DNA from: Lactobacillus acidophilus
GTDB taxonomy: Bacteria > Bacillota > Bacilli > Lactobacillales > Lactobacillaceae
Length of the DNA: 64,000 nt
Assembly (NCBI RefSeq): GCF_034298135.1
Contig: NZ_CP139575.1
Coordinates: 1,860,001 to 1,924,000 of the forward strand
Direction: 5' to 3'
Positions 1 to 64,000 of the stretch are shown piece after piece. Position numbers and translations under genes: made by a program. Each line of letters begins with the position of its first letter. The first letter of the stretch is position 1. The notes under the pieces were generated by a model, which did no database searches, was not told the origin of the DNA, and saw only the letters and a program-made list of their open reading frames with translations.

Positions 1-435
1 ACCGAAGCTGCTTTCTTCCAAAATGAGGGCGACAAGTATCGCAGCTACCGTAGTGGAGATGCTGGATTCTTTGATGGTGATATGCTATTTTATCGCGGTA
101 GAATCGACTTCCAAATCAAGTTCAATGGTTACAGAATCGAACTTGAAGAAATTAATTTCTACTTGTCAAAGAATGAATTTGTACGTTATGGTGTCGCAGC
201 ACCTAAATACAATAAAGATCATACTGTAAAGCAAATTGTTGCTGAAATCGAATTGAAGCATGGCGTTCGTCGTAAGTATTCTGATGCACAACTTACTAAG
301 TTGATTCGTGAAGACTTAGCTAAGAACGTGATGCCTTACATGATTCCACAGCGTTATGTTTACCAAGATACATTACCAATTTCTCAAAACGGTAAGGTGG
401 ATATTAAGGCAGTTATTAAGGAGGTTAATAAGTAG
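1..435 (+). CDS. dltA: D-alanine--poly(phosphoribitol) ligase DltA, C-terminal part
   Basis: This is the 3' end of dltA; the gene enters from the left edge, so about 144 C-terminal codons are present. DltA is the adenylating enzyme that activates D-alanine with ATP and loads it onto carrier protein DltC in the cytoplasm, for D-alanylation of teichoic acids. The visible part is the C-terminal subdomain of an ANL-superfamily enzyme. It has the hinge region YRSGDAGFFDGD followed by YRGRIDFQIKFNGYRIELEEI, and near the end the catalytic-lysine context ISQNGKVDIKAV. The stop codon overlaps the GTG start of dltB by one base (TAGTG), so translation is probably coupled. The identification is firm from the downstream dltBCD order. 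Confidence 0.95.
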   Translation, partial: TEAAFFQNEGDKYRSYRSGDAGFFDGDMLFYRGRIDFQIKFNGYRIELEEINFYLSKNEFVRYGVAAPKYNKDHTVKQIVAEIELKHGVRRKYSDAQLTKLIREDLAKNVMPYMIPQRYVYQDTLPISQNGKVDIKAVIKEVNK

Positions 436-1673
436 TGAATTTTAATTTCATTAACTTACAACCTTACTCAAATCCGCAATATTTTGTTTACTTGATGATC
501 GCGTTAATTCCTATTATTATTGGACTTTACTATGGTCATCGTCTCAAGACATATGAAGCGATTTTCTCAATTGTTTTCTTATTCTTGATTTTTGACGGTA
601 GTCACTGGCAACAAGGTGTAAACTTGCTAATCTGGCTGGTTTATGAATTTGCTTTGACGTTTGCTTATCAGTATTATCGTCATCATGGTAAAAATAAGAC
701 TTGGGTATTTAGCTTGGCTGTAATTTTAGCGATTATTCCGCTGGCTGCAGTTAAGTATTTGACCGCATTCCCACTTAATTCAATCAACTTTGTTATTGGA
801 TTTTTAGGTATTTCTTACGTAACTTTCAAAACAGTGCAAGTTATTATGGAAATGCGTGACGGTGCGATTAAGAAGGTGGATCCTGTAACCTATGCAAGAT
901 TCTTACTCTTCTTCCCAACTATTTCATCAGGTCCTATTGATCGATATCGTAGATTTAAGAAAGATTACGATAAAGTTCCTACAAGAGACGCATATATTAC
1001 AGATTTACAATATGCTGTAAGATATTTGTTCCAAGGATTTTTATACAAATTTATTATTGGTTGGTTCTTTGGTACTTATTGGCTTCCTAAGATTAGTGCC
1101 GCTGCTTTAGCGGTGGGAAATGCTAATGGTGGTTTGAAGTTATCATGGTGGCTTCTTGCTTACATGTATTGCTACAGTATGTACCTGTTCTTTGACTTTG
1201 CAGGTTACTCACTATTTGCTGTATCAATTTCATACTTCATGGGTATTCATACCCCAATGAACTTCAACAAACCATTTATTTCTAAGAATATTAAAGACTT
1301 CTGGAACCGTTGGCACATTACACTTTCATTCTGGTTCCGTGATTATATCTACATGCGATTCACTTTCTTTGCAATGAAAAAAAAGTTGTTTAAGAATCGT
1401 ATTAGATTGTCACAGGTATCATATTTCCTATTATTCTTGATAATGGGATTCTGGCATGGGTTAACATGGTATTATATTGTTTATGGTATATTCCATGCCA
1501 CTGCTATCTGTGTCAACGATATGTGGCTAAGATTTAAGAGAAAGCATAAGAAACAAATTCCACATAACAAGTTTACTGAATGGTTTGCCATTTTCTTAAC
1601 TTTCAATATGGTATGTTTCAGTTTCTTGATTTTCTCAGGATTCCTTAGTCAATTGTGGTTTGGCTGGAAGTAA
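435..1673 (+). CDS. dltB: D-alanyl-lipoteichoic acid biosynthesis protein DltB (MBOAT acyltransferase)
   Basis: This polytopic membrane protein of 412 residues belongs to the MBOAT family. DltB takes D-alanine from DltC on the inner face of the membrane and passes it outward to DltD and teichoic acid. The conserved MBOAT histidines are visible: His294 in WNRWHITLSFW and His341 in MGFWHGLTW, the latter matching the proposed catalytic His. Many hydrophobic segments run the whole length. The GTG start overlaps the dltA stop by one base, with the upstream GGAGG-like purines inside dltA serving as the ribosome binding site. It sits second in the dlt operon. The length is normal for the family. Confidence 0.96.
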   Translation: MNFNFINLQPYSNPQYFVYLMIALIPIIIGLYYGHRLKTYEAIFSIVFLFLIFDGSHWQQGVNLLIWLVYEFALTFAYQYYRHHGKNKTWVFSLAVILAIIPLAAVKYLTAFPLNSINFVIGFLGISYVTFKTVQVIMEMRDGAIKKVDPVTYARFLLFFPTISSGPIDRYRRFKKDYDKVPTRDAYITDLQYAVRYLFQGFLYKFIIGWFFGTYWLPKISAAALAVGNANGGLKLSWWLLAYMYCYSMYLFFDFAGYSLFAVSISYFMGIHTPMNFNKPFISKNIKDFWNRWHITLSFWFRDYIYMRFTFFAMKKKLFKNRIRLSQVSYFLLFLIMGFWHGLTWYYIVYGIFHATAICVNDMWLRFKRKHKKQIPHNKFTEWFAIFLTFNMVCFSFLIFSGFLSQLWFGWK

Positions 1674-1707
1674 AAATATAGCGTAGATTTTTTGAGAGGT
1701 ATTAATT

Positions 1708-1947
1708 ATGGACACTAAACAAGGCGTATTAGACATTTTAAACGATTTAACTGGTGAAGATTTATCAGATCAAATGGATGAAAACATCTTTGATAATGGT
1801 TTGATGGACTCAATGGCAAGTGTACAAATGCTTTTGAGTTTACAAGAAAAATTTGATATTGATGTTCCTGTATCAGAATTTAATCGTGAAGAATGGGACA
1901 CTCCTAACAAGATTGTTGCAAAGGTGGAAAGCTTAGAAAATGAGTAA
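1708..1947 (+). CDS. dltC: D-alanyl carrier protein DltC
   Basis: This is a 79-residue acyl-carrier-type protein that carries D-alanine as a thioester on a 4'-phosphopantetheine arm. The attachment site is Ser35 in the motif GLMDSMASV. The protein is acidic, as expected for carrier proteins. It follows dltB after 34 bases, with a GAGAGG ribosome binding site just before the ATG, and its last 8 bases overlap the start of dltD. It works between DltA (loading) and DltB (membrane transfer). Confidence 0.97.
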   Translation: MDTKQGVLDILNDLTGEDLSDQMDENIFDNGLMDSMASVQMLLSLQEKFDIDVPVSEFNREEWDTPNKIVAKVESLENE

Positions 1948-3226
1948 TAAACGCCGGCTGTGGCAAATTTTTGGCCCAGTTCTTTGCGCTTTTATCCTTT
2001 TATTAGTTGTATTTCTTATTCCCTGGGAAAGAACTTTTTCTAAGCAAACTATCTATGAAGCAGCTGCCTCACAAAATAGTACTGTATTTAAGGGCAGTAC
2101 AATGAAGCAAGAAGCTTATAAAGATGGTTATGTACCATTCTATGGTTCAAGTGAATTGTCTAGATTTGATCCACTTCACCCTAGTGTTATTGCTGAAAAG
2201 TATCACAGAAATTACCGTCCATTTCTTCTAGGTGGACCAGGTAGTCAATCTTTGGCTCAATTCTTGGGGATGCAGGGTACAACTAAACAGCTTAAAAACA
2301 AAAAGGCTGTAGTGATTATTTCACCACAATGGTTTACCAAGAAAGGCCAAGATCCTAATGCATTTGCTTTATATTATTCACCACTTCAAGCATGTAACTT
2401 CTTGTTAAGTGCTAAGAATAATAAGACTGATCGTTATGCTGCTAAGCGTCTGCTTGATATGCCAGATGTAAAGGGTGAAATTAGAAACAGTCTTAAGCAA
2501 ATTGCTGCAGGTAAAAAGCTAACTACTTTTGAAAGATTTTATTTAGAAAATCGTCGTAGAATGTTACGTAACGAAGATAACTTCTTTAGTTCATTCCAAT
2601 TACGCGATCGTGTAAATAAGATTCAAAATAGAGCTAAAGTATTACCTAATACTTATTCTGTAGCTGCTTTGAACAAGGTGGCTGAAGAACAGGCTGCAGC
2701 ACATACTACTTCAAATAACTTGGGAATTGACAATACTTTCTATAGAACTCGTTTGCCTAGAAAGGTATTAAAGAGACTCAAGGGTAGTCAACGTCACTTT
2801 GATTACGTTAGATCTGTTGAATATGGCGACTTCCAGTTAATGCTGGAACAATTTGCCAAGCAACATACTAATGTGTTGTTCATTATTCCACCAATTAATG
2901 GTAAGTGGATGAAGTATACTGGTTTATCACAAAAAATGTATCAAGAATCAGTTGCTAAAATTGAACAACAATTGACTAGTCAAGGTTTTGAAAATATTGC
3001 AGATCTTTCTAAACGTGGTAATGAAAAGTACTTCATGCAAGATACTATTCACCTTGGTTGGAAAGGCTGGGTAGCTGTTGATCAAGCTGTTAGACCATTT
3101 ATGAAGTTGCCTAACGAACGTTACAACTATGATATGTCTAACTACTACTTCTCAAAGAAGTGGCAGAATAAAGATAACGTTAAACGTGTAAATTTAAATA
3201 ATAAAGATCGTTTAAAAGTGAAGTAG
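1940..3226 (+). CDS. dltD: D-alanyl transfer protein DltD
   Basis: DltD is a membrane-anchored extracytoplasmic protein needed for the last step of teichoic acid D-alanylation. It has 428 residues, with a single N-terminal membrane segment (about residues 8-27: IFGPVLCAFILLLVVFLIPW) and a large outside domain of SGNH-hydrolase type. The GSSELSRFDPLHPS stretch (Ser near residue 70) and the late DTIHLGWKGW stretch contain the expected Ser and Asp/His catalytic elements. The ATG lies inside the end of dltC (8-base overlap). Its stop overlaps the GTG start of the next gene by one base. Confidence 0.95.
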   Translation: MSNKRRLWQIFGPVLCAFILLLVVFLIPWERTFSKQTIYEAAASQNSTVFKGSTMKQEAYKDGYVPFYGSSELSRFDPLHPSVIAEKYHRNYRPFLLGGPGSQSLAQFLGMQGTTKQLKNKKAVVIISPQWFTKKGQDPNAFALYYSPLQACNFLLSAKNNKTDRYAAKRLLDMPDVKGEIRNSLKQIAAGKKLTTFERFYLENRRRMLRNEDNFFSSFQLRDRVNKIQNRAKVLPNTYSVAALNKVAEEQAAAHTTSNNLGIDNTFYRTRLPRKVLKRLKGSQRHFDYVRSVEYGDFQLMLEQFAKQHTNVLFIIPPINGKWMKYTGLSQKMYQESVAKIEQQLTSQGFENIADLSKRGNEKYFMQDTIHLGWKGWVAVDQAVRPFMKLPNERYNYDMSNYYFSKKWQNKDNVKRVNLNNKDRLKVK

Positions 3227-4167
3227 TGCGACGGGCTATTAATAGATTAGGTGTTAAAGGCTCTGTATTGGTAACAAGTAATATGAAGCCTGTGCTAAAC
3301 TATGCAACAAATAATAGTACTGACACTAGCTATTTAATAAATTCTGTTCAAAAATCAATGACCGCTGCAATGGTAATGCGTGAGGTGCAAAAAGGTAAGC
3401 TTAGCTTAGATTATAAGCTTTCTAAGTATTATCCTAACGTAGACGGAGCTGATTCAGTCAAAATTAGTAATTTGCTTGATATGACTTCGGGTCTTGATTT
3501 ACAGCAAGGTCAAGAATTAGGTACAAAAGAATTTATTTCTGATGAAAAGAACATTGAACATGATCAGAAATACACGATATTTGATGCACAAAATCTTGGT
3601 AAATGGCACTATACTTCAGTTAACTACATTTATCTCTGCGGTATCTTATCTAAGCTTGAGCACAAGACTTATGAGCAATTATTTCATGAGACTTATATCA
3701 AGCCACTTGGCTTAAAGCAAACGGAATTCCTTTGGTCAGATATGTCTAAACTGCGTGCCGTTAACTGGGTACCAGGATATGAGATGAAGGAAGGTCAGTA
3801 CGTTAAAGTAAAACATGATGCTGCAGTGAAAGATGCACATAATGAGTTAGGTGCTGGATCAGTTGTAATGTCTAATGGTGATTTGGCTAAAACAATTGAA
3901 TATATTTTGCATGGTAACATGCTAACCAAACAAAGTAAGCAGATCCTCTTTAAGGGGAAGGCTCCTACATTCTATAATGGTGGATTGTATAACCTTAAGA
4001 ATTACAAATCTGCTAATGGTGCAGGTGAAGGGTATTATACTTTTATGCGTACTACTAAGGATGGGAAGAATATGATTATTATTCAGGATAATCACACCGT
4101 TCCTGGTGAGTTTGGTAAGGTTAAGAAGAAAGTGAACCGCATCATGTCAATGATGATGAACTTTTAA
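3226..4167 (+). CDS. Serine hydrolase of the beta-lactamase/PBP4 family, co-transcribed with dlt
   Basis: This 313-residue protein is related to class C beta-lactamases and low-molecular-weight penicillin-binding proteins. The SxxK nucleophile motif is present as SVQK (Ser40-Lys43). The second motif, normally YxN, reads Y129-T-S131 followed by VNY, so the Asn appears replaced by Ser. It starts at GTG overlapping the dltD stop (TAGTG), the same arrangement as dltA/dltB, so it belongs to the dlt operon and ends at its terminator. No signal peptide or membrane segment is visible: the catalytic domain starts almost at residue 1. The substrate is unknown. A role in D-alanyl ester or peptidoglycan D-Ala metabolism is only a guess from the context. 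Confidence 0.8.
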   Translation: MRRAINRLGVKGSVLVTSNMKPVLNYATNNSTDTSYLINSVQKSMTAAMVMREVQKGKLSLDYKLSKYYPNVDGADSVKISNLLDMTSGLDLQQGQELGTKEFISDEKNIEHDQKYTIFDAQNLGKWHYTSVNYIYLCGILSKLEHKTYEQLFHETYIKPLGLKQTEFLWSDMSKLRAVNWVPGYEMKEGQYVKVKHDAAVKDAHNELGAGSVVMSNGDLAKTIEYILHGNMLTKQSKQILFKGKAPTFYNGGLYNLKNYKSANGAGEGYYTFMRTTKDGKNMIIIQDNHTVPGEFGKVKKKVNRIMSMMMNF

Positions 4168-4174
4168 AAAAATA

Positions 4175-4213
4175 GGTCTGATTCCGATTCAATTCGGAGT
4201 CAGGCCTTTTTTG
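4175..4213 (+). terminator. Rho-independent terminator of the dlt operon
   Basis: A hairpin has arms GGTCTGATTCCG and CGGAGTCAGGCC (with G-U pairs), followed directly by a run of T. It lies 7 bases after the serine hydrolase stop and marks the operon end. Confidence 0.9.
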
Positions 4214-4299
4214 TTCTGGTAGGTTATATATTTACGTCTTCTTTTGTAATATTTCCATATAATTAAAGCAGATGGTGGTTTTTAGAAAGTGTGAATATT

Positions 4300-4700
4300 A
4301 TGACTACTGCGATTGAATATAGCGTGTATGTTTTGGTTGCATTGTTAGGCGTTGCACAAATTTTAATTAGTAATTCTGTAATTAGACAAACAAAGGGTTC
4401 AAAGACACATAACGCTTCTTACGTTGGACGTAATAGTAGAGTGATTGGTTATATTTTACTTGTATGCGGCTTAGCTGCAATCATTTTTGGTGCAAGTAAT
4501 GGTGCAGTTTATAAATGGACTTCAATTGTTGCTGGTGTATTCCTGATCTACTGGGGAATTAGAGACGCGGTAGAAGGTTATCACGAATATCAGGAAGTTA
4601 AGTCAAAGAGGGATGCACATCCGTTTAGCAATAAGTATATTGCTAAATTACGATTTTGTTGATTGGATTCGGTATTCTAGCAATTGTATGTGGATTGTAA
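4300..4700 (+). pseudogene. Small membrane protein gene, probably frameshifted near its 3' end
   Basis: The open frame runs from ATG 4300 (or GTG 4291) to a stop at 4662 and encodes about 120 residues with three hydrophobic segments. I do not recognise the family. Just before the stop, the adjacent frame continues without interruption from 4647 to a TAA at 4700 and reads ITILLIGFGILAIVCGL, a clean fourth membrane helix. Restoring one A in the AAA run at 4645-4647 joins the two frames. The annotated end (KLRFC) is therefore probably the product of a one-base deletion. It could instead be a sequencing error, or the shorter form could be genuine. Confidence 0.6.
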
Positions 4701-4721
4701 AGGAAAAAAGCGTAAATAAAG

Positions 4722-5089
4722 ATGGAAAAGTTCATACCTGTAATTGTAGCGGTTGTACTAATGCTATTCGGAGCACTTGAGCTTTATTTAACGTATCGTT
4801 ATTCTAAAAACGTTAAGAAAATGAAGTATCAACCACCAACAGCTCCACTAGCTATTTGGAGTGGACTGGTATTTGGTCTCTTCTTCATCGCTGCCCTATT
4901 ATCGGCTTAGCTGGCGGACTTAAAAATATAAGCCGTGGGATATCAATTATTGGTAGTGTTTTATTCTGGATTGCGGCCGTTTTTGCTTTAATTAGAGCCG
5001 AAAAAATCAGAAAGCAACTTAAGGCAGAACACAAGCCACTTTCTAGCTCCCATCAAGCAATTGCTATATACGTGATTGCAGTTCTGTAA
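4722..5089 (+). pseudogene. Second small membrane protein gene, probably frameshifted in the middle
   Basis: The first frame (4722-4910) encodes 62 residues: one membrane helix, a basic loop, and a second helix that stops at LLSA. The neighbouring frame picks up at once with IGLAGGLKNISRG and a further helix (ISIIGSVLFWIAAVFALI), then a basic tail to the stop at 5089. Adding one A at the TTATCGG sequence near 4900 would give one continuous protein of about 122 residues. It follows the preceding gene, which has the same size and helix pattern. The two look like tandem relatives, each damaged by a single-base loss. Function unknown. Confidence 0.55.
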
Positions 5090-5112
5090 AAAATACAATA
5101 TTCGTGATTCGC

Positions 5113-5141
5113 ATCATTTCACTTGAGTTTTATTTTTTTGA
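5113..5141 (+). promoter_or_regulatory. Promoter of the candidate ncRNA
   Basis: A TTGAGT -35 box and a TAAAAT -10 box are separated by 17 bases. The expected start of transcription is around 5148-5156, just ahead of the first arm of the long-range helix of the candidate RNA. Confidence 0.6.
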
Positions 5142-5149
5142 ATGCTAAA

Positions 5150-5288
5150 ATCTTCATGTACCGCCACTAGTAGTAGTCATTTTCTCCGGTAGCGAAAATG
5201 TTATCTTCTATAATATGTGGTCAAAAGTGGCGGTAAAACACTGTGTGAGCCTAGTTCCGTTGTTGGTGGAATTAGGCTTTTTTGATGA
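5150..5288 (+). ncRNA. Candidate structured small RNA, unidentified
   Basis: An intergenic segment of about 135 bases has its own sigma-70-type promoter and ends in a strong terminator. TACCGCCACT (5159-5168) is perfectly complementary to AGTGGCGGTA (5226-5235), forming a 10-bp closing helix. Inside lies a perfect 7-bp hairpin, CATTTTC (5179-5185) with GAAAATG (5194-5200). The terminator hairpin AGCCTAGTTCC/GGAATTAGGCT (about 5249-5280) is followed by T6. No reading frame of any size fits. It does not match the conserved parts of SRP RNA, tmRNA, RNase P or common riboswitches that I know. It could also be a leader of the downstream DUF975 gene, though the terminator argues for an independent transcript. 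Confidence 0.6.
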
Positions 5289-5352
5289 TCTTTTTTGTTT
5301 ATAATTGTATATAATTGAAAGTAATACTATTTATATAAAAATGGGGGAAAAC

Positions 5353-6030
5353 ATGTCTACTAGAAGAGAATTAAAAGATGCTGCTAAACAAAGTCTTCGT
5401 GGTAATTGGGGCTGGGCAGTTATTGTATTTTTAATTAATGCTATTATTACTTGGCTTTTGACAGCGAGTGGTCATCATATTGATAGTTTCTATATGAATT
5501 ACGATGGAAATAATGTATTTTTTCAAATATTGAGTCCGGTAGGTGGAATTTTAGCTTGGGTTGCTGATTTCATTAGTTTAAGTTTGGCAATTTCATTTTT
5601 ACATTTAAGAGATAGTGAAGATACAACTGAAGAAAAGCCATACGTTGCTGCTTTTTCAGTTTTTACTGAAAATCGTTTTGGTCCGGAATGTATTAATTAT
5701 GTAATGACTACAATCTTTACATTCTTATGGACACTACTTTTAATTATTCCTGGAATTATTAAGAGTTATGCATATTCAATGACGCCCTATATCGTTAGCG
5801 ACATGGTGGCTAGTGGTAAGTCAGTCGGTGCTACAGACGGAATTAATGCAAGTAAAGAATTGATGAATGGTCACAAAATGGATTTGTTCATTTTTGATTT
5901 AAGTTTCATTGGTTGGTTTATCCTGGGAAGTATTCCAGCGGGTATCGGTCTTTTATGGGTGATCCCGTATTACCAAACTGCTAAAGCTAACTTCTACCGC
6001 AACTTAGCTGGCGATCAATTTTTAAAATAA
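5353..6030 (+). CDS. DUF975 family integral membrane protein
   Basis: This 225-residue membrane protein starts with the typical DUF975 opening MSTRRELKDAAKQSLRGNWGWAV and has about five hydrophobic segments. The ATG at 5353 is chosen because a strong GGGGGAAA ribosome binding site ends 2-3 bases before ACATG. The longer open frame starting at 5305 has no such site. The gene is single, with a terminator upstream (of the candidate ncRNA) and one just downstream. The family has no established function. Confidence 0.8.
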   Translation: MSTRRELKDAAKQSLRGNWGWAVIVFLINAIITWLLTASGHHIDSFYMNYDGNNVFFQILSPVGGILAWVADFISLSLAISFLHLRDSEDTTEEKPYVAAFSVFTENRFGPECINYVMTTIFTFLWTLLLIIPGIIKSYAYSMTPYIVSDMVASGKSVGATDGINASKELMNGHKMDLFIFDLSFIGWFILGSIPAGIGLLWVIPYYQTAKANFYRNLAGDQFLK

Positions 6031-6035
6031 TGTAC

Positions 6036-6073
6036 AAAAAAGCATCAGGTAAATTTTTACCTGATGCTTTTTC
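6036..6073. terminator. Bidirectional terminator
   Basis: A-rich/T-rich flanks surround a long perfect hairpin (AAGCATCAGGTAAA with TTTACCTGATGCTT). It lies between the convergent DUF975 and lysozyme genes and can serve both. Confidence 0.92.
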
Positions 6074-6086
6074 ATAGTTTTTATTA

Positions 6087-7058
6087 TTAGTAGAGGTTAG
6101 CTGCCTTGATGTATGCATTCTTACCGATACGGTAGTACTTCTTACCATTAATGGTTTTCTTTTTACCGTGTGTAGTAACTGTAGTATTCTTCTTCAAAGT
6201 CTTACGATTCTTCTTACGCTTACCATGCTTGTCGTAAACGTGAGCTGCGTGCTTCAATACACGTGCTTTTGCACTGCTCTTTTTGGGAGCTTGAGAAACA
6301 GCGCTATTTGAAGTGCTAAGTGGTAAAACATTGATGTTACCATCTACGTTGAGTCCACGCCAGTTATCAGTAAATTGCCAAATTGAAACGCCCTTCATTG
6401 ATGGGAAGTAGCTAAAGTTTGGATTATCAATACGACCTGAAACAGCATATGAAGCTACCCACAAGCTGTTAGGGAATTTAGCAACGACTGCATTAGTATT
6501 AATGTTATTTCTTAATACAGATGAACTAGCGTATAAAAGCGGCTTGTAGCCAGCTGCCTTAACTTGACTCATGAAAGCAATAATTGCGTTAGCAGTAGGA
6601 TTCTTACCCATGTTAATGTTGTTACCATCGCCTGATTCATAGTCACAAGCAAGATATGAACCTGGTGCCAGACCAACGGCCTTAGCTGACGCAACAGCAA
6701 AATTTGCTTCACTTCTAGCTAAAGCACTGTTTGCACTGAAAGTAGCAAAGTGGTAACCCATTGGCATCATGTTTTGAGAACGTGCACTGGCAACTTGACC
6801 GCTAGCTTTAGGGTTTCTATAATTAGTACCTTCACTCACTTTGACAATCGCAAATTTAGCACCTGAACTAGCATGTGGAGATAAGTCCGCATTTTGGTAA
6901 CTGGCAACGTCAACGCCAAGTGAACGAGCAGCAACTGAAGTAGTTGAAGCGTGAACAGTATTAGTATGTGGTTGAACAGCAGTTGCAGCACTAACACCTG
7001 CAACTGAAAGCATAGTAACAAACGCTAATTTTGTAATAAATCTCTTTTTGAGTGACAA
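6087..7058 (-). CDS. Secreted GH25 lysozyme (muramidase) with C-terminal SLAP domain
   Basis: This secreted muramidase has about 323 residues in the chosen frame. A signal peptide (SLKKRFITKLAFVTMLSVAG..., cleavage after VHA) is followed by a GH25 catalytic domain. GVDVASYQ and CDYESGD supply the acidic catalytic residues, and WVASY and SIWQFTDN are typical of the family. The C-terminal part (AHVYDKHGKRK... KTINGKKYYRIGKNAYIKAANL) is an S-layer-associated (SLAP) cell-wall-binding domain. I chose the TTG start at 7058 because a GGGGGAA ribosome binding site lies 5 bases before it; the frame could open further upstream at TTG 7088, which lacks one. It probably acts in wall turnover. It is a single gene. 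Confidence 0.9.
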   Translation of the reverse strand: MSLKKRFITKLAFVTMLSVAGVSAATAVQPHTNTVHASTTSVAARSLGVDVASYQNADLSPHASSGAKFAIVKVSEGTNYRNPKASGQVASARSQNMMPMGYHFATFSANSALARSEANFAVASAKAVGLAPGSYLACDYESGDGNNINMGKNPTANAIIAFMSQVKAAGYKPLLYASSSVLRNNINTNAVVAKFPNSLWVASYAVSGRIDNPNFSYFPSMKGVSIWQFTDNWRGLNVDGNINVLPLSTSNSAVSQAPKKSSAKARVLKHAAHVYDKHGKRKKNRKTLKKNTTVTTHGKKKTINGKKYYRIGKNAYIKAANLY

Positions 7059-7352
7059 CGTAATTCCCCCGATAAATTTCGTAAACAAATTATTTTATTC
7101 TCTAGATATTTATGTAACATTTTTAAGCATAATAATAATAGGTAAGCGGGTCAAGAGTCCTAACGGAAAATTAAACTAGAGGTAATATTTTGGTAAATAA
7201 TGTAACCAATTTGTATCATTACTAAGCATGAAATAGCTAAATTTTCTTAAAAAAGTAGCTCGTTTATCCACTTTATTCACACAAATCTAGAAATCCACGT
7301 ATAATTAATAAAGATGTAAATGAGAAACTAACGTAGATTTGAGGCTTTTCTT
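7059..7352. other. Intergenic region between divergent lysozyme and flippase genes
   Basis: This region of about 290 bases is AT-rich and non-coding. A TATAAT hexamer at 7310-7315 could be the -10 of the flippase gene, but no convincing -35 is placed. At 7201-7217 TGTAAC-N5-TGTATC resembles a WalR box with one mismatch. I see no RNA gene or further repeat. Confidence 0.4.
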
Positions 7353-8969
7353 TTGAATAAAAAAATCCTGTCCGGTTCATTTTGGCTATCATTTGGTAGT
7401 ATCGTCTCTAGAATTCTAGGAGTTGTTTATTTAATTCCATGGCTTATCATGCTTGGCAGCTACCATAATCAGCTAAATGCGCAGGCGTTATTCAATTCAT
7501 CTTATACGCCATATGCGCTTTTCTTATCTATTGGTACTGCGGGCTTACCTTCAGTTATTGCCCGGGAAGTATCACAATTAAATTCTCAGAATAGATATAA
7601 AGACAGCCTATATATTACAAAATTAGGCTTAATTATCATGCTTGTAATGGGATTAGCATGTGGTATTTTGTTATACGCTACTGCTCCTATAATTGCTAAG
7701 AATAGTCCAGTAGATTCAGTAGCTAGTGCTACTATTTCTATCCGCGTATTGGTTCCAGCTGTAATTATTTTGCCATCAATGAGTATGGTAAGAGGATGGT
7801 TTCAGGGGAACAACGATATGAAGCCATACGGCATTTCCCAATTATGGGAACAATTTGCGCGCATTCTATTTATTCTTTTATCTACTTTATTAGTGATCGA
7901 AGTTTTTCATCATAATTATGTGACAGCAGTTTATTTTAGTGTATTCGGTGCATGTGTGGGTGCTATTGCCAGTTATTTGTATCTTTTTGCGTATATGCGC
8001 AAGAAGTGGGGATACTATAAGGGGTTAATTGAAAAAAGTAAACCACGGGCTTTAAACAATGTTTATCGAAGCTTGCTTAATCTTTGGTATGCATCAATAC
8101 CATTTGTTTTACTTGGTTCATTCATTACTGTTACGCAATTAGTTGATCAACTTTTATTCAAGCAGATTTTGATTAGTTTTAACCATATGAGTAGCCAATA
8201 TGTGAGCTATTTGTATACCATATTTTCAGCTAATCCAAGTAAGATCACCACAGTAATAATTTCTCTTGCTACAGCAGTTTCTGAGACTAGTTTGCCACTT
8301 TTAGCTGGTCTTAAGTATAAGTCCAAGGATAATCAAGGAAGCATTAAAAAGCTGCTTTTAGAGAACTATCGCCTTCTTCTTTTTGTATTACTTCCGTTAG
8401 TGTCACTTGCAGCATTTGCTTCTTCGCCAATTTATACAGTACTATTTTCTCATGATAGTTTGGGTGCTTATTATTTGGTGGAAAACATTGTACAAAGTCT
8501 ATTAGCCGGCCTTGTGATGAACTCATTAACTTTGCTTCTAGCACTTAATATGAACAAATTGGCTGTTGGTTATATGATTTGGGGAATTATTGTCAAGATT
8601 GTATTACAGGTTCCTATGACGATGTTTATGAGTGCAGATGGTGCAATTCTTTCAACTGATATTGCCTTCTTACTTGTAATCGTGCTTAGTTATCATAAGC
8701 TTGATAAAACATATGATGTTAACTTGCATAGCTTGCTGCCGATTGTTGTAGTAAATGAAATCTACATTATCTTATTATTTATTTACCAACTTTTAATTGG
8801 ATATCATTTCAATAGTTTAGGAAGAATGGGAAGCTTCATCTATTTAGCAATCTTCGGTTTAGTATTCCTAGGAATTTATATCTTACTTGCTAATGTAATG
8901 GGGACTAGCGAGACAATTTTTGGCAAAAAGATCGGTTACCGCTATTATCGTTATAAACATTTTGAATAG
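7353..8969 (+). CDS. MurJ/YtgP-type flippase (MOP superfamily, polysaccharide biosynthesis protein)
   Basis: This 538-residue membrane protein has about 14 hydrophobic segments and belongs to the oligosaccharide/lipid II flippase group that includes YtgP (MurJ) of Gram-positive bacteria. Typical features are the opening LSGSFWLSFGSIVSRILGVVYLIPW, the conserved basic residues in MVRGWFQGNNDMKPYGISQLWEQFAR and the segment ETSLPLLAGL. It would move lipid-linked precursors across the membrane. The start is TTG 7353 with TTGAGG upstream. Which substrate it carries (lipid II or another glycolipid) cannot be told from sequence. A genome usually has several such paralogues, so I give no symbol. Confidence 0.82.
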   Translation: MNKKILSGSFWLSFGSIVSRILGVVYLIPWLIMLGSYHNQLNAQALFNSSYTPYALFLSIGTAGLPSVIAREVSQLNSQNRYKDSLYITKLGLIIMLVMGLACGILLYATAPIIAKNSPVDSVASATISIRVLVPAVIILPSMSMVRGWFQGNNDMKPYGISQLWEQFARILFILLSTLLVIEVFHHNYVTAVYFSVFGACVGAIASYLYLFAYMRKKWGYYKGLIEKSKPRALNNVYRSLLNLWYASIPFVLLGSFITVTQLVDQLLFKQILISFNHMSSQYVSYLYTIFSANPSKITTVIISLATAVSETSLPLLAGLKYKSKDNQGSIKKLLLENYRLLLFVLLPLVSLAAFASSPIYTVLFSHDSLGAYYLVENIVQSLLAGLVMNSLTLLLALNMNKLAVGYMIWGIIVKIVLQVPMTMFMSADGAILSTDIAFLLVIVLSYHKLDKTYDVNLHSLLPIVVVNEIYIILLFIYQLLIGYHFNSLGRMGSFIYLAIFGLVFLGIYILLANVMGTSETIFGKKIGYRYYRYKHFE

Positions 8970-8970
8970 A

Positions 8971-9005
8971 AAATAGGCATTACCTAAGTTGGTAATGCCT
9001 ATTTG
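8971..9005. terminator. Bidirectional terminator
   Basis: A perfect hairpin AATAGGCATTACC/GGTAATGCCTATT with a T tail lies between the convergent flippase gene and the small minus-strand gene. Confidence 0.88.
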
Positions 9006-9012
9006 GGTTCTA

Positions 9013-9249
9013 CTAAAAATTACGGTTAATATCGCCCATACTTGAACGCATAGCCTCGTCAACGTACTTAGATGCTTCAATATCTGCTTCTCTTAAAGCT
9101 TCTTGGACATCTTTGTGACTCATTTGGTTAACAAGGTAGAATTTTAAAGCCTTGTTAACTAATTCGCTAAAGTCAACGTCGTGAATCTCACTGTATTTGT
9201 CAATTAATTTACGAACATCGCTGTTCATTTCAAAGTGTTTTCTTGCCAT
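9013..9249 (-). CDS. Small conserved-looking hypothetical protein, possible ribbon-helix-helix type
   Basis: This is a 78-residue, charged, cytoplasmic protein. It begins MARKHFEMNSDVRKLIDKYSEIHDVDFSELVNKALKFYL. That pattern, with a short basic strand then two helices and the phrase FSELVNKALKFYL, resembles ribbon-helix-helix proteins such as antitoxins or CopG-type repressors. A good AGGTGGAG ribosome binding site precedes the ATG. No toxin gene is adjacent: upstream on the same strand is the end of nothing related, and it lies just downstream of the ABC permease gene, 36 bases away. Function unknown. Confidence 0.6.
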   Translation of the reverse strand: MARKHFEMNSDVRKLIDKYSEIHDVDFSELVNKALKFYLVNQMSHKDVQEALREADIEASKYVDEAMRSSMGDINRNF

Positions 9250-9285
9250 TTTTTACTCCACCTTTTCTATGGGGACATTATAGCA

Positions 9286-11817
9286 TTAATCGATTGATGA
9301 CAAAGCATCTAACATATTAATGCTCTTAATTTTATGGTGTACGACAATTGCTAAAACTGCAGTAATAAGGGCAGGAATTAGCGCAGAGAATACGAAGTTT
9401 AGTGGATACATATTCGGATCAAACATCGCAATATCTGGTGGCAGACTAGTAATAATGAAGTGATGCAACCACCAACCAAAGCCAAAGCCCACAATAATTC
9501 CAATACCGGATAAAATGATCGTTTCACGATAAATATACATAGTAGTTTCATTATTGTAGAAGCCTAACACTTTAATTGTAGAAATTTCGCGAATTCGTTC
9601 AGCGACATTGATGTTGGTTAAATTGTAGATGACAACTATGGCAAGCATCCCTGAAATTAAAATCAAAATAAAGATAACTTCATTTAGACTGCCAGTAAAA
9701 CTACCTAAAAGATTTCTATTTGATGAGTTAGAAATAACCGTTTCAATTGCTGCAGTTTGAACTAATTGGCGACTAACTTTATTGATTAAGTTTCGCTTAC
9801 GTGCAGTAACTAAATACGCGTTTACGTGATAATTGCCCACAGTCCTTTGATATTCTTTTTGATTCATGAAAATATAATGACCTAAGTACATTTCACAAAT
9901 TCCGCTAACCTTGAAGCGATAGGTTTTGCCATGATTGTTTGTTAACGAAATTGTGGAACCTTTTTTAGCATGTAAAATATTAGCTAATTTTTCGGAAATT
10001 ACTACTCCATCGTTAGGTAAAGCTAATTTTTTCTTGCTTTGACGTTCTCTTAGGTTGATCGACTTGCGGAAGTCTTTAGTGGATTTTGGTGCGATCAACA
10101 TAATATTTTCGGTTGAACCAGTTGAATTAATATGTTTTTTCAATTGCTGATATTGAACAGCAGTTGTAGTTTTAATATCTTTTTCTTTAAAAAGATTGTT
10201 TAATTTTTGCTGATCATTTTTAGTAACATTGGAACTTTTTAGAGCGATCACATCATTTTTTTGAATGGTTGAATATTGAATGTTACCAATGCCTTGAAGT
10301 GAATCACGAATACCAAATCCCATAACTAGCAGTCCGGTACAACCAGCTACACCCAAAATCGTCATTAGCATTCTGCTCTTATAACGAAAAATATTACGAG
10401 CTGTAACTTTTGCTGAAAAATTCATATGCTTCCATAACCAAGGAATGCGCTCAAGAAGAATCCTTGAGCCATTTTTAGGTGGTTTAGGTAAAAGTAATGC
10501 AGAAGGCTTTTCCTTTAAAGTTTCATGAAGCGTAAACATTGAAACGACTGTAGTTGAAATTAATGCAACTGTTAGTGAAATGAGGAGAGGCTTCCACGCA
10601 AAATTTAGCTGATAGCCTGTTCCTAAAGTAGAATTAGCTAAATATGCTTTGATAATTAAGTTAGGTAAGAATGTATACCCTAAACTAGCACCAATTGCGA
10701 CTCCGATAACAGCAGCTGAAGTACTGTAAAGTAAAAACTTGATTGCAATAGCACCATTGCCATAGCCTAAAGCTTTTAAGGTACCGATATTGGTACGTTC
10801 TTCTTCTACAAAACGCATCATGGTAGTTAAGCTGACTAAAGCAGCGACCGCGAATAAGAAGACAGGGAAGACATTAGCTAATACTTCCACGCGTTCTGAA
10901 TCGGCACGATAAGATGAGTAGCCCTGACTTTCTTCACGGCTACTGATTGTGTAACTTGGATAAGCAATTTTTATTTTGCTTTTTGGAACTTTAATATCAC
11001 CTGGGCTGATTGGAATGCCCCGCTTCATCATTTTTTCAGCAGCTTGTTTACGATATTGATTTTGATAAAGCTGCACGTATTTTTGATACTTATCAGCACG
11101 ATTTTGATTTAACGCATCTTGTAATTTCTTTTGATCTCGATAAACGTAATTACGATAAGTTACGCTAAAGGGACTTAAATTATCCGTATTTTTAAAAGTT
11201 ACACGTGAAACTTGGTAAACAGGAGACGCAAAAGCGTTATGGGTAGTAACTGCAATGCTTGTTAAATGACCATTACCAATATTAGTTTGACCAATTTGAT
11301 TTTTATCTAAGAATTCGCTCGACTTAACAAAGCCTACGATTTTATAGGTTCTATTTTTTAGAATACCAGGCTTTTCAAAAGTGATTTTTTGATCTAAATG
11401 ATATTTCCTTTTAAGCAAATAAGATAATGCAATCTCATTTTTATTATTGGGTAAGTGACCTTTAATCAATTCATAACTTGAAATATTGTTTGATTGAGAA
11501 AATACACGTAACGTATCTTTAGTTTGCTTAGTTTTTACATCTTGAAAATAGCCAAAGCTTGCTTGTTTAACTTCAGGTAAATTCCGAATGGTCATTCGAT
11601 CTGTTGAATTAATGCCGTAGTTGGAAGTAACTGTGACATCAGCAAGATTATGCTTAGTAAAAAAATCATTACCAGTTGCTCGCATATCAGGACCAGTCAT
11701 TTTTAAACCTACAAAAGCAAATGTACCCAGCCCCATCAGTAAAATAATGGCAATATAACGGCCAAGTGAATGCGTTATGGCTTGAAAAGCGTCTTTCCAT
11801 AAAATGTTTTTGTGCAT
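9286..11817 (-). CDS. ABC transporter permease, FtsX/MacB-like (DUF large permease)
   Basis: This 843-residue permease has an N-terminal membrane helix, a large outside domain, then two clusters of FtsX-type helices (around residues 320-430 and 730-830). Each cluster has the family signature in which a charged turn (RFVEEERTNIGTLKALGYG, AERIREISTIKVLGFY) lies between helices. ATG 11817 is preferred to the GTG at 11826 because AGGTGA sits 5 bases ahead of it. It partners with the ATPase gene immediately upstream in an operon. Such pairs export or extract lipids, peptides or antibiotics; the substrate here is unknown. Confidence 0.88.
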   Translation of the reverse strand: MHKNILWKDAFQAITHSLGRYIAIILLMGLGTFAFVGLKMTGPDMRATGNDFFTKHNLADVTVTSNYGINSTDRMTIRNLPEVKQASFGYFQDVKTKQTKDTLRVFSQSNNISSYELIKGHLPNNKNEIALSYLLKRKYHLDQKITFEKPGILKNRTYKIVGFVKSSEFLDKNQIGQTNIGNGHLTSIAVTTHNAFASPVYQVSRVTFKNTDNLSPFSVTYRNYVYRDQKKLQDALNQNRADKYQKYVQLYQNQYRKQAAEKMMKRGIPISPGDIKVPKSKIKIAYPSYTISSREESQGYSSYRADSERVEVLANVFPVFLFAVAALVSLTTMMRFVEEERTNIGTLKALGYGNGAIAIKFLLYSTSAAVIGVAIGASLGYTFLPNLIIKAYLANSTLGTGYQLNFAWKPLLISLTVALISTTVVSMFTLHETLKEKPSALLLPKPPKNGSRILLERIPWLWKHMNFSAKVTARNIFRYKSRMLMTILGVAGCTGLLVMGFGIRDSLQGIGNIQYSTIQKNDVIALKSSNVTKNDQQKLNNLFKEKDIKTTTAVQYQQLKKHINSTGSTENIMLIAPKSTKDFRKSINLRERQSKKKLALPNDGVVISEKLANILHAKKGSTISLTNNHGKTYRFKVSGICEMYLGHYIFMNQKEYQRTVGNYHVNAYLVTARKRNLINKVSRQLVQTAAIETVISNSSNRNLLGSFTGSLNEVIFILILISGMLAIVVIYNLTNINVAERIREISTIKVLGFYNNETTMYIYRETIILSGIGIIVGFGFGWWLHHFIITSLPPDIAMFDPNMYPLNFVFSALIPALITAVLAIVVHHKIKSINMLDALSSID

Positions 11818-11826
11818 TTTACTCAC

Positions 11827-12528
11827 CTACCATTCAATTGTACTTATATCAGCAGGCTTTTTATTAATTTTAATATCTTTAACACTACCATCATGAATAC
11901 GAATAACTTTATCAGCAATTGGTGCGATAGCAGCGTTATGGGTAACGATTAAAACTGTAGAACCATTTTTCCGACTCATGTTTTGTAAAATCTTCAAAAT
12001 TCTTTTACCAGTTTGATAATCTAATGCCCCTGTTGGCTCGTCACATAAAAGCAAAGCAGGTTTTTTAGCAATGGCTCGGGCAATTGCTACTCGTTGCTGT
12101 TCACCACCGGATAATTGAGCTGGAAAATTATTAGCACGATTTGCTAAATCAACTTGTTTAAGAGCTTCGTCACCACTCATTGCGTTCGGTACAATTTGAG
12201 CAGCCAGTTCCACATTCTCTTTAGCAGTTAGATTAGGAATTAAGTTGTAAAACTGGAAGACAAAACCAATATCATTTCTACGATAGGTAGTTAGTTGTTT
12301 GGCGTTATAACCTGCGATATTTTGACCAGCTACGATTACGTCTCCGCTGGTATTAGGTTCCATTCCTCCAAGGATGTTAAGCAAAGTAGACTTCCCAGCA
12401 CCCGATGAGCCAAGAATGATGACTAACTCGCCTTTATTTACAGAAAAAGAGATATCTTTATTAGCATAGATAGTCGTATTGCCCGATTGATAAGTTTTGG
12501 TATTATTTTTAATTTCTATATAAGCCAT
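11827..12528 (-). CDS. ABC transporter ATP-binding protein (MacB/LolD type)
   Basis: This is a 233-residue ATPase. Visible motifs are Walker [11 protein letters not shown]-loop in [13 protein letters not shown], signature LSGGEQQR, Walker [13 protein letters not shown] and the H-loop IVTHN. These are typical of the MacB/LolD group that pairs with FtsX-like permeases. ATG 12528 (MAYIEIKNN) fits an AGAAAG ribosome binding site; a TTG three codons upstream is in frame but badly placed. The permease starts 9 bases after this stop. It powers the partner permease at the inner face of the membrane. Confidence 0.92.
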
Positions 12529-12616
12529 GATTATCAACTTTCTAGCATAATTGTATAATTACTTTAACTTAACCATATTAAATCATAATTGTGATTAACA
12601 TATAAAGGAAAAGACT

Positions 12617-13927
12617 ATGGTAGATAAATTAGCAAGTTTATTGTTGAAAATAAGAAGGTTATCAGTATTTAGAGTGTTTCAAAGGACACTTGTTATGTTG
12701 ATGCCAATTGCAATTATTGGTGCATACTTCAAGATGATGCAGGATGTAGTATTTTCACCGGATAGTTTTATTTACAATATTTTTAATTTCGATGAAACAA
12801 TACCCGATCATATTTGGTATGCAGGTGCATTTATCAGTGGCGGTTTTACACGAGTGACTTTTGGGTTATTTGGTCTATACGCCGCTTATTTTGCTGCACG
12901 TTATACTGCACGTTTATATCATAAGGATTCAACTTTGGCAGGAATGGCTGCAGTGATTGTAATTATGTTTTGTGCTTATGCCAATAACATAGGAAATAAT
13001 GGGATAGATCGCTCGCCATTTTCATCAAGCTTGTTAAAAGTTAATACGCTACTTCTGTCATTATTAATTGGATATGGTGTGGGACAAATTTTTCATTGGC
13101 TAGGCAAGGATCATGAAATAATTAGTTATGAACACACTAGTCGCATCCGACAAAGAGCGTGGAATGCACTTTTGCCAACAAGTGTATCAGTTTTCTGTGG
13201 CATGATTTTGGGTGTAATTATATATGAACTACAAATAAAAATTTTGAGTTCTGGCACTTTTAAGTCTTTGGTAGCACAAGTTCAAGGCTCAAATAATGTT
13301 TTTGAAATTATTCCATTATTAGTAGTTGTGATGCTGCTTAGTTGGTTAGGAATTGGCTATCCTTTAACAGCTTTATCTAACTCTGTCACTACACCGGCAG
13401 CAACAGCTAACTTGAATTTTGCTTTGAAACATGGAGAAGCATGGAATGTACCGCATAAATTCTTAGGTAGCTCATTAGTCTATCCGTACGCTACGATGGG
13501 TGGAGCTAGTATATTTTTAGCATTAATTGTAATTGTGTTGATAACTAATAATAAATCTAAAGAAGACGATAATATTGCTAAGGCTAATTTGCTTCCGGTA
13601 ATGTTTAATTCTAATTGGGGCTTTGCGGTAGGGATGCCAGTCATTTTAAATCCGATTTTATTTTTACCATTTTTGATTATCCCAGTAGTTAATGTATCTT
13701 TGGCAGCAATTGCGATTTGTTTCCATATAATATCTCCATGCGTATATCCTGTATTAAAAGGAACACCTGGTATTTTAGTATCATTTTTTGGTTCTAATGG
13801 GAATTGGGTAAATTTAATTTTTTCGATTATTTTATTTATTCTTGATATTGTTATGTTTATTCCTATATCGTTATTGAGTCAAAAAATTGAGAAGGAGCTG
13901 AAGGTGTATGAGCAAAAGAATAATTAG
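12617..13927 (+). CDS. PTS EIIC domain protein (lactose/cellobiose-type permease), stand-alone
   Basis: This 436-residue membrane protein is of the PTS EIIC type: ten or so hydrophobic segments, a FRVFQRTLVMLMPIAIIGAYF opening, and a central substrate-binding part with PLTALSNSVTTPAATANLNFAL and NSNWGFAVGMPVILNPILFLPF. A functional PTS needs EIIA and EIIB partners, and none is nearby, so it must borrow them or act differently. It is transcribed with the hydrolase gene that overlaps its last 20 bases. AAAGGAAA precedes the ATG. The substrate is unknown; a beta-glucoside or chitobiose type is a guess from the family only. Confidence 0.8.
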   Translation: MVDKLASLLLKIRRLSVFRVFQRTLVMLMPIAIIGAYFKMMQDVVFSPDSFIYNIFNFDETIPDHIWYAGAFISGGFTRVTFGLFGLYAAYFAARYTARLYHKDSTLAGMAAVIVIMFCAYANNIGNNGIDRSPFSSSLLKVNTLLLSLLIGYGVGQIFHWLGKDHEIISYEHTSRIRQRAWNALLPTSVSVFCGMILGVIIYELQIKILSSGTFKSLVAQVQGSNNVFEIIPLLVVVMLLSWLGIGYPLTALSNSVTTPAATANLNFALKHGEAWNVPHKFLGSSLVYPYATMGGASIFLALIVIVLITNNKSKEDDNIAKANLLPVMFNSNWGFAVGMPVILNPILFLPFLIIPVVNVSLAAIAICFHIISPCVYPVLKGTPGILVSFFGSNGNWVNLIFSIILFILDIVMFIPISLLSQKIEKELKVYEQKNN

Positions 13928-14819
13928 CTTGCTAAAAAATCCTAATGTAAAATGGTTAGCAATTATTTTATTACTAGTAATAGCTCTATCAATACCGGGC
14001 TATAACTGGATGAAAGAAGACAATAGGGCAAGGGCACAAAGGCAAAAGTCTGTATTGTCTCCTGTAATTATGGTACCTGGTTCTAGTGCAACTACAGAAA
14101 GATTTAATCAGTTAGTTAACCAATTGAATTTAAATACACAGAATAAGCACAGTGTTTTAAAAATTAATGTGTCGACTGATGGAAATCTAACATACTCGGG
14201 CTCAGTTGATAGGAATGATAACGAGCCATTTATCATTATTGGTTTTAAAAATAATAAAGATGGCTATAGTAATATCAAAAAACAAGCAGCTTGGTTAGAT
14301 GAAGCATTTTATGCAATAAGTCAGAATTATAAATTTAATAATTTTAAGGCATTTGGTCATTCAAATGGAGGGCTAATTTGGACATACTGGCTTGAGCATT
14401 ATTATTCTGAATATTCTAGTGAAATAAAGATGAAGCGATTAATGACATTAGGTACACCATATAATTTTGATGAAAATGATATGCGGTATAAAACGCAAAT
14501 GCTTGAAGATCTTATTAAAGATAAAAATAAATTACCTAAAAATTTAGTTGTATATTCATTATCTGGTGGTAAAAGTTATGAATCTGATGGAATTGTCCCC
14601 GAAGCCAGTGTAGCAGCCGGAAAATATATTTTTCAAAATCAAGTTAAAAGCTATACGGCAATGACGGTAACGGGCAAAAAAGCTGATCATTCGGACTTGC
14701 CACAGAATGATCAGGTTATTCAAATCATTAGGCAATACTTGCTGGAGACAAATAAATTTAAAAATAATCAATCTCCTGCTGGACAAGCTAAAGAAAAAGA
14801 CAATAATAGAGGTGTATAG
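13908..14819 (+). CDS. DUF915 family alpha/beta hydrolase with N-terminal membrane anchor
   Basis: This 303-residue protein has one hydrophobic segment near residues 14-29 (VKWLAIILLLVIALSIPG), so it is probably membrane-anchored with the hydrolase outside. The alpha/beta-hydrolase fold is shown by PVIMVPGSS (oxyanion region) and the nucleophile elbow GHSNGG. An Asp in SDGIVPEAS and a His in DHSDLPQN complete a plausible triad. It overlaps the EIIC gene by 20 bases, with GAAGGTG ahead of its ATG, so production is coupled. DUF915 proteins are lipase/esterase-like with unknown substrates. Confidence 0.8.
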   Translation: MSKRIISLLKNPNVKWLAIILLLVIALSIPGYNWMKEDNRARAQRQKSVLSPVIMVPGSSATTERFNQLVNQLNLNTQNKHSVLKINVSTDGNLTYSGSVDRNDNEPFIIIGFKNNKDGYSNIKKQAAWLDEAFYAISQNYKFNNFKAFGHSNGGLIWTYWLEHYYSEYSSEIKMKRLMTLGTPYNFDENDMRYKTQMLEDLIKDKNKLPKNLVVYSLSGGKSYESDGIVPEASVAAGKYIFQNQVKSYTAMTVTGKKADHSDLPQNDQVIQIIRQYLLETNKFKNNQSPAGQAKEKDNNRGV

Positions 14820-15036
14820 AAAGATATATATTTATAGTTTACCGCTTTTTCACTTGTGGATAACTTTTGAAAATTAGCTAGAAAGGATGCTAAAAAGAAA
14901 AAAATTTTTATATTTTTGAATAAAAAATCTCACTTTGTGAAGCATTACGAGCGCTTTAATATCAAGCGATTAAGGCCAATTTTATATTTTTAATCACAAT
15001 AAAGAATAAAAATGTGGAAAAAGTTCAAAATAATAC
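14820..15036. other. AT-rich intergenic region upstream of clpL with a DnaA-box-like site
   Basis: No open frame of note is seen here. A perfect 9-base DnaA-box-like site (TGTGGATAA, complement TTATCCACA) lies at 14855-14863. A second lies at 15045-15053, inside the clpL promoter spacer. I see no clear terminator for the upstream hydrolase gene. Confidence 0.45.
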
Positions 15037-15064
15037 TTGCAATCTGTGGATAACATGTTATACT
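15037..15064 (+). promoter_or_regulatory. clpL promoter
   Basis: A TTGCAA -35 and TATACT -10 are 16 bases apart, and the -10 is preceded by TGT, making an extended -10. It lies directly ahead of the CIRCE element. Confidence 0.75.
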
Positions 15065-15079
15065 TATAAATGTAAAGAA

Positions 15080-15106
15080 TTAGCACTCAACGCACTAGAG
15101 TGCTAA
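15080..15106. promoter_or_regulatory. CIRCE element (HrcA operator)
   Basis: TTAGCACTC, nine bases, then GAGTGCTAA: a perfect CIRCE inverted repeat. It sits just downstream of the clpL -10 box and would be in the 5' leader, the usual site for HrcA repression, which is relieved by heat stress. Confidence 0.96.
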
Positions 15107-15136
15107 TAGACTTAAATTGATTGGGAGTGTTTATAT

Positions 15137-17266
15137 ATGGCATACTTTGATAATGATTTTGACAATTTATTTAACGAATTAAATAGCTCATTCTTTAACG
15201 ATGATTTTGGAAGCAGAAGAAGCGATAATAACGGCAATTCTGGTTCTATTCCTATGAACTACTCAAGTAACATGAGTTCTTCACCACGTACTATTCAACA
15301 AAATCCACAACAACCAAATGAAAAGCCAATTGGTGTAGATTTAGTTGAAGAAGCTAAGAACAACAAGTTTGACCCAGTTATTGGTCGTGATGAACAAATT
15401 GATAACGTAATTGAAATTTTATCAAGACGTAAGAAGAATAATCCTGTTTTAATTGGACCTGCTGGTGTTGGTAAGACTTCTATCGTAGAAGGTTTGGCTG
15501 AAAGAATTGCCGCTGGTAATGTTCCAGCTAAGATGGCTAACATGCACATCATTTCAGTAAACATTAATGATATGGTTGCTGGCTCAAGTCTTCGTGGTAG
15601 CTTTGAAGAAAGATTAAAGAAAGTTATCGACAAGGCTAAGAGTGACCCTAACATTGTTTTATTCATTGATGAATTACACAACATTGTTGGTGCAGGTTCT
15701 ACTGATTCTGAAAATAACAACGGTGACGCTGCTAACATTTTGAAACCAGCTCTTGCAAGCGGTGAATTAAAGTTAATCGGTGCTACTACTACAAGTGAAT
15801 TCCAAAGAATTGAAAAGGACCCAGCTCTTTCACGTAGATTCCAAGCTGTTCAAGTTCCAGAACCTTCAACTGATGTAGCTATCAAGATTTTGGAAGGCTT
15901 GAAGAAGAAATACGAAGACTACCACCACGTAAAATACACTGATGACAGTCTTAAATTAGCTGTAGAATTATCAGAAAGATACATTCAAGGTCGTTACTTA
16001 CCAGATAAAGCTATCGATTTGATGGATGAAGCTGGTGCTAAGAAGGCTTTGCTTGTACAACCAACTGATGAAAAGAGTCTTAAGAACCAAATTAGTGCTC
16101 TTGAAGCTAAGAAGGCAGAAGCTGCTAAGGCAGAAGACTATGACAAGGCTGCTGAAATCAAAGAAAAGATTGCTAGCCTTGAATCACAATTAAAGAGCGT
16201 AGATAGCAAGAATACTCCAGAAGTAACTGCAAAAGATATCTACCAAATTATTGAACAAAAGACTAAGATTCCTATGAGTGAACTTCACGCTGATGAAGCT
16301 CAAAAGAACTTAGACTTGGCTAAGAAATTAAAGAAGAACGTTATTGACCAAGATAGAGCAATTGACGTAATTACTGACGCTATCGCTCGTAAGCAAATCT
16401 TCAAAGACAGCGATCGTCCTACTGGTTCATTCTTACTTACTGGTCCTACAGGTGTTGGTAAGACTGAACTTGCTAAGCAATTAGCTATTCAATTATTTGG
16501 TAACAAGGAACACTTAATCCGTTTGGATATGAGTGAATACCAAGATGAAATGGCAGTTAACAAGTTGATTGGTTCTGCACCAGGTTACGTAGGCTATGGT
16601 GAAGGTGGTCAATTAACTGAAAAAGTTCGTCACCAACCATACTCATTGATTTTGTTTGACGAAATTGAAAAGGCTAACCCACAAGTTTTCAACGCACTTC
16701 TTCAAATTATGGATGACGGTCGTTTGACTGATGCACAAGGTAGAACTGTATCATTCAAGGATACTATCTTAATTATGACTTCAAACGCTGGATTCTCAGA
16801 CAAGTTGCTTGAAGACGGTAAAGTTGATCAAGACAAGTTAATCTCAGCTCTTGAAAACTACTTCAGACCTGAATTCTTAAACCGTTTGGACGCAATCGTA
16901 CCATTCAACTCACTTACTGAACAAGACATGGGTAAGATTATCAACATTTACTTGAAGAAGATGTCACATGTACTTGCTAAGAAGGGTGTAACTGTTGAAG
17001 TTTCAGATGAAGCTAAAGAATTCTTGGCAGAAAAAGGTTATGACAAGAAGTTCGGTGCTCGTCCACTTAGAAGAGTTGTTGAACAAAACCTTGAAACTCC
17101 AGCTGCTAAGTTAATCTTAAGAGAACCTGACACTAAGAAGATTGAATTCACTGCTGACGACAAGCACTTATACTTGAACGGCAAGGCAATCTTTGACATT
17201 TCTCCAAAGGTTGAAGAAAAAGTTAAGGAAGACGAAGCTAAAGCTGAAGGCAAAAAAGAAGACTAA
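15137..17266 (+). CDS. clpL: Clp-family AAA+ chaperone, ClpL type
   Basis: This is a 709-residue AAA+ unfoldase. Two nucleotide-binding domains carry Walker A GPAGVGKT (107-114) and GPTGVGKT (about 436-443). A middle coiled UVR-like stretch (about 320-350, KAEAAKAEDYDKAAEIKEKI) joins them. The N-terminus is short and Asn/Ser/Asp-rich, without the zinc finger of ClpE or the repeat domain of ClpC. After TSNAG there is no IGF-type loop for ClpP binding. Both points favour ClpL, a stand-alone chaperone, over ClpE. A perfect CIRCE box puts it under HrcA; an HrcA-linked ClpL needed for thermotolerance has been reported in L. gasseri. A single gene with its own terminator. The alternative label clpE is possible. 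Confidence 0.88.
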   Translation: MAYFDNDFDNLFNELNSSFFNDDFGSRRSDNNGNSGSIPMNYSSNMSSSPRTIQQNPQQPNEKPIGVDLVEEAKNNKFDPVIGRDEQIDNVIEILSRRKKNNPVLIGPAGVGKTSIVEGLAERIAAGNVPAKMANMHIISVNINDMVAGSSLRGSFEERLKKVIDKAKSDPNIVLFIDELHNIVGAGSTDSENNNGDAANILKPALASGELKLIGATTTSEFQRIEKDPALSRRFQAVQVPEPSTDVAIKILEGLKKKYEDYHHVKYTDDSLKLAVELSERYIQGRYLPDKAIDLMDEAGAKKALLVQPTDEKSLKNQISALEAKKAEAAKAEDYDKAAEIKEKIASLESQLKSVDSKNTPEVTAKDIYQIIEQKTKIPMSELHADEAQKNLDLAKKLKKNVIDQDRAIDVITDAIARKQIFKDSDRPTGSFLLTGPTGVGKTELAKQLAIQLFGNKEHLIRLDMSEYQDEMAVNKLIGSAPGYVGYGEGGQLTEKVRHQPYSLILFDEIEKANPQVFNALLQIMDDGRLTDAQGRTVSFKDTILIMTSNAGFSDKLLEDGKVDQDKLISALENYFRPEFLNRLDAIVPFNSLTEQDMGKIINIYLKKMSHVLAKKGVTVEVSDEAKEFLAEKGYDKKFGARPLRRVVEQNLETPAAKLILREPDTKKIEFTADDKHLYLNGKAIFDISPKVEEKVKEDEAKAEGKKED

Positions 17267-17281
17267 TTAATTAGTTAATAT

Positions 17282-17315
17282 TAAAAAGATATTCCCTCGG
17301 GAATATCTTTTTTTA
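17282..17315 (+). terminator. clpL terminator
   Basis: A perfect hairpin AAAGATATTCCC/GGGAATATCTTT with a two-base loop and T7 tail lies 15 bases after the clpL stop. Confidence 0.93.
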
Positions 17316-17384
17316 TGTTTTGGAAACTTTTCTTTTTATCTAATTAGCTGTATTCTGGATAAAAAGCTTATTGGAGAATTTTTT

Positions 17385-18017
17385 ATGTCTAAACAAAAAG
17401 AAGAAAATGAATCTTGGGGCAGATTTGTCCTTGATATTGTGATTATTTGGGCCGTTTTGATGGGAATCTTTTTCCTGCTCTTTCGTTTTGTATTGAGTAA
17501 CGATACTGTATCTGGCCCATCAATGCAGCCTAGTTTTGAGAATGGTCAACGTTTAATTTCTGTGCGTCATGCACAAATTAAACGTGGCGAAGTAGTCATT
17601 GTTAAAGCACCAGATGAACCAGGAGCTTTATACATTAAGCGAGTTATTGGTATGCCTGGTGAAAAGATTGTCAGCAAGAACAATCAAATCTATATTAATA
17701 ACAAAAAATTGTCTCAACCATGGTTGACTCAAGGCAAAAAGATGATTGATGCTGGTAGCGATACATTCTATTCAGCTACTCAAAACTTTACAATGAAATC
17801 TCTTGCTCGATCACGCCAATTCCAGCAATATTACACTAAGTCACAATTGAATTATATTAATAAATATAATCGAATTCCTAAGGAAACATATTTTGTGATG
17901 GGTGATCATAGAAGTGTTTCAAAAGATAGTCGTTATATTGGAACGATTAAGCGTAAGAATGTTGTAGGTGTGGTAAAACTAAGATATTGGCCACTTAATG
18001 AATTTAAGATTTATTAA
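17385..18017 (+). CDS. lepB: Type I signal peptidase
   Basis: This 210-residue membrane protease removes signal peptides from exported proteins. It has an N-terminal anchor (about 14-35), then the catalytic Ser46 in SGPSMQPS and the general-base Lys85 in YIKRVIGMPGE. The late conserved box GDHRSVSKDSRYIG is also present. TTGGAGAA precedes the ATG. The length is normal for Gram-positive single-anchor enzymes. The gene is monocistronic. Its stop lies only 3 bases from the left end of an IS1182-type element, so whatever terminator it once had is displaced. Confidence 0.94.
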   Translation: MSKQKEENESWGRFVLDIVIIWAVLMGIFFLLFRFVLSNDTVSGPSMQPSFENGQRLISVRHAQIKRGEVVIVKAPDEPGALYIKRVIGMPGEKIVSKNNQIYINNKKLSQPWLTQGKKMIDAGSDTFYSATQNFTMKSLARSRQFQQYYTKSQLNYINKYNRIPKETYFVMGDHRSVSKDSRYIGTIKRKNVVGVVKLRYWPLNEFKIY

Positions 18018-19703
18018 ATTAAAAGTGTCTGGGAAATAACTAATCCTCAGATACCAAAAGACGATCAATCCAACTCTTGATTTGAGTTGCTTGACCGCCT
18101 TTTTTATTTTGCATAAAGAAGATTGGACCCGAGACCATCTTCTGTTCCAATATTTGCTTAAATTCATCATTATGAAGGCTATTCCAACATCCGTTTCAAC
18201 CTTCTTTTTGCCTCTTAAATGAGTTCGGCGTATGCCAAAGATGTTCTTCAAATGTCCAAAAATTGGCTCCACATCATACTTTCTCATACTATAGATGTGT
18301 CTGCCCTCAGGACTTTGGAGAACTTCTTTAGCTTTTTCTTTTAAATACTGCCAGTTGGGATTGTAGCGTACTTGACGTTGTCGGCCGCTCTTGGTTTTAG
18401 CTAAACGCTCTAATTCTGGCGTCAGTTGAAACTCATCTGCTTCATAAACCTTAAAATCACGAACCTGGTCAGTCGAGCGATCTTTGCGCCGGCTGTAATA
18501 TTTGAAATTGAATCGGACTCCATTTTGATCTAGATAGTAATCATCCTTTTCATCATAGAACCAGTTAGCCAGCCTAGTTGGATCACTACGATATTTTCTG
18601 GTCTTTTCCTTTTCATACATGGTGTAGGGAATGTAGTATTTTTTGTCTGGATGTTCTTTTTCTAGCATAGAATAATTGTCCTCGCTGCCATAACCAGCAT
18701 CGGCGACAATCTTATCAAACTTATCCAGCGTGGACATCTGCTTTAAAAATGGTTCTAAAGTTCTGAAATCAGTAGGATTATGATATAAAGCAAAGTCAAC
18801 TACATACTGATTTGTAGTAGCTGCTTGAATATTGTAGCCTGGCTTAAGCTGACCGTTCTTCATATGATCTTCTTTCATATGCATGAAAGTCGCATCGTGG
18901 TCGGTCTTGGAATAACTATTGCGGCCAGCAAAGATTTCTTCTGCTTCTTCGTATTTCTTCATTCTAGGAACATAGTCTTTCCTCAGTTTATGAAGCAGCT
19001 TTTTAAGCCTGCGTCTTCTTGCTTTTCTAGGTGAACCACCAGGAATAGCCCTGGGCTCTTGTTCAATTTTTTTAGTCAGCTTTTCAATTTCTGCTTCTGT
19101 TTCTTGTGCTAGTTCTGCCAAGCCTTGACTAGTCCGGACTTTCTCTTGAGCCATTGCTTTGACTACTTCCTTGGCGATCAGTTCATCATAAAGCTCAACT
19201 GCTTGGCCTTTTAGCTTTTTATGAAACTTTTCAACTGCTTTGCGCCAAACGAAAGTATAGCGATTGGCATCGGCTTCGATCTTAGTACCATCGATAAAGA
19301 CAGCACCTTCATTGATTAGACCTTCTGCTTCTAAAAGATTCGTAAAATAAAGAAAGCTTTTCTTAACCAACTCATTGGCGTGATTGCTAGATCTAAAGTT
19401 ATTGATAGTATGGTATGAAATCTTTTGATGGTCTGCTAGTACCATCATAGGCACATTTTCTTCCAGCATTAATTCAATTTTTCTGCCTGAAAATACTCTT
19501 CTAGAATATGCGAAAAGTAAAATTTTAAGCATCATGGCTGGATGATAAGCAGGGCGGCCTGTTTTAGCAGTTTTTCCTAGCAAGACATCTTCAGGAATGG
19601 AATCCACAAACTGGCTGATGATATTAGCTAAATGATTGCTAGGAATAGTAAAGTCCAGATTAAGTGTTAAAGCAGTTTGACCTGTGATATAATTTTGATA
19701 CAT
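17979..19703 (-). CDS. IS1182-family transposase
   Basis: This 574-residue DDE-type transposase has the family pattern. An N-terminal DUF772-like region (GRPAYHPAMMLKILLFAYSRRVFSGRKIE) is followed by catalytic blocks with FIDGTKIEADANRYTF, IVADAGYGSEDNY and, near the C-terminus, MRKYDVEPIFGHLKNIFGIRRTHLRG. GAAGGC precedes the ATG. The frame runs through the left inverted repeat and stops at 17979, outside the element and 39 bases into the antisense of lepB. The last 13 or so residues (from NLINLKFIKWPIS) are therefore not encoded by the element. Confidence 0.9.
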   Translation of the reverse strand: MYQNYITGQTALTLNLDFTIPSNHLANIISQFVDSIPEDVLLGKTAKTGRPAYHPAMMLKILLFAYSRRVFSGRKIELMLEENVPMMVLADHQKISYHTINNFRSSNHANELVKKSFLYFTNLLEAEGLINEGAVFIDGTKIEADANRYTFVWRKAVEKFHKKLKGQAVELYDELIAKEVVKAMAQEKVRTSQGLAELAQETEAEIEKLTKKIEQEPRAIPGGSPRKARRRRLKKLLHKLRKDYVPRMKKYEEAEEIFAGRNSYSKTDHDATFMHMKEDHMKNGQLKPGYNIQAATTNQYVVDFALYHNPTDFRTLEPFLKQMSTLDKFDKIVADAGYGSEDNYSMLEKEHPDKKYYIPYTMYEKEKTRKYRSDPTRLANWFYDEKDDYYLDQNGVRFNFKYYSRRKDRSTDQVRDFKVYEADEFQLTPELERLAKTKSGRQRQVRYNPNWQYLKEKAKEVLQSPEGRHIYSMRKYDVEPIFGHLKNIFGIRRTHLRGKKKVETDVGIAFIMMNLSKYWNRRWSRVQSSLCKIKKAVKQLKSRVGLIVFWYLRISYFPDTFNLINLKFIKWPIS

Positions 19704-19850
19704 TAAGATTGCCTTCTTTCATTTTTGTTTTGTGGTGATTCAATAATATCAAGGAAGGCACTTAAAGTATAGAAAAAGAACGATGAAATCCATTAGGAGA
19801 TCATCGTTCTTTTTTCATATCCGAGGATTAGTTATTTCCCAGACACTTTT
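18021..19850 (-). mobile_element. IS1182-family insertion sequence
   Basis: The element is bounded by inverted repeats: 28 identical bases at 18021-18048 (beginning AAAAGTGTCTGGG) and 19823-19850. It contains one transposase gene on the minus strand. Near the right end (19769-19817) a strong hairpin (AAAGAACGATG/CATCGTTCTTT) could insulate the transposase from outside transcription. I see no clear target-site duplication: the flanks read AATT on the left and TGCG on the right. Confidence 0.9.
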
Positions 19851-19877
19851 TGCGTGTCATTCAATATTTAGTATAAT
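19850..19877 (+). promoter_or_regulatory. Putative promoter at the IS1182 right border
   Basis: A TTGCGT -35 begins on the last base of the IS, and a TATAAT -10 lies at 19872-19877, 16 bases away. It would drive the membrane protein gene at 19912. Confidence 0.5.
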
Positions 19878-19911
19878 GAAAATATACAATTCGGGTGAAG
19901 AGATAAGAATT

Positions 19912-20649
19912 ATGAATAGAAAAATAATGGATTTAATTGTCAAAATAATTTTAACGATTTTAGCTGTAGTAGCTGGGATTTTAACTTTTACATTGCAATG
20001 GCCAGGCAGATCAGCTATATTAGCTCCAACTTACGGCATTTTATATTTTGTCGCTGCAGTTACTTTTTGGCTTGAAAATAAGAAAATATGGGCACGAGTA
20101 ATTATGATCGCTGCATTAGTAGTAACAATGATTTTAACTATTGCTCAATCTATTGCTGGTATTCCTTTGGGCATTTTTCAAGGAAATGGCGTGATTTTTT
20201 CTGGTTTGATTGTTTTATTTTCTGCTCCTGCTATTTTAGGATTAATTTATTTTAATTTAGATGCTCATCACAGTACTTTAGATTTATTAATGGTATTTAT
20301 GCGTATAATTCTTAATTTCGAAGTAGGAATTATTGCGGTTATCTTGATTGTGATGTTAGAAGTAAGTGGAGAAGCAATATGGTCTTTGCCATTATGGGGA
20401 CAATATATCTTGGTCTACAGCATTATGCTTTTGGCAATTTTAGATATTGTTTATGCAATTATTAATTGGTTTAATTTTTATCGCGGGAAACTTGCCTGGA
20501 TTACTACAATTTTAATGGCGATAGAGATTGCAATATGTTTACCATTGTTCGGTATGCCAAGCGTAAGTTCAATTATTTTTACCTTGATAGCGATAGTTAT
20601 TTTAGTCTTTACAATTTACTTGAATAATCGGATCAAAAATAAAAAGTGA
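19912..20649 (+). CDS. Integral membrane protein of unknown function
   Basis: This 245-residue, very hydrophobic protein has seven to eight predicted membrane segments and short loops. I do not recognise the family. The longer frame reaches back into the IS end; ATG 19912 (MNRKIMDLIVKII) is chosen because GGTGAAGAG lies at a usable distance and the protein becomes fully membrane-like from there. The neighbours are an IS upstream and amino-acid permeases downstream, with a terminator between, so context gives no functional hint. Confidence 0.65.
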   Translation: MNRKIMDLIVKIILTILAVVAGILTFTLQWPGRSAILAPTYGILYFVAAVTFWLENKKIWARVIMIAALVVTMILTIAQSIAGIPLGIFQGNGVIFSGLIVLFSAPAILGLIYFNLDAHHSTLDLLMVFMRIILNFEVGIIAVILIVMLEVSGEAIWSLPLWGQYILVYSIMLLAILDIVYAIINWFNFYRGKLAWITTILMAIEIAICLPLFGMPSVSSIIFTLIAIVILVFTIYLNNRIKNKK

Positions 20650-20701
20650 TTGCGTTAAAAGTAAGTAGGCTTTATAATTCAAAACAAAAAAGAATTTTAA
20701 T

Positions 20702-20738
20702 GGAGCGTCTGTTTCATTGCAGATGCTCTTTTTTTCTA
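20702..20738 (+). terminator. Terminator
   Basis: A hairpin GAGCGTCTG/CAGATGCTC followed by T7 lies downstream of the membrane protein gene. Confidence 0.85.
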
Positions 20739-20762
20739 CGATAAGGAAGGTGTGAAGTAACT

Positions 20763-22112
20763 GTGAATGAGAATACAAAACTAAAACGCGGATTGAAAAG
20801 CCGTCACGTTACAATGATTGCAATAGGGGGTGCAATCGGAACAGGTTTATTTTTAGGTTCAGGTTCAGCCATTCATAGTGCTGGCCCTTCAATTATTTTG
20901 TCCTATTTAATTGTGGGAATTATTACTTTTTTCATGATGAGAGCATTGGGTGAGCTTATTTTAGCTGATCCTGATAGCCATTCATTTTTAGAGTCAATAA
21001 AAAAATATTTGGGTAAGCGGGCTGAATTTGTAGCAGGCTGGACTTATTGGGCATGTTGGCTTAGTTTAGCTATGGCTGATCTAACTGCAACAGGTATTTA
21101 TTTACGTTACTGGTTTCCCTGGTTACCACAATGGGTGGGTCCACTTGTAATCGTTGTATTGCTCATGTTAATCAACATGGTTAATGTAGGATTATTTGGT
21201 GAACTTGAAAGTTGGTTCTCAATGATCAAGGTAATAGCGATTATTGCTTTGATTGTAGTAGGGGCCGTAATGATTATTTTCCATACACCGGTTAAAGGCG
21301 GAACAGTATCATTAACTAATTTAGTAAGTTATGGTGGTTTTTTCCCTACAGGTGTTTGGGGATTCTTATTATCATTTCAGATGGTAGTTTTTGCTTTTGT
21401 TGGAGTAGAAATTGTGGGACAAACAGCTAGTGAAACAGCTAATCCACATCAAGATATCCCTAAGGCAATAAATACTTTACCAGTAAGAATCGGACTTTTC
21501 TATGTAGGTTCAATGATGGCAATTATGTCAGTTTATCCTTGGAATCAAATTAAGACTACCTCAAGCCCATTTGTTCAAGTATTTACAGGAATTGGCGTTA
21601 CAGCAGCTGCTGGAATTCTTAATTTTGTAGTTTTAACAGCAGCATTATCTGCTACAAATAGTGCTATTTTTTCTACCAGTCGCTCACTTTATTCACTTGC
21701 TCGTAACGGGCATGCTCCTAAAAAGTTGGGTAATCTTACTAAAAAGGCAATCCCAATGAATGCTCTTATTACATCGTCATTGATTTTGTTTGTTGTAGTA
21801 ATTTTGAACTATGTAATGCCGGCAGAAATTTTTGCTGTAGTTTCCACCGTTTCAACAATTTGTTTTGTGATTGTTTGGATTATGATTATGTTTACGCATA
21901 TAGTTTATCGTAGACATAATAAAAATAATCTTGGTGAATTCAGAATGCCAGGTTATCCGTTAACTAGTTGGTTAACCATTGTTTTTTATATTGCTATTTT
22001 AATTTTGCTATTTTTTATTGAATCAACTAAATTAGCTTTGATTATTTCAATTGTATTTGTTTTGATCTTAACAGTTAGTTATAACTTTGTGTCTAAAAAT
22101 ACTAATAATTAA
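20763..22112 (+). CDS. Amino acid permease, APC superfamily (AAT family)
   Basis: This 449-residue transporter has 12 membrane segments. The AAT-family N-terminus LKRGLKSRHVTMIAIGGAIGTGLFLGSG holds the unwound first helix that binds the amino-acid backbone. Later FVFVGVEIVGQTASETANPHQDIPKAI and ATNSAIFSTSRSLYSLARNGHAP are typical. It would import an amino acid with protons. The start is GTG 20763, with AGGAAGG upstream. A similar permease follows 43 bases later, so the two probably share a transcript. Substrate not predictable from sequence. Confidence 0.88.
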   Translation: MNENTKLKRGLKSRHVTMIAIGGAIGTGLFLGSGSAIHSAGPSIILSYLIVGIITFFMMRALGELILADPDSHSFLESIKKYLGKRAEFVAGWTYWACWLSLAMADLTATGIYLRYWFPWLPQWVGPLVIVVLLMLINMVNVGLFGELESWFSMIKVIAIIALIVVGAVMIIFHTPVKGGTVSLTNLVSYGGFFPTGVWGFLLSFQMVVFAFVGVEIVGQTASETANPHQDIPKAINTLPVRIGLFYVGSMMAIMSVYPWNQIKTTSSPFVQVFTGIGVTAAAGILNFVVLTAALSATNSAIFSTSRSLYSLARNGHAPKKLGNLTKKAIPMNALITSSLILFVVVILNYVMPAEIFAVVSTVSTICFVIVWIMIMFTHIVYRRHNKNNLGEFRMPGYPLTSWLTIVFYIAILILLFFIESTKLALIISIVFVLILTVSYNFVSKNTNN

Positions 22113-22155
22113 AATATTTCCTAGGCAATTTTTTCATACTTAAAGGGGGATGTGT

Positions 22156-23529
22156 ATGGCGAAAAAAGCACCTGAATTAAAGCGGTCGATGACTGCTGGA
22201 CAAATGGAAATGATCTCACTTGGTGGGGCAATCGGAGTAGGTTTATTCATGGGGGCCAGCTCAACGATTAAATGGACAGGCCCTTCTGTATTGTTAGCTT
22301 ATATTTTTGTTGGAGTAATTCTGTATATTGTTATGCGAGCTTTAGGGGAGATGCTCTACATTGATCCAGGTACCGGATCGTTTGCAGATTATGCCTCTGA
22401 ACATGTTCATCCAATTGCCGGCTATTTGGCTGAATGGGCAAATGTTTTTCAATATATTGTTGTAGGAATTTCTGAAGTTGTAGCAACAACTGAATATTTA
22501 CGCTTTTGGTGGAAAGGTACCTCTGACTGGATTGCCGGCATCATCATTATTTTGTTTTTGTTAATTGCTAATTTGGCTAGTGCAAAGGCATATGCAACTC
22601 TAGAATTTTGGTTTGCAATGATTAAGGTAGTTACGATTACCTTAATGATTTTGCTAGGGCTAGCAGTTATTCTTTTTGGTTTTGGTAATGGTGGTCATCC
22701 GGTAGGCTTTTCTAATTTATGGAGTCATGGTGGGTTCTTTACTGGCGGAATAAAAGGTTTCTTCTTCTCAATGGCCATTATTGTAGGATCATATGAAGGA
22801 ATTGAGTTAATCGGTATTTCTGCGGGAGAAGTTTCAGATCCACATAAGGCAATTATTAAAAGTGTAAAGTCTGTCTTATGGAGAATTTTAATTTTCTATG
22901 TTGGAGCAATTTTTGTAATTGTAACAATTTATCCATGGAACAAATTAGATAGTATCGGTTCACCATTTGTAACTACTTTTGCTAAAGTAGGTATTACAGC
23001 AGCAGCTTCAGTAATCAATTTCGTAGTTTTAACAGCTGCATTATCAGGAGCTAACTCAGGGATTTATTCTTCAAGTAGAATGCTTTATAAATTGGCTCAT
23101 GAAGGTGAAGCACCTAAGACTTTTGGTTATATTTCAAAGCGAATTGTACCAAGTCATGCAATCATTGGAATCACCAGTGGTATATTGATTGGTTTTATGC
23201 TGAATGTTTTGGCACAATTTTTGAATAAATCATTAGCTAATATTTTCGTAATTGTTTATAGTTCATCTGTTTTACCAGGAATGGTTGCTTGGTTTGTAAT
23301 TTTACTTGCTGAGTTACGGTTTAGAAGAAAGAATCCGGATTTAATGGAAGATCACCCATTTAAGTTGCCACTTTATCCATATTCAAATTATTTTGCTTTA
23401 ATTATGTTGGTAGTGATTGTAATTTTTATGTTTATTAATCCAGAGACGCAAATTTCTGTTTCAGTTGGTGCACTTGTATTAATTGTGGCAGCAATAGTTT
23501 ATGTAATTAAGCATCGTAAAGAAAATTAA
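22156..23529 (+). CDS. Amino acid permease, APC superfamily (AAT family)
   Basis: This 457-residue, 12-helix transporter is related to the preceding gene: same opening pattern (LKRSMTAGQMEMISLGGAIGVGLFMGAS), same EGIELIGISAGEVSDPHKAI segment and same SGANSGIYSSSRMLYKLAHEGEAP segment. ATG 22156 is preferred to ATG 22150 because GGGGG lies 6 bases ahead of it. The pair looks like an old tandem duplication with divergence, so the two probably differ in substrate. A terminator follows. Confidence 0.88.
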   Translation: MAKKAPELKRSMTAGQMEMISLGGAIGVGLFMGASSTIKWTGPSVLLAYIFVGVILYIVMRALGEMLYIDPGTGSFADYASEHVHPIAGYLAEWANVFQYIVVGISEVVATTEYLRFWWKGTSDWIAGIIIILFLLIANLASAKAYATLEFWFAMIKVVTITLMILLGLAVILFGFGNGGHPVGFSNLWSHGGFFTGGIKGFFFSMAIIVGSYEGIELIGISAGEVSDPHKAIIKSVKSVLWRILIFYVGAIFVIVTIYPWNKLDSIGSPFVTTFAKVGITAAASVINFVVLTAALSGANSGIYSSSRMLYKLAHEGEAPKTFGYISKRIVPSHAIIGITSGILIGFMLNVLAQFLNKSLANIFVIVYSSSVLPGMVAWFVILLAELRFRRKNPDLMEDHPFKLPLYPYSNYFALIMLVVIVIFMFINPETQISVSVGALVLIVAAIVYVIKHRKEN

Positions 23530-23541
23530 AAATAGTTGTGG

Positions 23542-23580
23542 ACATCAAGGTTAAAAATAATCTTGATGTTCTTTTTTTAG
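23542..23580 (+). terminator. Terminator
   Basis: A hairpin ACATCAAG/CTTGATGT with a T7 tail ends the permease pair. Confidence 0.85.
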
Positions 23581-23681
23581 CAAAGGATACACAAGAATAT
23601 AAAACAATATATTTTGCCGCAATATTGCTGTCCACAAGGGTTAGAATAGATAATAGTTATAGTTTTAATTCAAATTTAGTA

Positions 23682-23711
23682 TTGTACTTTTAAGGCTAAT
23701 TTCTTTATAAT
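23682..23711 (+). promoter_or_regulatory. Promoter of the amidotransferase-permease operon
   Basis: TTGTAC and TATAAT are 18 bases apart, 37 bases ahead of the ATG at 23748, with GTGAGGGAG as ribosome binding site in between. Confidence 0.6.
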
Positions 23712-23747
23712 ATTAAGCACATACTAAAAGTAAGTGAGGGAGTCGGT

Positions 23748-24476
23748 ATGAATAAACCTATTATTGGTATTTCTGGTTCAGTAATTATTGATGATGGCGG
23801 CATATTTCCTGGGTATCATCGTAGTTATGTGAATGAAGATTATGTTGATTCAGTTGTGCAAAATGGTGGTGTACCATACATCATTCCATTTACTGAAGAT
23901 GACAAAGTAATTAGAGAACAACTTAATAATGTTCAAGGCTTGATTCTTTCAGGCGGACATGATGTTGATCCACGTTTTTATGGCGAAGAACCACTGCAAA
24001 AGATTGGTGCAACTTGGCCTGAACGTGATCATTTTGATATGCGTTTGCTTAAATTAGCAGAAGAAAATGGAATCCCTGTACTTGGAATCTGTCGTGGTGC
24101 GCAAATCATTAATGTTGCCCATGGTGGAACGCTTTACCAAGATTTATCATACCGTGATGGCTTAACTTTAAAGCACATGCAAGGTCATACACCTAGCTTG
24201 CCAACTCATGGAATGAAAGTAAATGCTGATAGTAAATTGGCTGAAATTTTAGGTGAAACGGAATTCAGAGTTAATTCATTTCACCATCAATTAATTAAGG
24301 ATGTCGCTCCAGATCTTATGGTTTCAGCCACTGCCCCAGATGGTGTGGTTGAAGGCTTAGAAAACAAAAAGGGAAATGTTATTGCCGTTCAGTGGCATCC
24401 AGAAATGTTACATCGCAATCCTGATGTTGCTTTTATGAATAATTTATTTAAGTTTGTAATTGATAATGCAAAGTAA
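23748..24476 (+). CDS. Class I glutamine amidotransferase, gamma-glutamyl-GABA hydrolase (PuuD) family
   Basis: This 242-residue cytoplasmic enzyme has the class I GATase triad: nucleophile Cys115 in GICRGAQI, His and Glu in AVQWHPEM near residue 217. The peptidase C26 signature LILSGGHDVDPRFYGE is also present. Family members hydrolyse gamma-glutamyl amide bonds, as PuuD does with gamma-glutamyl-GABA. The permease gene starts 13 bases after its stop, so the pair may import and cleave a gamma-glutamyl compound or amino-acid derivative. That link is inference. The real substrate is not shown. Confidence 0.85.
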   Translation: MNKPIIGISGSVIIDDGGIFPGYHRSYVNEDYVDSVVQNGGVPYIIPFTEDDKVIREQLNNVQGLILSGGHDVDPRFYGEEPLQKIGATWPERDHFDMRLLKLAEENGIPVLGICRGAQIINVAHGGTLYQDLSYRDGLTLKHMQGHTPSLPTHGMKVNADSKLAEILGETEFRVNSFHHQLIKDVAPDLMVSATAPDGVVEGLENKKGNVIAVQWHPEMLHRNPDVAFMNNLFKFVIDNAK

Positions 24477-24489
24477 GAAGTGAAATATA

Positions 24490-25881
24490 ATGAATGAGAA
24501 AACAGGAGATAAGTTAGGCTTTTGGTCTATTGTATTGCTGGCTATCAACGCTATCATTGGTTCCGGAATCTTCTTAACACCAGGTAGTGTTGTTCAACAA
24601 GCTGGTTCTAAAGCTTTGATTGTTTATTTTATTGCTGCAATTTTTGCTGCTATTTTAGCAATTTCATTTGCTGCTGCATCAAAATATGTGACTAAGTCAG
24701 GTGCCGCATACGCTTACTCTAAAGCTGCCTTTGGCAAAAAAGTTGGTTTTTATATGGGTGTGTTGCGTTACTTTTCAGCCAGTGTTGCATGGGGTGTTAT
24801 GGCTGTCGGAGTTATTAAGTCAACAATTTCTATTTTTGGTGGCGATCCAAATAAAGCATTAAATGTAACAGTTGGTTTCTTAATCTTGATGGCAATCATT
24901 ACAATTATTAACTTATTTGGTCAACGCGTATTAAAGTGGGTTATGAACTTAGCCACTATTGGTAAGCTTGCAGCCTTAGTTTTAATTATTATTGCCGGGG
25001 TAATATTGTTAATTACCACAGGTGCTTCAAGCAATTTGGCCGAAGTTGATCAAATCACGCAAAACGGTCAAAAAATTGTACCCACTTTAACTACCACTAC
25101 TTTTGTAATGGCTATTGTTTCAGCCTTTTATGCATTTACTGGTTTCGAATCAGTCGCTTCGGGTTCAGATGATATGAAGAATCCAGAAAAGAACTTGCCA
25201 CGCGCAATTCCTTTAGCTATTTTGATTATTGCAGTAGTTTATATCGGTGTTGTTGCAGTTGCAATGGTGCTTAATCCTAAAGCCCTTATGACGACTAAAC
25301 AAGTTGTCGCAATTGCTGCTATTTTTAATAATGAAATCTTGCGTGACATTATCTTGGTGGGTGCACTTGTATCCATGTTCGGTATTAACGTAGCTTCTAG
25401 CTTTAACGCACCACGTATTTTGGAAGCAATGGCTCGTGAAGGTCAAATGTCAAAGGCTCTTACTAAGAGAACTAAGAATAACTTTCCAATTAGAACTTTC
25501 TTTATTTCTGTTGGATTGGCAATCTTAATTCCAATGGCTTTTGAATATAATATGGTTAACTTGATTACTTTGAGTGCGATGGTTAGATTCTTGGGCTTTA
25601 TCGTTGTACCGATTGCGGTTATTCAATTCTATCGTGGTAAGACCAAAGAAGAAGTTTTAAAGGCTGACAAGAATGCCTGGACTGACGTTGTTGTGCCAAT
25701 CTTATCGATTATTATTGTTGTTTTCTTGTTAATTGAATATAACTGGCAAGCACAATTCGGTATAACAAACGCAGCAGGTCAAGTGGTTGGCGTTAACTGG
25801 TATGCAATTGCTATGATGATCTTTGGTTTTGTCCTTTTGCCATTAATTATGGCTTGGATTTCAAGAAGAGAACGTAAATAA
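24490..25881 (+). CDS. Amino acid permease, APC superfamily
   Basis: This 463-residue transporter has 12 membrane segments. Its opening FWSIVLLAINAIIGSGIFLTPGSV contains the GSG motif of the first helix, and TGFESVASGSDDMKNPEKNLPRAI is the conserved helix 6-7 region. It is of a different subgroup from the two AAT permeases upstream. It is in an operon with the PuuD-like amidotransferase. A short GAGGA/TCCTC terminator follows at about 25903-25927. Confidence 0.87.
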   Translation: MNEKTGDKLGFWSIVLLAINAIIGSGIFLTPGSVVQQAGSKALIVYFIAAIFAAILAISFAAASKYVTKSGAAYAYSKAAFGKKVGFYMGVLRYFSASVAWGVMAVGVIKSTISIFGGDPNKALNVTVGFLILMAIITIINLFGQRVLKWVMNLATIGKLAALVLIIIAGVILLITTGASSNLAEVDQITQNGQKIVPTLTTTTFVMAIVSAFYAFTGFESVASGSDDMKNPEKNLPRAIPLAILIIAVVYIGVVAVAMVLNPKALMTTKQVVAIAAIFNNEILRDIILVGALVSMFGINVASSFNAPRILEAMAREGQMSKALTKRTKNNFPIRTFFISVGLAILIPMAFEYNMVNLITLSAMVRFLGFIVVPIAVIQFYRGKTKEEVLKADKNAWTDVVVPILSIIIVVFLLIEYNWQAQFGITNAAGQVVGVNWYAIAMMIFGFVLLPLIMAWISRRERK

Positions 25882-25902
25882 AAAGTGAAAAAATAGTTGT
25901 AT

Positions 25903-25928
25903 TGAAGAGGATGTAGTCCTCTTTTTTG
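25903..25928 (+). terminator. Terminator
   Basis: A short hairpin AAGAGGA/TCCTCTT with a T tail closes the amidotransferase-permease operon and isolates it from the redox operon. Confidence 0.75.
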
Positions 25929-25965
25929 TTGCATAAAAAATTAAAAACTTTTTTGTGCAAAGTTG

Positions 25966-25994
25966 TTGACTTACAAAAAGTAAGATAATATACT
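25966..25994 (+). promoter_or_regulatory. Promoter of the thiol-redox operon
   Basis: TTGACT (25966-25971) and TATACT (25989-25994) are spaced by exactly 17 bases, a near-ideal promoter. The spacer itself contains an inverted repeat CTTAC-N5-GTAAG that could be an operator. Confidence 0.8.
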
Positions 25995-25995
25995 A

Positions 25996-26025
25996 AATCT
26001 ATTCAACGAACCTGTAGAATAGATT
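25996..26025. promoter_or_regulatory. Candidate operator: perfect 9-bp inverted repeat in the redox operon leader
   Basis: AATCTATTC (25996-26004), 12 bases, GAATAGATT (26017-26025). The arms are perfect and begin right after the -10 box, a good place for a repressor. The operon encodes an ArsR-type regulator, so autoregulation is the likely reading. ArsR-family operators are usually imperfect AT-rich palindromes. The repeat could also form a leader hairpin in the mRNA. Confidence 0.6.
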
Positions 26026-26036
26026 GAAGAGGAAAT

Positions 26037-26348
26037 ATGAAACTTTTAGAAAGTAATTTAAAAATAAATAATGCAGTTTTATATTTTAACAATGATGGAT
26101 GTTCTCTTTGTTATACCGAAAAGAAAGTTATCCATGATCTAGAGAAGAATATGAAGCAGCAAATACCAATTTATTCAATTGATGCACGTAATCAGAAAGA
26201 TTTAGTGAAAAAATACGAAATTTTATCCGTACCAAGTATCGTTTTTATTAAAAATGGTCAAAAGGTAGATCAGTTTAATAAATATTTAAATGGCAAACAA
26301 ATTGAAACAGTTTTTACTTATTATTTCGGGAGTTTAGACAATGACTAA
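26037..26348 (+). CDS. Thioredoxin-like protein
   Basis: This 103-residue protein has a thioredoxin fold. The redox motif is C22-S-L-C25 in NDGCSLCYTEK instead of the usual WCGPC, and the cis-proline is in VPSIVFI. The N-terminus has no signal peptide, so it is cytoplasmic. It is the first gene of an operon with thioredoxin reductase and a DsbA-family protein, so it is probably reduced by that TrxB. The AAGAGGAA ribosome binding site is close to the ATG. Its last 8 bases overlap the next small gene. Confidence 0.85.
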   Translation: MKLLESNLKINNAVLYFNNDGCSLCYTEKKVIHDLEKNMKQQIPIYSIDARNQKDLVKKYEILSVPSIVFIKNGQKVDQFNKYLNGKQIETVFTYYFGSLDND

Positions 26349-26484
26349 TAAGAAACAAGAAAAAGAAAACAAGTTACACATAATTAATGTTAACAATGAT
26401 GATAGTTTAAGTGCTGGTATTTGTGGACCTGATGGATGCGTTTTGGATTGGTCTAAGGCAGATAAAGGTGAAAAACATGAGTGA
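26341..26484 (+). CDS. 47-residue protein with CGPDGC motif, unknown function
   Basis: This small open frame has its ATG inside the end of the thioredoxin-like gene (8-base overlap), and its last 8 bases overlap the start of the ArsR-rhodanese gene. That double overlap strongly suggests real, coupled translation. The protein is charged and soluble: a Lys/Glu-rich start, then SAGICGPDGCVLDWSKAD. Cys28 and Cys33 are the only cysteines and flank Gly-Pro-Asp-Gly. With thioredoxin-type partners all round, the cysteine pair is probably redox-active, sulfur-carrying or metal-binding; that is inference. I do not recognise the family. Confidence 0.7.
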   Translation: MTNKKQEKENKLHIINVNNDDSLSAGICGPDGCVLDWSKADKGEKHE

Positions 26485-27130
26485 AGTAAATGAATTTCGT
26501 AATGAAGCGTATGATCAGGTAGTTAAAATTGGAAAAACGTTGGGAAATGTATCACGTTTAAAAATTTTAGATAATCTAGTTCAAAGTAAAAAATCTGTAG
26601 AAGAATTAGCTAGAGCAGTTGGCTTGAGTATAGGAACTACTTCTAAAAATTTACAACTTTTGAAAAAAGTTAACCTGGTTAAAGAAGAAAAAGAAAAGAA
26701 CTTTGTTTTTTATGCAATTGCTGACCAAAAAGTTAAGCAGCTATTGACGCTTTTAATTGATATCAGTGAAGAAAATATTCCTGAGTTAAAACAGCTTCAA
26801 AAAGATTTAAAAAAGCATAATTCAAATTTGATTAGTCTATCGATACCAGAATTGAGAAATAAGATAAAAAAAGAAGATATCTATATTATCGACTTACGTT
26901 CGAAAGATGAATTTGATACGGGGCATCTTCCTGGAGCTCATAATATTCCATTCAATAAAATTGATGATGAAATGAATAAATTGCCTCGAGATCGAGAGAT
27001 GGTTATCTATTGTCGTGGAAGACTTTGCCCATATTCGGATATTGTTGGGAATAAGCTAAAGATGGCCGGATATAACGTACAGACTTTTAACAATACAGTT
27101 TGGGAATGGCAACAAGCTGTTGAAGGTTAA
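26477..27130 (+). CDS. ArsR-family regulator fused to a rhodanese domain
   Basis: This protein has 217 residues. Residues about 12-100 form an ArsR/SmtB winged helix (IGKTLGNVSRLKILDNLVQ, then SIGTTSKNLQLLKKVNLV). Residues about 115-215 form a rhodanese domain (IIDLRSKDEFDTGHLPGAHNIPF) with the active-site loop C179-R-G-R-L-C184. There is no cysteine in the DNA-binding part, so no ArsR-type metal site. Sensing may go through the rhodanese cysteines, for example by persulfide or disulfide formation. ATG 26477 with AAAGGTG upstream is the natural start; the longer frame from 26411 only runs through the preceding small gene. It probably controls its own operon. Confidence 0.87.
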   Translation: MSEVNEFRNEAYDQVVKIGKTLGNVSRLKILDNLVQSKKSVEELARAVGLSIGTTSKNLQLLKKVNLVKEEKEKNFVFYAIADQKVKQLLTLLIDISEENIPELKQLQKDLKKHNSNLISLSIPELRNKIKKEDIYIIDLRSKDEFDTGHLPGAHNIPFNKIDDEMNKLPRDREMVIYCRGRLCPYSDIVGNKLKMAGYNVQTFNNTVWEWQQAVEG

Positions 27131-27152
27131 TGAAAATATAAGGGGAATAGAT

Positions 27153-28085
27153 ATGAAAAAATATGATGTAGCAATTATTGGAGCTGGGCCTGGTGGTATG
27201 GCGGCTGCGTTATATGCAGCAAGAGCTAATTTAACGGTAGCAATGATTGATCGAGGCGTTTATGGCGGACAAATGAACAACACTGCTGAGGTAGAAAATT
27301 ATCCAGGTTTTCCATCGATTTTAGGACCTGAGCTTGGAGAAAAGATGTATCAAAACACTGTTAAGCAAGGTGTTAACTTTGTTTATGGGGATGTTCAAGG
27401 GATAGAAGTTAAAGACGACAAAAGAATCGTTAAATTAGGCAGTGAAGACAGTGACATTGAAACGAAAGCTGTAATTATTGGTACAGGTTCGTCTAATCGA
27501 AAATTAGGAGTTCCCGGTGAAGATGAATATTCGGGCAAAGGTGTTTCCTACTGCGCAGTTTGTGATGGTGCTTTCTTTAAGAATGAAAATGTCGTAGTTG
27601 TAGGTGGTGGTGACTCAGCTGTTTCTGAGGGACTTTATTTAGCTAACGTTACTGATAATGTAAATGTCATTCATCGACGTGATCAATTACGTGCTGAACA
27701 AGTTTTACAAAAACGTGCTTTTAAAAATCCAAAGATGGACTTTACTTGGGATAGTGAAGTAAAAGAAATCATTGGTGACGAAAATAAAATGACTGGTGTA
27801 AAGGTTCATAACAAGAAAACTGGAAAAGACGAGACTATAGATGCAAACGGAGCTTTTATTTACATTGGGAATATTCCAAATAGTGAACCTTTTAGAGACT
27901 TAAATATTACTGATAAAGATGGCTGGATTTTGACTAACGATCAAATGGAAACTGAAGTACCAGGAATCTTTGCAATCGGTGATGTTCGTAAAAAGAAATT
28001 ACGTCAAATTATTACTGCCGTTAATGATGGTGGTATTGCCGGTCAAAACGCTTATGAATACATTCAAAAACTTACTGAAAATTAG
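27153..28085 (+). CDS. trxB: Thioredoxin-disulfide reductase
   Basis: This 310-residue flavoprotein passes electrons from NADPH through FAD to thioredoxin-type proteins. It shows the FAD-binding GAGPGGMAAALYAARA, the redox pair Cys134-Ala-Val-Cys137 in SYCAVCDGAFF, the NADPH-binding GGGDSAVSEG and the C-terminal FAIGDVRKKKLRQI. ATG 27153 follows a strong AGGGGAA site; the extra codons before it are not supported. It lies 22 bases after the regulator and 22 bases before the DsbA-family gene. This is probably not the housekeeping copy, since it sits in a dedicated operon; that cannot be checked here. Confidence 0.93.
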   Translation: MKKYDVAIIGAGPGGMAAALYAARANLTVAMIDRGVYGGQMNNTAEVENYPGFPSILGPELGEKMYQNTVKQGVNFVYGDVQGIEVKDDKRIVKLGSEDSDIETKAVIIGTGSSNRKLGVPGEDEYSGKGVSYCAVCDGAFFKNENVVVVGGGDSAVSEGLYLANVTDNVNVIHRRDQLRAEQVLQKRAFKNPKMDFTWDSEVKEIIGDENKMTGVKVHNKKTGKDETIDANGAFIYIGNIPNSEPFRDLNITDKDGWILTNDQMETEVPGIFAIGDVRKKKLRQIITAVNDGGIAGQNAYEYIQKLTEN

Positions 28086-28107
28086 TTAAGTAAACAAGGA
28101 GATAATC

Positions 28108-28761
28108 ATGGAAATTAAATATTGGTCTGATATTGCTTGTCCATTTTGCTACATCGGTTCTACAAGAATGAAGAAAGCCATGAAAGAAGTGGGTATTTAT
28201 GATGATACTAAGCTTGAATTAAAAGCTTTTCAATTAAATCCAATGGAAGCCAAAACTGCTAAAAGTGGCGAATATATAAATCACTTTACGGGTGGAAAAA
28301 AAGAGTTAGAAAATCGTGCTAGACAACAAATGGCATATATAACTGAAATGGCAAAGGGAGAAGGTTTAGAATTTCACTTAGATAAGGTTGTACCAACTAA
28401 TACTATGGATGCACATAGATTGATTAAGTTGGTAGAAGCAAAGTACGATCGTGATTTAACTGAAAAGTTAATTGCTCGTCTTTACAAAGTTTACTTTACT
28501 GATGGAGAATCAATTGCTGATTTAGATGTCTTAACTAAGGCTGCAGTTGAAGTTGGAATGAAAGAGGATGAAGTTAAAAAGCTTTTAAATTCAAGTAAGT
28601 ACCAAAGAGAAGTCGTTACTGATGAGTATGAAGCTGAACAATCTGGTATTCATGCTGCTCCCTTCTTTGTTATTAATAATAAATATGGTATTAGCGGAGC
28701 CCAACCATACGAAGTTTTTGTTAATGCATTAAGGAAAGTAAAAGAAGAGGAAGAAAAGTGA
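28108..28761 (+). CDS. DsbA-family oxidoreductase (FrnE-like)
   Basis: This 217-residue protein is of the DsbA/2-hydroxychromene-2-carboxylate isomerase-like group. It has the redox motif C11-P-F-C14 in YWSDIACPFCYIGS, a helical insert, and the cis-Pro region SGIHAAPFFVINNKYGISGAQP. No signal peptide is present, so it acts in the cytoplasm, unlike classical DsbA. AAGGAGAT precedes the ATG. Placed after trxB in the redox operon, it may handle disulfides or react with electrophiles under oxidative stress. Confidence 0.87.
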   Translation: MEIKYWSDIACPFCYIGSTRMKKAMKEVGIYDDTKLELKAFQLNPMEAKTAKSGEYINHFTGGKKELENRARQQMAYITEMAKGEGLEFHLDKVVPTNTMDAHRLIKLVEAKYDRDLTEKLIARLYKVYFTDGESIADLDVLTKAAVEVGMKEDEVKKLLNSSKYQREVVTDEYEAEQSGIHAAPFFVINNKYGISGAQPYEVFVNALRKVKEEEEK

Positions 28762-28817
28762 GAGTACTGTTACTCAGTATTGTTGTGCTACTTATAATAA
28801 TATTATTTTTTAAATAA
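28758..28817 (+). CDS. Possible 19-residue membrane peptide
   Basis: A GTG overlaps the stop of the DsbA-family gene (GTGA) and opens a 19-codon frame reading MRVLLLSIVVLLIIILFFK, a single hydrophobic helix ending in Lys. GAGGAAG lies at ribosome-binding distance. The end-to-start overlap matches the style of the rest of the operon. A frame this short can arise by chance, so this is tentative. Confidence 0.35.
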   Translation: MRVLLLSIVVLLIIILFFK

Positions 28818-28877
28818 ATTAATCATAAATAGCATGATGATATAGTAATAATATTAGTTCTTATCTAAATGAAAAGT

Positions 28878-28912
28878 AAAAATGCATCAGCTTACGCTGA
28901 TGCATTTTTTGT
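28878..28912. terminator. Bidirectional terminator
   Basis: A perfect hairpin AAATGCATCAGC/GCTGATGCATTT flanked by A and T runs lies between the convergent redox operon and asnA. Confidence 0.93.
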
Positions 28913-28919
28913 ACCATTA

Positions 28920-29930
28920 TTAAAGTAAATGAATGTGGTCAGATTCGCACTTTTCAATCATTTCTTCTGGCCAAATACTTGCTTGTACCTCACCGATATG
29001 AGCCTTACCGAGTAAAAGCATGCAGAGACGTGATTGACCGATACCACCCCCGATGGTGTAAGGTAATTTACCTTCTAAAAGCATCTTGTGGAATGGTAAT
29101 TTTTCACGATCTTCACAATGAGCTTTCTTAAGTTGTTCACGTAAACTTTCTTCACTAACACGAATACCCATTGATGAGACTTCAATTTTACTTTGAAGTG
29201 GTTCATACCAGAAAATTAAATCACCGTTTAATTGCCAGTCATCGTAGTCAGGTGCACGACCATCATGTGGCTTGCCACTACGCTTTAATTTATCACCAAT
29301 TTTCATAATGAAGACGGCTTTTTCTTCTTTAGCAATTTTATTTTCACGTTCTTCTGGTGAAAGCTCAGGCCAACGATCTTCTAATTCTTGGGTAGTAATA
29401 AATGATACGTGATCACCTAAACGGTAAGTAGAACCAGGATAACGAGCTGTAACTAATTTTTCTGTAGCTTTGATAGCTTTGAAGATTTTCATTACAGTAA
29501 CTTCAAGTGTATCTGTATTCCGTTCTTCTTTAGCGATAATCTTTTCCCAGTCCCATTGATCAACGTAGATAGAGTGGAAGTTATCTAAATCTTCATCACG
29601 GCGAATAGCATTCATGTTGGTGTATAAACCTTCGTGCATGCCGAAACCATATCTTTTAAGTGCTAATCTTTTCCATTTGGCAAGAGAATGCACAACTTCA
29701 ATTTCTGAATCAGGAATAGCCTTCATATCAAAGCCAACAGGACGTTCAACACCGTTTAAGTTGTCGTTCAATCCACTAGCTTTTTCAACAAACATTGGAG
29801 CAGACATTCTTTGTACTCCAAGAATAGAAGCGAGCTTATCTTGGAAAGTTTCACGAATATAAACAATAGCTGCTTCAGTATCACGAACAGTTAATGTTGG
29901 ATGGTAATCTTTAGGTAAAATAAGTTTCAT
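28920..29930 (-). CDS. asnA: Aspartate--ammonia ligase (asparagine synthetase A)
   Basis: This 336-residue enzyme makes asparagine from aspartate, ammonia and ATP in the cytoplasm. It resembles class II aminoacyl-tRNA synthetases in fold. Seen are [26 protein letters not shown], the central [13 protein letters not shown], and the C-terminal ATP-site segment [28 protein letters not shown]. The length matches AsnA. An asparagine T-box lies in its leader, so it is expressed when uncharged tRNA-Asn builds up. Confidence 0.96.
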
Positions 29931-29969
29931 AAGTAATCCTCTTTCTAAATGAATATTCGTGAGAGTAAA

Positions 29970-30240
29970 GAAAAAGCCCTTCGCTCCCTAAATAAAAATA
30001 GGGACGAAAGGCTTTTTTCCGCGGTACCACCCAACTTGTCTAATAATAGACCTCTTATGGAGCACCATCATGCTCCACCGGTGTGGTAACGTACCGGAGA
30101 CGTCTCAACCTACTTTAAGAATTATTATTTCGGTGAGCTGCTAAAAGTGTTTTTCAATAATCCAGGGTCTATTAGTTTCACACTAGCACTAATTCACTGA
30201 AAAGAATTAGATTATTTACTCGTCTTTTTCATAGCTTTTT
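29970..30240 (-). promoter_or_regulatory. T-box riboswitch (asparagine) controlling asnA
   Basis: On the minus strand the 14-nt T-box core GGGTGGTACCGCG lies at 30020-30032, followed by a strong terminator (GCCTTTCGTCCCTA/TAGGGAGCGAAGGGC with T tail, about 29971-30018). Upstream, the stem I strand GAGTAAATAATC pairs with GATTATT. The following specifier loop GAAAAACAC offers AAC (30149-30151), an Asn codon, consistent with the gene controlled. tRNA-Asn without amino acid would stabilise the antiterminator. Confidence 0.93.
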
Positions 30241-30363
30241 AATTTGTTTATATGTATTTAACATTATTTTGAACAAAAAAGCAAGAAAAAAATGTGATAT
30301 GATATTTAGGAAAGCGGTTTATTTATAGTAATATAAAAATTTTTATTATTTTAGAGGATAAGA

Positions 30364-31422
30364 ATGTTAGGATTTTCTGTTTATCTTGGACACGATTTAA
30401 CGTCTGAAGATTACAATTACTTATTAACAATGCGAAACAGTGGATTTGCATATGTTTTTACACAACTTGTAGTTGCTGATACAGCTAAGGAAATTATTTT
30501 AAAACGACTTAATAATTTAACTAATTGGTGTCAAAAATTAGATTTAAAGATAATTGCTGATGTATCAGAGAAAGTTTTACAAAATTTAGATATTAACATT
30601 AATAGTGTTGAGCAGATTAAAAATTTAAATTTAACAGGAATTCGTGTGGATGATGGCTTTTCAATGGAAATGATTGCTAAGTTATCAAAAGAAATGCCAA
30701 TAGTGTTAAATGCTAGCACGATTACCCAGGAAGACATTGATAATTTAAAGTATAGTAATGCCAATTTTGAAAAGTTGATGGCAGGTCATAATTTTTATCC
30801 GCGTCCTGAAACAGGTCTTGAAGCACATTGGATGCAAGAAAGAAATGAATGGCTGCACAAGTATGACTTAAAAACTGCGGCATTTATTGCGGGAAATGGC
30901 AAATTGCGTGGACCATTGTTTGCTGGGTTGCCAACGTTGGAAAAGCAAAGATACGAAAATCCATTAGCTGCAATTTTGGAATTGAGAAAATATGGCTGTG
31001 ATAATGTTTTTGTAGGAGATCCTCAAATTACCAGGGATGCGATTGAATCAATTACCAATTATGAAAAAGAAAAAGCGATCACACTTCATATTGATACCGA
31101 TGTGTCAGAATTATTAGAAAATAAATGGCATAATAGGCCTGATGTGGCTAGGGATGTCGTAAGATTGAAGGAAAGCAGAGAAAAACGCTTTTTGCCAACT
31201 TTTCCACAAGATAATGTCTATGCACGTCCTAAGGGGAGCGTGACAATGGATAATAATTTATATCAACGTTATGAAGGTGAAATTCAGATTACTAAGCGCG
31301 ATTTACCACGCAATGAAAAAATTAATGTCTTAGCACAAGTGAAGGATTATGATTTGCCGTTGTTAGATTACATTGGCTCAAATACACAAGTAATCTTTAG
31401 AAAAGTAAATAAAGAAGAATAA
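30364..31422 (+). CDS. mupG: 6-phospho-N-acetylmuramidase MupG (DUF871)
   Basis: This is a 352-residue cytoplasmic protein. The N-terminal TIM barrel begins MLGFSVYLGHDLTSEDYNYL and carries GIRVDDGF and the signature LMAGHNFYPRPETGL. The C-terminal cyclophilin-like domain ends DYDLPLLDYIGSNTQVIFRK. MupG cleaves MurNAc-6P-GlcNAc formed when wall muropeptide sugars enter by a PTS, feeding GlcNAc and MurNAc-6P to metabolism. No murQ or PTS gene lies alongside, so this gene is isolated from the usual cluster. A terminator follows. Confidence 0.88.
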   Translation: MLGFSVYLGHDLTSEDYNYLLTMRNSGFAYVFTQLVVADTAKEIILKRLNNLTNWCQKLDLKIIADVSEKVLQNLDININSVEQIKNLNLTGIRVDDGFSMEMIAKLSKEMPIVLNASTITQEDIDNLKYSNANFEKLMAGHNFYPRPETGLEAHWMQERNEWLHKYDLKTAAFIAGNGKLRGPLFAGLPTLEKQRYENPLAAILELRKYGCDNVFVGDPQITRDAIESITNYEKEKAITLHIDTDVSELLENKWHNRPDVARDVVRLKESREKRFLPTFPQDNVYARPKGSVTMDNNLYQRYEGEIQITKRDLPRNEKINVLAQVKDYDLPLLDYIGSNTQVIFRKVNKEE

Positions 31423-31425
31423 TAA

Positions 31426-31459
31426 AAGATGGTATTTCCAAGGAAATACCATCTTTTTT
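31426..31459 (+). terminator. mupG terminator
   Basis: A perfect hairpin AAGATGGTATTTCC/GGAAATACCATCTT with a two-base loop and T tail. Confidence 0.93.
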
Positions 31460-31509
31460 GTTAAAACAAAAAGCGATGAATTATTCATTCATCGCTCCTA
31501 TAAAATTTA

Positions 31510-31583
31510 TCGGGAAAACAGGATTCGAACCTGCGACCCCCTGGTCCCAAACCAGGTGCTCTACCAAACTGAGCCATTTCCCG
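31510..31583 (-). tRNA. tRNA-Pro (anticodon TGG)
   Basis: A complete cloverleaf on the minus strand. The acceptor CGGGAAA pairs with TTTCCCG, the anticodon arm is CCTGG-TTTGGGA-CCAGG with anticodon TGG, and the T-arm carries GGTTCGAATCC. The 3' CCA is not encoded. Confidence 0.96.
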
Positions 31584-31592
31584 TTTTAAAGA

Positions 31593-31666
31593 TGCGCCCT
31601 GAAGGATTTGAACCTTCAACCTTCTGATTCGTAGTCAGACACTCTATCCAGTTGCGCTAAGGGCGC
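31593..31666 (-). tRNA. tRNA-Arg (anticodon ACG)
   Basis: A complete cloverleaf on the minus strand. The acceptor GCGCCCT pairs with AGGGCGC, the anticodon arm is TCTGA-CTACGAA-TCAGA giving anticodon ACG, and the T-arm carries GGTTCAAATCC. It lies 9 bases upstream of tRNA-Pro in one transcript. CCA is not encoded. Confidence 0.96.
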
Positions 31667-31686
31667 GTCTATCAATCAACTCAATT

Positions 31687-31715
31687 AGTATAACATAAAT
31701 ATAGAGGTTGTCCAA
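31687..31715 (-). promoter_or_regulatory. Promoter of the tRNA-Arg/tRNA-Pro operon
   Basis: On the minus strand TTGGAC and TATACT are 17 bases apart, ending about 20 bases before the tRNA-Arg gene. Confidence 0.75.
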
Positions 31716-31737
31716 TTGTTTTTGAAAAAATGGATAA

Positions 31738-31774
31738 AAAAAGCCCAGTTACTGACTACCCTACAGTAACTAGA
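31738..31774 (-). terminator. Probable guaC terminator
   Basis: On the minus strand AGTTACTG and CAGTAACT form an 8-bp stem, followed by GGGC and T7. It lies between guaC and the tRNA promoter. Confidence 0.7.
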
Positions 31775-31865
31775 CCTATACCATTCTATCGAAAAAAGAA
31801 GAATAAAACTATCTTATTGTTAAATAATTAATAGAAAAGTAAGATTAATGCAATATTTTGGTCAT

Positions 31866-32858
31866 TTACTTATCACCATCAAAAATATTGTCTTTAACTA
31901 TTACGTAGTCTACTAATTTAATTGAATTTAATTCACGTCCACCGGCATAAGAAATAGCAGATTGCAAATCTTCTTGCATTTCACGTAAAGTATCTTTAAT
32001 TGAGCCGCGATATGGGACAAGCATTTGTTTACCTTCAACGTTCTTGTAAGCACCTTTTTGTACTTCAGAAGCGGATCCCCAATATTGTTTAAAGGTTTTG
32101 CCATCAATCTTAATGACGTTACCAGGAGATTCTTCGTGCCCTGCAAGCATTGAGCCGATCATAACCATTGAAGCGCCAAAACGAACAGATTTAGCAATAT
32201 CACCGTTATGACGAATACCGCCATCTGCGATAAGGGGCTTTGAAGCAACTTTACTACACATACGAAGCGCTGCTAGTTGCCAGCCACCGGTACCAAAACC
32301 GGTCTTAAGCTTAGTAATACATGCCTTACCAGGACCTACACCAACTTTTGTAGCATCGGCACCAGCATTTTCTAATTCACGCACTGCTTCTGGTGTAGCA
32401 ATGTTACCGGCAGTAAGGAAAGAATTCGGTAATTTTTCCTTAATATACTTGATCATTTTGATTACATAAACAGAATGACCATGTGCAACGTCAATAGTAA
32501 TATATTCTGGCTTAAGATTTTGCTTGACCAGTTCATCAATAAAGTCATATTCACTGTCTTTAATACCAACTGAAATAGAAGCAAATAATCCTTTTTCATG
32601 CATCATCTTAATAAACGGAATACGCTTTTCTGGTTCAAAACGGTGCATGACGTAATAATAGTCATTTTCTGCTAACCATACGGCTAATTTGTCATCAATA
32701 ACGCTTTCCATATTAGCTGGGACAACTGGTATTTTAAATGTTCGGTTTCCGAACTTTACACTAGTATCCGCGTCACGTCGGCTTTTGATGATCCCTTTAT
32801 TAGGAATAAGTTGGATATCATCATAGTCAAAGGCTTCCATACTAAAATAATTACTCAA
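31866..32858 (-). CDS. guaC: GMP reductase
   Basis: This 330-residue enzyme of the IMPDH/GMPR family converts GMP to IMP using NADPH. It has a single TIM barrel without the CBS pair of IMP dehydrogenase. The catalytic loop is [11 protein letters not shown] with the conserved Cys, preceded by the IDVAHGHS segment, and followed by [20 protein letters not shown], the phosphate site. The form fits the GuaC2-type enzymes of Firmicutes. It is divergent from purA with shared Pur-box-like sites, linking purine interconversion in both directions. Confidence 0.94.
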
Positions 32859-32932
32859 TTTGATTTGCTCCCTTTATTTTCTGCTTACCAAACGAGAACT
32901 ACTATATTTGATAAAAGTATTTTTGTCAATAT

Positions 32933-32980
32933 AAAAATCGAACTATGAAATAAATTAAAAATAAAATAATTCGGTTTTTG
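32933..32980. promoter_or_regulatory. Two Pur-box-like sites between guaC and purA
   Basis: AAAAATCGAACTATG (32933-32947) and, on the other strand, CAAAAACCGAATT (32968-32980) both resemble the PurR PurBox core CCGAA with A/T flanks. They face each other in the divergent intergenic region. PurR control of purA and guaC is known in Bacillus; here it is inferred. Confidence 0.5.
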
Positions 32981-32982
32981 CA

Positions 32983-33011
32983 TTGACTAATAATTAACAA
33001 ATTGCTAGACT
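32983..33011 (+). promoter_or_regulatory. purA promoter
   Basis: TTGACT and TAGACT are spaced by 17 bases, 45 bases before the purA ATG. The nearest Pur-box-like site ends just upstream of the -35. Confidence 0.7.
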
Positions 33012-33056
33012 ATCATACGTAATATTTATAGAGATTTTTTATGAGGTGAATTTCAA

Positions 33057-34346
33057 ATGACAGCAGTTGCAGTTGTAGGGAGCCAATGGGGCGATGAAGG
33101 TAAAGGAAAGATTACTGACTTTTTAAGTAAAGATGCCGCAATGGCAGTTCGCTCAAACGGTGGTAATAACGCAGGTCACACCATTGATATTGATGGCAAG
33201 ACTTTCAAGATGCGTTTAATTCCTTCAGGAATTTTTGCAGCTAAGGATAACACAGTTATTGGTAATGGTGTTGTAATTAACCCAGAAGTTATGTTTAGTG
33301 AACTTGAAAATCTTGAAAAGAACGGTATTGATACTAGTGGCTTGAGAATTTCTAACCGTGCTCACATTATTATGCCTTACGACATTAAGCAAGATGAATA
33401 CCAAGAAGAAGCTAAGGGTAAAAATAAGATTGGTACTACTAAGAATGGTATTGGTCCAACTTACATGGATAAAGCTTCAAGAATAGGTATTCGCGTTTGT
33501 GATTTACTCGAAAAAGATACTTTTGAAGAAAAGCTTCGTACTAATCTTGAAATTAAGAACGAATTATTTACTAAGGTTTATGGTAAACCAGCTCTTAAAT
33601 TTGAAGATATTTTTGACAAGTACTATGAATATGGTCAAAGAATGAAGAAATACGTTACTGACACTTCAGTTTTAGTAAATGACGCGCTTGACCAAAATAA
33701 GAAGGTTTTATTTGAAGGGGCACAAGGTATCATGCTTGATATTGATGAAGGTACTTACCCATTTGTAACTTCTTCAAACACTATTTCAGGTGGTATTGCT
33801 TCAGGTATCGGTATTGGTGCCAACCGTTTGGATACTGTAATTGGTGTCTGCAAAGCTTACACTACTAGAGTAGGCGCAGGTCCATTCCCAACAGAACTTC
33901 TTGATGAGACTGGTGATCGTATTCGTGAAATTGCTCATGAATATGGTACTGTTACTGGTCGACCACGCCGTGTGGGTTGGTTTGACTCCGTTGCTCTTCG
34001 TCACTCAAAGCGTGTTGCTGGTATCAATGGCCTTAGCTTAAACTTGCTTGATGTATTTTCAGGTTTTGACAAGATTAAGATTTGTACTGCTTATGAACTT
34101 GATGGTGAAAAGATTGATTACTATCCAGCAAGTTTAAAGGAACTTTACCGTTGTAAGCCAGTTTATGAAGAACTTCCAGCATGGGAAGAAGATATTACTC
34201 AAGTTAAGACTTGGGATGAACTTCCAGAAAATGCTAAGAAATTCTTGAACCGTATTTCTGAATTAGTGGGTGTTCCACTAGTGACTGTTTCAGTTGGACC
34301 TGACCGTGAACAAACTATCGTATTGAAGAATCCATGGGAAATGTAA
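33057..34346 (+). CDS. purA: Adenylosuccinate synthetase
   Basis: This 429-residue enzyme joins IMP and aspartate with GTP to form adenylosuccinate, the first step from IMP to AMP. It has the P-loop [17 protein letters not shown], the IMP site [21 protein letters not shown] and the GTP-base motif near [18 protein letters not shown] precedes the ATG. It is followed after 3 bases by purB, the next enzyme, and is divergent from guaC. Confidence 0.97.
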
Positions 34347-34349
34347 TTT

Positions 34350-35645
34350 ATGCTTGAACGTTATACTCGTCCCGAAATGGGAAAAATTTGGACTGATGAA
34401 AATAGATATGCAGCATGGCTTGAAGTAGAAATTGCTGCAACTAAGGCATGGGCTGAACTTGGTGAAGTACCTGAAGAGGATGCAGAAAAGATTGCTAAGA
34501 ACGCTTCATTTACTGCAGAACGTGTTGCAGAACTCGAACAAGTAACCCATCACGATGTTGTAGCATTTACTCGTACTGTTTCTGAAAGTCTTGGTGCTGA
34601 AAAGAAATGGGTACACTTCGGCCTTACTTCAACTGATGTTGTTGATACAGCACAAGGTTTTCTTTTAAAGCAAGCTGATGAAATTATCAGAAAAGACTTA
34701 CACGAATTAAAGAAGACTATTGCTGAAAAGGCTAAGAAGTACAAGTATACTGTGGAAATGGGTCGTACTCATGGTGTGCAAGCTGAGCCTACTACTTTTG
34801 GCTTAAAGCTTGCTCGCTGGTATGCAGAAATTAACCGTGATATTGAACGCTTCGAATACGCCGCAAAGGGTGTAGAATCTGGTAAAATTTCTGGTGCTGT
34901 TGGTACTTTTGCTAATGTTCCACCTGAGATTGAAACTAGTGTGATGAAACAACTTGGTTTGACTCAACAACCAATTACTAGTCAAGTTTTGCCGCGTGAT
35001 TTACATGCAGAATACATCGCTATGCTAGCACTTATTGCAACTAGTATTGAAAACTGGGCAACAGAAATTCGTGGCCTTCAAAGAAGTGAAATTCATGAAG
35101 TTGAAGAGCATTTCCGTGCAGGTCAAAAGGGGTCTTCTGCGATGCCTCATAAGAGAAATCCAATCGGTTCAGAAAACTTATGCGGTATGGCCCGGGTAAT
35201 ACGTGGTCATGTTGTAACTGCGTATGAAGATGTTGCTCTTTGGCATGAGCGTGATATTTCACACTCAAGTGCAGAACGTGTAATTTTACCGGATACTACA
35301 ATTGCAATCGACTACATGCTTAACCGTTTTAACCGTATCTTGGCTAATTTGGATGTTTTCCCAGAAACTATGCTTAAGAATATGGACCGTACTTATGGTT
35401 TGATCTATTCACAACGTGTGCTTCTTAAATTGATTGATGAAGCAGGTCTTTCTCGTGAGAAAGCTTATGATATGGTTCAAAAATTGACTGCTAAATCTTG
35501 GAATGAACAAAAACAATTTAGACCATTGGTAGAAAACAGTGAAATTATGGATTATCTTTCAAAAGAAGATATCGATGATGCATTTGATTACCATTATCAC
35601 TTACGTCATGTAGATGATATTTTTAAGAAATGTGGTTTAGACTAA
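34350..35645 (+). CDS. purB: Adenylosuccinate lyase
   Basis: This 431-residue enzyme of the fumarase/aspartase superfamily splits adenylosuccinate to AMP and fumarate, and SAICAR in de novo synthesis. The family signature is [19 protein letters not shown] with the catalytic Ser, and [15 protein letters not shown] and [12 protein letters not shown] are present. The start lies 3 bases after purA and its ribosome binding site is weak, so translation is probably coupled. A strong terminator follows. Confidence 0.97.
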
Positions 35646-35648
35646 TAA

Positions 35649-35686
35649 TCAAAAAGCGTTTTGGAAAAATCCAAGCGCTTTTTTGG
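35649..35686 (+). terminator. purAB terminator
   Basis: Hairpin AAAAGCGTTTTGGA/TCCAAGCGCTTTT (one G-U pair) with T6 tail. Confidence 0.9.
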
Positions 35687-35716
35687 TACAATAAAACATA
35701 TTTAGAAGGGAAAACT

Positions 35717-36076
35717 ATGAAAAAATTTATTTCTTTTATTATTAGATTAGTCGTTTTAATTGCTGGCATTACCTTGGCAGGTTTTCTTGTTTGGCAATTA
35801 TTCACTGATGTTCCTTTGCTTGATATGGATGTGCAAACTAAGGGACCGGTTATTGTTGTGTTATTTAGTATAATTGCCTTAATTTCTTTAGGTGCAGGGG
35901 TTAGCTTTTTCACTGATAAAAATTTAGGCTCAACAATTTTTTTAGGCGTACTTTTGGCGGTAATTGCAATAATTTTGTGGGTGCAAAACCAAGATTTAGC
36001 TGATATATATCGGTGGTATTTTATTTACGGTTTAATTGTTGCTTTACTAAGTCCATTTTTTAGAAAAGAAAATTAG
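35717..36076 (+). CDS. Small integral membrane protein, unknown
   Basis: This 119-residue protein has four hydrophobic segments (about 6-28, 43-60, 70-87, 98-113) and short loops. I do not recognise the family. AGAAGGGAAAA before ATG 35717 supports this start; the longer frame from 35630 runs through the purB end and its terminator. A terminator follows at about 36090-36120, so it is a single gene. Confidence 0.7.
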   Translation: MKKFISFIIRLVVLIAGITLAGFLVWQLFTDVPLLDMDVQTKGPVIVVLFSIIALISLGAGVSFFTDKNLGSTIFLGVLLAVIAIILWVQNQDLADIYRWYFIYGLIVALLSPFFRKEN

Positions 36077-36089
36077 AAAAAATCGAATT

Positions 36090-36122
36090 ATGGCAGGACA
36101 GAAAAGTCCTGTTTTTTATTTT
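36090..36122 (+). terminator. Terminator
   Basis: Hairpin CAGGAC/GTCCTG with a long T-rich tail after the small membrane protein gene. Confidence 0.8.
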
Positions 36123-36191
36123 TTTAGTATGGACAGTTGGGGAAAAGGTAATATAATTTTATTAAAACTATATTAAAAGAGGGTGGAAAGT

Positions 36192-36833
36192 ATGAATGGG
36201 AATATTGATGATCATATGAATCAAAAAGAGTTGGCACATTGGATGCGAATGCGTAAATACAGAAAGCAGATTTTAATTGGAGAATTTATTTATGTTTTTA
36301 TCTTGTTGATGGCATTGATTTATAACTTTGCTATTTTTATGCATTTAGTTGTTTTTCAAGGGATAGCAATTTCTGCTTACTTAGTAATTGGTTGGATTTT
36401 TGCCAAAGATGATACAGCCGTAAAATTAAAAAAGCGTGATACATTATGGGAAACGATCACTAGCATTAGAATTAATAGATTATTTTTTGTTCGTTTATTT
36501 GAAACAGCAGTTTTTGGAGTCATACTTGGTGTGGCAATTAATTTTTGTTTTAAATTGACGAATGATATTTTTCAAAGTCCAACTAAATTACAATCCAGTA
36601 GTTTAGTTGAAAATATTGCGCTTTATGAGGATTTCTTTCCTATTATTATTTTATGCATAGTTGCGATTTCCGTCTTATTTGCGGCAAAAAAGCAAATAAA
36701 AATTTCTAGCGTAATTTCTGTTGTAGTGCTTTTAATCATTGCTTTCACTCGCAGTGATATGTTAGTACAAGCACTTATCGGCATTGTCGGTTCTATTGCA
36801 GCATTTATTTTGGCATTTCAATCTAAGCTTTGA
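36192..36833 (+). CDS. Integral membrane protein, unknown
   Basis: This 213-residue protein has a charged N-terminal stretch of about 30 residues (MNGNIDDHMNQKELAHWMRMRKYRKQ) then six or so membrane segments. I do not recognise the family. ATG 36192 lies five bases after the GAGGGTGG ribosome binding site; the GTG at 36183 overlaps that site and is less likely. It lies between single-gene units, so the neighbours do not suggest a role. Confidence 0.7.
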   Translation: MNGNIDDHMNQKELAHWMRMRKYRKQILIGEFIYVFILLMALIYNFAIFMHLVVFQGIAISAYLVIGWIFAKDDTAVKLKKRDTLWETITSIRINRLFFVRLFETAVFGVILGVAINFCFKLTNDIFQSPTKLQSSSLVENIALYEDFFPIIILCIVAISVLFAAKKQIKISSVISVVVLLIIAFTRSDMLVQALIGIVGSIAAFILAFQSKL

Positions 36834-36904
36834 TATCTATACATTGAAGTCCCCTTAATGGCTATGTTAAAATTACTCACATTAAGCTTAAGGGATGTGA
36901 CAAT

Positions 36905-37807
36905 GTGAATCAGCGCTATCGCGGAATTACTTTGGCTGTAGTTGGTGCATGTTTTTGGGGAGCATCAGGTACAGCGGTAGAGTTTTTATTTTCGAATACT
37001 AATGTAGATACATCATGGTTAGTTGGATTACGGCTCATTTTTTCAGGTATATTACTCATGCTTTATGCTTGTTATAAGTATTGGGATAAAGTGAAAGCAA
37101 TGTTCCATGATAAAAAGGCAGTGATTATGCTTATCTTGTTTGCTTTTTTGGGAATGGGAAGCTCTCAGCTTTCATACTTTGTGGCTGTTAAGTATAGTAA
37201 TGCACCAACGGCTACAGTAATTCAGTTTTTAGCACCGGTTTTCATCATTATTTACTCTTCAATTAGAAGTAAAATGTTGCCGCGGCGAATAGATCTGATT
37301 TCGATCTTTGTAGCTGTAGGTGGGACATTTATTTTAGCAACTGGTGGTCGCTTTGACCAATTGGCTTTATCACCGATGGCATGTTTGTGGGGATTAATCG
37401 CTGCAATATCAGAAGCGATTAACACAGTAATGCCAGGAAGCTTATTTAAAAAATATGGTACTATTCCGGTGGTGGGTACAGCTATGTTGATGGCTGGTAT
37501 TGCTTTTTTACCAAATTATTTCACTCAGCCAATGCCTAAACTTACACCGGTTGATATTTCAGTGATTGTTTATATCATTATTGGTGGTACGTTGCTTGCT
37601 TATACAATGTATTTATCTAGTGTTCAATATATTGATCCAAGTACTGTAGGGATGCTTGGAGCATTTGAGCCATTAATTGCTACAATCTTATCAGTTACTT
37701 TGCTTCATGCGGACTTTGGTCCAATGGATATGTTTGGTGGCTTTTTAATCATTGTAGCAACTTTCATGCAATTAGTACCTACTAAAGACATGGTCAAAAA
37801 TGAATAA
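36905..37807 (+). CDS. EamA/DMT-family transporter
   Basis: This 300-residue protein has ten membrane helices arranged as two EamA repeats. Each opens with the typical pattern (RGITLAVVGACFWGASGTAVEFLF and later SPMACLWGLIAAISEAINTVMPGSL), and EPLIATILSVTLLHADFGPMDMFGGFLIIVATF is the usual ending. The family exports metabolites or amino acids; the substrate is unknown. The start is GTG 36905 with AAGGGATG upstream. It is followed by two further EamA genes but has its own terminator. Confidence 0.87.
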   Translation: MNQRYRGITLAVVGACFWGASGTAVEFLFSNTNVDTSWLVGLRLIFSGILLMLYACYKYWDKVKAMFHDKKAVIMLILFAFLGMGSSQLSYFVAVKYSNAPTATVIQFLAPVFIIIYSSIRSKMLPRRIDLISIFVAVGGTFILATGGRFDQLALSPMACLWGLIAAISEAINTVMPGSLFKKYGTIPVVGTAMLMAGIAFLPNYFTQPMPKLTPVDISVIVYIIIGGTLLAYTMYLSSVQYIDPSTVGMLGAFEPLIATILSVTLLHADFGPMDMFGGFLIIVATFMQLVPTKDMVKNE

Positions 37808-37811
37808 AAAA

Positions 37812-37846
37812 TTAACGGACTAGTTAACGCTAGTTCGTTTTTGTTA
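37812..37846 (+). terminator. Terminator
   Basis: Hairpin AACGGACTAG/CTAGTTCGTT with T tail between the first and second EamA genes. Confidence 0.85.
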
Positions 37847-37885
37847 TGATAAGAGTTGCTATTTAAAAAGTGGGGATTAGGAAAT

Positions 37886-38815
37886 ATGGTTACACAAAAA
37901 CAACGTCGTCTTTGGGCATTTTTGGCTGCATTAGCTTGTGTCATGTGGGGAATATCAGGTTTATTTGCCAAAAGTTTGTTTAATATTAGTTCAGATATTA
38001 CACCAATGTGGTTATCACAAATTAGAATGGTAACTTCGGGTATTATTTTATTAATTGTAGCTGGAATTTTGAAACAAAAGCCAATTGCTACAATGAAAAA
38101 TAAGCATGATGCTTGGGTAATTATTGCTTATGGTATTTTTGGCTTATTACCCGTGCAATTATTCTATTTTATTGTTGTTCAACAGGCTAATGCATCAATT
38201 GCAACAATTTTACAATTTGTGGGTCCATTTTTTGTAATGGGCTATCTTGCATTTACTCATAAGCAGGTAATGCGCCGTATCGATGTGATTGCTGCGATTT
38301 TTGCATTTATTGGAGTGGTTCTTCTAGCAACTCACGGCCGTTTTAATCATTTGGCAATTACGCCAAGTGTCTTATTCTGGGGACTTCTTTCAGCTGTAGG
38401 TGTGGCAACCAACACTTTAATTCCAATTGGGGTTTTAAAACGTGTTTCAAGTTTAGTCGTAACAGGCTGGGGATTATTATCTGCGGGTATTTGTTTAATG
38501 ATTGTGCATCCACAAATGCCGCATATTCCAAATACACCACATGTTTGGCTTGATGTGTTGGCAGTGATTGTAATTGGAACATTAATTCCATTTCAATTAA
38601 TGACCAATTCACTTAGATTTATTAAAGCTTCAACGGCCAGCTTGCTCGATGCCTTCGAACCATTTTCTGCGACCCTTGGGTCAGTGCTTTGCTTTGGTTT
38701 AGTAATGACACCAATGGATTGGATTGGTTCAATCTTGGTTGTTTTAGCTGCAATGGCTTTGAATATTTCACCTAAGAAAAAGAAAGGTAAATTAGATGGA
38801 AAAAGCCAAGACTAG
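37886..38815 (+). CDS. EamA/DMT-family transporter
   Basis: This 309-residue, ten-helix DMT transporter has the duplicated EamA pattern. ATG 37886 is preferred: GGGGATTAGG lies upstream, and the extra codons from 37856 are not membrane-like. It is very similar over its whole length to the next gene (shared LWAFLAA/LWTFLAA, FGLLPVQLFYF, ITPSVLFWGLLSAVG/ITPVALFWGLLSAVG, MTPMDWIGSILVVLAAMALN/MMPMDWVGSILVVLAAMALN), and the two overlap by 20 bases. They form a recent tandem duplicate that could work as a pair. Confidence 0.87.
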   Translation: MVTQKQRRLWAFLAALACVMWGISGLFAKSLFNISSDITPMWLSQIRMVTSGIILLIVAGILKQKPIATMKNKHDAWVIIAYGIFGLLPVQLFYFIVVQQANASIATILQFVGPFFVMGYLAFTHKQVMRRIDVIAAIFAFIGVVLLATHGRFNHLAITPSVLFWGLLSAVGVATNTLIPIGVLKRVSSLVVTGWGLLSAGICLMIVHPQMPHIPNTPHVWLDVLAVIVIGTLIPFQLMTNSLRFIKASTASLLDAFEPFSATLGSVLCFGLVMTPMDWIGSILVVLAAMALNISPKKKKGKLDGKSQD

Positions 38816-39716
38816 AAGACTATGGACATTTTTAGCCGCAATGGCTGCTGTTATGTGGGGAATATCAGGTCTTTTTGCTAAAGGACTTTTTAACATTAGT
38901 TCTAAAATTACGCCAATGTGGTTAACGCAAATTCGCTTGATAGTTTCTGGAATAGTTTTATTGATATTGGCAGCTATTTTAAAGCAAAAACCGGTAGCTA
39001 CATTAAAAAATAGACATGATGCCTGGGTTATTTTAGCGTACGGAATATTTGGCTTATTACCTGTGCAATTATTCTATTTCATGTGTATTCAGGTGGCCAA
39101 TGCGTCAATAGCTACAATTTTACAATTTATCGGTCCATTTTTTGTATTAGGTTATTTAGCTTTAACCCATAAGCAAGTTATGCGTAGATTGGATATATTG
39201 GCAGCTATTTGCGCTTTTATTGGGGTGTTCCTGCTTTCAACACATGGACAATTTAATCATTTAGCTATTACACCAGTTGCACTTTTTTGGGGACTTCTTT
39301 CAGCTGTGGGAGAAGCCACTTATACATTAATTCCCGTTAATATTGTTAAACGAGTTTCTAGTATGGTGGTAACAGGCTGGGGGATGTTATTTGCGGGGAT
39401 TAGTTTAGTGATTATTCATCCGCAATTTCAAGCTATTCCTAATAAACCAGCTGTTTGGTTTTATACAGGTGCGGTCATTGTTATTGGAACAATTATTCCA
39501 TTTCAAATTATGGCCAATGCTTTACGTTATGTTGTGCCATCAACAGCTAGTTTGCTTGATGCATTTGAGCCATTTTCTGCAACAGTGGGATCAGTTATAT
39601 GCTTTGGACTAGTAATGATGCCAATGGATTGGGTAGGTTCAATTCTAGTGGTTTTAGCCGCAATGGCCTTAAATTTTGTACCAAAAAGAATTCGTCAAGA
39701 ACATGATGAGGCATAA
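38796..39716 (+). CDS. EamA/DMT-family transporter, tandem paralogue
   Basis: This 306-residue protein is a close paralogue of the preceding gene, with its ATG 20 bases inside it and AAAGGTAAA as ribosome binding site. It has ten membrane helices in two EamA repeats. The overlap means coupled translation. Some small DMT transporters work as heterodimers; a pair of ten-helix paralogues more likely reflects different substrates or dosage. Substrate unknown. Confidence 0.87.
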   Translation: MEKAKTRRLWTFLAAMAAVMWGISGLFAKGLFNISSKITPMWLTQIRLIVSGIVLLILAAILKQKPVATLKNRHDAWVILAYGIFGLLPVQLFYFMCIQVANASIATILQFIGPFFVLGYLALTHKQVMRRLDILAAICAFIGVFLLSTHGQFNHLAITPVALFWGLLSAVGEATYTLIPVNIVKRVSSMVVTGWGMLFAGISLVIIHPQFQAIPNKPAVWFYTGAVIVIGTIIPFQIMANALRYVVPSTASLLDAFEPFSATVGSVICFGLVMMPMDWVGSILVVLAAMALNFVPKRIRQEHDEA

Positions 39717-39881
39717 GTCAGATCTTATCAAAATTACAAAATACAATATTATTTGTCACATTGCTTAATTGTATAGTAGTGATTTTAAAACATTGCTGTA
39801 ACATTTCTTATGTATTATTTAAATCGTTGAGTGATGAAACACATCATTTGACTTACAAGAAATAATAAGGAGACAAATAAA

Positions 39882-40364
39882 TTGAATTTTAAACGTAGTT
39901 TAGTTAAGCTTGCAACAGTATTATCATTATTCTTTACAGGAATTTCATTTATTAATGTACCTGCTCTTACTCAAACTGCTCAAGCAGCTCAAAGTAAAGC
40001 TGAAAAGCGTAATGCCGTTGCTGGACTCGCTAAAAAGCAAGTGGGTAAGCGTTATGTATATGGTGCGACTGGTCCCTCTGCTTTTGACTGTTCAGGCTTA
40101 GCTCAATACGTTTATAAGGCCGCTGCTAATAAGTCATTACCTAGAACTACTTATGGACAAGTAACTAAAGGTAAGCGTGTTTCTATGAATCATCTTAAAA
40201 AGGGTGACCTATTATTCTGGGGCTCAACCTCAGCTCCTTACCACGTGGGTATCTATGTTGGCGATGGGCAATATGTTCACGCTGCAACGCCTAGTCAGGG
40301 TGTAAGAAAGCAAGCATTGAGCGTATACTTCTATCCATCAGCTGCTAAGCGTGTATTAAATTAA
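39882..40364 (+). CDS. Secreted NlpC/P60 peptidoglycan endopeptidase
   Basis: This 160-residue protein has a signal peptide (MNFKRSLVKLATVLSLFFTG, cleavage after AQAA near residue 36). A bare NlpC/P60 domain follows with Cys in AFDCSGLAQYVY and His in YHVGIYVGDGQYVHA. It would cut the D-Glu-diamino acid bond in wall peptides. No binding domain is attached, so it is a minimal enzyme. The start is TTG 39882 with AAGGAG upstream. The 165-base upstream gap is AT-rich, with no certain promoter. Confidence 0.88.
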   Translation: MNFKRSLVKLATVLSLFFTGISFINVPALTQTAQAAQSKAEKRNAVAGLAKKQVGKRYVYGATGPSAFDCSGLAQYVYKAAANKSLPRTTYGQVTKGKRVSMNHLKKGDLLFWGSTSAPYHVGIYVGDGQYVHAATPSQGVRKQALSVYFYPSAAKRVLN

Positions 40365-40383
40365 ATTGAAAAATAAGCCAAAA

Positions 40384-40422
40384 GAAAAGAACAATCGGAA
40401 ATCATCCGGTTGTTCTTTTTGC
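40384..40422. terminator. Bidirectional terminator
   Basis: Hairpin AAAGAACAATCGG/CCGGTTGTTCTTT (one G-U pair) between the convergent NlpC/P60 and gatD genes. Confidence 0.88.
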
Positions 40423-40423
40423 T

Positions 40424-41110
40424 TTATTCGGTTACTGTAGCAGGTTTATTCGTTCTTTCATTGTGCCAAGCGATAATCATTTTCATGATTGCATTAGCTA
40501 CGTTAGTATTTTTTAGAAGTGGACCATGTGAGTATGATCCGATAAAATTACGGTAACGCAAGCCTTCAACGTGGTCTTGTGGGTTGTTACCGTAACCTTC
40601 AATCATGTTGCCAAGGGGATGCAACTTGTCTGTATCGTCGAAATAAGTTTGACCGGAGTGGTTTTCAAATGCCTTAACTTCGCCCCATTCGGTCATGTAA
40701 CGTGTATCACCGATCATTCTCTTGTCGGACTTGAAGACGGTATGTAATGGCAAAATATCGAGTCCTGGGATAGTTACGCCAGAATTTGTCTTGTAGTAAC
40801 TGCCCATAAGTTGGTAACCACCACAAATGCAGAGCATAGGTTTGTCATCATTAATATATTTTTCAAGTGTTTCTTTATGTCTTGGTAAATCTTTAGCAAC
40901 AACAGTTTGTTCAAAGTCTTGGCCACCACCAAAGAATACGAAGTCGTAGTCAAAAGCGTTAAATTCATCACCAAGTGAAATGTTATCCACTTGTGTGTCG
41001 TATCCTTCACGTTTAAGTAAGAAACTAAGGATTTTAACATCGCCAGAATCGCCGTAGGTGTTCATCAAATCTTCGTAAAGATATGCAATTTTGATTAATT
41101 TATCACTCAT
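40424..41110 (-). CDS. gatD: Lipid II isoglutaminyl synthase glutamine amidotransferase subunit
   Basis: This 228-residue class I amidotransferase is of the CobB/CobQ-like type. Its family opening is IAYLYEDLMNTYGDSGDVKIL, the nucleophile is Cys96 in LCICGGYQLMGS, and the late His lies in GSYSHGPLL. GatD releases ammonia from glutamine and passes it to MurT, which amidates D-Glu in lipid II. In most Firmicutes murT lies directly before gatD. Here the upstream neighbour on the same strand is an IS200/IS605-type element and no murT is in the window. Either murT is elsewhere or this is a relative with another partner. Confidence 0.82.
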   Translation of the reverse strand: MSDKLIKIAYLYEDLMNTYGDSGDVKILSFLLKREGYDTQVDNISLGDEFNAFDYDFVFFGGGQDFEQTVVAKDLPRHKETLEKYINDDKPMLCICGGYQLMGSYYKTNSGVTIPGLDILPLHTVFKSDKRMIGDTRYMTEWGEVKAFENHSGQTYFDDTDKLHPLGNMIEGYGNNPQDHVEGLRYRNFIGSYSHGPLLKNTNVANAIMKMIIAWHNERTNKPATVTE

Positions 41111-41179
41111 TTTATCGTCCCTTAATTTACTAGAAATTCATTGTCCTTAGTATAACCTAAAACGAAAAGATTTTGCGAT

Positions 41180-41400
41180 AAAAGATCTCAAAATCATGTA
41201 CTCCACTATCTTTAATTAATTAAGAATATGAACTACACCGGCACTAAAGTACCGGGGTTCTGGGAACACTAAGTAGTGTTTAGGATCTTACTGGTACTGT
41301 TACCATACCTAACTCACGGAACTCAGTTATTTACCATGGCCAGTTCCTGACCATTTAGCTCTTCAATGCCCTGTGTGTTGTACGAACTGAAACTCTACAA
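41180..41400 (-). ncRNA. Probable TnpB omega-RNA (reRNA) region
   Basis: This stretch is downstream of tnpB on the minus strand, overlapping its last codons and extending to the right end. It is non-coding and holds two hairpins. In IS200/IS605 elements this part is transcribed as the guide RNA of TnpB. Location and hairpins are seen; function is inferred from the family. The exact limits are not known. Confidence 0.5.
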
Positions 41401-42390
41401 CGCAGGTTTTGCTTTATTTAAGATATTAACTGCCGCATTAATATCTCTATCGTGATGTGTTTGACAGTTAGGGCAACTCCACTCACGAATATCCAGTGGC
41501 TTTTCTCCGCTGTTATAGCCGCATTTAGAACAAATCCTTGAAGTATTCTTTGGATCAACAGCAATTAACTTCTTGTCGTACCATTGACACTTATACTCCA
41601 TCATTTGCCTAAACATGCTCCAGGACGCATTAGCGATTGATTTAGCTAAATGATGATTTTTTTGAAGATTCTTGACTTTCAAATCTTCAATCACAATTAC
41701 ATCATATTGTTTAACTAGGTGTGTTGTCAGCTTGTGAAGATAATCTTTACGCTGAGCAGCTACTTTAGCTTGACAGACTGCTTTAGTCCTTTGAGCTTTT
41801 TTCCAGTTTGAAAAGCTGTCCAGACTTCTAGGAGAGAGTGTCTTGCGCTGTTTATCCTGCAGACAAAGCATCTGAGCCAAATACCTTCTACGTGAATACT
41901 TCTTTTGCCAATTAACAGTTTTCTTTTCATAATAAGAACCATCAAAAGAAAGATATTTAAGTCCATTGGACAGAGTAGCCAGATCAGCCACTCCAACATC
42001 GATTCCAATCTGTTTGCCAGTTTGCCTGAATTGCTCTGCCGGTTTAGCTTCAACCTGCAGACTGGAAGAGTCGCTGTTTTTTAGAAAAGGATATTCTTTC
42101 TTTAACGGTTTAAGCAAATAATTCAATTTAAACTTAGATAAGAAAGGCAATTCCTTATTGTTTTGATAGCGTTCATTCATCATGACCAGCATTTTGTTCC
42201 AGACAAAGCGGTCATTGCCAAACATTTGCCAAAGCTGATCCTGTTGAGTTTGGTTAGGATATAAGCGCAGCTTGATTCCTTTCAGCACATTTGTTCCCCC
42301 TCTTTTTTTAATGAAAATTATACCAAAAGGAAAAACAGAACACTAGTTTTTTAAAGGGATCGAATTCATCACGAGATTAAAATCCCATGC
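41225..42390 (-). mobile_element. IS200/IS605-type element, tnpB only
   Basis: The element carries a minus-strand tnpB and no Y1 transposase gene. At its 3' side (41238-41255) is the subterminal hairpin CCGGCACT/AGTACCGG and beside it AACACTA/TAGTGTT (41265-41280), as seen at right ends of this family and in TnpB guide (omega) RNAs. At the other side a GGGAT...ATCCC repeat (42356-42386) may be the left-end hairpin. Exact ends are uncertain because these elements make no inverted repeats or target duplications. Confidence 0.75.
41395..42288 (-). CDS. tnpB: RNA-guided nuclease TnpB (OrfB), internally deleted
   Basis: This open frame has 297 residues, where full TnpB proteins of this group have roughly 370-420. 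The RuvC-like catalytic acids are all there: Asp in [14 protein letters not shown], Glu in [13 protein letters not shown] and Asp in [12 protein letters not shown]. The zinc finger is also present ([13 protein letters not shown]... [10 protein letters not shown]). The N-terminal part begins normally ([20 protein letters not shown]) but jumps from SSSLQV straight to [16 protein letters not shown]. This removes the RNA/DNA-binding section normally found between, perhaps 80-100 residues. It is probably not functional as a nuclease. Confidence 0.8.
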
Positions 42391-42448
42391 TTTCTTCGAC
42401 TAGATTTTGGTAAACTATAATTAATACTAAAATTAGTGGAGGAATATT

Positions 42449-42841
42449 ATGAAAAATAAAAAGGTGGCATTAGTTGGGGCATTATCTGTTTTGGTAGTGA
42501 TTATAACTTTATTTGTATCTGTAAATAGTCCGATGATCAATCGGGTTAGTCCTTATATTGCTGAAGCAGCAACTTGTGTTAAAAAGCATGATGCGATTGT
42601 AGATAGACTAAATCCTTTTGTTAGCGAAACTGTTAGTTATGCTCAAGTTCCTGAAAAAACACAACAATATGTAAATGTGGAAATAATTGATCCTAAGAGT
42701 GGTAAAAATCGTAGTTACAAGATAAAGGAAATAACTGGCTATGATCCAAGTAGAAAATACATCAAGATCGATCATAAGGGTCAATACGTTAAAACAATTG
42801 ATTATGTTTCTGAAAGTAAATTTTTAAAGATAAAAAAGTAA
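42449..42841 (+). CDS. YxeA family (DUF1093) exported protein
   Basis: This 130-residue protein has an N-terminal membrane segment or signal (VALVGALSVLVVIITLFVSV). A small outside domain has the YxeA pattern VPEKTQQYVNVEIIDPKSGKNRSYKIKEITGYDPSRKYIKI. The family has an OB-like fold and unknown function. GTGGAGGA precedes the ATG. It is a single gene ending in a terminator at 42842-42876. The IS element lies just upstream. Confidence 0.78.
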   Translation: MKNKKVALVGALSVLVVIITLFVSVNSPMINRVSPYIAEAATCVKKHDAIVDRLNPFVSETVSYAQVPEKTQQYVNVEIIDPKSGKNRSYKIKEITGYDPSRKYIKIDHKGQYVKTIDYVSESKFLKIKK

Positions 42842-42876
42842 GAGATTAGGATTTTGAGCAGTCCTAATCTCTTATT
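42842..42876. terminator. Terminator
   Basis: Perfect 10-bp hairpin GAGATTAGGA/TCCTAATCTC with TTATTTT, between convergent genes. Confidence 0.85.
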
Positions 42877-42904
42877 TTATATAATTTGCAAATTTCCATT
42901 CATA

Positions 42905-43723
42905 TTATTCATTATTATTTTTCTGCGCAGCCAAATGATTAATTGGGCCAAACTTTGAACCAACATTAATTGGGTGTGAAATTGCCTCATAGGTAAAGTC
43001 TTTAGCAATCTTGACACTATCAATTAAATCATTACCTTTAGCAAGTTCTGCTGCAATAACTGCGGATAACGTATCGCCAGTTCCGTTTACACGATCAGTC
43101 TTAAAATATGACTTGGTAAAGGTATGAAATTGGCCGTCTTCGGTAAGCAAAAGATCAGTTACTTCAGTTTGATCACCATCATGGCGTCCTTTCATCAAAA
43201 CGTTCTTAGCACCCATATCTTGCAACATTTTAGCGCCTTTTTTAACCTCATTAAGATTGTTTAATTCAAGGTTAGTTAATTTCTTTTGTTCATAGAAGTT
43301 AGGCGTAATTATATCGGCAAGCGGCACAAGACGTTTAATAAAAGTATTATAGGAATCATCGTCCATTAAAGTGTTGCCATGTTTAGTAGAGATTACGGGA
43401 TCGATAACAATTTTACCGAAGTCATATTTTTCAAGATTATCGGCAACAACGTTCATTACCTTAGAATCGGCAACCATACCGGTTTTAGCAGCATTAATTG
43501 TAAAGTCATCAGCTAAAACATCGAATTGTTTTTGAATAAAGTCAACGGGCATTACTTCTGCTGCATAAATTCCAGTTGTATTACCAGCAACAGCAGCGGT
43601 TAATAACCCCATACCGTAAACGCCACGTGCAAAAAATGAATGTAAGTCTGCAGGCATCCCCGCGCTACCATCGCTGTCATTACCAGCAATAGTTACTGCA
43701 ATTTTTTGATTTTGATCTGTCAT
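42905..43723 (-). CDS. ThiD/PdxK-type kinase (hydroxymethylpyrimidine or pyridoxine kinase family)
   Basis: This 272-residue ribokinase-fold kinase has the ThiD-like opening VTIAGNDSDGSAGMPADLHSFFARGVYGMGLLTAA. Later it has the anion hole and base NGTGDTLSAVIAAELAKG, with the catalytic Asp in GTGD. In Gram-positives this family covers ThiD, which phosphorylates the thiamine pyrimidine, and PdxK, which phosphorylates B6 vitamers. The first motif here (AGNDSDGSAGMPAD) departs from AGSDSSGGAGIQAD of ThiD, so a pyridoxal kinase role is possible. The gene stands alone, with no thiamine genes nearby. Confidence 0.78.
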   Translation of the reverse strand: MTDQNQKIAVTIAGNDSDGSAGMPADLHSFFARGVYGMGLLTAAVAGNTTGIYAAEVMPVDFIQKQFDVLADDFTINAAKTGMVADSKVMNVVADNLEKYDFGKIVIDPVISTKHGNTLMDDDSYNTFIKRLVPLADIITPNFYEQKKLTNLELNNLNEVKKGAKMLQDMGAKNVLMKGRHDGDQTEVTDLLLTEDGQFHTFTKSYFKTDRVNGTGDTLSAVIAAELAKGNDLIDSVKIAKDFTYEAISHPINVGSKFGPINHLAAQKNNNE

Positions 43724-43817
43724 TAATTTGAAGGCCTCTCTTACTTTAAAATATTCAATAAAAATTATAACGCGATTAATTGTGCAACTGCTAGAATCTG
43801 CATCCTAAAAAAAGTAA

Positions 43818-45356
<1,539 letters not shown>

Positions 45357-45358
45357 AT

Positions 45359-46179
45359 ATGACAATTGGTGAAGCTTTAAAAAAAGAACGAAAAGATTTG
45401 GGATTAACCCAAACGGAGATGGCCGGTAACATTTTGACCAAGTCTTATTATTCTAAAGTTGAACGCGGTCAACATGAAATTAAAGCTATTGATTTAATAG
45501 AAATTTTGCGGCTACATGATATTGATGTTTCTCGGTTTTTTAGCCAAATTGGGACAAATCAGAAGATAAATGATAAAAATATATTTCTAGAGTATATTTA
45601 TCTAAATTACATAGAGCTTATTATCACAAAGATCTAGAGCAACTTTCTGAATTACAAAAGCAATTAAAAGAAGAAGCACAAACTGGTGAAATTCTAAATT
45701 TAGAAACACAGGCAATTGTAATAAAAGCATATTTAACGCATAGTTTGAATGAACTCTCAGATAGAGAAAAAGCAGATATAAAAAAGCAAATATTTAAAAC
45801 AAAAGACTGGAATGAAAACTCGTTACGGCTATTGGCGATGGCTATGCCATTTTTTAATATAGAGGACTTAAAATTTATTATTAATACTATTTTTAGTAAA
45901 TATTATTCAATGAAAGATGTTTTGGATGTTCAGCAAGAATTGGTATCTGCAATTGCTGTAAACTATTTGGGATTAGCTTATCATGAGCATGATAAAGATG
46001 AAAAAGAAATAAAATTAGCTCTTTCTTTACTTAGACAGTTAAGTCACGAACCTAAAAATTGCTTTGCTAAAATTATGGAACAATATTATACGGCTCAATT
46101 TGATAATGATAAAAAGAAAGCGGAGAGGATTAAACAGTTTTTTATTGAAAATGATATGAACTATTATGTAGGAGAATAA
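45359..46179 (+). pseudogene. Rgg/XRE-type transcriptional regulator, frameshifted
   Basis: The first frame (45359-45637) encodes an XRE helix-turn-helix (IGEALKKERKDLGLTQTEMAGNILTKSYYSKVERG) and then loses the family pattern. The -1 frame from about 45600 onward, KLHRAYYHKDLEQLSELQKQL, runs without stop to 46179 and has the helical C-terminal domain typical of Rgg/MutR-like regulators. Together they would make one protein of about 273 residues; a one-base deletion near the A-rich stretch at 45575-45590 explains the break. It starts 2 bases after glpK. A short C-terminal product from TTG 45745 is possible but unlikely. Confidence 0.75.
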
Positions 46180-46185
46180 TAAGAA

Positions 46186-46221
46186 CGGAAGTGTCTAATA
46201 TGACACTTCCATTTTTTTAAT
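46186..46221 (+). terminator. Terminator
   Basis: Perfect 9-bp hairpin GGAAGTGTC/GACACTTCC with T7 tail after the Rgg-like gene. Confidence 0.88.
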
Positions 46222-46402
46222 ATAGAAAAATAGATATTATAATTTAAGCGATGTAATAAAGAGAAAGCAGTTATATTAAAGCTAGTTTATATAATATTTT
46301 GAAATTAATAAAAAAGTTTTGTTAACAATCAAAAAATGAGTGTATTATTAAAGAATGAATAAAAATATAATTTTATTACATTAAACGAAAGTAGTAAAAA
46401 CT

Positions 46403-47983
46403 ATGAACATAAACTTTAAATGGATCATTAAAAACTTGCCATTCTGGCTGCTTATCCTCATTGTTATCACCTTAATTGCCGGAGGATTTGAAGGCGTCAT
46501 TAACGGTATAATCTTAGGTCAATTCCCTAATTTAGTTGGTAAAAGTGGTACGGATTTAATTCTATTTTTAATTAGAAGTACGATAATTTTTGTCGCAACT
46601 TACACTGCAATTGTTTTACAAAACATCTTTCTTAATATGGCTCGTAAACGCCTCAGAGTGAAGTTGAAAAAAACTATGTTGATCAATAGCTTCGCCTTAA
46701 AAGAAGATGCCGCAAGCGGACTTAATCATATTAGTAACGATGCAACTAAGATCGATGATCAATATTTTGCTGTAATTGCCGGCATCTTATCAACTGGGAC
46801 GGCTGCAGTTATTTCCACGATTTATGTTTTACAAGTAAATTTGCTAATGGGAATTATCTTCGTTGCTTTCTCATGCCTAAGCTTGATCCCGATGTTGTTT
46901 GGAAAGAATGAGCTAGGAAAACTAGGCGAGCAATGGAGTAATGAAAACAGCCAGATGATGCGCTCTGCTAGTGATTGGTTTAAGGGCTTACGCGATATTT
47001 TACAATATCAAGCCCAAAAGCCATTTTTCAAAAGAGTTAGTCAAGATGTCGAAACTAGTGAAAATACTTTGTTAAAGCAGGAAAATCTCCAATGGTGGAT
47101 TCAATATGCTAACTTGCTTTTCACTGTTTTAGCCATCATCGCACCATGGGCAATTGGTTTTTATTTCATTACTACCCATCAATTTGGTGTAACCATTAGT
47201 GCACTTCTTTCGTTAACTTTATCAGCCAATAGTGTTGTACAGAACTTCCGCGGATTAATGCAATATTGGGCACAAGTTGCCAGCACTACTGAGATTAGAA
47301 AAATTAAAGTTGCTAAATATGATATTTTTAAAGATATTAAAACAGAAAATGAAAAGCCGGATATTAAATTTGATAATGTTAGTTTAACTTACAAGGATCA
47401 TCCAATTTATCAGAATTTGAACTTTGATTTAGCTTATGGCAAAAAGGTATTGTTACAAGGTCCATCTGGATCAGGTAAGAGTACGCTACTTAATATGGTT
47501 TCAGGTCTGCTTAAACCAACACGTGGCACGATAAAAATTGGTGGTGAAGATCCTAACCCGGCACAATCCGTTTATATTGCTCAAACACCTTGGCTGTTTC
47601 AAGGAACGATTAAAGATAATTTGTGTTTAGGCGAATCATTTACTGATCAACAATTATTAAAAGTTTTAAATGAAGTAGGTTTAGCTGATGAGTTAGGCAA
47701 AGATCCATTAAATAGAGTAATCCACCCCGAACAAGAAGATTTATCAGGTGGCCAAAAACAGCGCTTGGTCATTGCCAGAGCATTATTACGTGATCGTCCA
47801 ATTATTCTGCTGGATGAAATCACTGCAGCACTTGATGAAAAGAATTCTGATGATATTAGAGAGATTCTGTACAATACTCCTAAGACGATTATCGAAAGTG
47901 CGCACCATATTAATTTTGATTTGATTAAAAAATATGGTTTTGAGTCTTGGAAGATAAGCGATCATCAAGTAGCAAAAAGTTAG
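46403..47983 (+). CDS. ABC transporter, fused membrane and ATPase domains (exporter type)
   Basis: This 526-residue half-transporter has a six-helix exporter domain (about 1-300). The ATPase follows, with Walker A GPSGSGKST, a Q-loop near YIAQTPWLF, signature LSGGQKQR, Walker B IILLDE and the D-loop region AALDEKN. It would act as a homodimer exporting a peptide, lipid or drug. No ribosome binding site is obvious (AACGAAAG). The frameshifted Rgg-type regulator directly upstream may once have controlled it, a common pairing for Rgg regulators. The 220-base gap between them has the terminator but no peptide-pheromone frame that I can see. Confidence 0.87.
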   Translation: MNINFKWIIKNLPFWLLILIVITLIAGGFEGVINGIILGQFPNLVGKSGTDLILFLIRSTIIFVATYTAIVLQNIFLNMARKRLRVKLKKTMLINSFALKEDAASGLNHISNDATKIDDQYFAVIAGILSTGTAAVISTIYVLQVNLLMGIIFVAFSCLSLIPMLFGKNELGKLGEQWSNENSQMMRSASDWFKGLRDILQYQAQKPFFKRVSQDVETSENTLLKQENLQWWIQYANLLFTVLAIIAPWAIGFYFITTHQFGVTISALLSLTLSANSVVQNFRGLMQYWAQVASTTEIRKIKVAKYDIFKDIKTENEKPDIKFDNVSLTYKDHPIYQNLNFDLAYGKKVLLQGPSGSGKSTLLNMVSGLLKPTRGTIKIGGEDPNPAQSVYIAQTPWLFQGTIKDNLCLGESFTDQQLLKVLNEVGLADELGKDPLNRVIHPEQEDLSGGQKQRLVIARALLRDRPIILLDEITAALDEKNSDDIREILYNTPKTIIESAHHINFDLIKKYGFESWKISDHQVAKS

Positions 47984-47992
47984 CTAAAATAG

Positions 47993-48020
47993 AGCCGATT
48001 ATAATCGACTCTTTTTTTGT
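47993..48020 (+). terminator. Terminator
   Basis: Hairpin GAGCCGATTATAATCGACTC (one mismatch) with T7, after the ABC exporter gene. Confidence 0.78.
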
Positions 48021-48071
48021 TATAATGAAGGTGCTAATTAATAAATTCACAAGAAAAGGCGGCAGGCAAAG

Positions 48072-48845
48072 ATGGAGCATGAAAGAATATTAGCTTTAGA
48101 TGGGCCACTTAATTTTAGAGACATTGGCGGCTACAAGAATGATAAAGGGCAACACGTTAAATGGAACAAAATCTACCGTTCAGATTCACTTAGTTCTTTG
48201 TCCAATAAAGATAAACAAAAATTAGCTGATCGTCGTATTGCCGTTGATATTGATCTACGTTCAAAGTATGAACAAAATTCTTCGCCAGATAAAAGCTGGC
48301 CGGGTGTGCGTTATGTTGATGCACATATTTATTCAGAAAATCCTAAAGAAAATAAAGGCGATAATAAGTTATATAGATTTATCCACCACATTCCAGATAT
48401 GGGAGATAATTTCTTAGGTAAAATTTATCAACAAGTTTTACTTAATTCGCATAGCCAAGAAGAATTTGCAAAAATTTTTGCGGAATTAATCGAATTGCCT
48501 GAAGAAGACGCGTTAGTTTACCACTGCAGTGCAGGCAAAGATAGAACTGGAATGACTTCTGCATTAATTTTAACTGCACTTGGCGTTGACGATGACACAA
48601 TTTCGCGTGATTACTTATTAACTAATGAATTATATAATTTCGCTGTTGCTAAGCAATATCCTGATGATAATCAAATTGCCAAGGTAGTTTCTAAAATGAA
48701 TATTACTAAAGGTGAAGGTCCGGCAATTCGTGGCATTACCGAAACTATTCGTGCTGGTTGGGGCAGTTTTGATACCTTCTTTAAAAAAGAACTAGGTTTT
48801 AGTCAAAAGGATTTAGATCGTTTTAGAAATATGTATCTAGAATAG
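48072..48845 (+). CDS. Tyrosine-protein phosphatase (PTP-like, DSP family)
   Basis: This 257-residue cytoplasmic phosphatase has the P-loop H-C152-SAGKDRTG and the family opening NFRDIGGYKNDKGQHVKWNKIYRSDSL. It is of the LipA/YwlE-unrelated group found in lactobacilli and listeria that acts on phosphotyrosine or phosphoinositides. It lies 8 bases before the LacI-type regulator gene and probably shares its transcript. A link to maltose control is not established. GGCAGGC precedes the ATG. Confidence 0.88.
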   Translation: MEHERILALDGPLNFRDIGGYKNDKGQHVKWNKIYRSDSLSSLSNKDKQKLADRRIAVDIDLRSKYEQNSSPDKSWPGVRYVDAHIYSENPKENKGDNKLYRFIHHIPDMGDNFLGKIYQQVLLNSHSQEEFAKIFAELIELPEEDALVYHCSAGKDRTGMTSALILTALGVDDDTISRDYLLTNELYNFAVAKQYPDDNQIAKVVSKMNITKGEGPAIRGITETIRAGWGSFDTFFKKELGFSQKDLDRFRNMYLE

Positions 48846-48853
48846 GTGAAAAT

Positions 48854-49804
48854 ATGACAACTTTATCTGATGTAGCTAAAGAAGCAAATGTATCGAAAAT
48901 GACCGTATCACGGGTGATTAATCATCCAGAACAAGTAACGCCAGAATTACGTGCAATGGTTGAAAAAGCTATGGAGAAGTTGAACTATCACCCTAATTCT
49001 ATTGCACAAGCTTTAGTTAACAATCGATCTAATGTAGTAAAGTTCGTTACTTTAGAAGATATTGATACAACAGAACCTTATTATACTAATCTGCTTTTTG
49101 GTTTTGCTCGTGGATTAAATGCCAAGCAATATGCGCTGCAATTAGTAGTTGATCCCACTAGAATTGAAAAAGGACGAGCAGATGGGTACTTGATTACAGG
49201 CGCTCGTAATGAAGATTATGATATGTTTGATAAACTAGACAAGCCGTTTGTCTTATTTGGAGAAAATCACCGCGGTTATGATTTTGTTGATACGGATAAT
49301 CAAACAGCTGAAAAAATGGCGACCCAATATGCATTGGACAGATTATACAAACATATTATTTTTATTGGGATTGATATTAAAGAACCATTTGAATATTCAC
49401 GTGAAGCGGGATATATTAATACTTTACAACAGCATCGATTAATCCCTCAGATTTATCGAGTATCTAATCATAGTCATGCAGCACAAAAGGTAATACATGA
49501 GCATTTTAAAGAATTTAAAAAAGATACTTGTTTTATTTGTGCAAGTGACCGTATTGCCGTCGGAGTGGTTAGACAATTGCAAGATGAAAGAGCAAGAATT
49601 CCAGAAGACTTTGGCGTAATTGGTTTTGACGGCGTATTTCTGGATCAGGTGTCTAATCCTAAATTGACAACTATAAAGCAGCCGATTTTTGAAATGGGTA
49701 AGATGCTTGCTAAGATGTTATTACAAAAAATTGACCAATCCGGCTCACCTCAAGGTGAATTAATGGTTAAACCACAATTAATTAGACGAGAAACAACAAG
49801 ATAA
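48854..49804 (+). CDS. malR: LacI/GalR-family regulator, probable maltose regulator MalR
   Basis: This 316-residue repressor has an N-terminal LacI helix-turn-helix (LSDVAKEANVSKMTVSRVINHPEQVTPELR) and a hinge ending IAQALVNNRSN. A periplasmic-binding-protein-like sensor domain follows (DYDMFDKLDKPFVLFGEN, ICASDRIAVGVVRQLQD, VIGFDGVFLDQVSNPKLTTIKQP). It is placed directly before the maltose cluster, the same order as described for the L. acidophilus group, so MalR is the best name. The repeated operators at 51158-51198 and 54683-54724 are candidate targets. A terminator follows. Confidence 0.82.
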   Translation: MTTLSDVAKEANVSKMTVSRVINHPEQVTPELRAMVEKAMEKLNYHPNSIAQALVNNRSNVVKFVTLEDIDTTEPYYTNLLFGFARGLNAKQYALQLVVDPTRIEKGRADGYLITGARNEDYDMFDKLDKPFVLFGENHRGYDFVDTDNQTAEKMATQYALDRLYKHIIFIGIDIKEPFEYSREAGYINTLQQHRLIPQIYRVSNHSHAAQKVIHEHFKEFKKDTCFICASDRIAVGVVRQLQDERARIPEDFGVIGFDGVFLDQVSNPKLTTIKQPIFEMGKMLAKMLLQKIDQSGSPQGELMVKPQLIRRETTR

Positions 49805-49806
49805 AA

Positions 49807-49846
49807 AAGATGTACAGTAACTACAAGGTTGCTGTGCATTTTTTTA
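49807..49846 (+). terminator. Terminator
   Basis: Hairpin ATGTACAGTAAC/GTTGCTGTGCAT (with G-U pairs) and T7 after malR. Confidence 0.83.
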
Positions 49847-49944
49847 TTGAATAAAAACGTTCCATGTCAGCAATGAAAGCGCTATACTTTAAAACAAAAG
49901 GGAATTTATGGCAGATATCGAATTTTGAAATAGAGGTCATACTT

Positions 49945-51120
49945 ATGAAAAAAGTTTTAGCAATTAATTCAGGTAGTTCATCCTTTAAATATAAGTTGTT
50001 TACTTTTCCTAATGAAAAAGTAGTTGCATCGGGTATGGCAGATCGTGTTGGTATGGCTAATGCGGTATTTAAAATAAAGCTTAATAGTAAAGAATACATC
50101 AAAAATACGCCTATTCCTAATCAAGAAGCTGCAGTTAGTTTGTTAATTGAAAGCTTAAAGAAATTTAACGTGGTTAAAGATCTGAAAGAATTGTCTGGTG
50201 TCGGTCACCGAGTAGTTAATGGTGGTGAGGTTTTCAAACATTCAGTCGTCATTAATCAAGCGAATTTAAAGCAGCTTATTAAATTAGGTAATTTAGCACC
50301 TTTGCACAATATTCCCGAAACAGTTGGAATAGAAGCCTTTATGCAGATAATTCCAGATATTCCGCAAATCGCAGTATTTGATACATCGTATCATCAAAGT
50401 CTTAGTGAGATTAATTATTTGTATTCTATTCCATATAGGTACTATGAAGATTATGCAGTTCGTAAGTACGGTGCTCATGGCATTTCAGTCGAATATGTTG
50501 CACCTCGTGCAGCTAAAATGATGGGTAAAAATTTAAATATTAGCAAGTTAATAGTTTGCCATTTGGGATCAGGCTCGTCAGTAACTGCTGTAAAAAATGG
50601 TAAATCATATGATACTTCAATGGGCTTTAGTCCGCTTACTGGAGTGACAATGGGTACACGCAGCGGCGACTTTGATCCATCAGCTTTAAGATACATAATG
50701 GATAAAACTGGTATGTCGATTGATGAAGGAATCGATATGCTAAATCATGAGTCAGGGTTGCTCGGTATTTCTGGTGTGTCGTCAGATATGCGTGATCTTA
50801 TTGAAAGTAAACAAAAACGTGCTGAACTTGCTCGGCGTATTTATATTAATCGTGTTGTCCGGTATGTTGGTGCTTATGCAGCTGAAATGGATGGTGTAGA
50901 TGGGATTATCTTCACAGCCGGAGTTGGAGAACATGATTCTGGAATTCGTGCTGGAGTGATGTCATCGTTGAGGTATTTAGGATTAAAGCCTGACTACAAG
51001 GCTAACAGAACCGATGGCGAAAAGTTTATTTCAATGCCTAACTCCAAGGTAAAGGCCTTGGTTGTGCCAACTAACGAAGAATTAATGATTGCTCGTGAAG
51101 TAGTTCGTTTGACGCGTTAA
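49945..51120 (+). CDS. ackA: Acetate kinase
   Basis: This 391-residue enzyme of the ASKHA fold interconverts acetyl phosphate plus ADP with acetate plus ATP. Motifs are AINSGSSSFKYKLF at the start, GHRVVNGGE, VCHLGSGSSVTAVKNGKS, GVTMGTRSGDFDP and the late FTAGVGEHDSGIRAG. ATG 49945 has AGAGGT upstream; the longer frame from 49864 has no support. It lies within the maltose cluster, an arrangement reported in acidophilus-group lactobacilli, so its expression may follow maltose use. It has its own terminator. Confidence 0.95.
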   Translation: MKKVLAINSGSSSFKYKLFTFPNEKVVASGMADRVGMANAVFKIKLNSKEYIKNTPIPNQEAAVSLLIESLKKFNVVKDLKELSGVGHRVVNGGEVFKHSVVINQANLKQLIKLGNLAPLHNIPETVGIEAFMQIIPDIPQIAVFDTSYHQSLSEINYLYSIPYRYYEDYAVRKYGAHGISVEYVAPRAAKMMGKNLNISKLIVCHLGSGSSVTAVKNGKSYDTSMGFSPLTGVTMGTRSGDFDPSALRYIMDKTGMSIDEGIDMLNHESGLLGISGVSSDMRDLIESKQKRAELARRIYINRVVRYVGAYAAEMDGVDGIIFTAGVGEHDSGIRAGVMSSLRYLGLKPDYKANRTDGEKFISMPNSKVKALVVPTNEELMIAREVVRLTR

Positions 51121-51130
51121 CATCAATTAA

Positions 51131-51158
51131 AAGTGCATCCCGAAAGGGATGTTTTTTG
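51131..51158 (+). terminator. ackA terminator
   Basis: Hairpin GCATCCC-GAAA-GGGATG with T6. Confidence 0.88.
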
Positions 51159-51198
51159 ATACCGCTAACATCTAACAATATGTTGAAAACGGTTTCTT
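51158..51198. promoter_or_regulatory. Double operator upstream of the alpha-glucosidase gene
   Basis: GATACCGCTAACAT (51158-51171) and TTGAAAACGGTTTCTT (51183-51198) lie 25 bases apart, start to start. The second is a LacI/cre-type palindrome and overlaps a TTGAAA -35. The same two motifs at the same spacing recur before malP. Confidence 0.65.
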
Positions 51199-51231
51199 TA
51201 TTCGGCTAAACTATGCGTGGAGGAAAAAATT

Positions 51232-52887
51232 ATGTCACATTGGTACGATCATGCAATTATTTATCAAATTTATCCTAAGTCTTTTCAAGATAGCAATGAC
51301 GATGGTATTGGCGATCTTAATGGTATTCGTAAAAGAATTCCCTATTTACAAAATTTAGGAGTTAATGCAGTTTGGCTTAATCCTGTTTTTGTTTCGCCAC
51401 AAGTGGATAACGGTTATGATGTCTCAAATTATTTTGCGATTGATTCTCACATGGGAACGATGGAAGATATGGAGAATTTAATTAAAGATCTGCATAAAGC
51501 TGGAATTCATATCATTATGGATTTTGTCTTAAATCATACTTCAGATCAACATCCATGGTTCCAAGATGCTATTAAGAATCCGGATAGTTTATATCGTGAT
51601 TACTACATTTTTGCTGGTCATGATAATAAACAACCTAATAATTGGGGATCTTTCTTTGGAGGAAGCGTCTGGGAACCTGATCCGGCAGGTACTGGTCAGT
51701 CATATTTTCACTTATTTGATAAACGGATGCCAGATCTTAACTGGAAAAACCCTGAAGTTCGACATGCTATGCTTGAAATAGCTGAATTTTGGTTAAAGAA
51801 GGGAATAGACGGCTTAAGACTTGATGCATTTATTCATATTGGTAAGGCAGACTTAAGACAAAATTATCCAGCTATGGATGATAAACCGGTTATTGCAGAG
51901 CCGTTTTTTGCTAATTTGCCACAAGTGCAAGAATGGATGAGACCATTTTGTGAACAAATTAAAGAAGATTATCCAGATGCACTTTTACTTGGTGAAGCAG
52001 CTAGTGCTAGCGTTAACTTAGCAGTTGATTATACGAATAAACGTAATCATTTAATGGATTGCGTGATTACATTTCGTTATTTTACAGAAGATGATTCCAA
52101 AATCGATAAGAGTTATTCCGCACAATATCAGCCTAAGGAGCTTGATTTAACAGCTTTTAAACAAAATCAGGTGGTTTGGCAACAAACGTTAGCTGATATA
52201 TCACAACCCACGCTTTATTGGAATAATCACGATATGGCAAGACTTGCTACTAGAATTGCGAAGACTTCAACTCAAGCAAAGAGCTTAGCAATGTTGATGT
52301 ATCTGCAACGCGGTATTCCGATTATTTATTATGGTGAAGAATTAGGGCTTAAGAATTTACACTTTACTAGTGTTGATCAATTTGAAGATCAAACTGTTGC
52401 TCCATGGATAAAAGAGGCACAAAAAGCTGGAATAAGTAGAGATGCCGCATTTGCTATGGTTAGCGATACCCATAAATTACCGGCTCGTGGTCCAATGCCA
52501 TGGAACGATACAGAAAATAATGGTTTTACTAGTGCTAAACCTTGGCTCAATGGAATTAGTCAAGATGATGTAACAGTTGCAAATGAAGTCAACTCTGATA
52601 ACAGCATGTTTACTTTTTATAAAAATATGCTGAATCTGAAAAAAGAAAAACTATTCCAAGACGGAACTTACTATATGATCTCAACTGGTAAGGACAGTTA
52701 CGTTTATCAACGTGATTTGGGCAATGAGAGTGCGATTGTAGCTGTTTCGTTAAGTAATAAAAAGATTTCAATCGATCTTCCGGAAGAGTATATTAAAGAA
52801 CTATTAAAGGCTGGGGAATATCAATTAACTAATGGAAAATTAACTTTAATGCCTTACGCGGGTGTTGTTTTGAAAAAGGAGAATTAA
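51232..52887 (+). CDS. Alpha-glucosidase / oligo-1,6-glucosidase (GH13_31)
   Basis: This 551-residue cytoplasmic GH13 enzyme trims malto- or isomalto-oligosaccharides. It has the opening HWYDHAIIYQIYPKSFQDSNDDGIGDLNGI. The catalytic acids are Asp in GLRLDAFIHIG and Glu in LLGEAASASV, with the transition-state Asp in WNNHDMAR. ATG 51232 is chosen for the AGGAGGAAA site just before it. Val/Ala residues after the nucleophile region decide alpha-1,4 or alpha-1,6 preference, but I cannot settle it. First gene of the maltose operon, 3 bases from the neopullulanase gene. Confidence 0.88.
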   Translation: MSHWYDHAIIYQIYPKSFQDSNDDGIGDLNGIRKRIPYLQNLGVNAVWLNPVFVSPQVDNGYDVSNYFAIDSHMGTMEDMENLIKDLHKAGIHIIMDFVLNHTSDQHPWFQDAIKNPDSLYRDYYIFAGHDNKQPNNWGSFFGGSVWEPDPAGTGQSYFHLFDKRMPDLNWKNPEVRHAMLEIAEFWLKKGIDGLRLDAFIHIGKADLRQNYPAMDDKPVIAEPFFANLPQVQEWMRPFCEQIKEDYPDALLLGEAASASVNLAVDYTNKRNHLMDCVITFRYFTEDDSKIDKSYSAQYQPKELDLTAFKQNQVVWQQTLADISQPTLYWNNHDMARLATRIAKTSTQAKSLAMLMYLQRGIPIIYYGEELGLKNLHFTSVDQFEDQTVAPWIKEAQKAGISRDAAFAMVSDTHKLPARGPMPWNDTENNGFTSAKPWLNGISQDDVTVANEVNSDNSMFTFYKNMLNLKKEKLFQDGTYYMISTGKDSYVYQRDLGNESAIVAVSLSNKKISIDLPEEYIKELLKAGEYQLTNGKLTLMPYAGVVLKKEN

Positions 52888-52890
52888 TGT

Positions 52891-54612
52891 ATGCAATTAG
52901 CCGCTTTAAGACACAGAACAGAAAGTGAAGATAGTTTTGTAGTTGATCCAAAACATGTTCGTGTTCGTTTTCACACTGCAAAAAATGATGTTGAAAAAGT
53001 AATTGTTCATTACTGTGATAATTATTTACCATTAAAATTTGCAGAAACTACTGAAATGGAAAAGATCGGTGAGGGTCAAGTTGAAGACTATTGGGGTATT
53101 ACACTTGATGCACCATATCATCGTTTAAAGTACACTTTTGAAGTTATTGGTAAGGACGGTACAAGTGTAGTTTATGGTGACCGTGCGATTAGCGATGATA
53201 TTAAAGACGCAATCAATGAAGATGGATCATATTTTAAAATTCCATATTGTCATGAAATTGATATGGTCAAAACACCAGACTGGGTTAAGAATACCGTTTG
53301 GTATCAGATATTCCCTGAACGTTATGCTAATGGGGATAAATCAAACGATCCTAAGAATATTAAGCCATGGAATCCAACTGATCATCCTGGTAGAGAGGAT
53401 TATTATGGCGGTGATTTGCAAGGTGTCTTAGATCATTTAGATTATTTACAAAAGCTAGGCGTTAATGGTTTATACTTTTGTCCAATTTTTAAAGCGAGCT
53501 CTAATCATAAATATGACACGATTGATTATTTACAAGTAGATCCGGAATTTGGTGATAAAGATTTATTTGCTAAAGTGGTTAACGAAGCACATGCACGTGG
53601 TATGAAGATTATGCTCGATGCCGTATTTAATCACTTAGGTGATCAATCAATGCAATGGCAAGATGTAGTGCAAAATGGATCTAAGTCACGTTTTGCAGAT
53701 TGGTTCCATATTAATGAGTATCCAGTTGAACCATATCGTAATCCATTAAAAGGCGAAAAGAATCCGCAATATGATACTTTTGCCTTTGAAGAACATATGC
53801 CAAAGTTGAATACTGCTAATCCTGAGGTTCAAGATTTCTTGTTAGAAATTGCTACATACTGGGTGAAGTATTTTGATATCGATGCATGGCGTCTTGATGT
53901 GGCAAATGAAGTTGATCATCACTTCTGGAAGAAGTTCCATAAAGCAGTCACTGATATTAAGCCAGACTTTTACATTGTAGGTGAAGTTTGGCATTCGGCT
54001 CGTCCATGGCTTAATGGCGATGAATTTACAGGTGTAATGAACTATCCGTATACTTTGCAAATTGAAGACCACTTTTTCAAGCATAAGTTAACTGCTGATC
54101 AAATGACTACACGCTTGACTGATCAACTTATGAAATATCGTGATTCTACTAATGAAGCAATGATGAATATGCTCGATTCACATGATACTGCCAGAATTTT
54201 GACAGTTGCAAAAGGTGATCAAGACTTGGCGCTTCAAGCATTAACTTTTGAATTCATGCAAAAAGGTAGTCCATGTATTTATTACGGAACTGAAATGGGG
54301 ATGGCTGGAGATAATGATCCAGATTGTCGTAAGCCAATGGATTGGTCAAAAGAAGATGGACCTGTATGGCAAAGGGTTCATAAGCTAATTAAATTCCGTT
54401 TAGCTCATGATAAAACGCTCAGTGAAGGTAAAATCAAGTTAAGCGTAACAGAAAATAGGCTAATTGAAGTTATTAGAGAGGGCAAAGAAAGTATTCATGC
54501 TTACTTTAATACAACTAAAAATGATGTAAAACTTGATGGTAAAGCTGAATTAAGTCAAGATTTTGAAAAAGGAATACTCGCTCCAAAAGGCTTTGTAATC
54601 ATGGTTGATTAA
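52891..54612 (+). CDS. Neopullulanase / maltogenic amylase (GH13_20)
   Basis: This 573-residue cytoplasmic enzyme has an N-terminal CBM34-type beta domain (residues 1-120). The GH13 barrel follows from VWYQIFPERYANGD. The conserved blocks are DAVFNHLGD, WRLDVANEVDHHFW with the Asp nucleophile, YIVGEVWHSARPW with the Glu acid, and MLDSHDTAR. The N-domain marks the GH13_20 maltogenic amylase/neopullulanase group that cuts cyclodextrins, pullulan and maltodextrins to maltose. AAAAGGAG precedes the ATG. No signal peptide, so it acts on imported maltodextrins. A terminator follows. Confidence 0.9.
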   Translation: MQLAALRHRTESEDSFVVDPKHVRVRFHTAKNDVEKVIVHYCDNYLPLKFAETTEMEKIGEGQVEDYWGITLDAPYHRLKYTFEVIGKDGTSVVYGDRAISDDIKDAINEDGSYFKIPYCHEIDMVKTPDWVKNTVWYQIFPERYANGDKSNDPKNIKPWNPTDHPGREDYYGGDLQGVLDHLDYLQKLGVNGLYFCPIFKASSNHKYDTIDYLQVDPEFGDKDLFAKVVNEAHARGMKIMLDAVFNHLGDQSMQWQDVVQNGSKSRFADWFHINEYPVEPYRNPLKGEKNPQYDTFAFEEHMPKLNTANPEVQDFLLEIATYWVKYFDIDAWRLDVANEVDHHFWKKFHKAVTDIKPDFYIVGEVWHSARPWLNGDEFTGVMNYPYTLQIEDHFFKHKLTADQMTTRLTDQLMKYRDSTNEAMMNMLDSHDTARILTVAKGDQDLALQALTFEFMQKGSPCIYYGTEMGMAGDNDPDCRKPMDWSKEDGPVWQRVHKLIKFRLAHDKTLSEGKIKLSVTENRLIEVIREGKESIHAYFNTTKNDVKLDGKAELSQDFEKGILAPKGFVIMVD

Positions 54613-54636
54613 AAGTTACTTTTAATAAGCAAGAAA

Positions 54637-54672
54637 AAGAAGGTAGGTTAAGTTCTACCTTCTTTTTTTATT
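54637..54672 (+). terminator. Terminator
   Basis: Perfect hairpin AGAAGGTAG/CTACCTTCT with T7 after the neopullulanase gene. Confidence 0.9.
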
Positions 54673-54682
54673 AATTAATTCT

Positions 54683-54749
54683 GATACCGGTAACATGGCT
54701 TTTGATGTTGTAAACCGCTTTCAATTACATGATAATGAAAGCGTAAACA
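54683..54749. promoter_or_regulatory. malP promoter with double operator and second cre-like site
   Basis: GATACCGGTAACAT (54683-54696) and TTGTAAACCGCTTTCAA (54708-54724) repeat the pair seen before the alpha-glucosidase gene, again 25 bases apart. TTGTAA with GATAAT (54731-54736, 17-base spacer) makes the promoter. TGAAAGCGTAAACA (54736-54749) is a further good cre match over the start region. Confidence 0.68.
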
Positions 54750-54782
54750 AATAAGCACTTCAAATATTGCGGGAGATATTAT

Positions 54783-57053
54783 ATGAAACGAATTTTTGAA
54801 ATTGATCCTTGGAAAGTCATTACTCATAAATTTGATCCAAAAGATAAGAGATTGCAGGAAAGTATGACTGCAATCGGTAACGATTACATGGGAATGAGAG
54901 GAAACTTTGAAGAAGGTTATTCAGGTGATAGCCTCCAAGGTACATACTTAGCAGGAGTTTGGTTCCCAGATAAAACGGTTGTTGGTTGGTGGAAGAATGG
55001 ATATCCAAAATATTTTGGTAAAACACCAAATGCTCCAAGTTTTATTGGAATTGGAATCAATGTAAATGGTGAAAAGGTCGATTTAGCTAAAGTTAAATTT
55101 AGCGACTTTGAATTATCACTAGACATGCATCAAGGTCTTCTTTCGAGAAGTTTTATCTATGAAGGTAAAGATGTCAAAGTTAAGCTTGAATTTGAACGCT
55201 TTCTTCACATTGTTCAAAAAGAAGCTGCTCTAATTAAAGTTAAAGCAACTGTACTTGAAGGCCATGCAAAGATTGATTTTGACTCAACTTTAGACGGCAC
55301 TGTTGTTAATGAAGACAGTAATTATGGCGATCGCTTCTGGATTCCACTTGGTGAAGATAAAGATGAAAAAACTATTCAAGTAAAGACTAAGAAAAATCCA
55401 TATGACGTACCACAATTTACAGTATTGTTGAAAGAAGCATTACGTAATAATGGCGTAGCAGTAAATGGAGAAGTTACTACTGAAGATGCAAAATTGAGTG
55501 AAAGATTCTCAGTAGAATTAGACGAAGGTCAAAGCTATGAACTTGAAAAAGATGTCATTGTTGTAACTAGTCGTGATGTTGAAGAAAAAGATCAAGCAGC
55601 CGTTGCTAACAACTTGATGAGTAAACTTCAAACCAAGAGTTTTGAAGATAACTTAGCAGATCATACAGAAGCTTGGAAGAAGCGTTGGGAAACAAGTGAT
55701 GTAGAAATCAGCGGCGACGATGCAGCTCAACAAGGTATTCGCTTCAATATTTGTCAATTATTTATGACATATTACGGTGAAGACAAGCGCTTGAATGTAG
55801 GTCCTAAAGGCTTTACTGGTGAAAAATACGGTGGTGCCACTTATTGGGATACCGAAGCCTTTATCGTTCCAATGTATTTAGCAGTAACTAAACCAAGTGT
55901 TACAAGAGCACTTCTTCAATATCGTCACGATCAATTGCCAGGTGCTTACCATAATGCTAAAGAACAAGGCCTTCCAGGTGCATTATTCCCAATGGTTACC
56001 TTCAATGGTATTGAATGTCACAACGAATGGGAAATCACATTTGAAGAAATTCACAGAAATGCAGATATTCCCCACGCAATAGCCATGTACACTGATTACA
56101 CTGGCGATGACAGTTACGTTAAGAATGAAGGTATGGACGTTTTAGTCGGTACAGCAAGATTCTGGGCAGCTAGAGTTCACTGGTCAAAGATGCGTAACAA
56201 ATACGTAATGCACGGTGTAACAGGTCCTAATGAATATGAAAATAACGTAAACAACAACTGGTTTACTAACACAATGGCTAGATGGCTTCTCAAATATACT
56301 TTGGAACGTTTGCCACTTGCTACTAAGGAAGCTCAAGAAAGAGTTCGTGTTACTGACGAAGAAAAAGCTAAATGGCAAGATATTGTGGATAACATGTACT
56401 TACCAGAAGATGAAGATCTTGGCATTTTCTTGCAACAAGATGATTTCTTAGATAAAGATATTCGTCCTGTTACTGAGATTGAAGATCAACGTCCAATTAA
56501 TCAACACTGGTCATGGGACAAGATTTTACGTTCACCATTTATTAAGCAAGCCGATGTTTTACAAGGTATTTACTTCTTTGATGATCAATACACTATGGAT
56601 CAAAAGGAAAAGAACTTCGATTTCTATGAACCATTAACAGTTCACGAAAGTTCACTTTCACCATGTATTTACTCAATTATGGCTGCAGAACTTGGCAAGA
56701 AAGAAAAGGCAGTTGAACTTTACCAAAGAACTGCACGTCTTGACCTTGATAACTATAATAACGACACAGTAGATGGTTTACACATTACTTCAATGAGTGG
56801 TTCATGGCTTGCGATTGTTCAAGGTTTCGCAGGGATGCGTTACGATCATGATCAATTGAAGTTCAACCCATTTGTTCCTGATGGTTGGGATCACTACAGC
56901 TTTAAGATTAATTATCGTGGTCGTTTGATTGAAGTTTATGTAGATCATGATGAATGCAAGATTACTTTACTTTCTGGTGATGATCTTGAAGTCATGGTAC
57001 ATGACAATAAATTGGATTTGAAGGAAGGTAAAACTAAATGCTTAAAGGCTTAA
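54783..57053 (+). CDS. malP: Maltose phosphorylase (GH65)
   Basis: This 756-residue cytoplasmic enzyme splits maltose with phosphate into glucose and beta-glucose-1-phosphate. The N-terminal beta-sandwich opens with the usual NDYMGMRGNFEEGYSGDSLQGTY. The (alpha/alpha)6 barrel carries the general acid Glu484 in GVTGPNEYENNVNNNW and the phosphate-binding region SLSPCIYSIMAAELG / HITSMSGSW. The length is standard for GH65 phosphorylases. GCGGGAGAT precedes the ATG. pgmB overlaps its last 16 bases, coupling production of the next enzyme. Confidence 0.95.
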   Translation: MKRIFEIDPWKVITHKFDPKDKRLQESMTAIGNDYMGMRGNFEEGYSGDSLQGTYLAGVWFPDKTVVGWWKNGYPKYFGKTPNAPSFIGIGINVNGEKVDLAKVKFSDFELSLDMHQGLLSRSFIYEGKDVKVKLEFERFLHIVQKEAALIKVKATVLEGHAKIDFDSTLDGTVVNEDSNYGDRFWIPLGEDKDEKTIQVKTKKNPYDVPQFTVLLKEALRNNGVAVNGEVTTEDAKLSERFSVELDEGQSYELEKDVIVVTSRDVEEKDQAAVANNLMSKLQTKSFEDNLADHTEAWKKRWETSDVEISGDDAAQQGIRFNICQLFMTYYGEDKRLNVGPKGFTGEKYGGATYWDTEAFIVPMYLAVTKPSVTRALLQYRHDQLPGAYHNAKEQGLPGALFPMVTFNGIECHNEWEITFEEIHRNADIPHAIAMYTDYTGDDSYVKNEGMDVLVGTARFWAARVHWSKMRNKYVMHGVTGPNEYENNVNNNWFTNTMARWLLKYTLERLPLATKEAQERVRVTDEEKAKWQDIVDNMYLPEDEDLGIFLQQDDFLDKDIRPVTEIEDQRPINQHWSWDKILRSPFIKQADVLQGIYFFDDQYTMDQKEKNFDFYEPLTVHESSLSPCIYSIMAAELGKKEKAVELYQRTARLDLDNYNNDTVDGLHITSMSGSWLAIVQGFAGMRYDHDQLKFNPFVPDGWDHYSFKINYRGRLIEVYVDHDECKITLLSGDDLEVMVHDNKLDLKEGKTKCLKA

Positions 57054-57703
57054 TTTTTGATTTAGATGGTGTCTTAACCGACTCAGCACGTTTCCACCTT
57101 ACAGCTTGGAATAATTTGGCTAAGGAATTAGGCATTACTTTAACAAACGAACAACTTGATAGTTTACGTGGTATTTCAAGAATGGATTCGCTTAATTTGA
57201 TCTTGAAGTATGGCGGTCAAGAAGATAAGTATACTGAAGCAGAAAAAGAAAAATTTGCTGCAGAAAAGAATGCTAAGTTTGTTGAGCAAGTTGAAACAAT
57301 GACACCAAAGGATATCCTACCTGGCATTCCAGAATTACTTAGTGATGCTAAGAAGCAAAACTTAAAGATGGTAATTGCTTCTGCTTCAAAGAATGCACCT
57401 AAGATTTTAACTAGACTAGGAATTATGGATGAATTTGATGGGATTGTTGATCCTGCCACTCTTCATCATGGTAAGCCAGATCCAGAAATTTATATCAAAG
57501 CGCAAGAACTTGTTGGATTGAAGGCAAATGAAGTAATTAGCTTTGAAGATGCCCAAGCTGGTGTTGAAGCAATTAAGGCTGCTCATCAATTTGCAGTTGG
57601 AATAGGTAATAAAAAGCTTTTGAAAGAAGCTGATTACATCGTTCCAACCACTGCTGATCTTAAGCTTAGTGAAATTGAAAAAGTTTTTGAAGAGAAAGAA
57701 TAA
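57038..57703 (+). CDS. pgmB: Beta-phosphoglucomutase
   Basis: This 221-residue HAD-family enzyme converts beta-glucose-1-phosphate from MalP to glucose-6-phosphate. The HAD motif I is FDLDGVLTDSARFH with nucleophile Asp8 and acid/base Asp10. Motif II-III are ASASKNAP with a Lys and FEDAQAGVEAIKAA with the Mg-binding acids, and KPDPEIY is also typical. Its ATG is 16 bases inside malP with AAGGAAGG ahead. An IS3-type element begins 27 bases after its stop. Confidence 0.95.
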   Translation: MLKGLIFDLDGVLTDSARFHLTAWNNLAKELGITLTNEQLDSLRGISRMDSLNLILKYGGQEDKYTEAEKEKFAAEKNAKFVEQVETMTPKDILPGIPELLSDAKKQNLKMVIASASKNAPKILTRLGIMDEFDGIVDPATLHHGKPDPEIYIKAQELVGLKANEVISFEDAQAGVEAIKAAHQFAVGIGNKKLLKEADYIVPTTADLKLSEIEKVFEEKE

Positions 57704-57730
57704 AAATTAAAAGAGAGTAGGGGAATGTAC

Positions 57731-59180
57731 TGAGACGTAAAAATTAGACAAATATTTGTTCTAGCTGACTAAGGCTTGATCTCGATATTCAATCGGGGTT
57801 AAGCCTTTTAGTCTGCTCTTTATCCTTTCGTTGTTATAGTATTTGATATATTCTTCGATTGCTTGTGTTAATTCTTCAAGATTGTGATACTTGTACTCCT
57901 GATCATAGAACATTTCTGTTTTGAGCAGGCCAAAGAAGTTTTCCATTAGACCATCATCCATGGAATTACCTTTACGAGACATGCTTTGCGTGATGCCATG
58001 AAGCTTTAAGGCTCGCTGATAAACTCTGCTCTGATATTGACAGCCCTGATCTGTGTGAAAAATACAGGCATTAAGTGCCTTATGCTTGGCAAAAGCCTTA
58101 TTGAGCATGGACATAACTAAATTCATATCCGGATGACGTGAGATTGAATAAGAAACTATATCACCACCACAGCCGTCAAGAATTGGCGATAAGTAAAGTT
58201 TCTGACCATTTAAGTGAAATTCAGTGATGTCTGTATACCACTTCATATTTGGTCGTATGGCAAAGAAGCCTCGATGAATCAGATTTGGAGCTATCTTACC
58301 AATCGTACCTTTATAACTGGAATACTTACGCTTGTTGCGTCTTCGACCTTTGAGCTTAAGTTTGTGCATCCAGTATCGAACTGCTCGATCTGTAACGGCA
58401 TAGCCTTCTTTTCGCAATTGCATAGCTACACGACGATAGCCATAACGTCTTTGATGATAATCGAAGATTTCTTTCATTCTGGATAAGAAACCTGGTTTCT
58501 TTCTCTTAGGCTTATCTTTAGGCTTGATAATGTTGTAGTAAGTACTGCGAGCTATTAAAGGCAGATCTTTATTTTGAGCCAAGACTGTAAATATATAGTC
58601 CAAGCTAACCTTGAATTCTTGCCTTAGTTCAGTGACTGCCTGAGCTATTTCTTGTGATGTTTCTGATCCAAGGCGTTTAGTTTTTTTACGTAGGCATTGA
58701 CGATACGCAATTTCAAGTTTTCTTCTTTGAGTTGCTGGATCTGCTTCTCTAAATCTTTGCGCGATGTTTGGGATTGCTTCTTCTGACTCATGAACGGAAT
58801 GCCGTCCTTTCTTCTTGATAACGACATTATACCCATTTTTCTTATATTCGCGAATCCAATTATACAAGATACCGTTGCTTCTTAGTCCCAGATCTAAAGA
58901 CAACTGATTAATTGAATTATTACCAGTTAATGATCTAACAATGGCTTTTTCCTTAAATTCTTTGGTAAACAATTCCTTAGATTTATCATAGATTTCGATC
59001 CCATGACGATCTATTAAATTAACCATATATTGTAGGGTAGAACGATTTAATTTTATTTCAGAAGCGATTACAGATAAGGATTCATTTCCATTTCTCCAAT
59101 CATTATAAATTTTAAGTCTTTGTTTTTTGTTTAATTTGGACATAGTAAAAGCCGTAAAAGTGTCTAACTTTTACGGCCCA
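57731..59180 (-). mobile_element. IS3-family insertion sequence (IS150-like)
   Basis: The ends are imperfect inverted repeats: TGAGACGTAAAAATTAGACA (57731-57750) and, inverted, TGGGCCGTAAAAGTTAGACA (59161-59180). One minus-strand transposase frame fills it. It lies between pgmB and malK, antisense to the maltose operon. I see no target duplication of 3-4 bases (flanks GTAC and CTTC). Confidence 0.88.
57761..59143 (-). CDS. IS3-family transposase, OrfA and OrfB read as one frame
   Basis: This is a single 460-codon frame. The N-terminal part is the OrfA helix-turn-helix region (LNKKQRLKIYNDWRNGNESLSVIASEIKL). From about residue 190 follows OrfB with the rve DDE core (WYTDITEFHLNGQKLYLSPILDG, FHTDQGCQYQS, DDGLMENFFGLLKTE). 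Between them (about residues 112-157) the frame does not read the expected leucine zipper. That zipper (SRKDLEKQIQQLKEENLKLR) lies in another frame at 58645-58836, ending at an A7 slip site (58681-58687, T7 on the given strand). A one-base insertion near 58795-58802 explains this. The encoded fusion is probably inactive. Confidence 0.82.
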   Translation of the reverse strand: MSKLNKKQRLKIYNDWRNGNESLSVIASEIKLNRSTLQYMVNLIDRHGIEIYDKSKELFTKEFKEKAIVRSLTGNNSINQLSLDLGLRSNGILYNWIREYKKNGYNVVIKKKGRHSVHESEEAIPNIAQRFREADPATQRRKLEIAYRQCLRKKTKRLGSETSQEIAQAVTELRQEFKVSLDYIFTVLAQNKDLPLIARSTYYNIIKPKDKPKRKKPGFLSRMKEIFDYHQRRYGYRRVAMQLRKEGYAVTDRAVRYWMHKLKLKGRRRNKRKYSSYKGTIGKIAPNLIHRGFFAIRPNMKWYTDITEFHLNGQKLYLSPILDGCGGDIVSYSISRHPDMNLVMSMLNKAFAKHKALNACIFHTDQGCQYQSRVYQRALKLHGITQSMSRKGNSMDDGLMENFFGLLKTEMFYDQEYKYHNLEELTQAIEEYIKYYNNERIKSRLKGLTPIEYRDQALVS

Positions 59181-59191
59181 CTTCAGAAACA

Positions 59192-60298
59192 ATGGTTGAG
59201 GTTGATTTAAACCATATTTACAAGAAATATGCAGGTAACGATCGGTATTCTGTAAATGACTTTAACTTACACATTAAAGACAAGGAATTTATCGTTTTCG
59301 TTGGTCCATCAGGTTGTGGTAAGTCAACTACATTAAGAATGGTTGCCGGTTTGGAAGATATCAGTGAAGGAACTTTGGAAATCGATCATAAAGTAATGAA
59401 CGATGTTGCTCCAAAAGACCGTCACATTGCGATGGTTTTCCAGAACTATGCTTTGTATCCACATATGACCATTTATGACAACATGGCATTTGGTCTTAAG
59501 CTTCGTCACACACCTAAGGATGTTATCGACAAGAAGGTTAAAGAAGCAGCTAAGATGTTAGGTCTAGAAGATTATCTAGATAAAAAGCCAGGTGCTTTAT
59601 CCGGTGGTCAAAGACAGCGTGTTGCATTAGGACGTGCGATCGTTCGTGCCGCACCTATCTTCTTAATGGATGAACCATTATCAAATCTTGATGCTAAGCT
59701 TCGTGTGGTGATGCGTACAGAAATTGCTAAGCTTCACCAAGAATTGGGAACTACAACTATTTATGTTACCCACGATCAGACTGAAGCGATGACTTTGGCT
59801 GACAGAGTTGTTGTTATGTCTGTTGGTAAAGTTGAGCAAATCGGGTCACCACTTGAGGTTTACAACAAGCCAGTAAATATGTTTGTTGCTGGATTCATTG
59901 GTTCTCCTCAAATGAACTTCTTCAATGTTCACTATAAGAACGGTCGAATTAGTGATGGCAAAGGGTTGAATATTGGTATTCCTGAAGGTAAAGCAAAATT
60001 ACTTGAAGAAAAAGGATACAACGATAAGGACTTAGTCTTCGGTATTCGTCCAGAAGATATTCACTCAGAAGAAGCATTTATGGAAACTTGGCCAGATTCA
60101 GTAGTTGAATCAAAAGTTGTTGTTTCAGAACTTTTAGGTGCAACTATTCAACTTCACCAAGAAGTAGATGGCACTGAATTTACTGCAATCGTAAATTCAC
60201 GTGATTTCCATAAACCAGGTGATATGGTCAGGATGGGCTTCGATGTTAATAAGGCTCACTTCTTCGATAAGGATAGTACAAAAGCTATCGTTAACTAA
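59192..60298 (+). CDS. malK: Maltose/maltodextrin ABC transporter ATP-binding protein MalK (MsmK-like)
   Basis: This 368-residue ATPase powers the MalEFG importer. It has Walker [11 protein letters not shown]-loop [13 protein letters not shown], signature LSGGQRQR, Walker [17 protein letters not shown]-loop [11 protein letters not shown] and a C-terminal OB-type regulatory domain ([14 protein letters not shown]). The start ATG 59192 gives the normal family N-terminus [15 protein letters not shown]. Upstream the IS3-type element ends only 11 bases away, and the sequence CACTTCAGAAACA before the ATG has no ribosome binding site. A possible one (GTAGGGGA) is left on the far side of the element at 57718-57725. 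Confidence 0.92.
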
Positions 60299-60309
60299 TT
60301 TTATTAAAG

Positions 60310-60346
60310 CTTACAACCATAGGTAGCAAAGGCTACTGTTGTTAAG
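60310..60346 (+). promoter_or_regulatory. Intercistronic stem-loop between malK and malE
   Basis: CTTACAAC...GTAGC pairs with GCTAC...GTTGTTAAG around an AAAG loop, with a small bulge. There is no clean T tail. Such a hairpin upstream of a binding-protein gene could be a processing or mRNA-stability element. Confidence 0.45.
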
Positions 60347-60384
60347 AATTGTTTATTGTTTTGATTTTTTAGGAGGAAAAAGTC

Positions 60385-61611
60385 ATGAAGTTTTGGAAGA
60401 AAATGGCTTTAGGTAGTACTGCTGTTTTAGCTGCTATGTCACTTGCAGCTTGTTCAAATGGCTCATCAAATTCATCAAGTTCAAGTAACACTTCAAATAA
60501 GAAGGCTAACTTGACACTTTGGGTAGATACTGAACAAGTACCTTACTACAAACAAATTGCTAAGGACTTTACTAAGAAGAACAAGAACATTAAGGTTCGT
60601 GTTGTACAAAGTCCAAACGGTTCAGCTAACGCTAAGACAGATGTTGGTAAGGACCCATCAAAGGCAGCTGATGTATTTGAAGTACCTAACGACCAATTAG
60701 GTCAAATGGCAGAAGCAGGCTACATTAACCCACTTTCACCATCTGCATCTAAGGACATCAAGGCTAACTACATTGATGTTGCATCAAAGGGTGTAACTTG
60801 GAAGGGCAAGGTTTACGCATTTTCATACGCACAACAAGCTCAAACTATTTACTACAACAAGTCTAAGCTTTCAGCAAATGACGTTAAGGATTGGAAGACT
60901 TTAACTTCTAAAGGTGTTGTAGCTACTGACTTCACTAACGCATATGTAATGTGGCCAGTAATGTTCTCAGCAGGTACGAAGCTTTATGGTAACAATGGTG
61001 AAGACCTTAAGGGTTCAACATTTAATTCACAAGACGGTATTAATGCTTTGAAGTGGTACGCAGCTCAAAAGAAGAATAAAGGCGTAATGCAAACTTCAAA
61101 TGCTTTGAATCAATTGAAGAAGGGTAATGCTCAAGCAATCCTTGATGGTCCATGGAACGCAGCTAATATTAAGAAGATTTTAGGTAAGAACTTTGCAGTT
61201 GCTAAGTATCCTAAGATTGATGTTGGCGGTAAGAATGTACAAATGGAAGCATTCCTTGGTATTGAAGGCTTCGCAGTTAACTCAAACACTAAGAATGCTA
61301 AAGCTGCTTCAGACTTAGCTGCTTACATCACTAATAAGAAGTCACAATTGATTGCTCACAAAGAAGCAGGTCAAATTCCTGTATTAAAGGCTGCAGTTAA
61401 CTCAAGTGCAGTTAAGAGTGATCCAGTTGCTGAAGCTGTAATTGAAATGGCTAAGCCAGGTAACTCAGTATTGCAACCTAAGCTTCCACAAATGGCTGCA
61501 TTCTGGAATGGTTCAGCTCCACTTATCAGTGGTACTTACGATGGTAAGATTAAGCCAAGTCAATACAAGGCACAACTTGCTAAACTCGCAAAGACTGTTG
61601 AAAAGAAATAG
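60385..61611 (+). CDS. malE: Maltose/maltodextrin-binding lipoprotein MalE
   Basis: This 408-residue solute-binding protein has a lipoprotein signal (MKFWKKMALGSTAVLAAMSLAAC, lipobox LAAC, Cys23) and a Ser/Asn-rich linker. A class I sugar-binding domain follows (LTLWVDTEQVPYYKQIAKDFTKKN, DVFEVPNDQLGQMAEAGYINP, ILDGPWNAANIKK). It captures maltodextrins outside the membrane for MalFG. AGGAGGAAA precedes the ATG, the strongest ribosome binding site in the operon, as expected for a highly made binding protein. A hairpin with a T tail follows before malF. Confidence 0.93.
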   Translation: MKFWKKMALGSTAVLAAMSLAACSNGSSNSSSSSNTSNKKANLTLWVDTEQVPYYKQIAKDFTKKNKNIKVRVVQSPNGSANAKTDVGKDPSKAADVFEVPNDQLGQMAEAGYINPLSPSASKDIKANYIDVASKGVTWKGKVYAFSYAQQAQTIYYNKSKLSANDVKDWKTLTSKGVVATDFTNAYVMWPVMFSAGTKLYGNNGEDLKGSTFNSQDGINALKWYAAQKKNKGVMQTSNALNQLKKGNAQAILDGPWNAANIKKILGKNFAVAKYPKIDVGGKNVQMEAFLGIEGFAVNSNTKNAKAASDLAAYITNKKSQLIAHKEAGQIPVLKAAVNSSAVKSDPVAEAVIEMAKPGNSVLQPKLPQMAAFWNGSAPLISGTYDGKIKPSQYKAQLAKLAKTVEKK

Positions 61612-61629
61612 TCAACTAAAAGCATAAGC

Positions 61630-61664
61630 AAAGGTTGGGCTAAAAATTGTCCAACCTTTTTGCC
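61630..61664 (+). terminator. Intercistronic terminator-like hairpin between malE and malF
   Basis: AAAGGTTGG (61630-61638) pairs with CCAACCTTT (61651-61659), followed by T5 counting the end of the stem. It probably reduces transcription into malF, giving more MalE than permease. Confidence 0.7.
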
Positions 61665-61681
61665 TAAGAAGGGGAGAAGTT

Positions 61682-63040
61682 ATGTTTCTAAAGAAAAAGC
61701 ATGTAGCTCCTAAAGCGACATACCGTGAAGTATGGTCAAAAGGTGATCTTGCTACCAAGTTATCATTTTTCATAATGGGTAGTAATGCCTTAGCTAACAA
61801 ACAATGGGTAAAAGGTCTTGCATTTTTACTTTCAGAAATTATTTTCATTGTTTGGTTTGTTCTTAGCGGTATTCCAACTTTAAATACTTTAGCTACATTA
61901 GGTACTAATAAGACCAAAAAAGTTGTTTATGATGCTGCACAAGGTGTTTATGTTACTAAGCAACCGTCAAACTCAGTTTTAATTTTGCTATTTGGGGTGC
62001 TGGCAGTAATTTTATGTATAGCAATTATTTATCTATACATTGTTAACTTGCGCTCAACAAGACATAATTACATATTAAAACGTGATGGTGGTCACATTCC
62101 GACCAATGTTGAAGAACTTAAGAGCTTACTTGACACGCGTTTACACGCAACTTTAATGGTTATACCATTATTAGGTATTTTGTTCTTTACCATCTTGCCA
62201 ACAATCTTTATGATTTCAATGGCATTTACTAACTATGACCGTCAACACCCAATTGCCTTCTCTTGGACTGGATTTCAAGCATTTGGTAATGTTCTTAGTG
62301 GTGACTTAGCGGGTACTTTCTTCCCAGTATTGGGCTGGACATTGATTTGGGCTGTAGCAGCTACTGCTACTACTTTCTTCTTTGGTGTGTTACTTGCTTT
62401 ATTGATTGAATCCAAGGGTATTAAACATAAGGGCTTTTGGAGAACAGTCTTTGTAATTGTTTGGGCTGTTCCTCAATTCGTTTCACTTTTAATGATGGCT
62501 CAGTTCTTGGACTATCAAGGTGCTTTAAACAATATCTTGATGAACTTACACTGGATTAGCTCTCCTATCCACTTTATTGATAACCAGGCTTCACCATTGG
62601 TAGCCAGAATTACAGTTATTATTGTTAACATGTGGATCGGTATTCCAGTTTCAATGCTGGTATCTACAGCTATTATTCAAAACTTGCCACAAGATCAAAT
62701 TGAAGCTGCCAAGATTGATGGTGCTAATGCTGCACAAATTTTCAGATCAATTACTTTCCCACAAATCTTATTTGTTATGGCACCTTCACTTATCCAACAA
62801 TTTATTGGTAACATTAACAACTTCAATGTTATCTTCTTGCTGACAGGTGGTGCGCCGATGAACAGTCACTATAACGGCGCCGGATCGACTGACTTACTGG
62901 TAACGTGGTTGTATAACTTAACGTTCGGGCAAGAGCAGCGATATAACGCTTCAGCCGTACTTGGTATCTTAATCTTTATAATTAGTGCGGTTGTATCGTT
63001 GATAGCATATAGACACACTAACGCTTATAAGGAGGGCTAG
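61682..63040 (+). CDS. malF: Maltose/maltodextrin ABC transporter permease MalF
   Basis: This 452-residue permease has eight or so membrane helices. An N-terminal extension has two extra helices and a loop (YDAAQGVYVTKQPSN), followed by the MetI-like core. The coupling EAA loop is EAAKIDGANAAQIFRSITFPQI, which docks on MalK. GAAGGGGAG precedes the ATG. malG starts 2 bases after its stop. It forms the membrane channel with MalG. Confidence 0.93.
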   Translation: MFLKKKHVAPKATYREVWSKGDLATKLSFFIMGSNALANKQWVKGLAFLLSEIIFIVWFVLSGIPTLNTLATLGTNKTKKVVYDAAQGVYVTKQPSNSVLILLFGVLAVILCIAIIYLYIVNLRSTRHNYILKRDGGHIPTNVEELKSLLDTRLHATLMVIPLLGILFFTILPTIFMISMAFTNYDRQHPIAFSWTGFQAFGNVLSGDLAGTFFPVLGWTLIWAVAATATTFFFGVLLALLIESKGIKHKGFWRTVFVIVWAVPQFVSLLMMAQFLDYQGALNNILMNLHWISSPIHFIDNQASPLVARITVIIVNMWIGIPVSMLVSTAIIQNLPQDQIEAAKIDGANAAQIFRSITFPQILFVMAPSLIQQFIGNINNFNVIFLLTGGAPMNSHYNGAGSTDLLVTWLYNLTFGQEQRYNASAVLGILIFIISAVVSLIAYRHTNAYKEG

Positions 63041-63042
63041 AC

Positions 63043-63900
63043 ATGAAGTCATATTCTAATCAAAGACGGCTCTCATTAATCTTTCGGTATATTCTTTTAA
63101 CTGTATTAGCTATTCTTTGGATTTTACCGATTGTCTGGATCGTCTTGGCAAGTTTTTCATACAATGATACTGGATTTGTTTCGACCTTCTGGCCAGAACA
63201 ATTTACTTTGCAAAACTATATTGGTATTTTTACTAATTCACAGTATCCATTTGTTAACTGGATTATTAATACATTGATTGTTTCACTTCTTTCAATGATT
63301 ATCTCAACATTCTTAACAATTTCAGTTGCCTATGTTTTATCACGACTTCGTTTTAAGTTTAGAAAGCCATTTCTTCAAATTGCTTTAGTTTTGGGGATGT
63401 TCCCAGGTTTCATGTCAATGATTGCCTTGTACTACATCTTAAAAGGTTTGAATATGTTAAACCTCTTTGGTTTACTTTTGGTTTACGTTGGTGGTGCCGG
63501 ACTTGGCTTCTACGTTGCTAAAGGATTCTTTGATACAATTCCTAGATCAATTGATGAAGCTGCTGAAATTGATGGTGCTACTAAGTGGCAAGTATTTCTT
63601 CATATTGGATTGCCACTTTCAAAGCCAATGATCGTTTATACTGCTTTAACTGCTTTCATTGCACCTTGGACAGACTTCATTTTCTCAGGTATCATTCTTT
63701 CAACTTCAGGAAATGCGAAGACTTATACTATTGCCTACGGACTTTACAACATGGTTCACACGGCTAAGGGTAATGCAACTGCATACTTTGCACAATTCGT
63801 TGCAGGATGTGTAATCATTGCTATCCCTATTACTATCTTGTTTGTCTTCATGCAGAAGTTCTATGTTAATGGTATTACTGCTGGTGCTGATAAAGGTTAA
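63043..63900 (+). CDS. malG: Maltose/maltodextrin ABC transporter permease MalG
   Basis: This 285-residue, six-helix permease partners MalF. It has the EAA loop DEAAEIDGATKWQVFLHIGLPL and the typical MalG ending VLFVFMQKFYVNGITAGADKG. AAGGAGG is inside the end of malF, just before the ATG. It is the last gene of the transporter operon, followed by a terminator. Confidence 0.94.
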   Translation: MKSYSNQRRLSLIFRYILLTVLAILWILPIVWIVLASFSYNDTGFVSTFWPEQFTLQNYIGIFTNSQYPFVNWIINTLIVSLLSMIISTFLTISVAYVLSRLRFKFRKPFLQIALVLGMFPGFMSMIALYYILKGLNMLNLFGLLLVYVGGAGLGFYVAKGFFDTIPRSIDEAAEIDGATKWQVFLHIGLPLSKPMIVYTALTAFIAPWTDFIFSGIILSTSGNAKTYTIAYGLYNMVHTAKGNATAYFAQFVAGCVIIAIPITILFVFMQKFYVNGITAGADKG

Positions 63901-63916
63901 TCAAAAATTTGCTTAT

Positions 63917-63954
63917 GCTAAAAAATGTCTTGCTTCGGCAAGGCATTTTTTGTT
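63917..63954 (+). terminator. Terminator of the mal transporter operon
   Basis: Hairpin AAAAATG-CTTGC-TTCG-GCAAG-CATTTTT (small bulges) with T7, 17 bases or so after malG. Confidence 0.87.
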
Positions 63955-64000
63955 TGCTTTTGAAGGCGAAGTTATACAATCAACTTAAGATGATTAACAT

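Follow-up and report, generated by a model that had tools for sequence, protein, structure and literature searches.

Within a 64,000-nucleotide stretch of the Lactobacillus acidophilus genome (hereafter the window), a 47-aa protein whose only two cysteines lie in a CGPDGC motif is encoded among genes for thiol chemistry, and we asked what this protein does there and what its operon is for. The literature matches listed include no description of the operon or of a separate FrnE tail, which is weak evidence of absence. The features discussed below are as follows.

25904..25924, + strand: terminator-like hairpin 3' of the upstream permease gene
25966..25994, + strand: sigma-70-type promoter TTGACT-N17-TATACT, predicted from sequence
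25996..26025, no strand: putative ArsR-rhodanese operator, a perfect 9-bp inverted repeat, AATCTATTC-N12-GAATAGATT
26037-28761, + strand: whole five-gene operon (thioredoxin-like, CGPDGC protein, ArsR-rhodanese, TrxB, DsbA-like, in that order)
26037-26348, + strand: thioredoxin-like protein TRXA, 103 aa, CSLC at 26100-26111
26341-26484, + strand: CGPDGC protein, 47 aa, putative free-standing FrnE-type CX4C tail, motif codons 26422-26439
26477-27130, + strand: ArsR-rhodanese regulator, 217 aa from ATG, CRGRLC loop at 27011-27028
27153-28085, + strand: thioredoxin reductase TrxB, 310 aa from ATG, by family score
28108-28761, + strand: FrnE-type DsbA-family oxidoreductase, 217 aa, without C-terminal CX4C tail, CPFC at 28138-28149
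28758-28817, + strand: 19-aa hydrophobic reading frame without conservation, probably no gene
28878..28909, no strand (reported on the - strand): palindromic hairpin resembling a terminator, separating the operon from a convergent asnA-like gene

The gene content and spacing given in a first-pass annotation of this DNA were reproduced, with overlaps of 8, 8 and 4 bases and two gaps of 22 bases (on a reading-frame map that includes the 19-aa frame), and Pfam and NCBIfam bore out the enzyme families it had named. Its suggestion of a 19-aa membrane peptide is unsupported because none of six related loci inspected has a counterpart downstream of DsbA. TRXA contains a Trx domain (PF00085, Pfam) and lies outside the canonical TrxA class, failing on both equivalog score (TIGR01068, 41.9 versus a cut-off of 96.8 bits) and active site, which is CSLC where canonical TrxA has WCGPC. 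TrxB passes its equivalog cut-off (TIGR01292, 365.4 versus 343.45 bits).

The predicted promoter scored highest among 13 candidates in the region, a chance-level number given 14.1 in shuffled sequences. Its spacer contains a palindrome, CTTACAAAAAGTAAG, with close variants at four other loci (L032, L086, L098 and L102) and at plasmid loci. The candidate operator begins one base past the -10 element, and similar dyads recur in related loci. A search of the entire genome places its exact core at the operon and nowhere else, and a regulon elsewhere in the genome was rejected on that ground.

The product presumed to bind this dyad exceeds curated cut-offs for both HTH_5 (25.7 versus 22 bits) and Rhodanese (PF00581) and matches the ArsR/SmtB family NF033788. 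C179 and C184, the cysteines of the CRGRLC rhodanese loop, are invariant in all 39 regulators aligned, whereas the ArsR domain has no conserved cysteine across the same 39 sequences and none at all in the window protein. This pattern supports the rhodanese loop as the only site at which a cysteine sensor could reside in the regulator. Membership in SqrR/BigR was rejected, since NF040642 scored 38.1 against a 155-bit cut-off and the ArsR-domain cysteines are missing; the likeness extends to the ArsR family and to the sulfur-linked sensing proposed for the window regulator, but SqrR/BigR proteins have their two sensing cysteines in the ArsR protein itself, whereas here the pair lies in the added rhodanese domain. 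With this putative sensor and the candidate operator, the earlier proposal that these genes form a single thiol-redox operon that includes a gene for its regulator gains support. For L. sakei, lower levels on ribose are listed for an ArsR-rhodanese gene and for the trxA1 next to it.

The DsbA-like enzyme encoded last in the operon matches DSBA (PF01323), has its CPFC site at residues 11-14, and aligns with Deinococcus radiodurans FrnE by sequence (E 4.6e-34) and by structural model (TM 0.83-0.89), which together point to a FrnE fold and to membership in the FrnE subfamily; its N-terminus, MEIKYWSDIACPFCYIG, was the sole basis for judging a signal peptide. Many FrnEs end in a CXXXXC tail, which assists TrxR in regenerating their active site; excerpts of one study report that the tail cysteines of the D. 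radiodurans enzyme support TrxR-driven activity and that in crystals the tail of one molecule lies at a neighbour's active site (PMC8945050). The window enzyme has only two cysteines, C11 and C14, and thus no such tail in cis, and it ends where a tailed relative runs on into GICGPDGCEI. It shares the DsbA-type fold and CP(W/F)C site of D. radiodurans FrnE (DR_0659; PDB 5cnw, 5co3 and 5cp1) and SCO1869 (3gl5), the former with its CX4C element reaching a second active site and the latter with an identical CGPDGC near its end (residues 225-236 of 239). Both of these proteins, however, contain the CX4C within the enzyme, whereas the window enzyme stops earlier and the motif has its own gene; moreover, the excerpted account of DR_0659 describes no dedicated ArsR-rhodanese/TrxB operon of the kind found here (PMC8945050). 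The same excerpts describe a Streptomyces roseofulvus FrnE without a tail, so the tail is not obligatory. As to induction, excerpted reports describe cadmium for D. radiodurans frnE (PMC8945050) and bile for a FrnE, homologue unspecified, of L. johnsonii PF01 (PMC7931105).

We then considered whether the 47-aa protein is real and what it is. Across 397 Lactobacillaceae genomes, codons spelling CGPDGC turn up 36 times and the reversed pattern twice, and dN is below dS in all 12 pairs with estimable dS (14 compared; ratio 0.03-0.46). The protein reaches no family cut-off in Pfam or NCBIfam (one sub-threshold Pfam match, E 0.025), and in profile searches of the PDB it matched the tail-bearing SCO1869 insignificantly (E 6.2 and 2.7), with two cellulases and SbtB ranking above it in the latter search. 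Sequence profiles by themselves therefore do not prove homology to FrnE tails, and the case for a tail is built on the motif, the neighbouring genes and fusion/fission. Of 35 motif places fetched, 29 have the motif in frame and a DsbA/FrnE gene no more than 4.5 kb away: the motif follows that gene immediately at 22, comes one gene later at two, is divergent at one, lies upstream at two and is fused to the C terminus of thioredoxin at two (L086 and L098; one fused relative is P0011). The window gene itself sits between TRXA and the regulator, and one locus (L074) reads ArsR-rhodanese, DsbA, CGPDGC, with no thioredoxin or TrxB shown alongside. A Bacillota-wide gene was rejected, the motif having 45 places versus 23 for the reversed control in 398 genomes drawn across the phylum; the 44 outside the window, read in all frames, include a single cis-tailed FrnE (L169), and the others, by eye, are out of frame or inside unrelated reading frames, with the exception of L201. 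At that place a short ORF ends in CGPDGCEISR.

Does loss of the tail go with gain of the separate gene? A DsbA search of 301 Lactobacillaceae genomes returned 43 matches, including the window; one of 142 residues (G257) was left out of the fetched loci. Each of the 20 homologues with 50% identity or more lacks the tail and is accompanied in its operon by a CGP(D/E)GC partner, in one genome (G279) as a fusion to thioredoxin. Three homologues of 35-39% identity have a cis CX4C tail and no CGxxGC gene in the 6.6-6.7 kb fetched. Three more, which fall inside the separate-tail clade of the tree described below (L144-L146; 44-46%), are tailless and have no CGxxGC gene within 6.6-6.7 kb, and a genome-wide pattern search with D/E variants gave a single candidate, with the sequence CGNEGCLV, elsewhere in one of those genomes (L207 in G262). 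An Ilyobacter FrnE has neither tail nor small gene. Among four plasmid FrnEs picked from the best 50 of 826, the two at 60-66% identity have a small gene, with CGPKGC and CGPNGC, variants that the CGP(D/E)GC pattern misses. In the FrnE tree, all separate-tail rows above 50% identity fall into one clade (28 rows, 100/99) adjoining five cis-tail rows; its co-occurrence figure of 31/31 is biased because the motif search supplied the majority of its rows, and the unbiased figure is the 20/20 of the DsbA search. Variants of the gene set recur in ten genera of Lactobacillaceae as well as on plasmids. The earlier interpretation is partly supported, for the thiol-redox operon and its regulator gene; the 19-aa peptide is unsupported, and two points had been missed: the small protein called novel matches by its motif the CXXXXC tail known from FrnE-type DsbA enzymes, here as a separate gene, and the DsbA is a tailless FrnE.

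With gene content, tail loss alongside a separate and conserved CX4C gene, dyad recurrence and sensor cysteines in hand, the best reading of the locus, which we judge probable, is a self-regulated cytoplasmic disulfide-reducing operon in which the 47-aa protein is a trans-acting CX4C tail of FrnE. Electrons from NADPH would enter through the operon's own TrxB and pass to the thioredoxin-like protein, straight to the 47-aa protein, or both; the CX4C pair of the latter would then reduce the tailless FrnE at its CPFC site, so that a regeneration tail present in cis in other FrnEs would here act in trans from its own gene. FrnE would in turn reduce protein mixed disulfides, persulfides or S-thioallylated cysteines. 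The ArsR-rhodanese protein would repress the operon from the dyad immediately 3' of the -10 element and release it once the CRGRLC cysteines acquire sulfane sulfur or are joined in a disulfide, the stress being reactive sulfur and perhaps allicin-type thiosulfinates.

The small protein could instead serve the thioredoxin system as redox substrate, titrator or sensor peptide, or act as a persulfide or sulfane-sulfur acceptor for the rhodanese, which we think unlikely without dismissing it. The hexapeptide type recurs in the SbtB R-loop (Synechocystis slr1513, CGPEGC, Cys105-Cys110), described in excerpt as a reversible redox hairpin reduced by TrxA (PMC10991534), a parallel that suits the tail reading as well; that loop, however, is at the C terminus of a PII-like protein and acts as a switch in regulation rather than carrying electrons. 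Because two genomes have the motif joined to thioredoxin, its main partner may be thioredoxin and not FrnE. Both the place of the window gene beside TRXA and the regulator and the CX4C form of the CRGRLC loop are also in keeping with this alternative role of the small protein. Yet 22 of the 29 in-frame places directly follow FrnE, every close FrnE homologue (20/20) has the motif, some with no adjacent thioredoxin or TrxB, as at L074, and tailed FrnEs have such a motif in cis.

We rate two further explanations as improbable. Binding of zinc, cadmium or copper by the peptide in a metal-stress operon would suit a regulator of the ArsR/SmtB family, the cadmium induction of D. radiodurans frnE reported in excerpt (PMC8945050) and a 'putative metal homeostasis protein' somewhat downstream on an L. 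salivarius plasmid; it was put behind the others because the ArsR domain has no cysteine (conserved in 0 of 39 sequences, cysteines being the only ligands examined), the small protein has just two, and thioredoxin-system genes accompany it at most loci. Similarly doubtful is an ordinary thioredoxin/FrnE oxidative-stress operon with the small gene as a dispensable, roleless relic of tail fission. Three clade FrnEs do lack the gene (L144-L146) and some bacteria, in excerpts of PMC8945050, have tailless FrnEs, but dN below dS in 12/12 pairs, retention in 20/20 close relatives and on plasmids, and survival of the motif through moves within the operon and fusion to thioredoxin in two genomes speak against a relic.

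The proposed disulfide-reducing module is mobile and occurs on food-LAB plasmids, often of kimchi origin: by eye, kimchi was the source of 32 among 60 listed of 76 module plasmids and of 5 among 60 listed of 987 control plasmids, a comparison in which the genus mix differs and the control is one gene, itself from a module plasmid, with one listed control (NZ_CP037937) also having the module. By genus among the plasmids listed, module and control differ in Lactiplantibacillus (7/15 versus 0/16) and not in Leuconostoc (13/19 versus 4/5). Allicin-tolerance sets in Pseudomonas comprise osmC-sdr-tetR-dsbA-trx plus ahpD-oye-4-ot-kefF-kefC (PMC7119367), and a similar cluster lies on pCB1C, an onion plasmid from Pantoea agglomerans (L210). 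Like these, the module combines genes for a FrnE-like DsbA and for thioredoxin on DNA that is mobile; OsmC genes come after DsbA in two relatives only (L032 and L086), with dsbA and trx present in the window, and LAB plasmids have a glutathione-reductase-like gene. They differ in having TetR where the window operon has ArsR-rhodanese, in the AhpD, alkene reductase and Kef genes that the window operon lacks, and, in Pantoea, in a DsbA with the cis tail QACGADGCSI, whereas the window DsbA is tailless. From this comparison we infer a possible link between the module and Pseudomonas/Pantoea allicin tolerance.

More tentatively, and as a possibility rather than an expectation, CGPxGC proteins of about 40-50 residues may be a new free-standing redoxin, a CX4C hairpin smaller than thioredoxin or glutaredoxin that takes electrons from TrxB and delivers them in trans to FrnE, portable onto thioredoxin (L086, L098), FrnE (many bacteria) and other Trx-like proteins (Chloroflexota, L037), and forming with ArsR-rhodanese a mobile reactive-sulfur tolerance module of vegetable-fermenting LAB. 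If the reading of the 47-aa protein as a trans-acting tail is right, an enzyme-borne redox tail would have been turned into a separate, tiny, diffusible electron carrier, and the locus would offer a clean system for studying the action of the FrnE tail, since one partner can be titrated against the other. That reading would also suggest a likely role for small genes annotated 'hypothetical' or left unlisted, and a testable reason for the presence of the module on food-LAB plasmids, namely the sulfur compounds in garlic, onion and cabbage that trap thiols.

The first-pass annotation's gene boundaries and overlaps for the operon were reproduced, and family scans of its genes agreed with the assigned identities. 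In the single-contig 1.98 Mb genome, of which the window spans positions 1860001-1924000, the operon lies between two terminator-like hairpins, with the following features nearby:

25904-25924, terminator-like hairpin on one flank of the operon
28878-28909, palindromic terminator-like hairpin on the other flank, shared with the convergent asnA-like gene
28920-29930, asnA-like gene (asnA being a reading of its translation), convergent to the operon
29997-30241, minus strand, T-box leader upstream of the asnA-like gene (RF00230, 120 bits)
31510-31666, minus strand, tRNA-Pro(tgg) and tRNA-Arg(acg) pair

An ORF at 31458-31589 overlaps the first of these tRNAs, tRNA-Pro(tgg), and is probably spurious. 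Of the genome's 13 Pyr_redox_2 matches, one other is of TrxB size (1148876-1149739, a 314-aa frame), so the TrxB of the operon is possibly accessory.

The nearest solved relatives of the window DsbA are Deinococcus radiodurans FrnE (drFrnE; E 4.6e-34) and SCO1869. Its AlphaFold model, built from a three-row alignment (pLDDT 85, pTM 0.83), matched SCO1869 and five drFrnE entries ahead of any other structure (TM 0.83-0.89 by query length). SCO1869 carries GAEACGPDGCAV at residues 225-236 of 239, and an actinobacterial relative extends into GICGPDGCEI past the end of the window DsbA which, judged by sequence and model, is a FrnE without the tail. A review (PMC8945050) reports that many FrnEs have a C-terminal CXXXXC and that some lack the tail; that in all drFrnE structures one molecule's tail sits at another's active site; that an intermolecular Cys244-Cys22 disulfide is observed with DTT; and that mutating or deleting the tail cysteines lowers DTNB reduction by NADPH and TrxR.

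The 47-aa CGPDGC protein proposed by the first-pass annotation proved to be real. A protein search of 5.8 billion sequences returned ten relatives at E up to 1, nine with ICGPDGC; P0007, which lacks part of the motif, was omitted from the alignment. A plasmid-type small protein as query found two relatives and a thioredoxin fusion one (P0011). Across 397 Lactobacillaceae genomes, the degenerate codon pattern for CGPDGC occurred at 36 places in 31 genomes, versus 2 for the reversed control. The 35 places other than the window's own were fetched with flanks; 29, spread over 24 genomes and 10 genera, had the motif in a short ORF or thioredoxin end no more than 4.5 kb from a DsbA/FrnE gene, five had no such ORF, and one (L105) was apparently chance. 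Among the 29, the small gene lies directly 3' of DsbA in 22, one MBL-fold gene further down in two (L083, L084), divergent in one (L100) and at the operon head, before the thioredoxin, in two (L081, L087); in the remaining two the motif is joined to the thioredoxin C-terminus (L086, 136 aa; L098, 159 aa). The gene set thus recurs in variants; the window order TRXA-small-ArsRRhod-TrxB-DsbA is shared by L. hamsteri (L032, its DsbA frame split into two ORFs). Of 14 small-gene pairs compared, two gave no dS estimate; the other 12 all showed a dN smaller than dS (ratio 0.03 to 0.46), as in L074/L076 (0.024 vs 0.85) and L076/L139 (0.057 vs 1.23); the weakest were L101/L102 (0.48 vs 1.05) and L095/L080 (0.021 vs 0.047, three differences).

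Two details concern individual loci. At L083:5268-5915, an MBL-fold gene whose GloB/sulfur-dioxygenase-like scores stay under the cut-offs separates the CGPDGC gene from a FrnE homologue of 43% identity. In the operon thioredoxins L082:3231-3542 and L085:3250-3549 the second cysteine of the active site seems to have been lost (ACGHGY), so some versions of the module may do without a dithiol thioredoxin.

As a motif-based search is biased, we searched 301 genomes with DsbA itself, obtaining 43 matches in 32 genomes. All 20 homologues with at least 50% identity, the window's included, are tailless with CGP[D/E]GC encoded in the operon, in G279 as a thioredoxin fusion. Below 50% identity, three of 23 end in a cis CX4C tail (L147 CEGGSC, L148 CDGDGC, L150 CSTDGC), two are followed by the small gene after one intervening gene (L083, L084), and 17 have neither tail nor same-strand small gene nearby (among them L100, with its divergent small gene); the last, in G257, fell outside the fetched set, and the looser D/E pattern found nothing in that genome. 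CGxxGC was absent from every frame of the fetched stretches L144-L158 (15/15). In a 49-row FrnE tree, the separate-tail rows above 50% identity form a single clade (28 rows, 100/99), which also takes in L144-L146, three tailless rows that lack a small gene, and excludes L083 and L084; five cis-tail rows adjoin it (81/92), weakly placed owing to long branches and the midpoint root. The three exceptions (G276, G262 and G045; 44-46% identity, no CGxxGC gene in the fetched stretches) may reflect either loss or another kind of carrier. G262 also has a short frame (L207) ending CGNEGCLV, at another place in the genome.

Four plasmid FrnEs were examined from the 50 matches listed of 826. A Pediococcus FrnE (65.7%) adjoins a CGPNGC gene annotated as hypothetical, and an L. 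salivarius FrnE (60%) overlaps a CGPKGC ORF missing from PLSDB's table, so CGPxGC describes the motif better, and D/E patterns undercount it. A Pantoea FrnE (31%) has its tail in cis; an Ilyobacter FrnE (32%) has neither cis tail nor small gene at its locus.

Profile searches gave no significant match between the small protein and FrnE tails (SCO1869 at E 6.2 and 2.7, the latter behind two cellulases at 0.05 and 0.24 and SbtB at 1.2). The detached-tail case rests instead on the identical hexapeptide, cis-by-trans replacement, neighbourhood and fusions, by which the small protein is probably a separate FrnE tail. SbtB (slr1513) has its own hexapeptide of this type, CGPEGC at 105-110, and PMC10991534 describes Cys105 and Cys110 as a reversible disulfide hairpin reduced by TrxA, which supports the idea of CGP[D/E]GC as a thioredoxin-addressable redox hairpin. 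By the main rival explanation, the small protein would be a substrate or sensor serving thioredoxin or rhodanese. We somewhat favour a relay to FrnE, in which TrxB and/or TRXA would reduce the 47-aa protein at its CX4C, this protein would regenerate the FrnE CPFC site in trans, and FrnE would remove mixed disulfides or persulfides.

Separately, motif-ORF proteins L034-L042 from Chloroflexota/Armatimonadota MAGs end in a CGPDGC tail, preceded in L034 and L037 by a TPR-like stretch; L037 resembles NCBIfam 'ResA-like WAxxUGC motif-containing protein' below cut-off. These tails may be that CX4C element again, attached to a different Trx-like family.

ArsR-rhodanese would turn the gene set on, with reactive sulfur about an even prospect as trigger. 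All 39 aligned ArsR-rhodanese proteins keep C179 and C184 (CRGxLC), and no cysteine is conserved in their ArsR domain. Since SqrR and BigR sense through two cysteines of their own, according to PMC9774590, a different mode of sensing is needed here, most simply one through the rhodanese loop. A perfect 9-bp dyad (25996-26025) lies one base past the -10, and its core, CTATTC-N12-GAATAG, occurs once in the genome. Dyads within three substitutions of the window site appeared in 14 of 57 scanned sources, a count that takes in the window, near-identical copies, L149 (identical in location to L102) and L107, whose dyad falls in a coding stretch and is probably a chance match. Loci such as L081, L082, L085 and L087 had no match at that threshold; visual inspection showed clear versions in L086 and L098, a degenerate one in L032, and one or two at the plasmid loci L188, L209 and L212. 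In L. sakei, growth on ribose is reported to lower both the ArsR-rhodanese LSA0217 and trxA1 (LSA0218) (PMC3146418), and a FrnE is named among bile-induced proteins of L. johnsonii PF01 (PMC7931105).

The three-thioredoxin version of the module is located on plasmids. The DsbA-plus-small-gene stretch matched 76 PLSDB records at at least 95% identity, in Leuconostoc, Lactiplantibacillus, Weissella, Levilactobacillus, Latilactobacillus and Pediococcus. In pKB290-5 the small gene, annotated 'hypothetical protein', precedes an NAD(P)/FAD oxidoreductase whose L095 counterpart has glutathione reductase as its top-scoring family, though under the cut-off. Many module plasmids come from kimchi or pickles; among the matches listed, this origin was enriched overall against one control plasmid gene and within Lactiplantibacillus (7/15 vs 0/16, Fisher p 0.0024), with no enrichment in Leuconostoc (13/19 vs 4/5).

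Pseudomonas allicin-resistance clones contain osmC, sdr, tetR, dsbA (frnE-like), trx, ahpD and oye; dsbA overexpressed alone raises resistance and insertions in dsbA or trx lower it, as PMC7119367 reports. DsbA is followed by two OsmC genes (PF02566) in L032, and in L086 by a single one together with a similar ORF that had no family score. A Pantoea agglomerans onion plasmid (L210) carries a cluster like the Pseudomonas set (Trx, TetR, carboxymuconolactone decarboxylase, alkene reductase), and its DsbA retains a cis tail, QACGADGCSI:

L210:4980-5681, Pantoea agglomerans onion-plasmid DsbA, cis CX4C tail at Cys226 and Cys231

Given these allicin-clone, OsmC and onion-plasmid parallels, Allium and cabbage may supply, in their reactive sulfur compounds, both the inducer and the target of the module.
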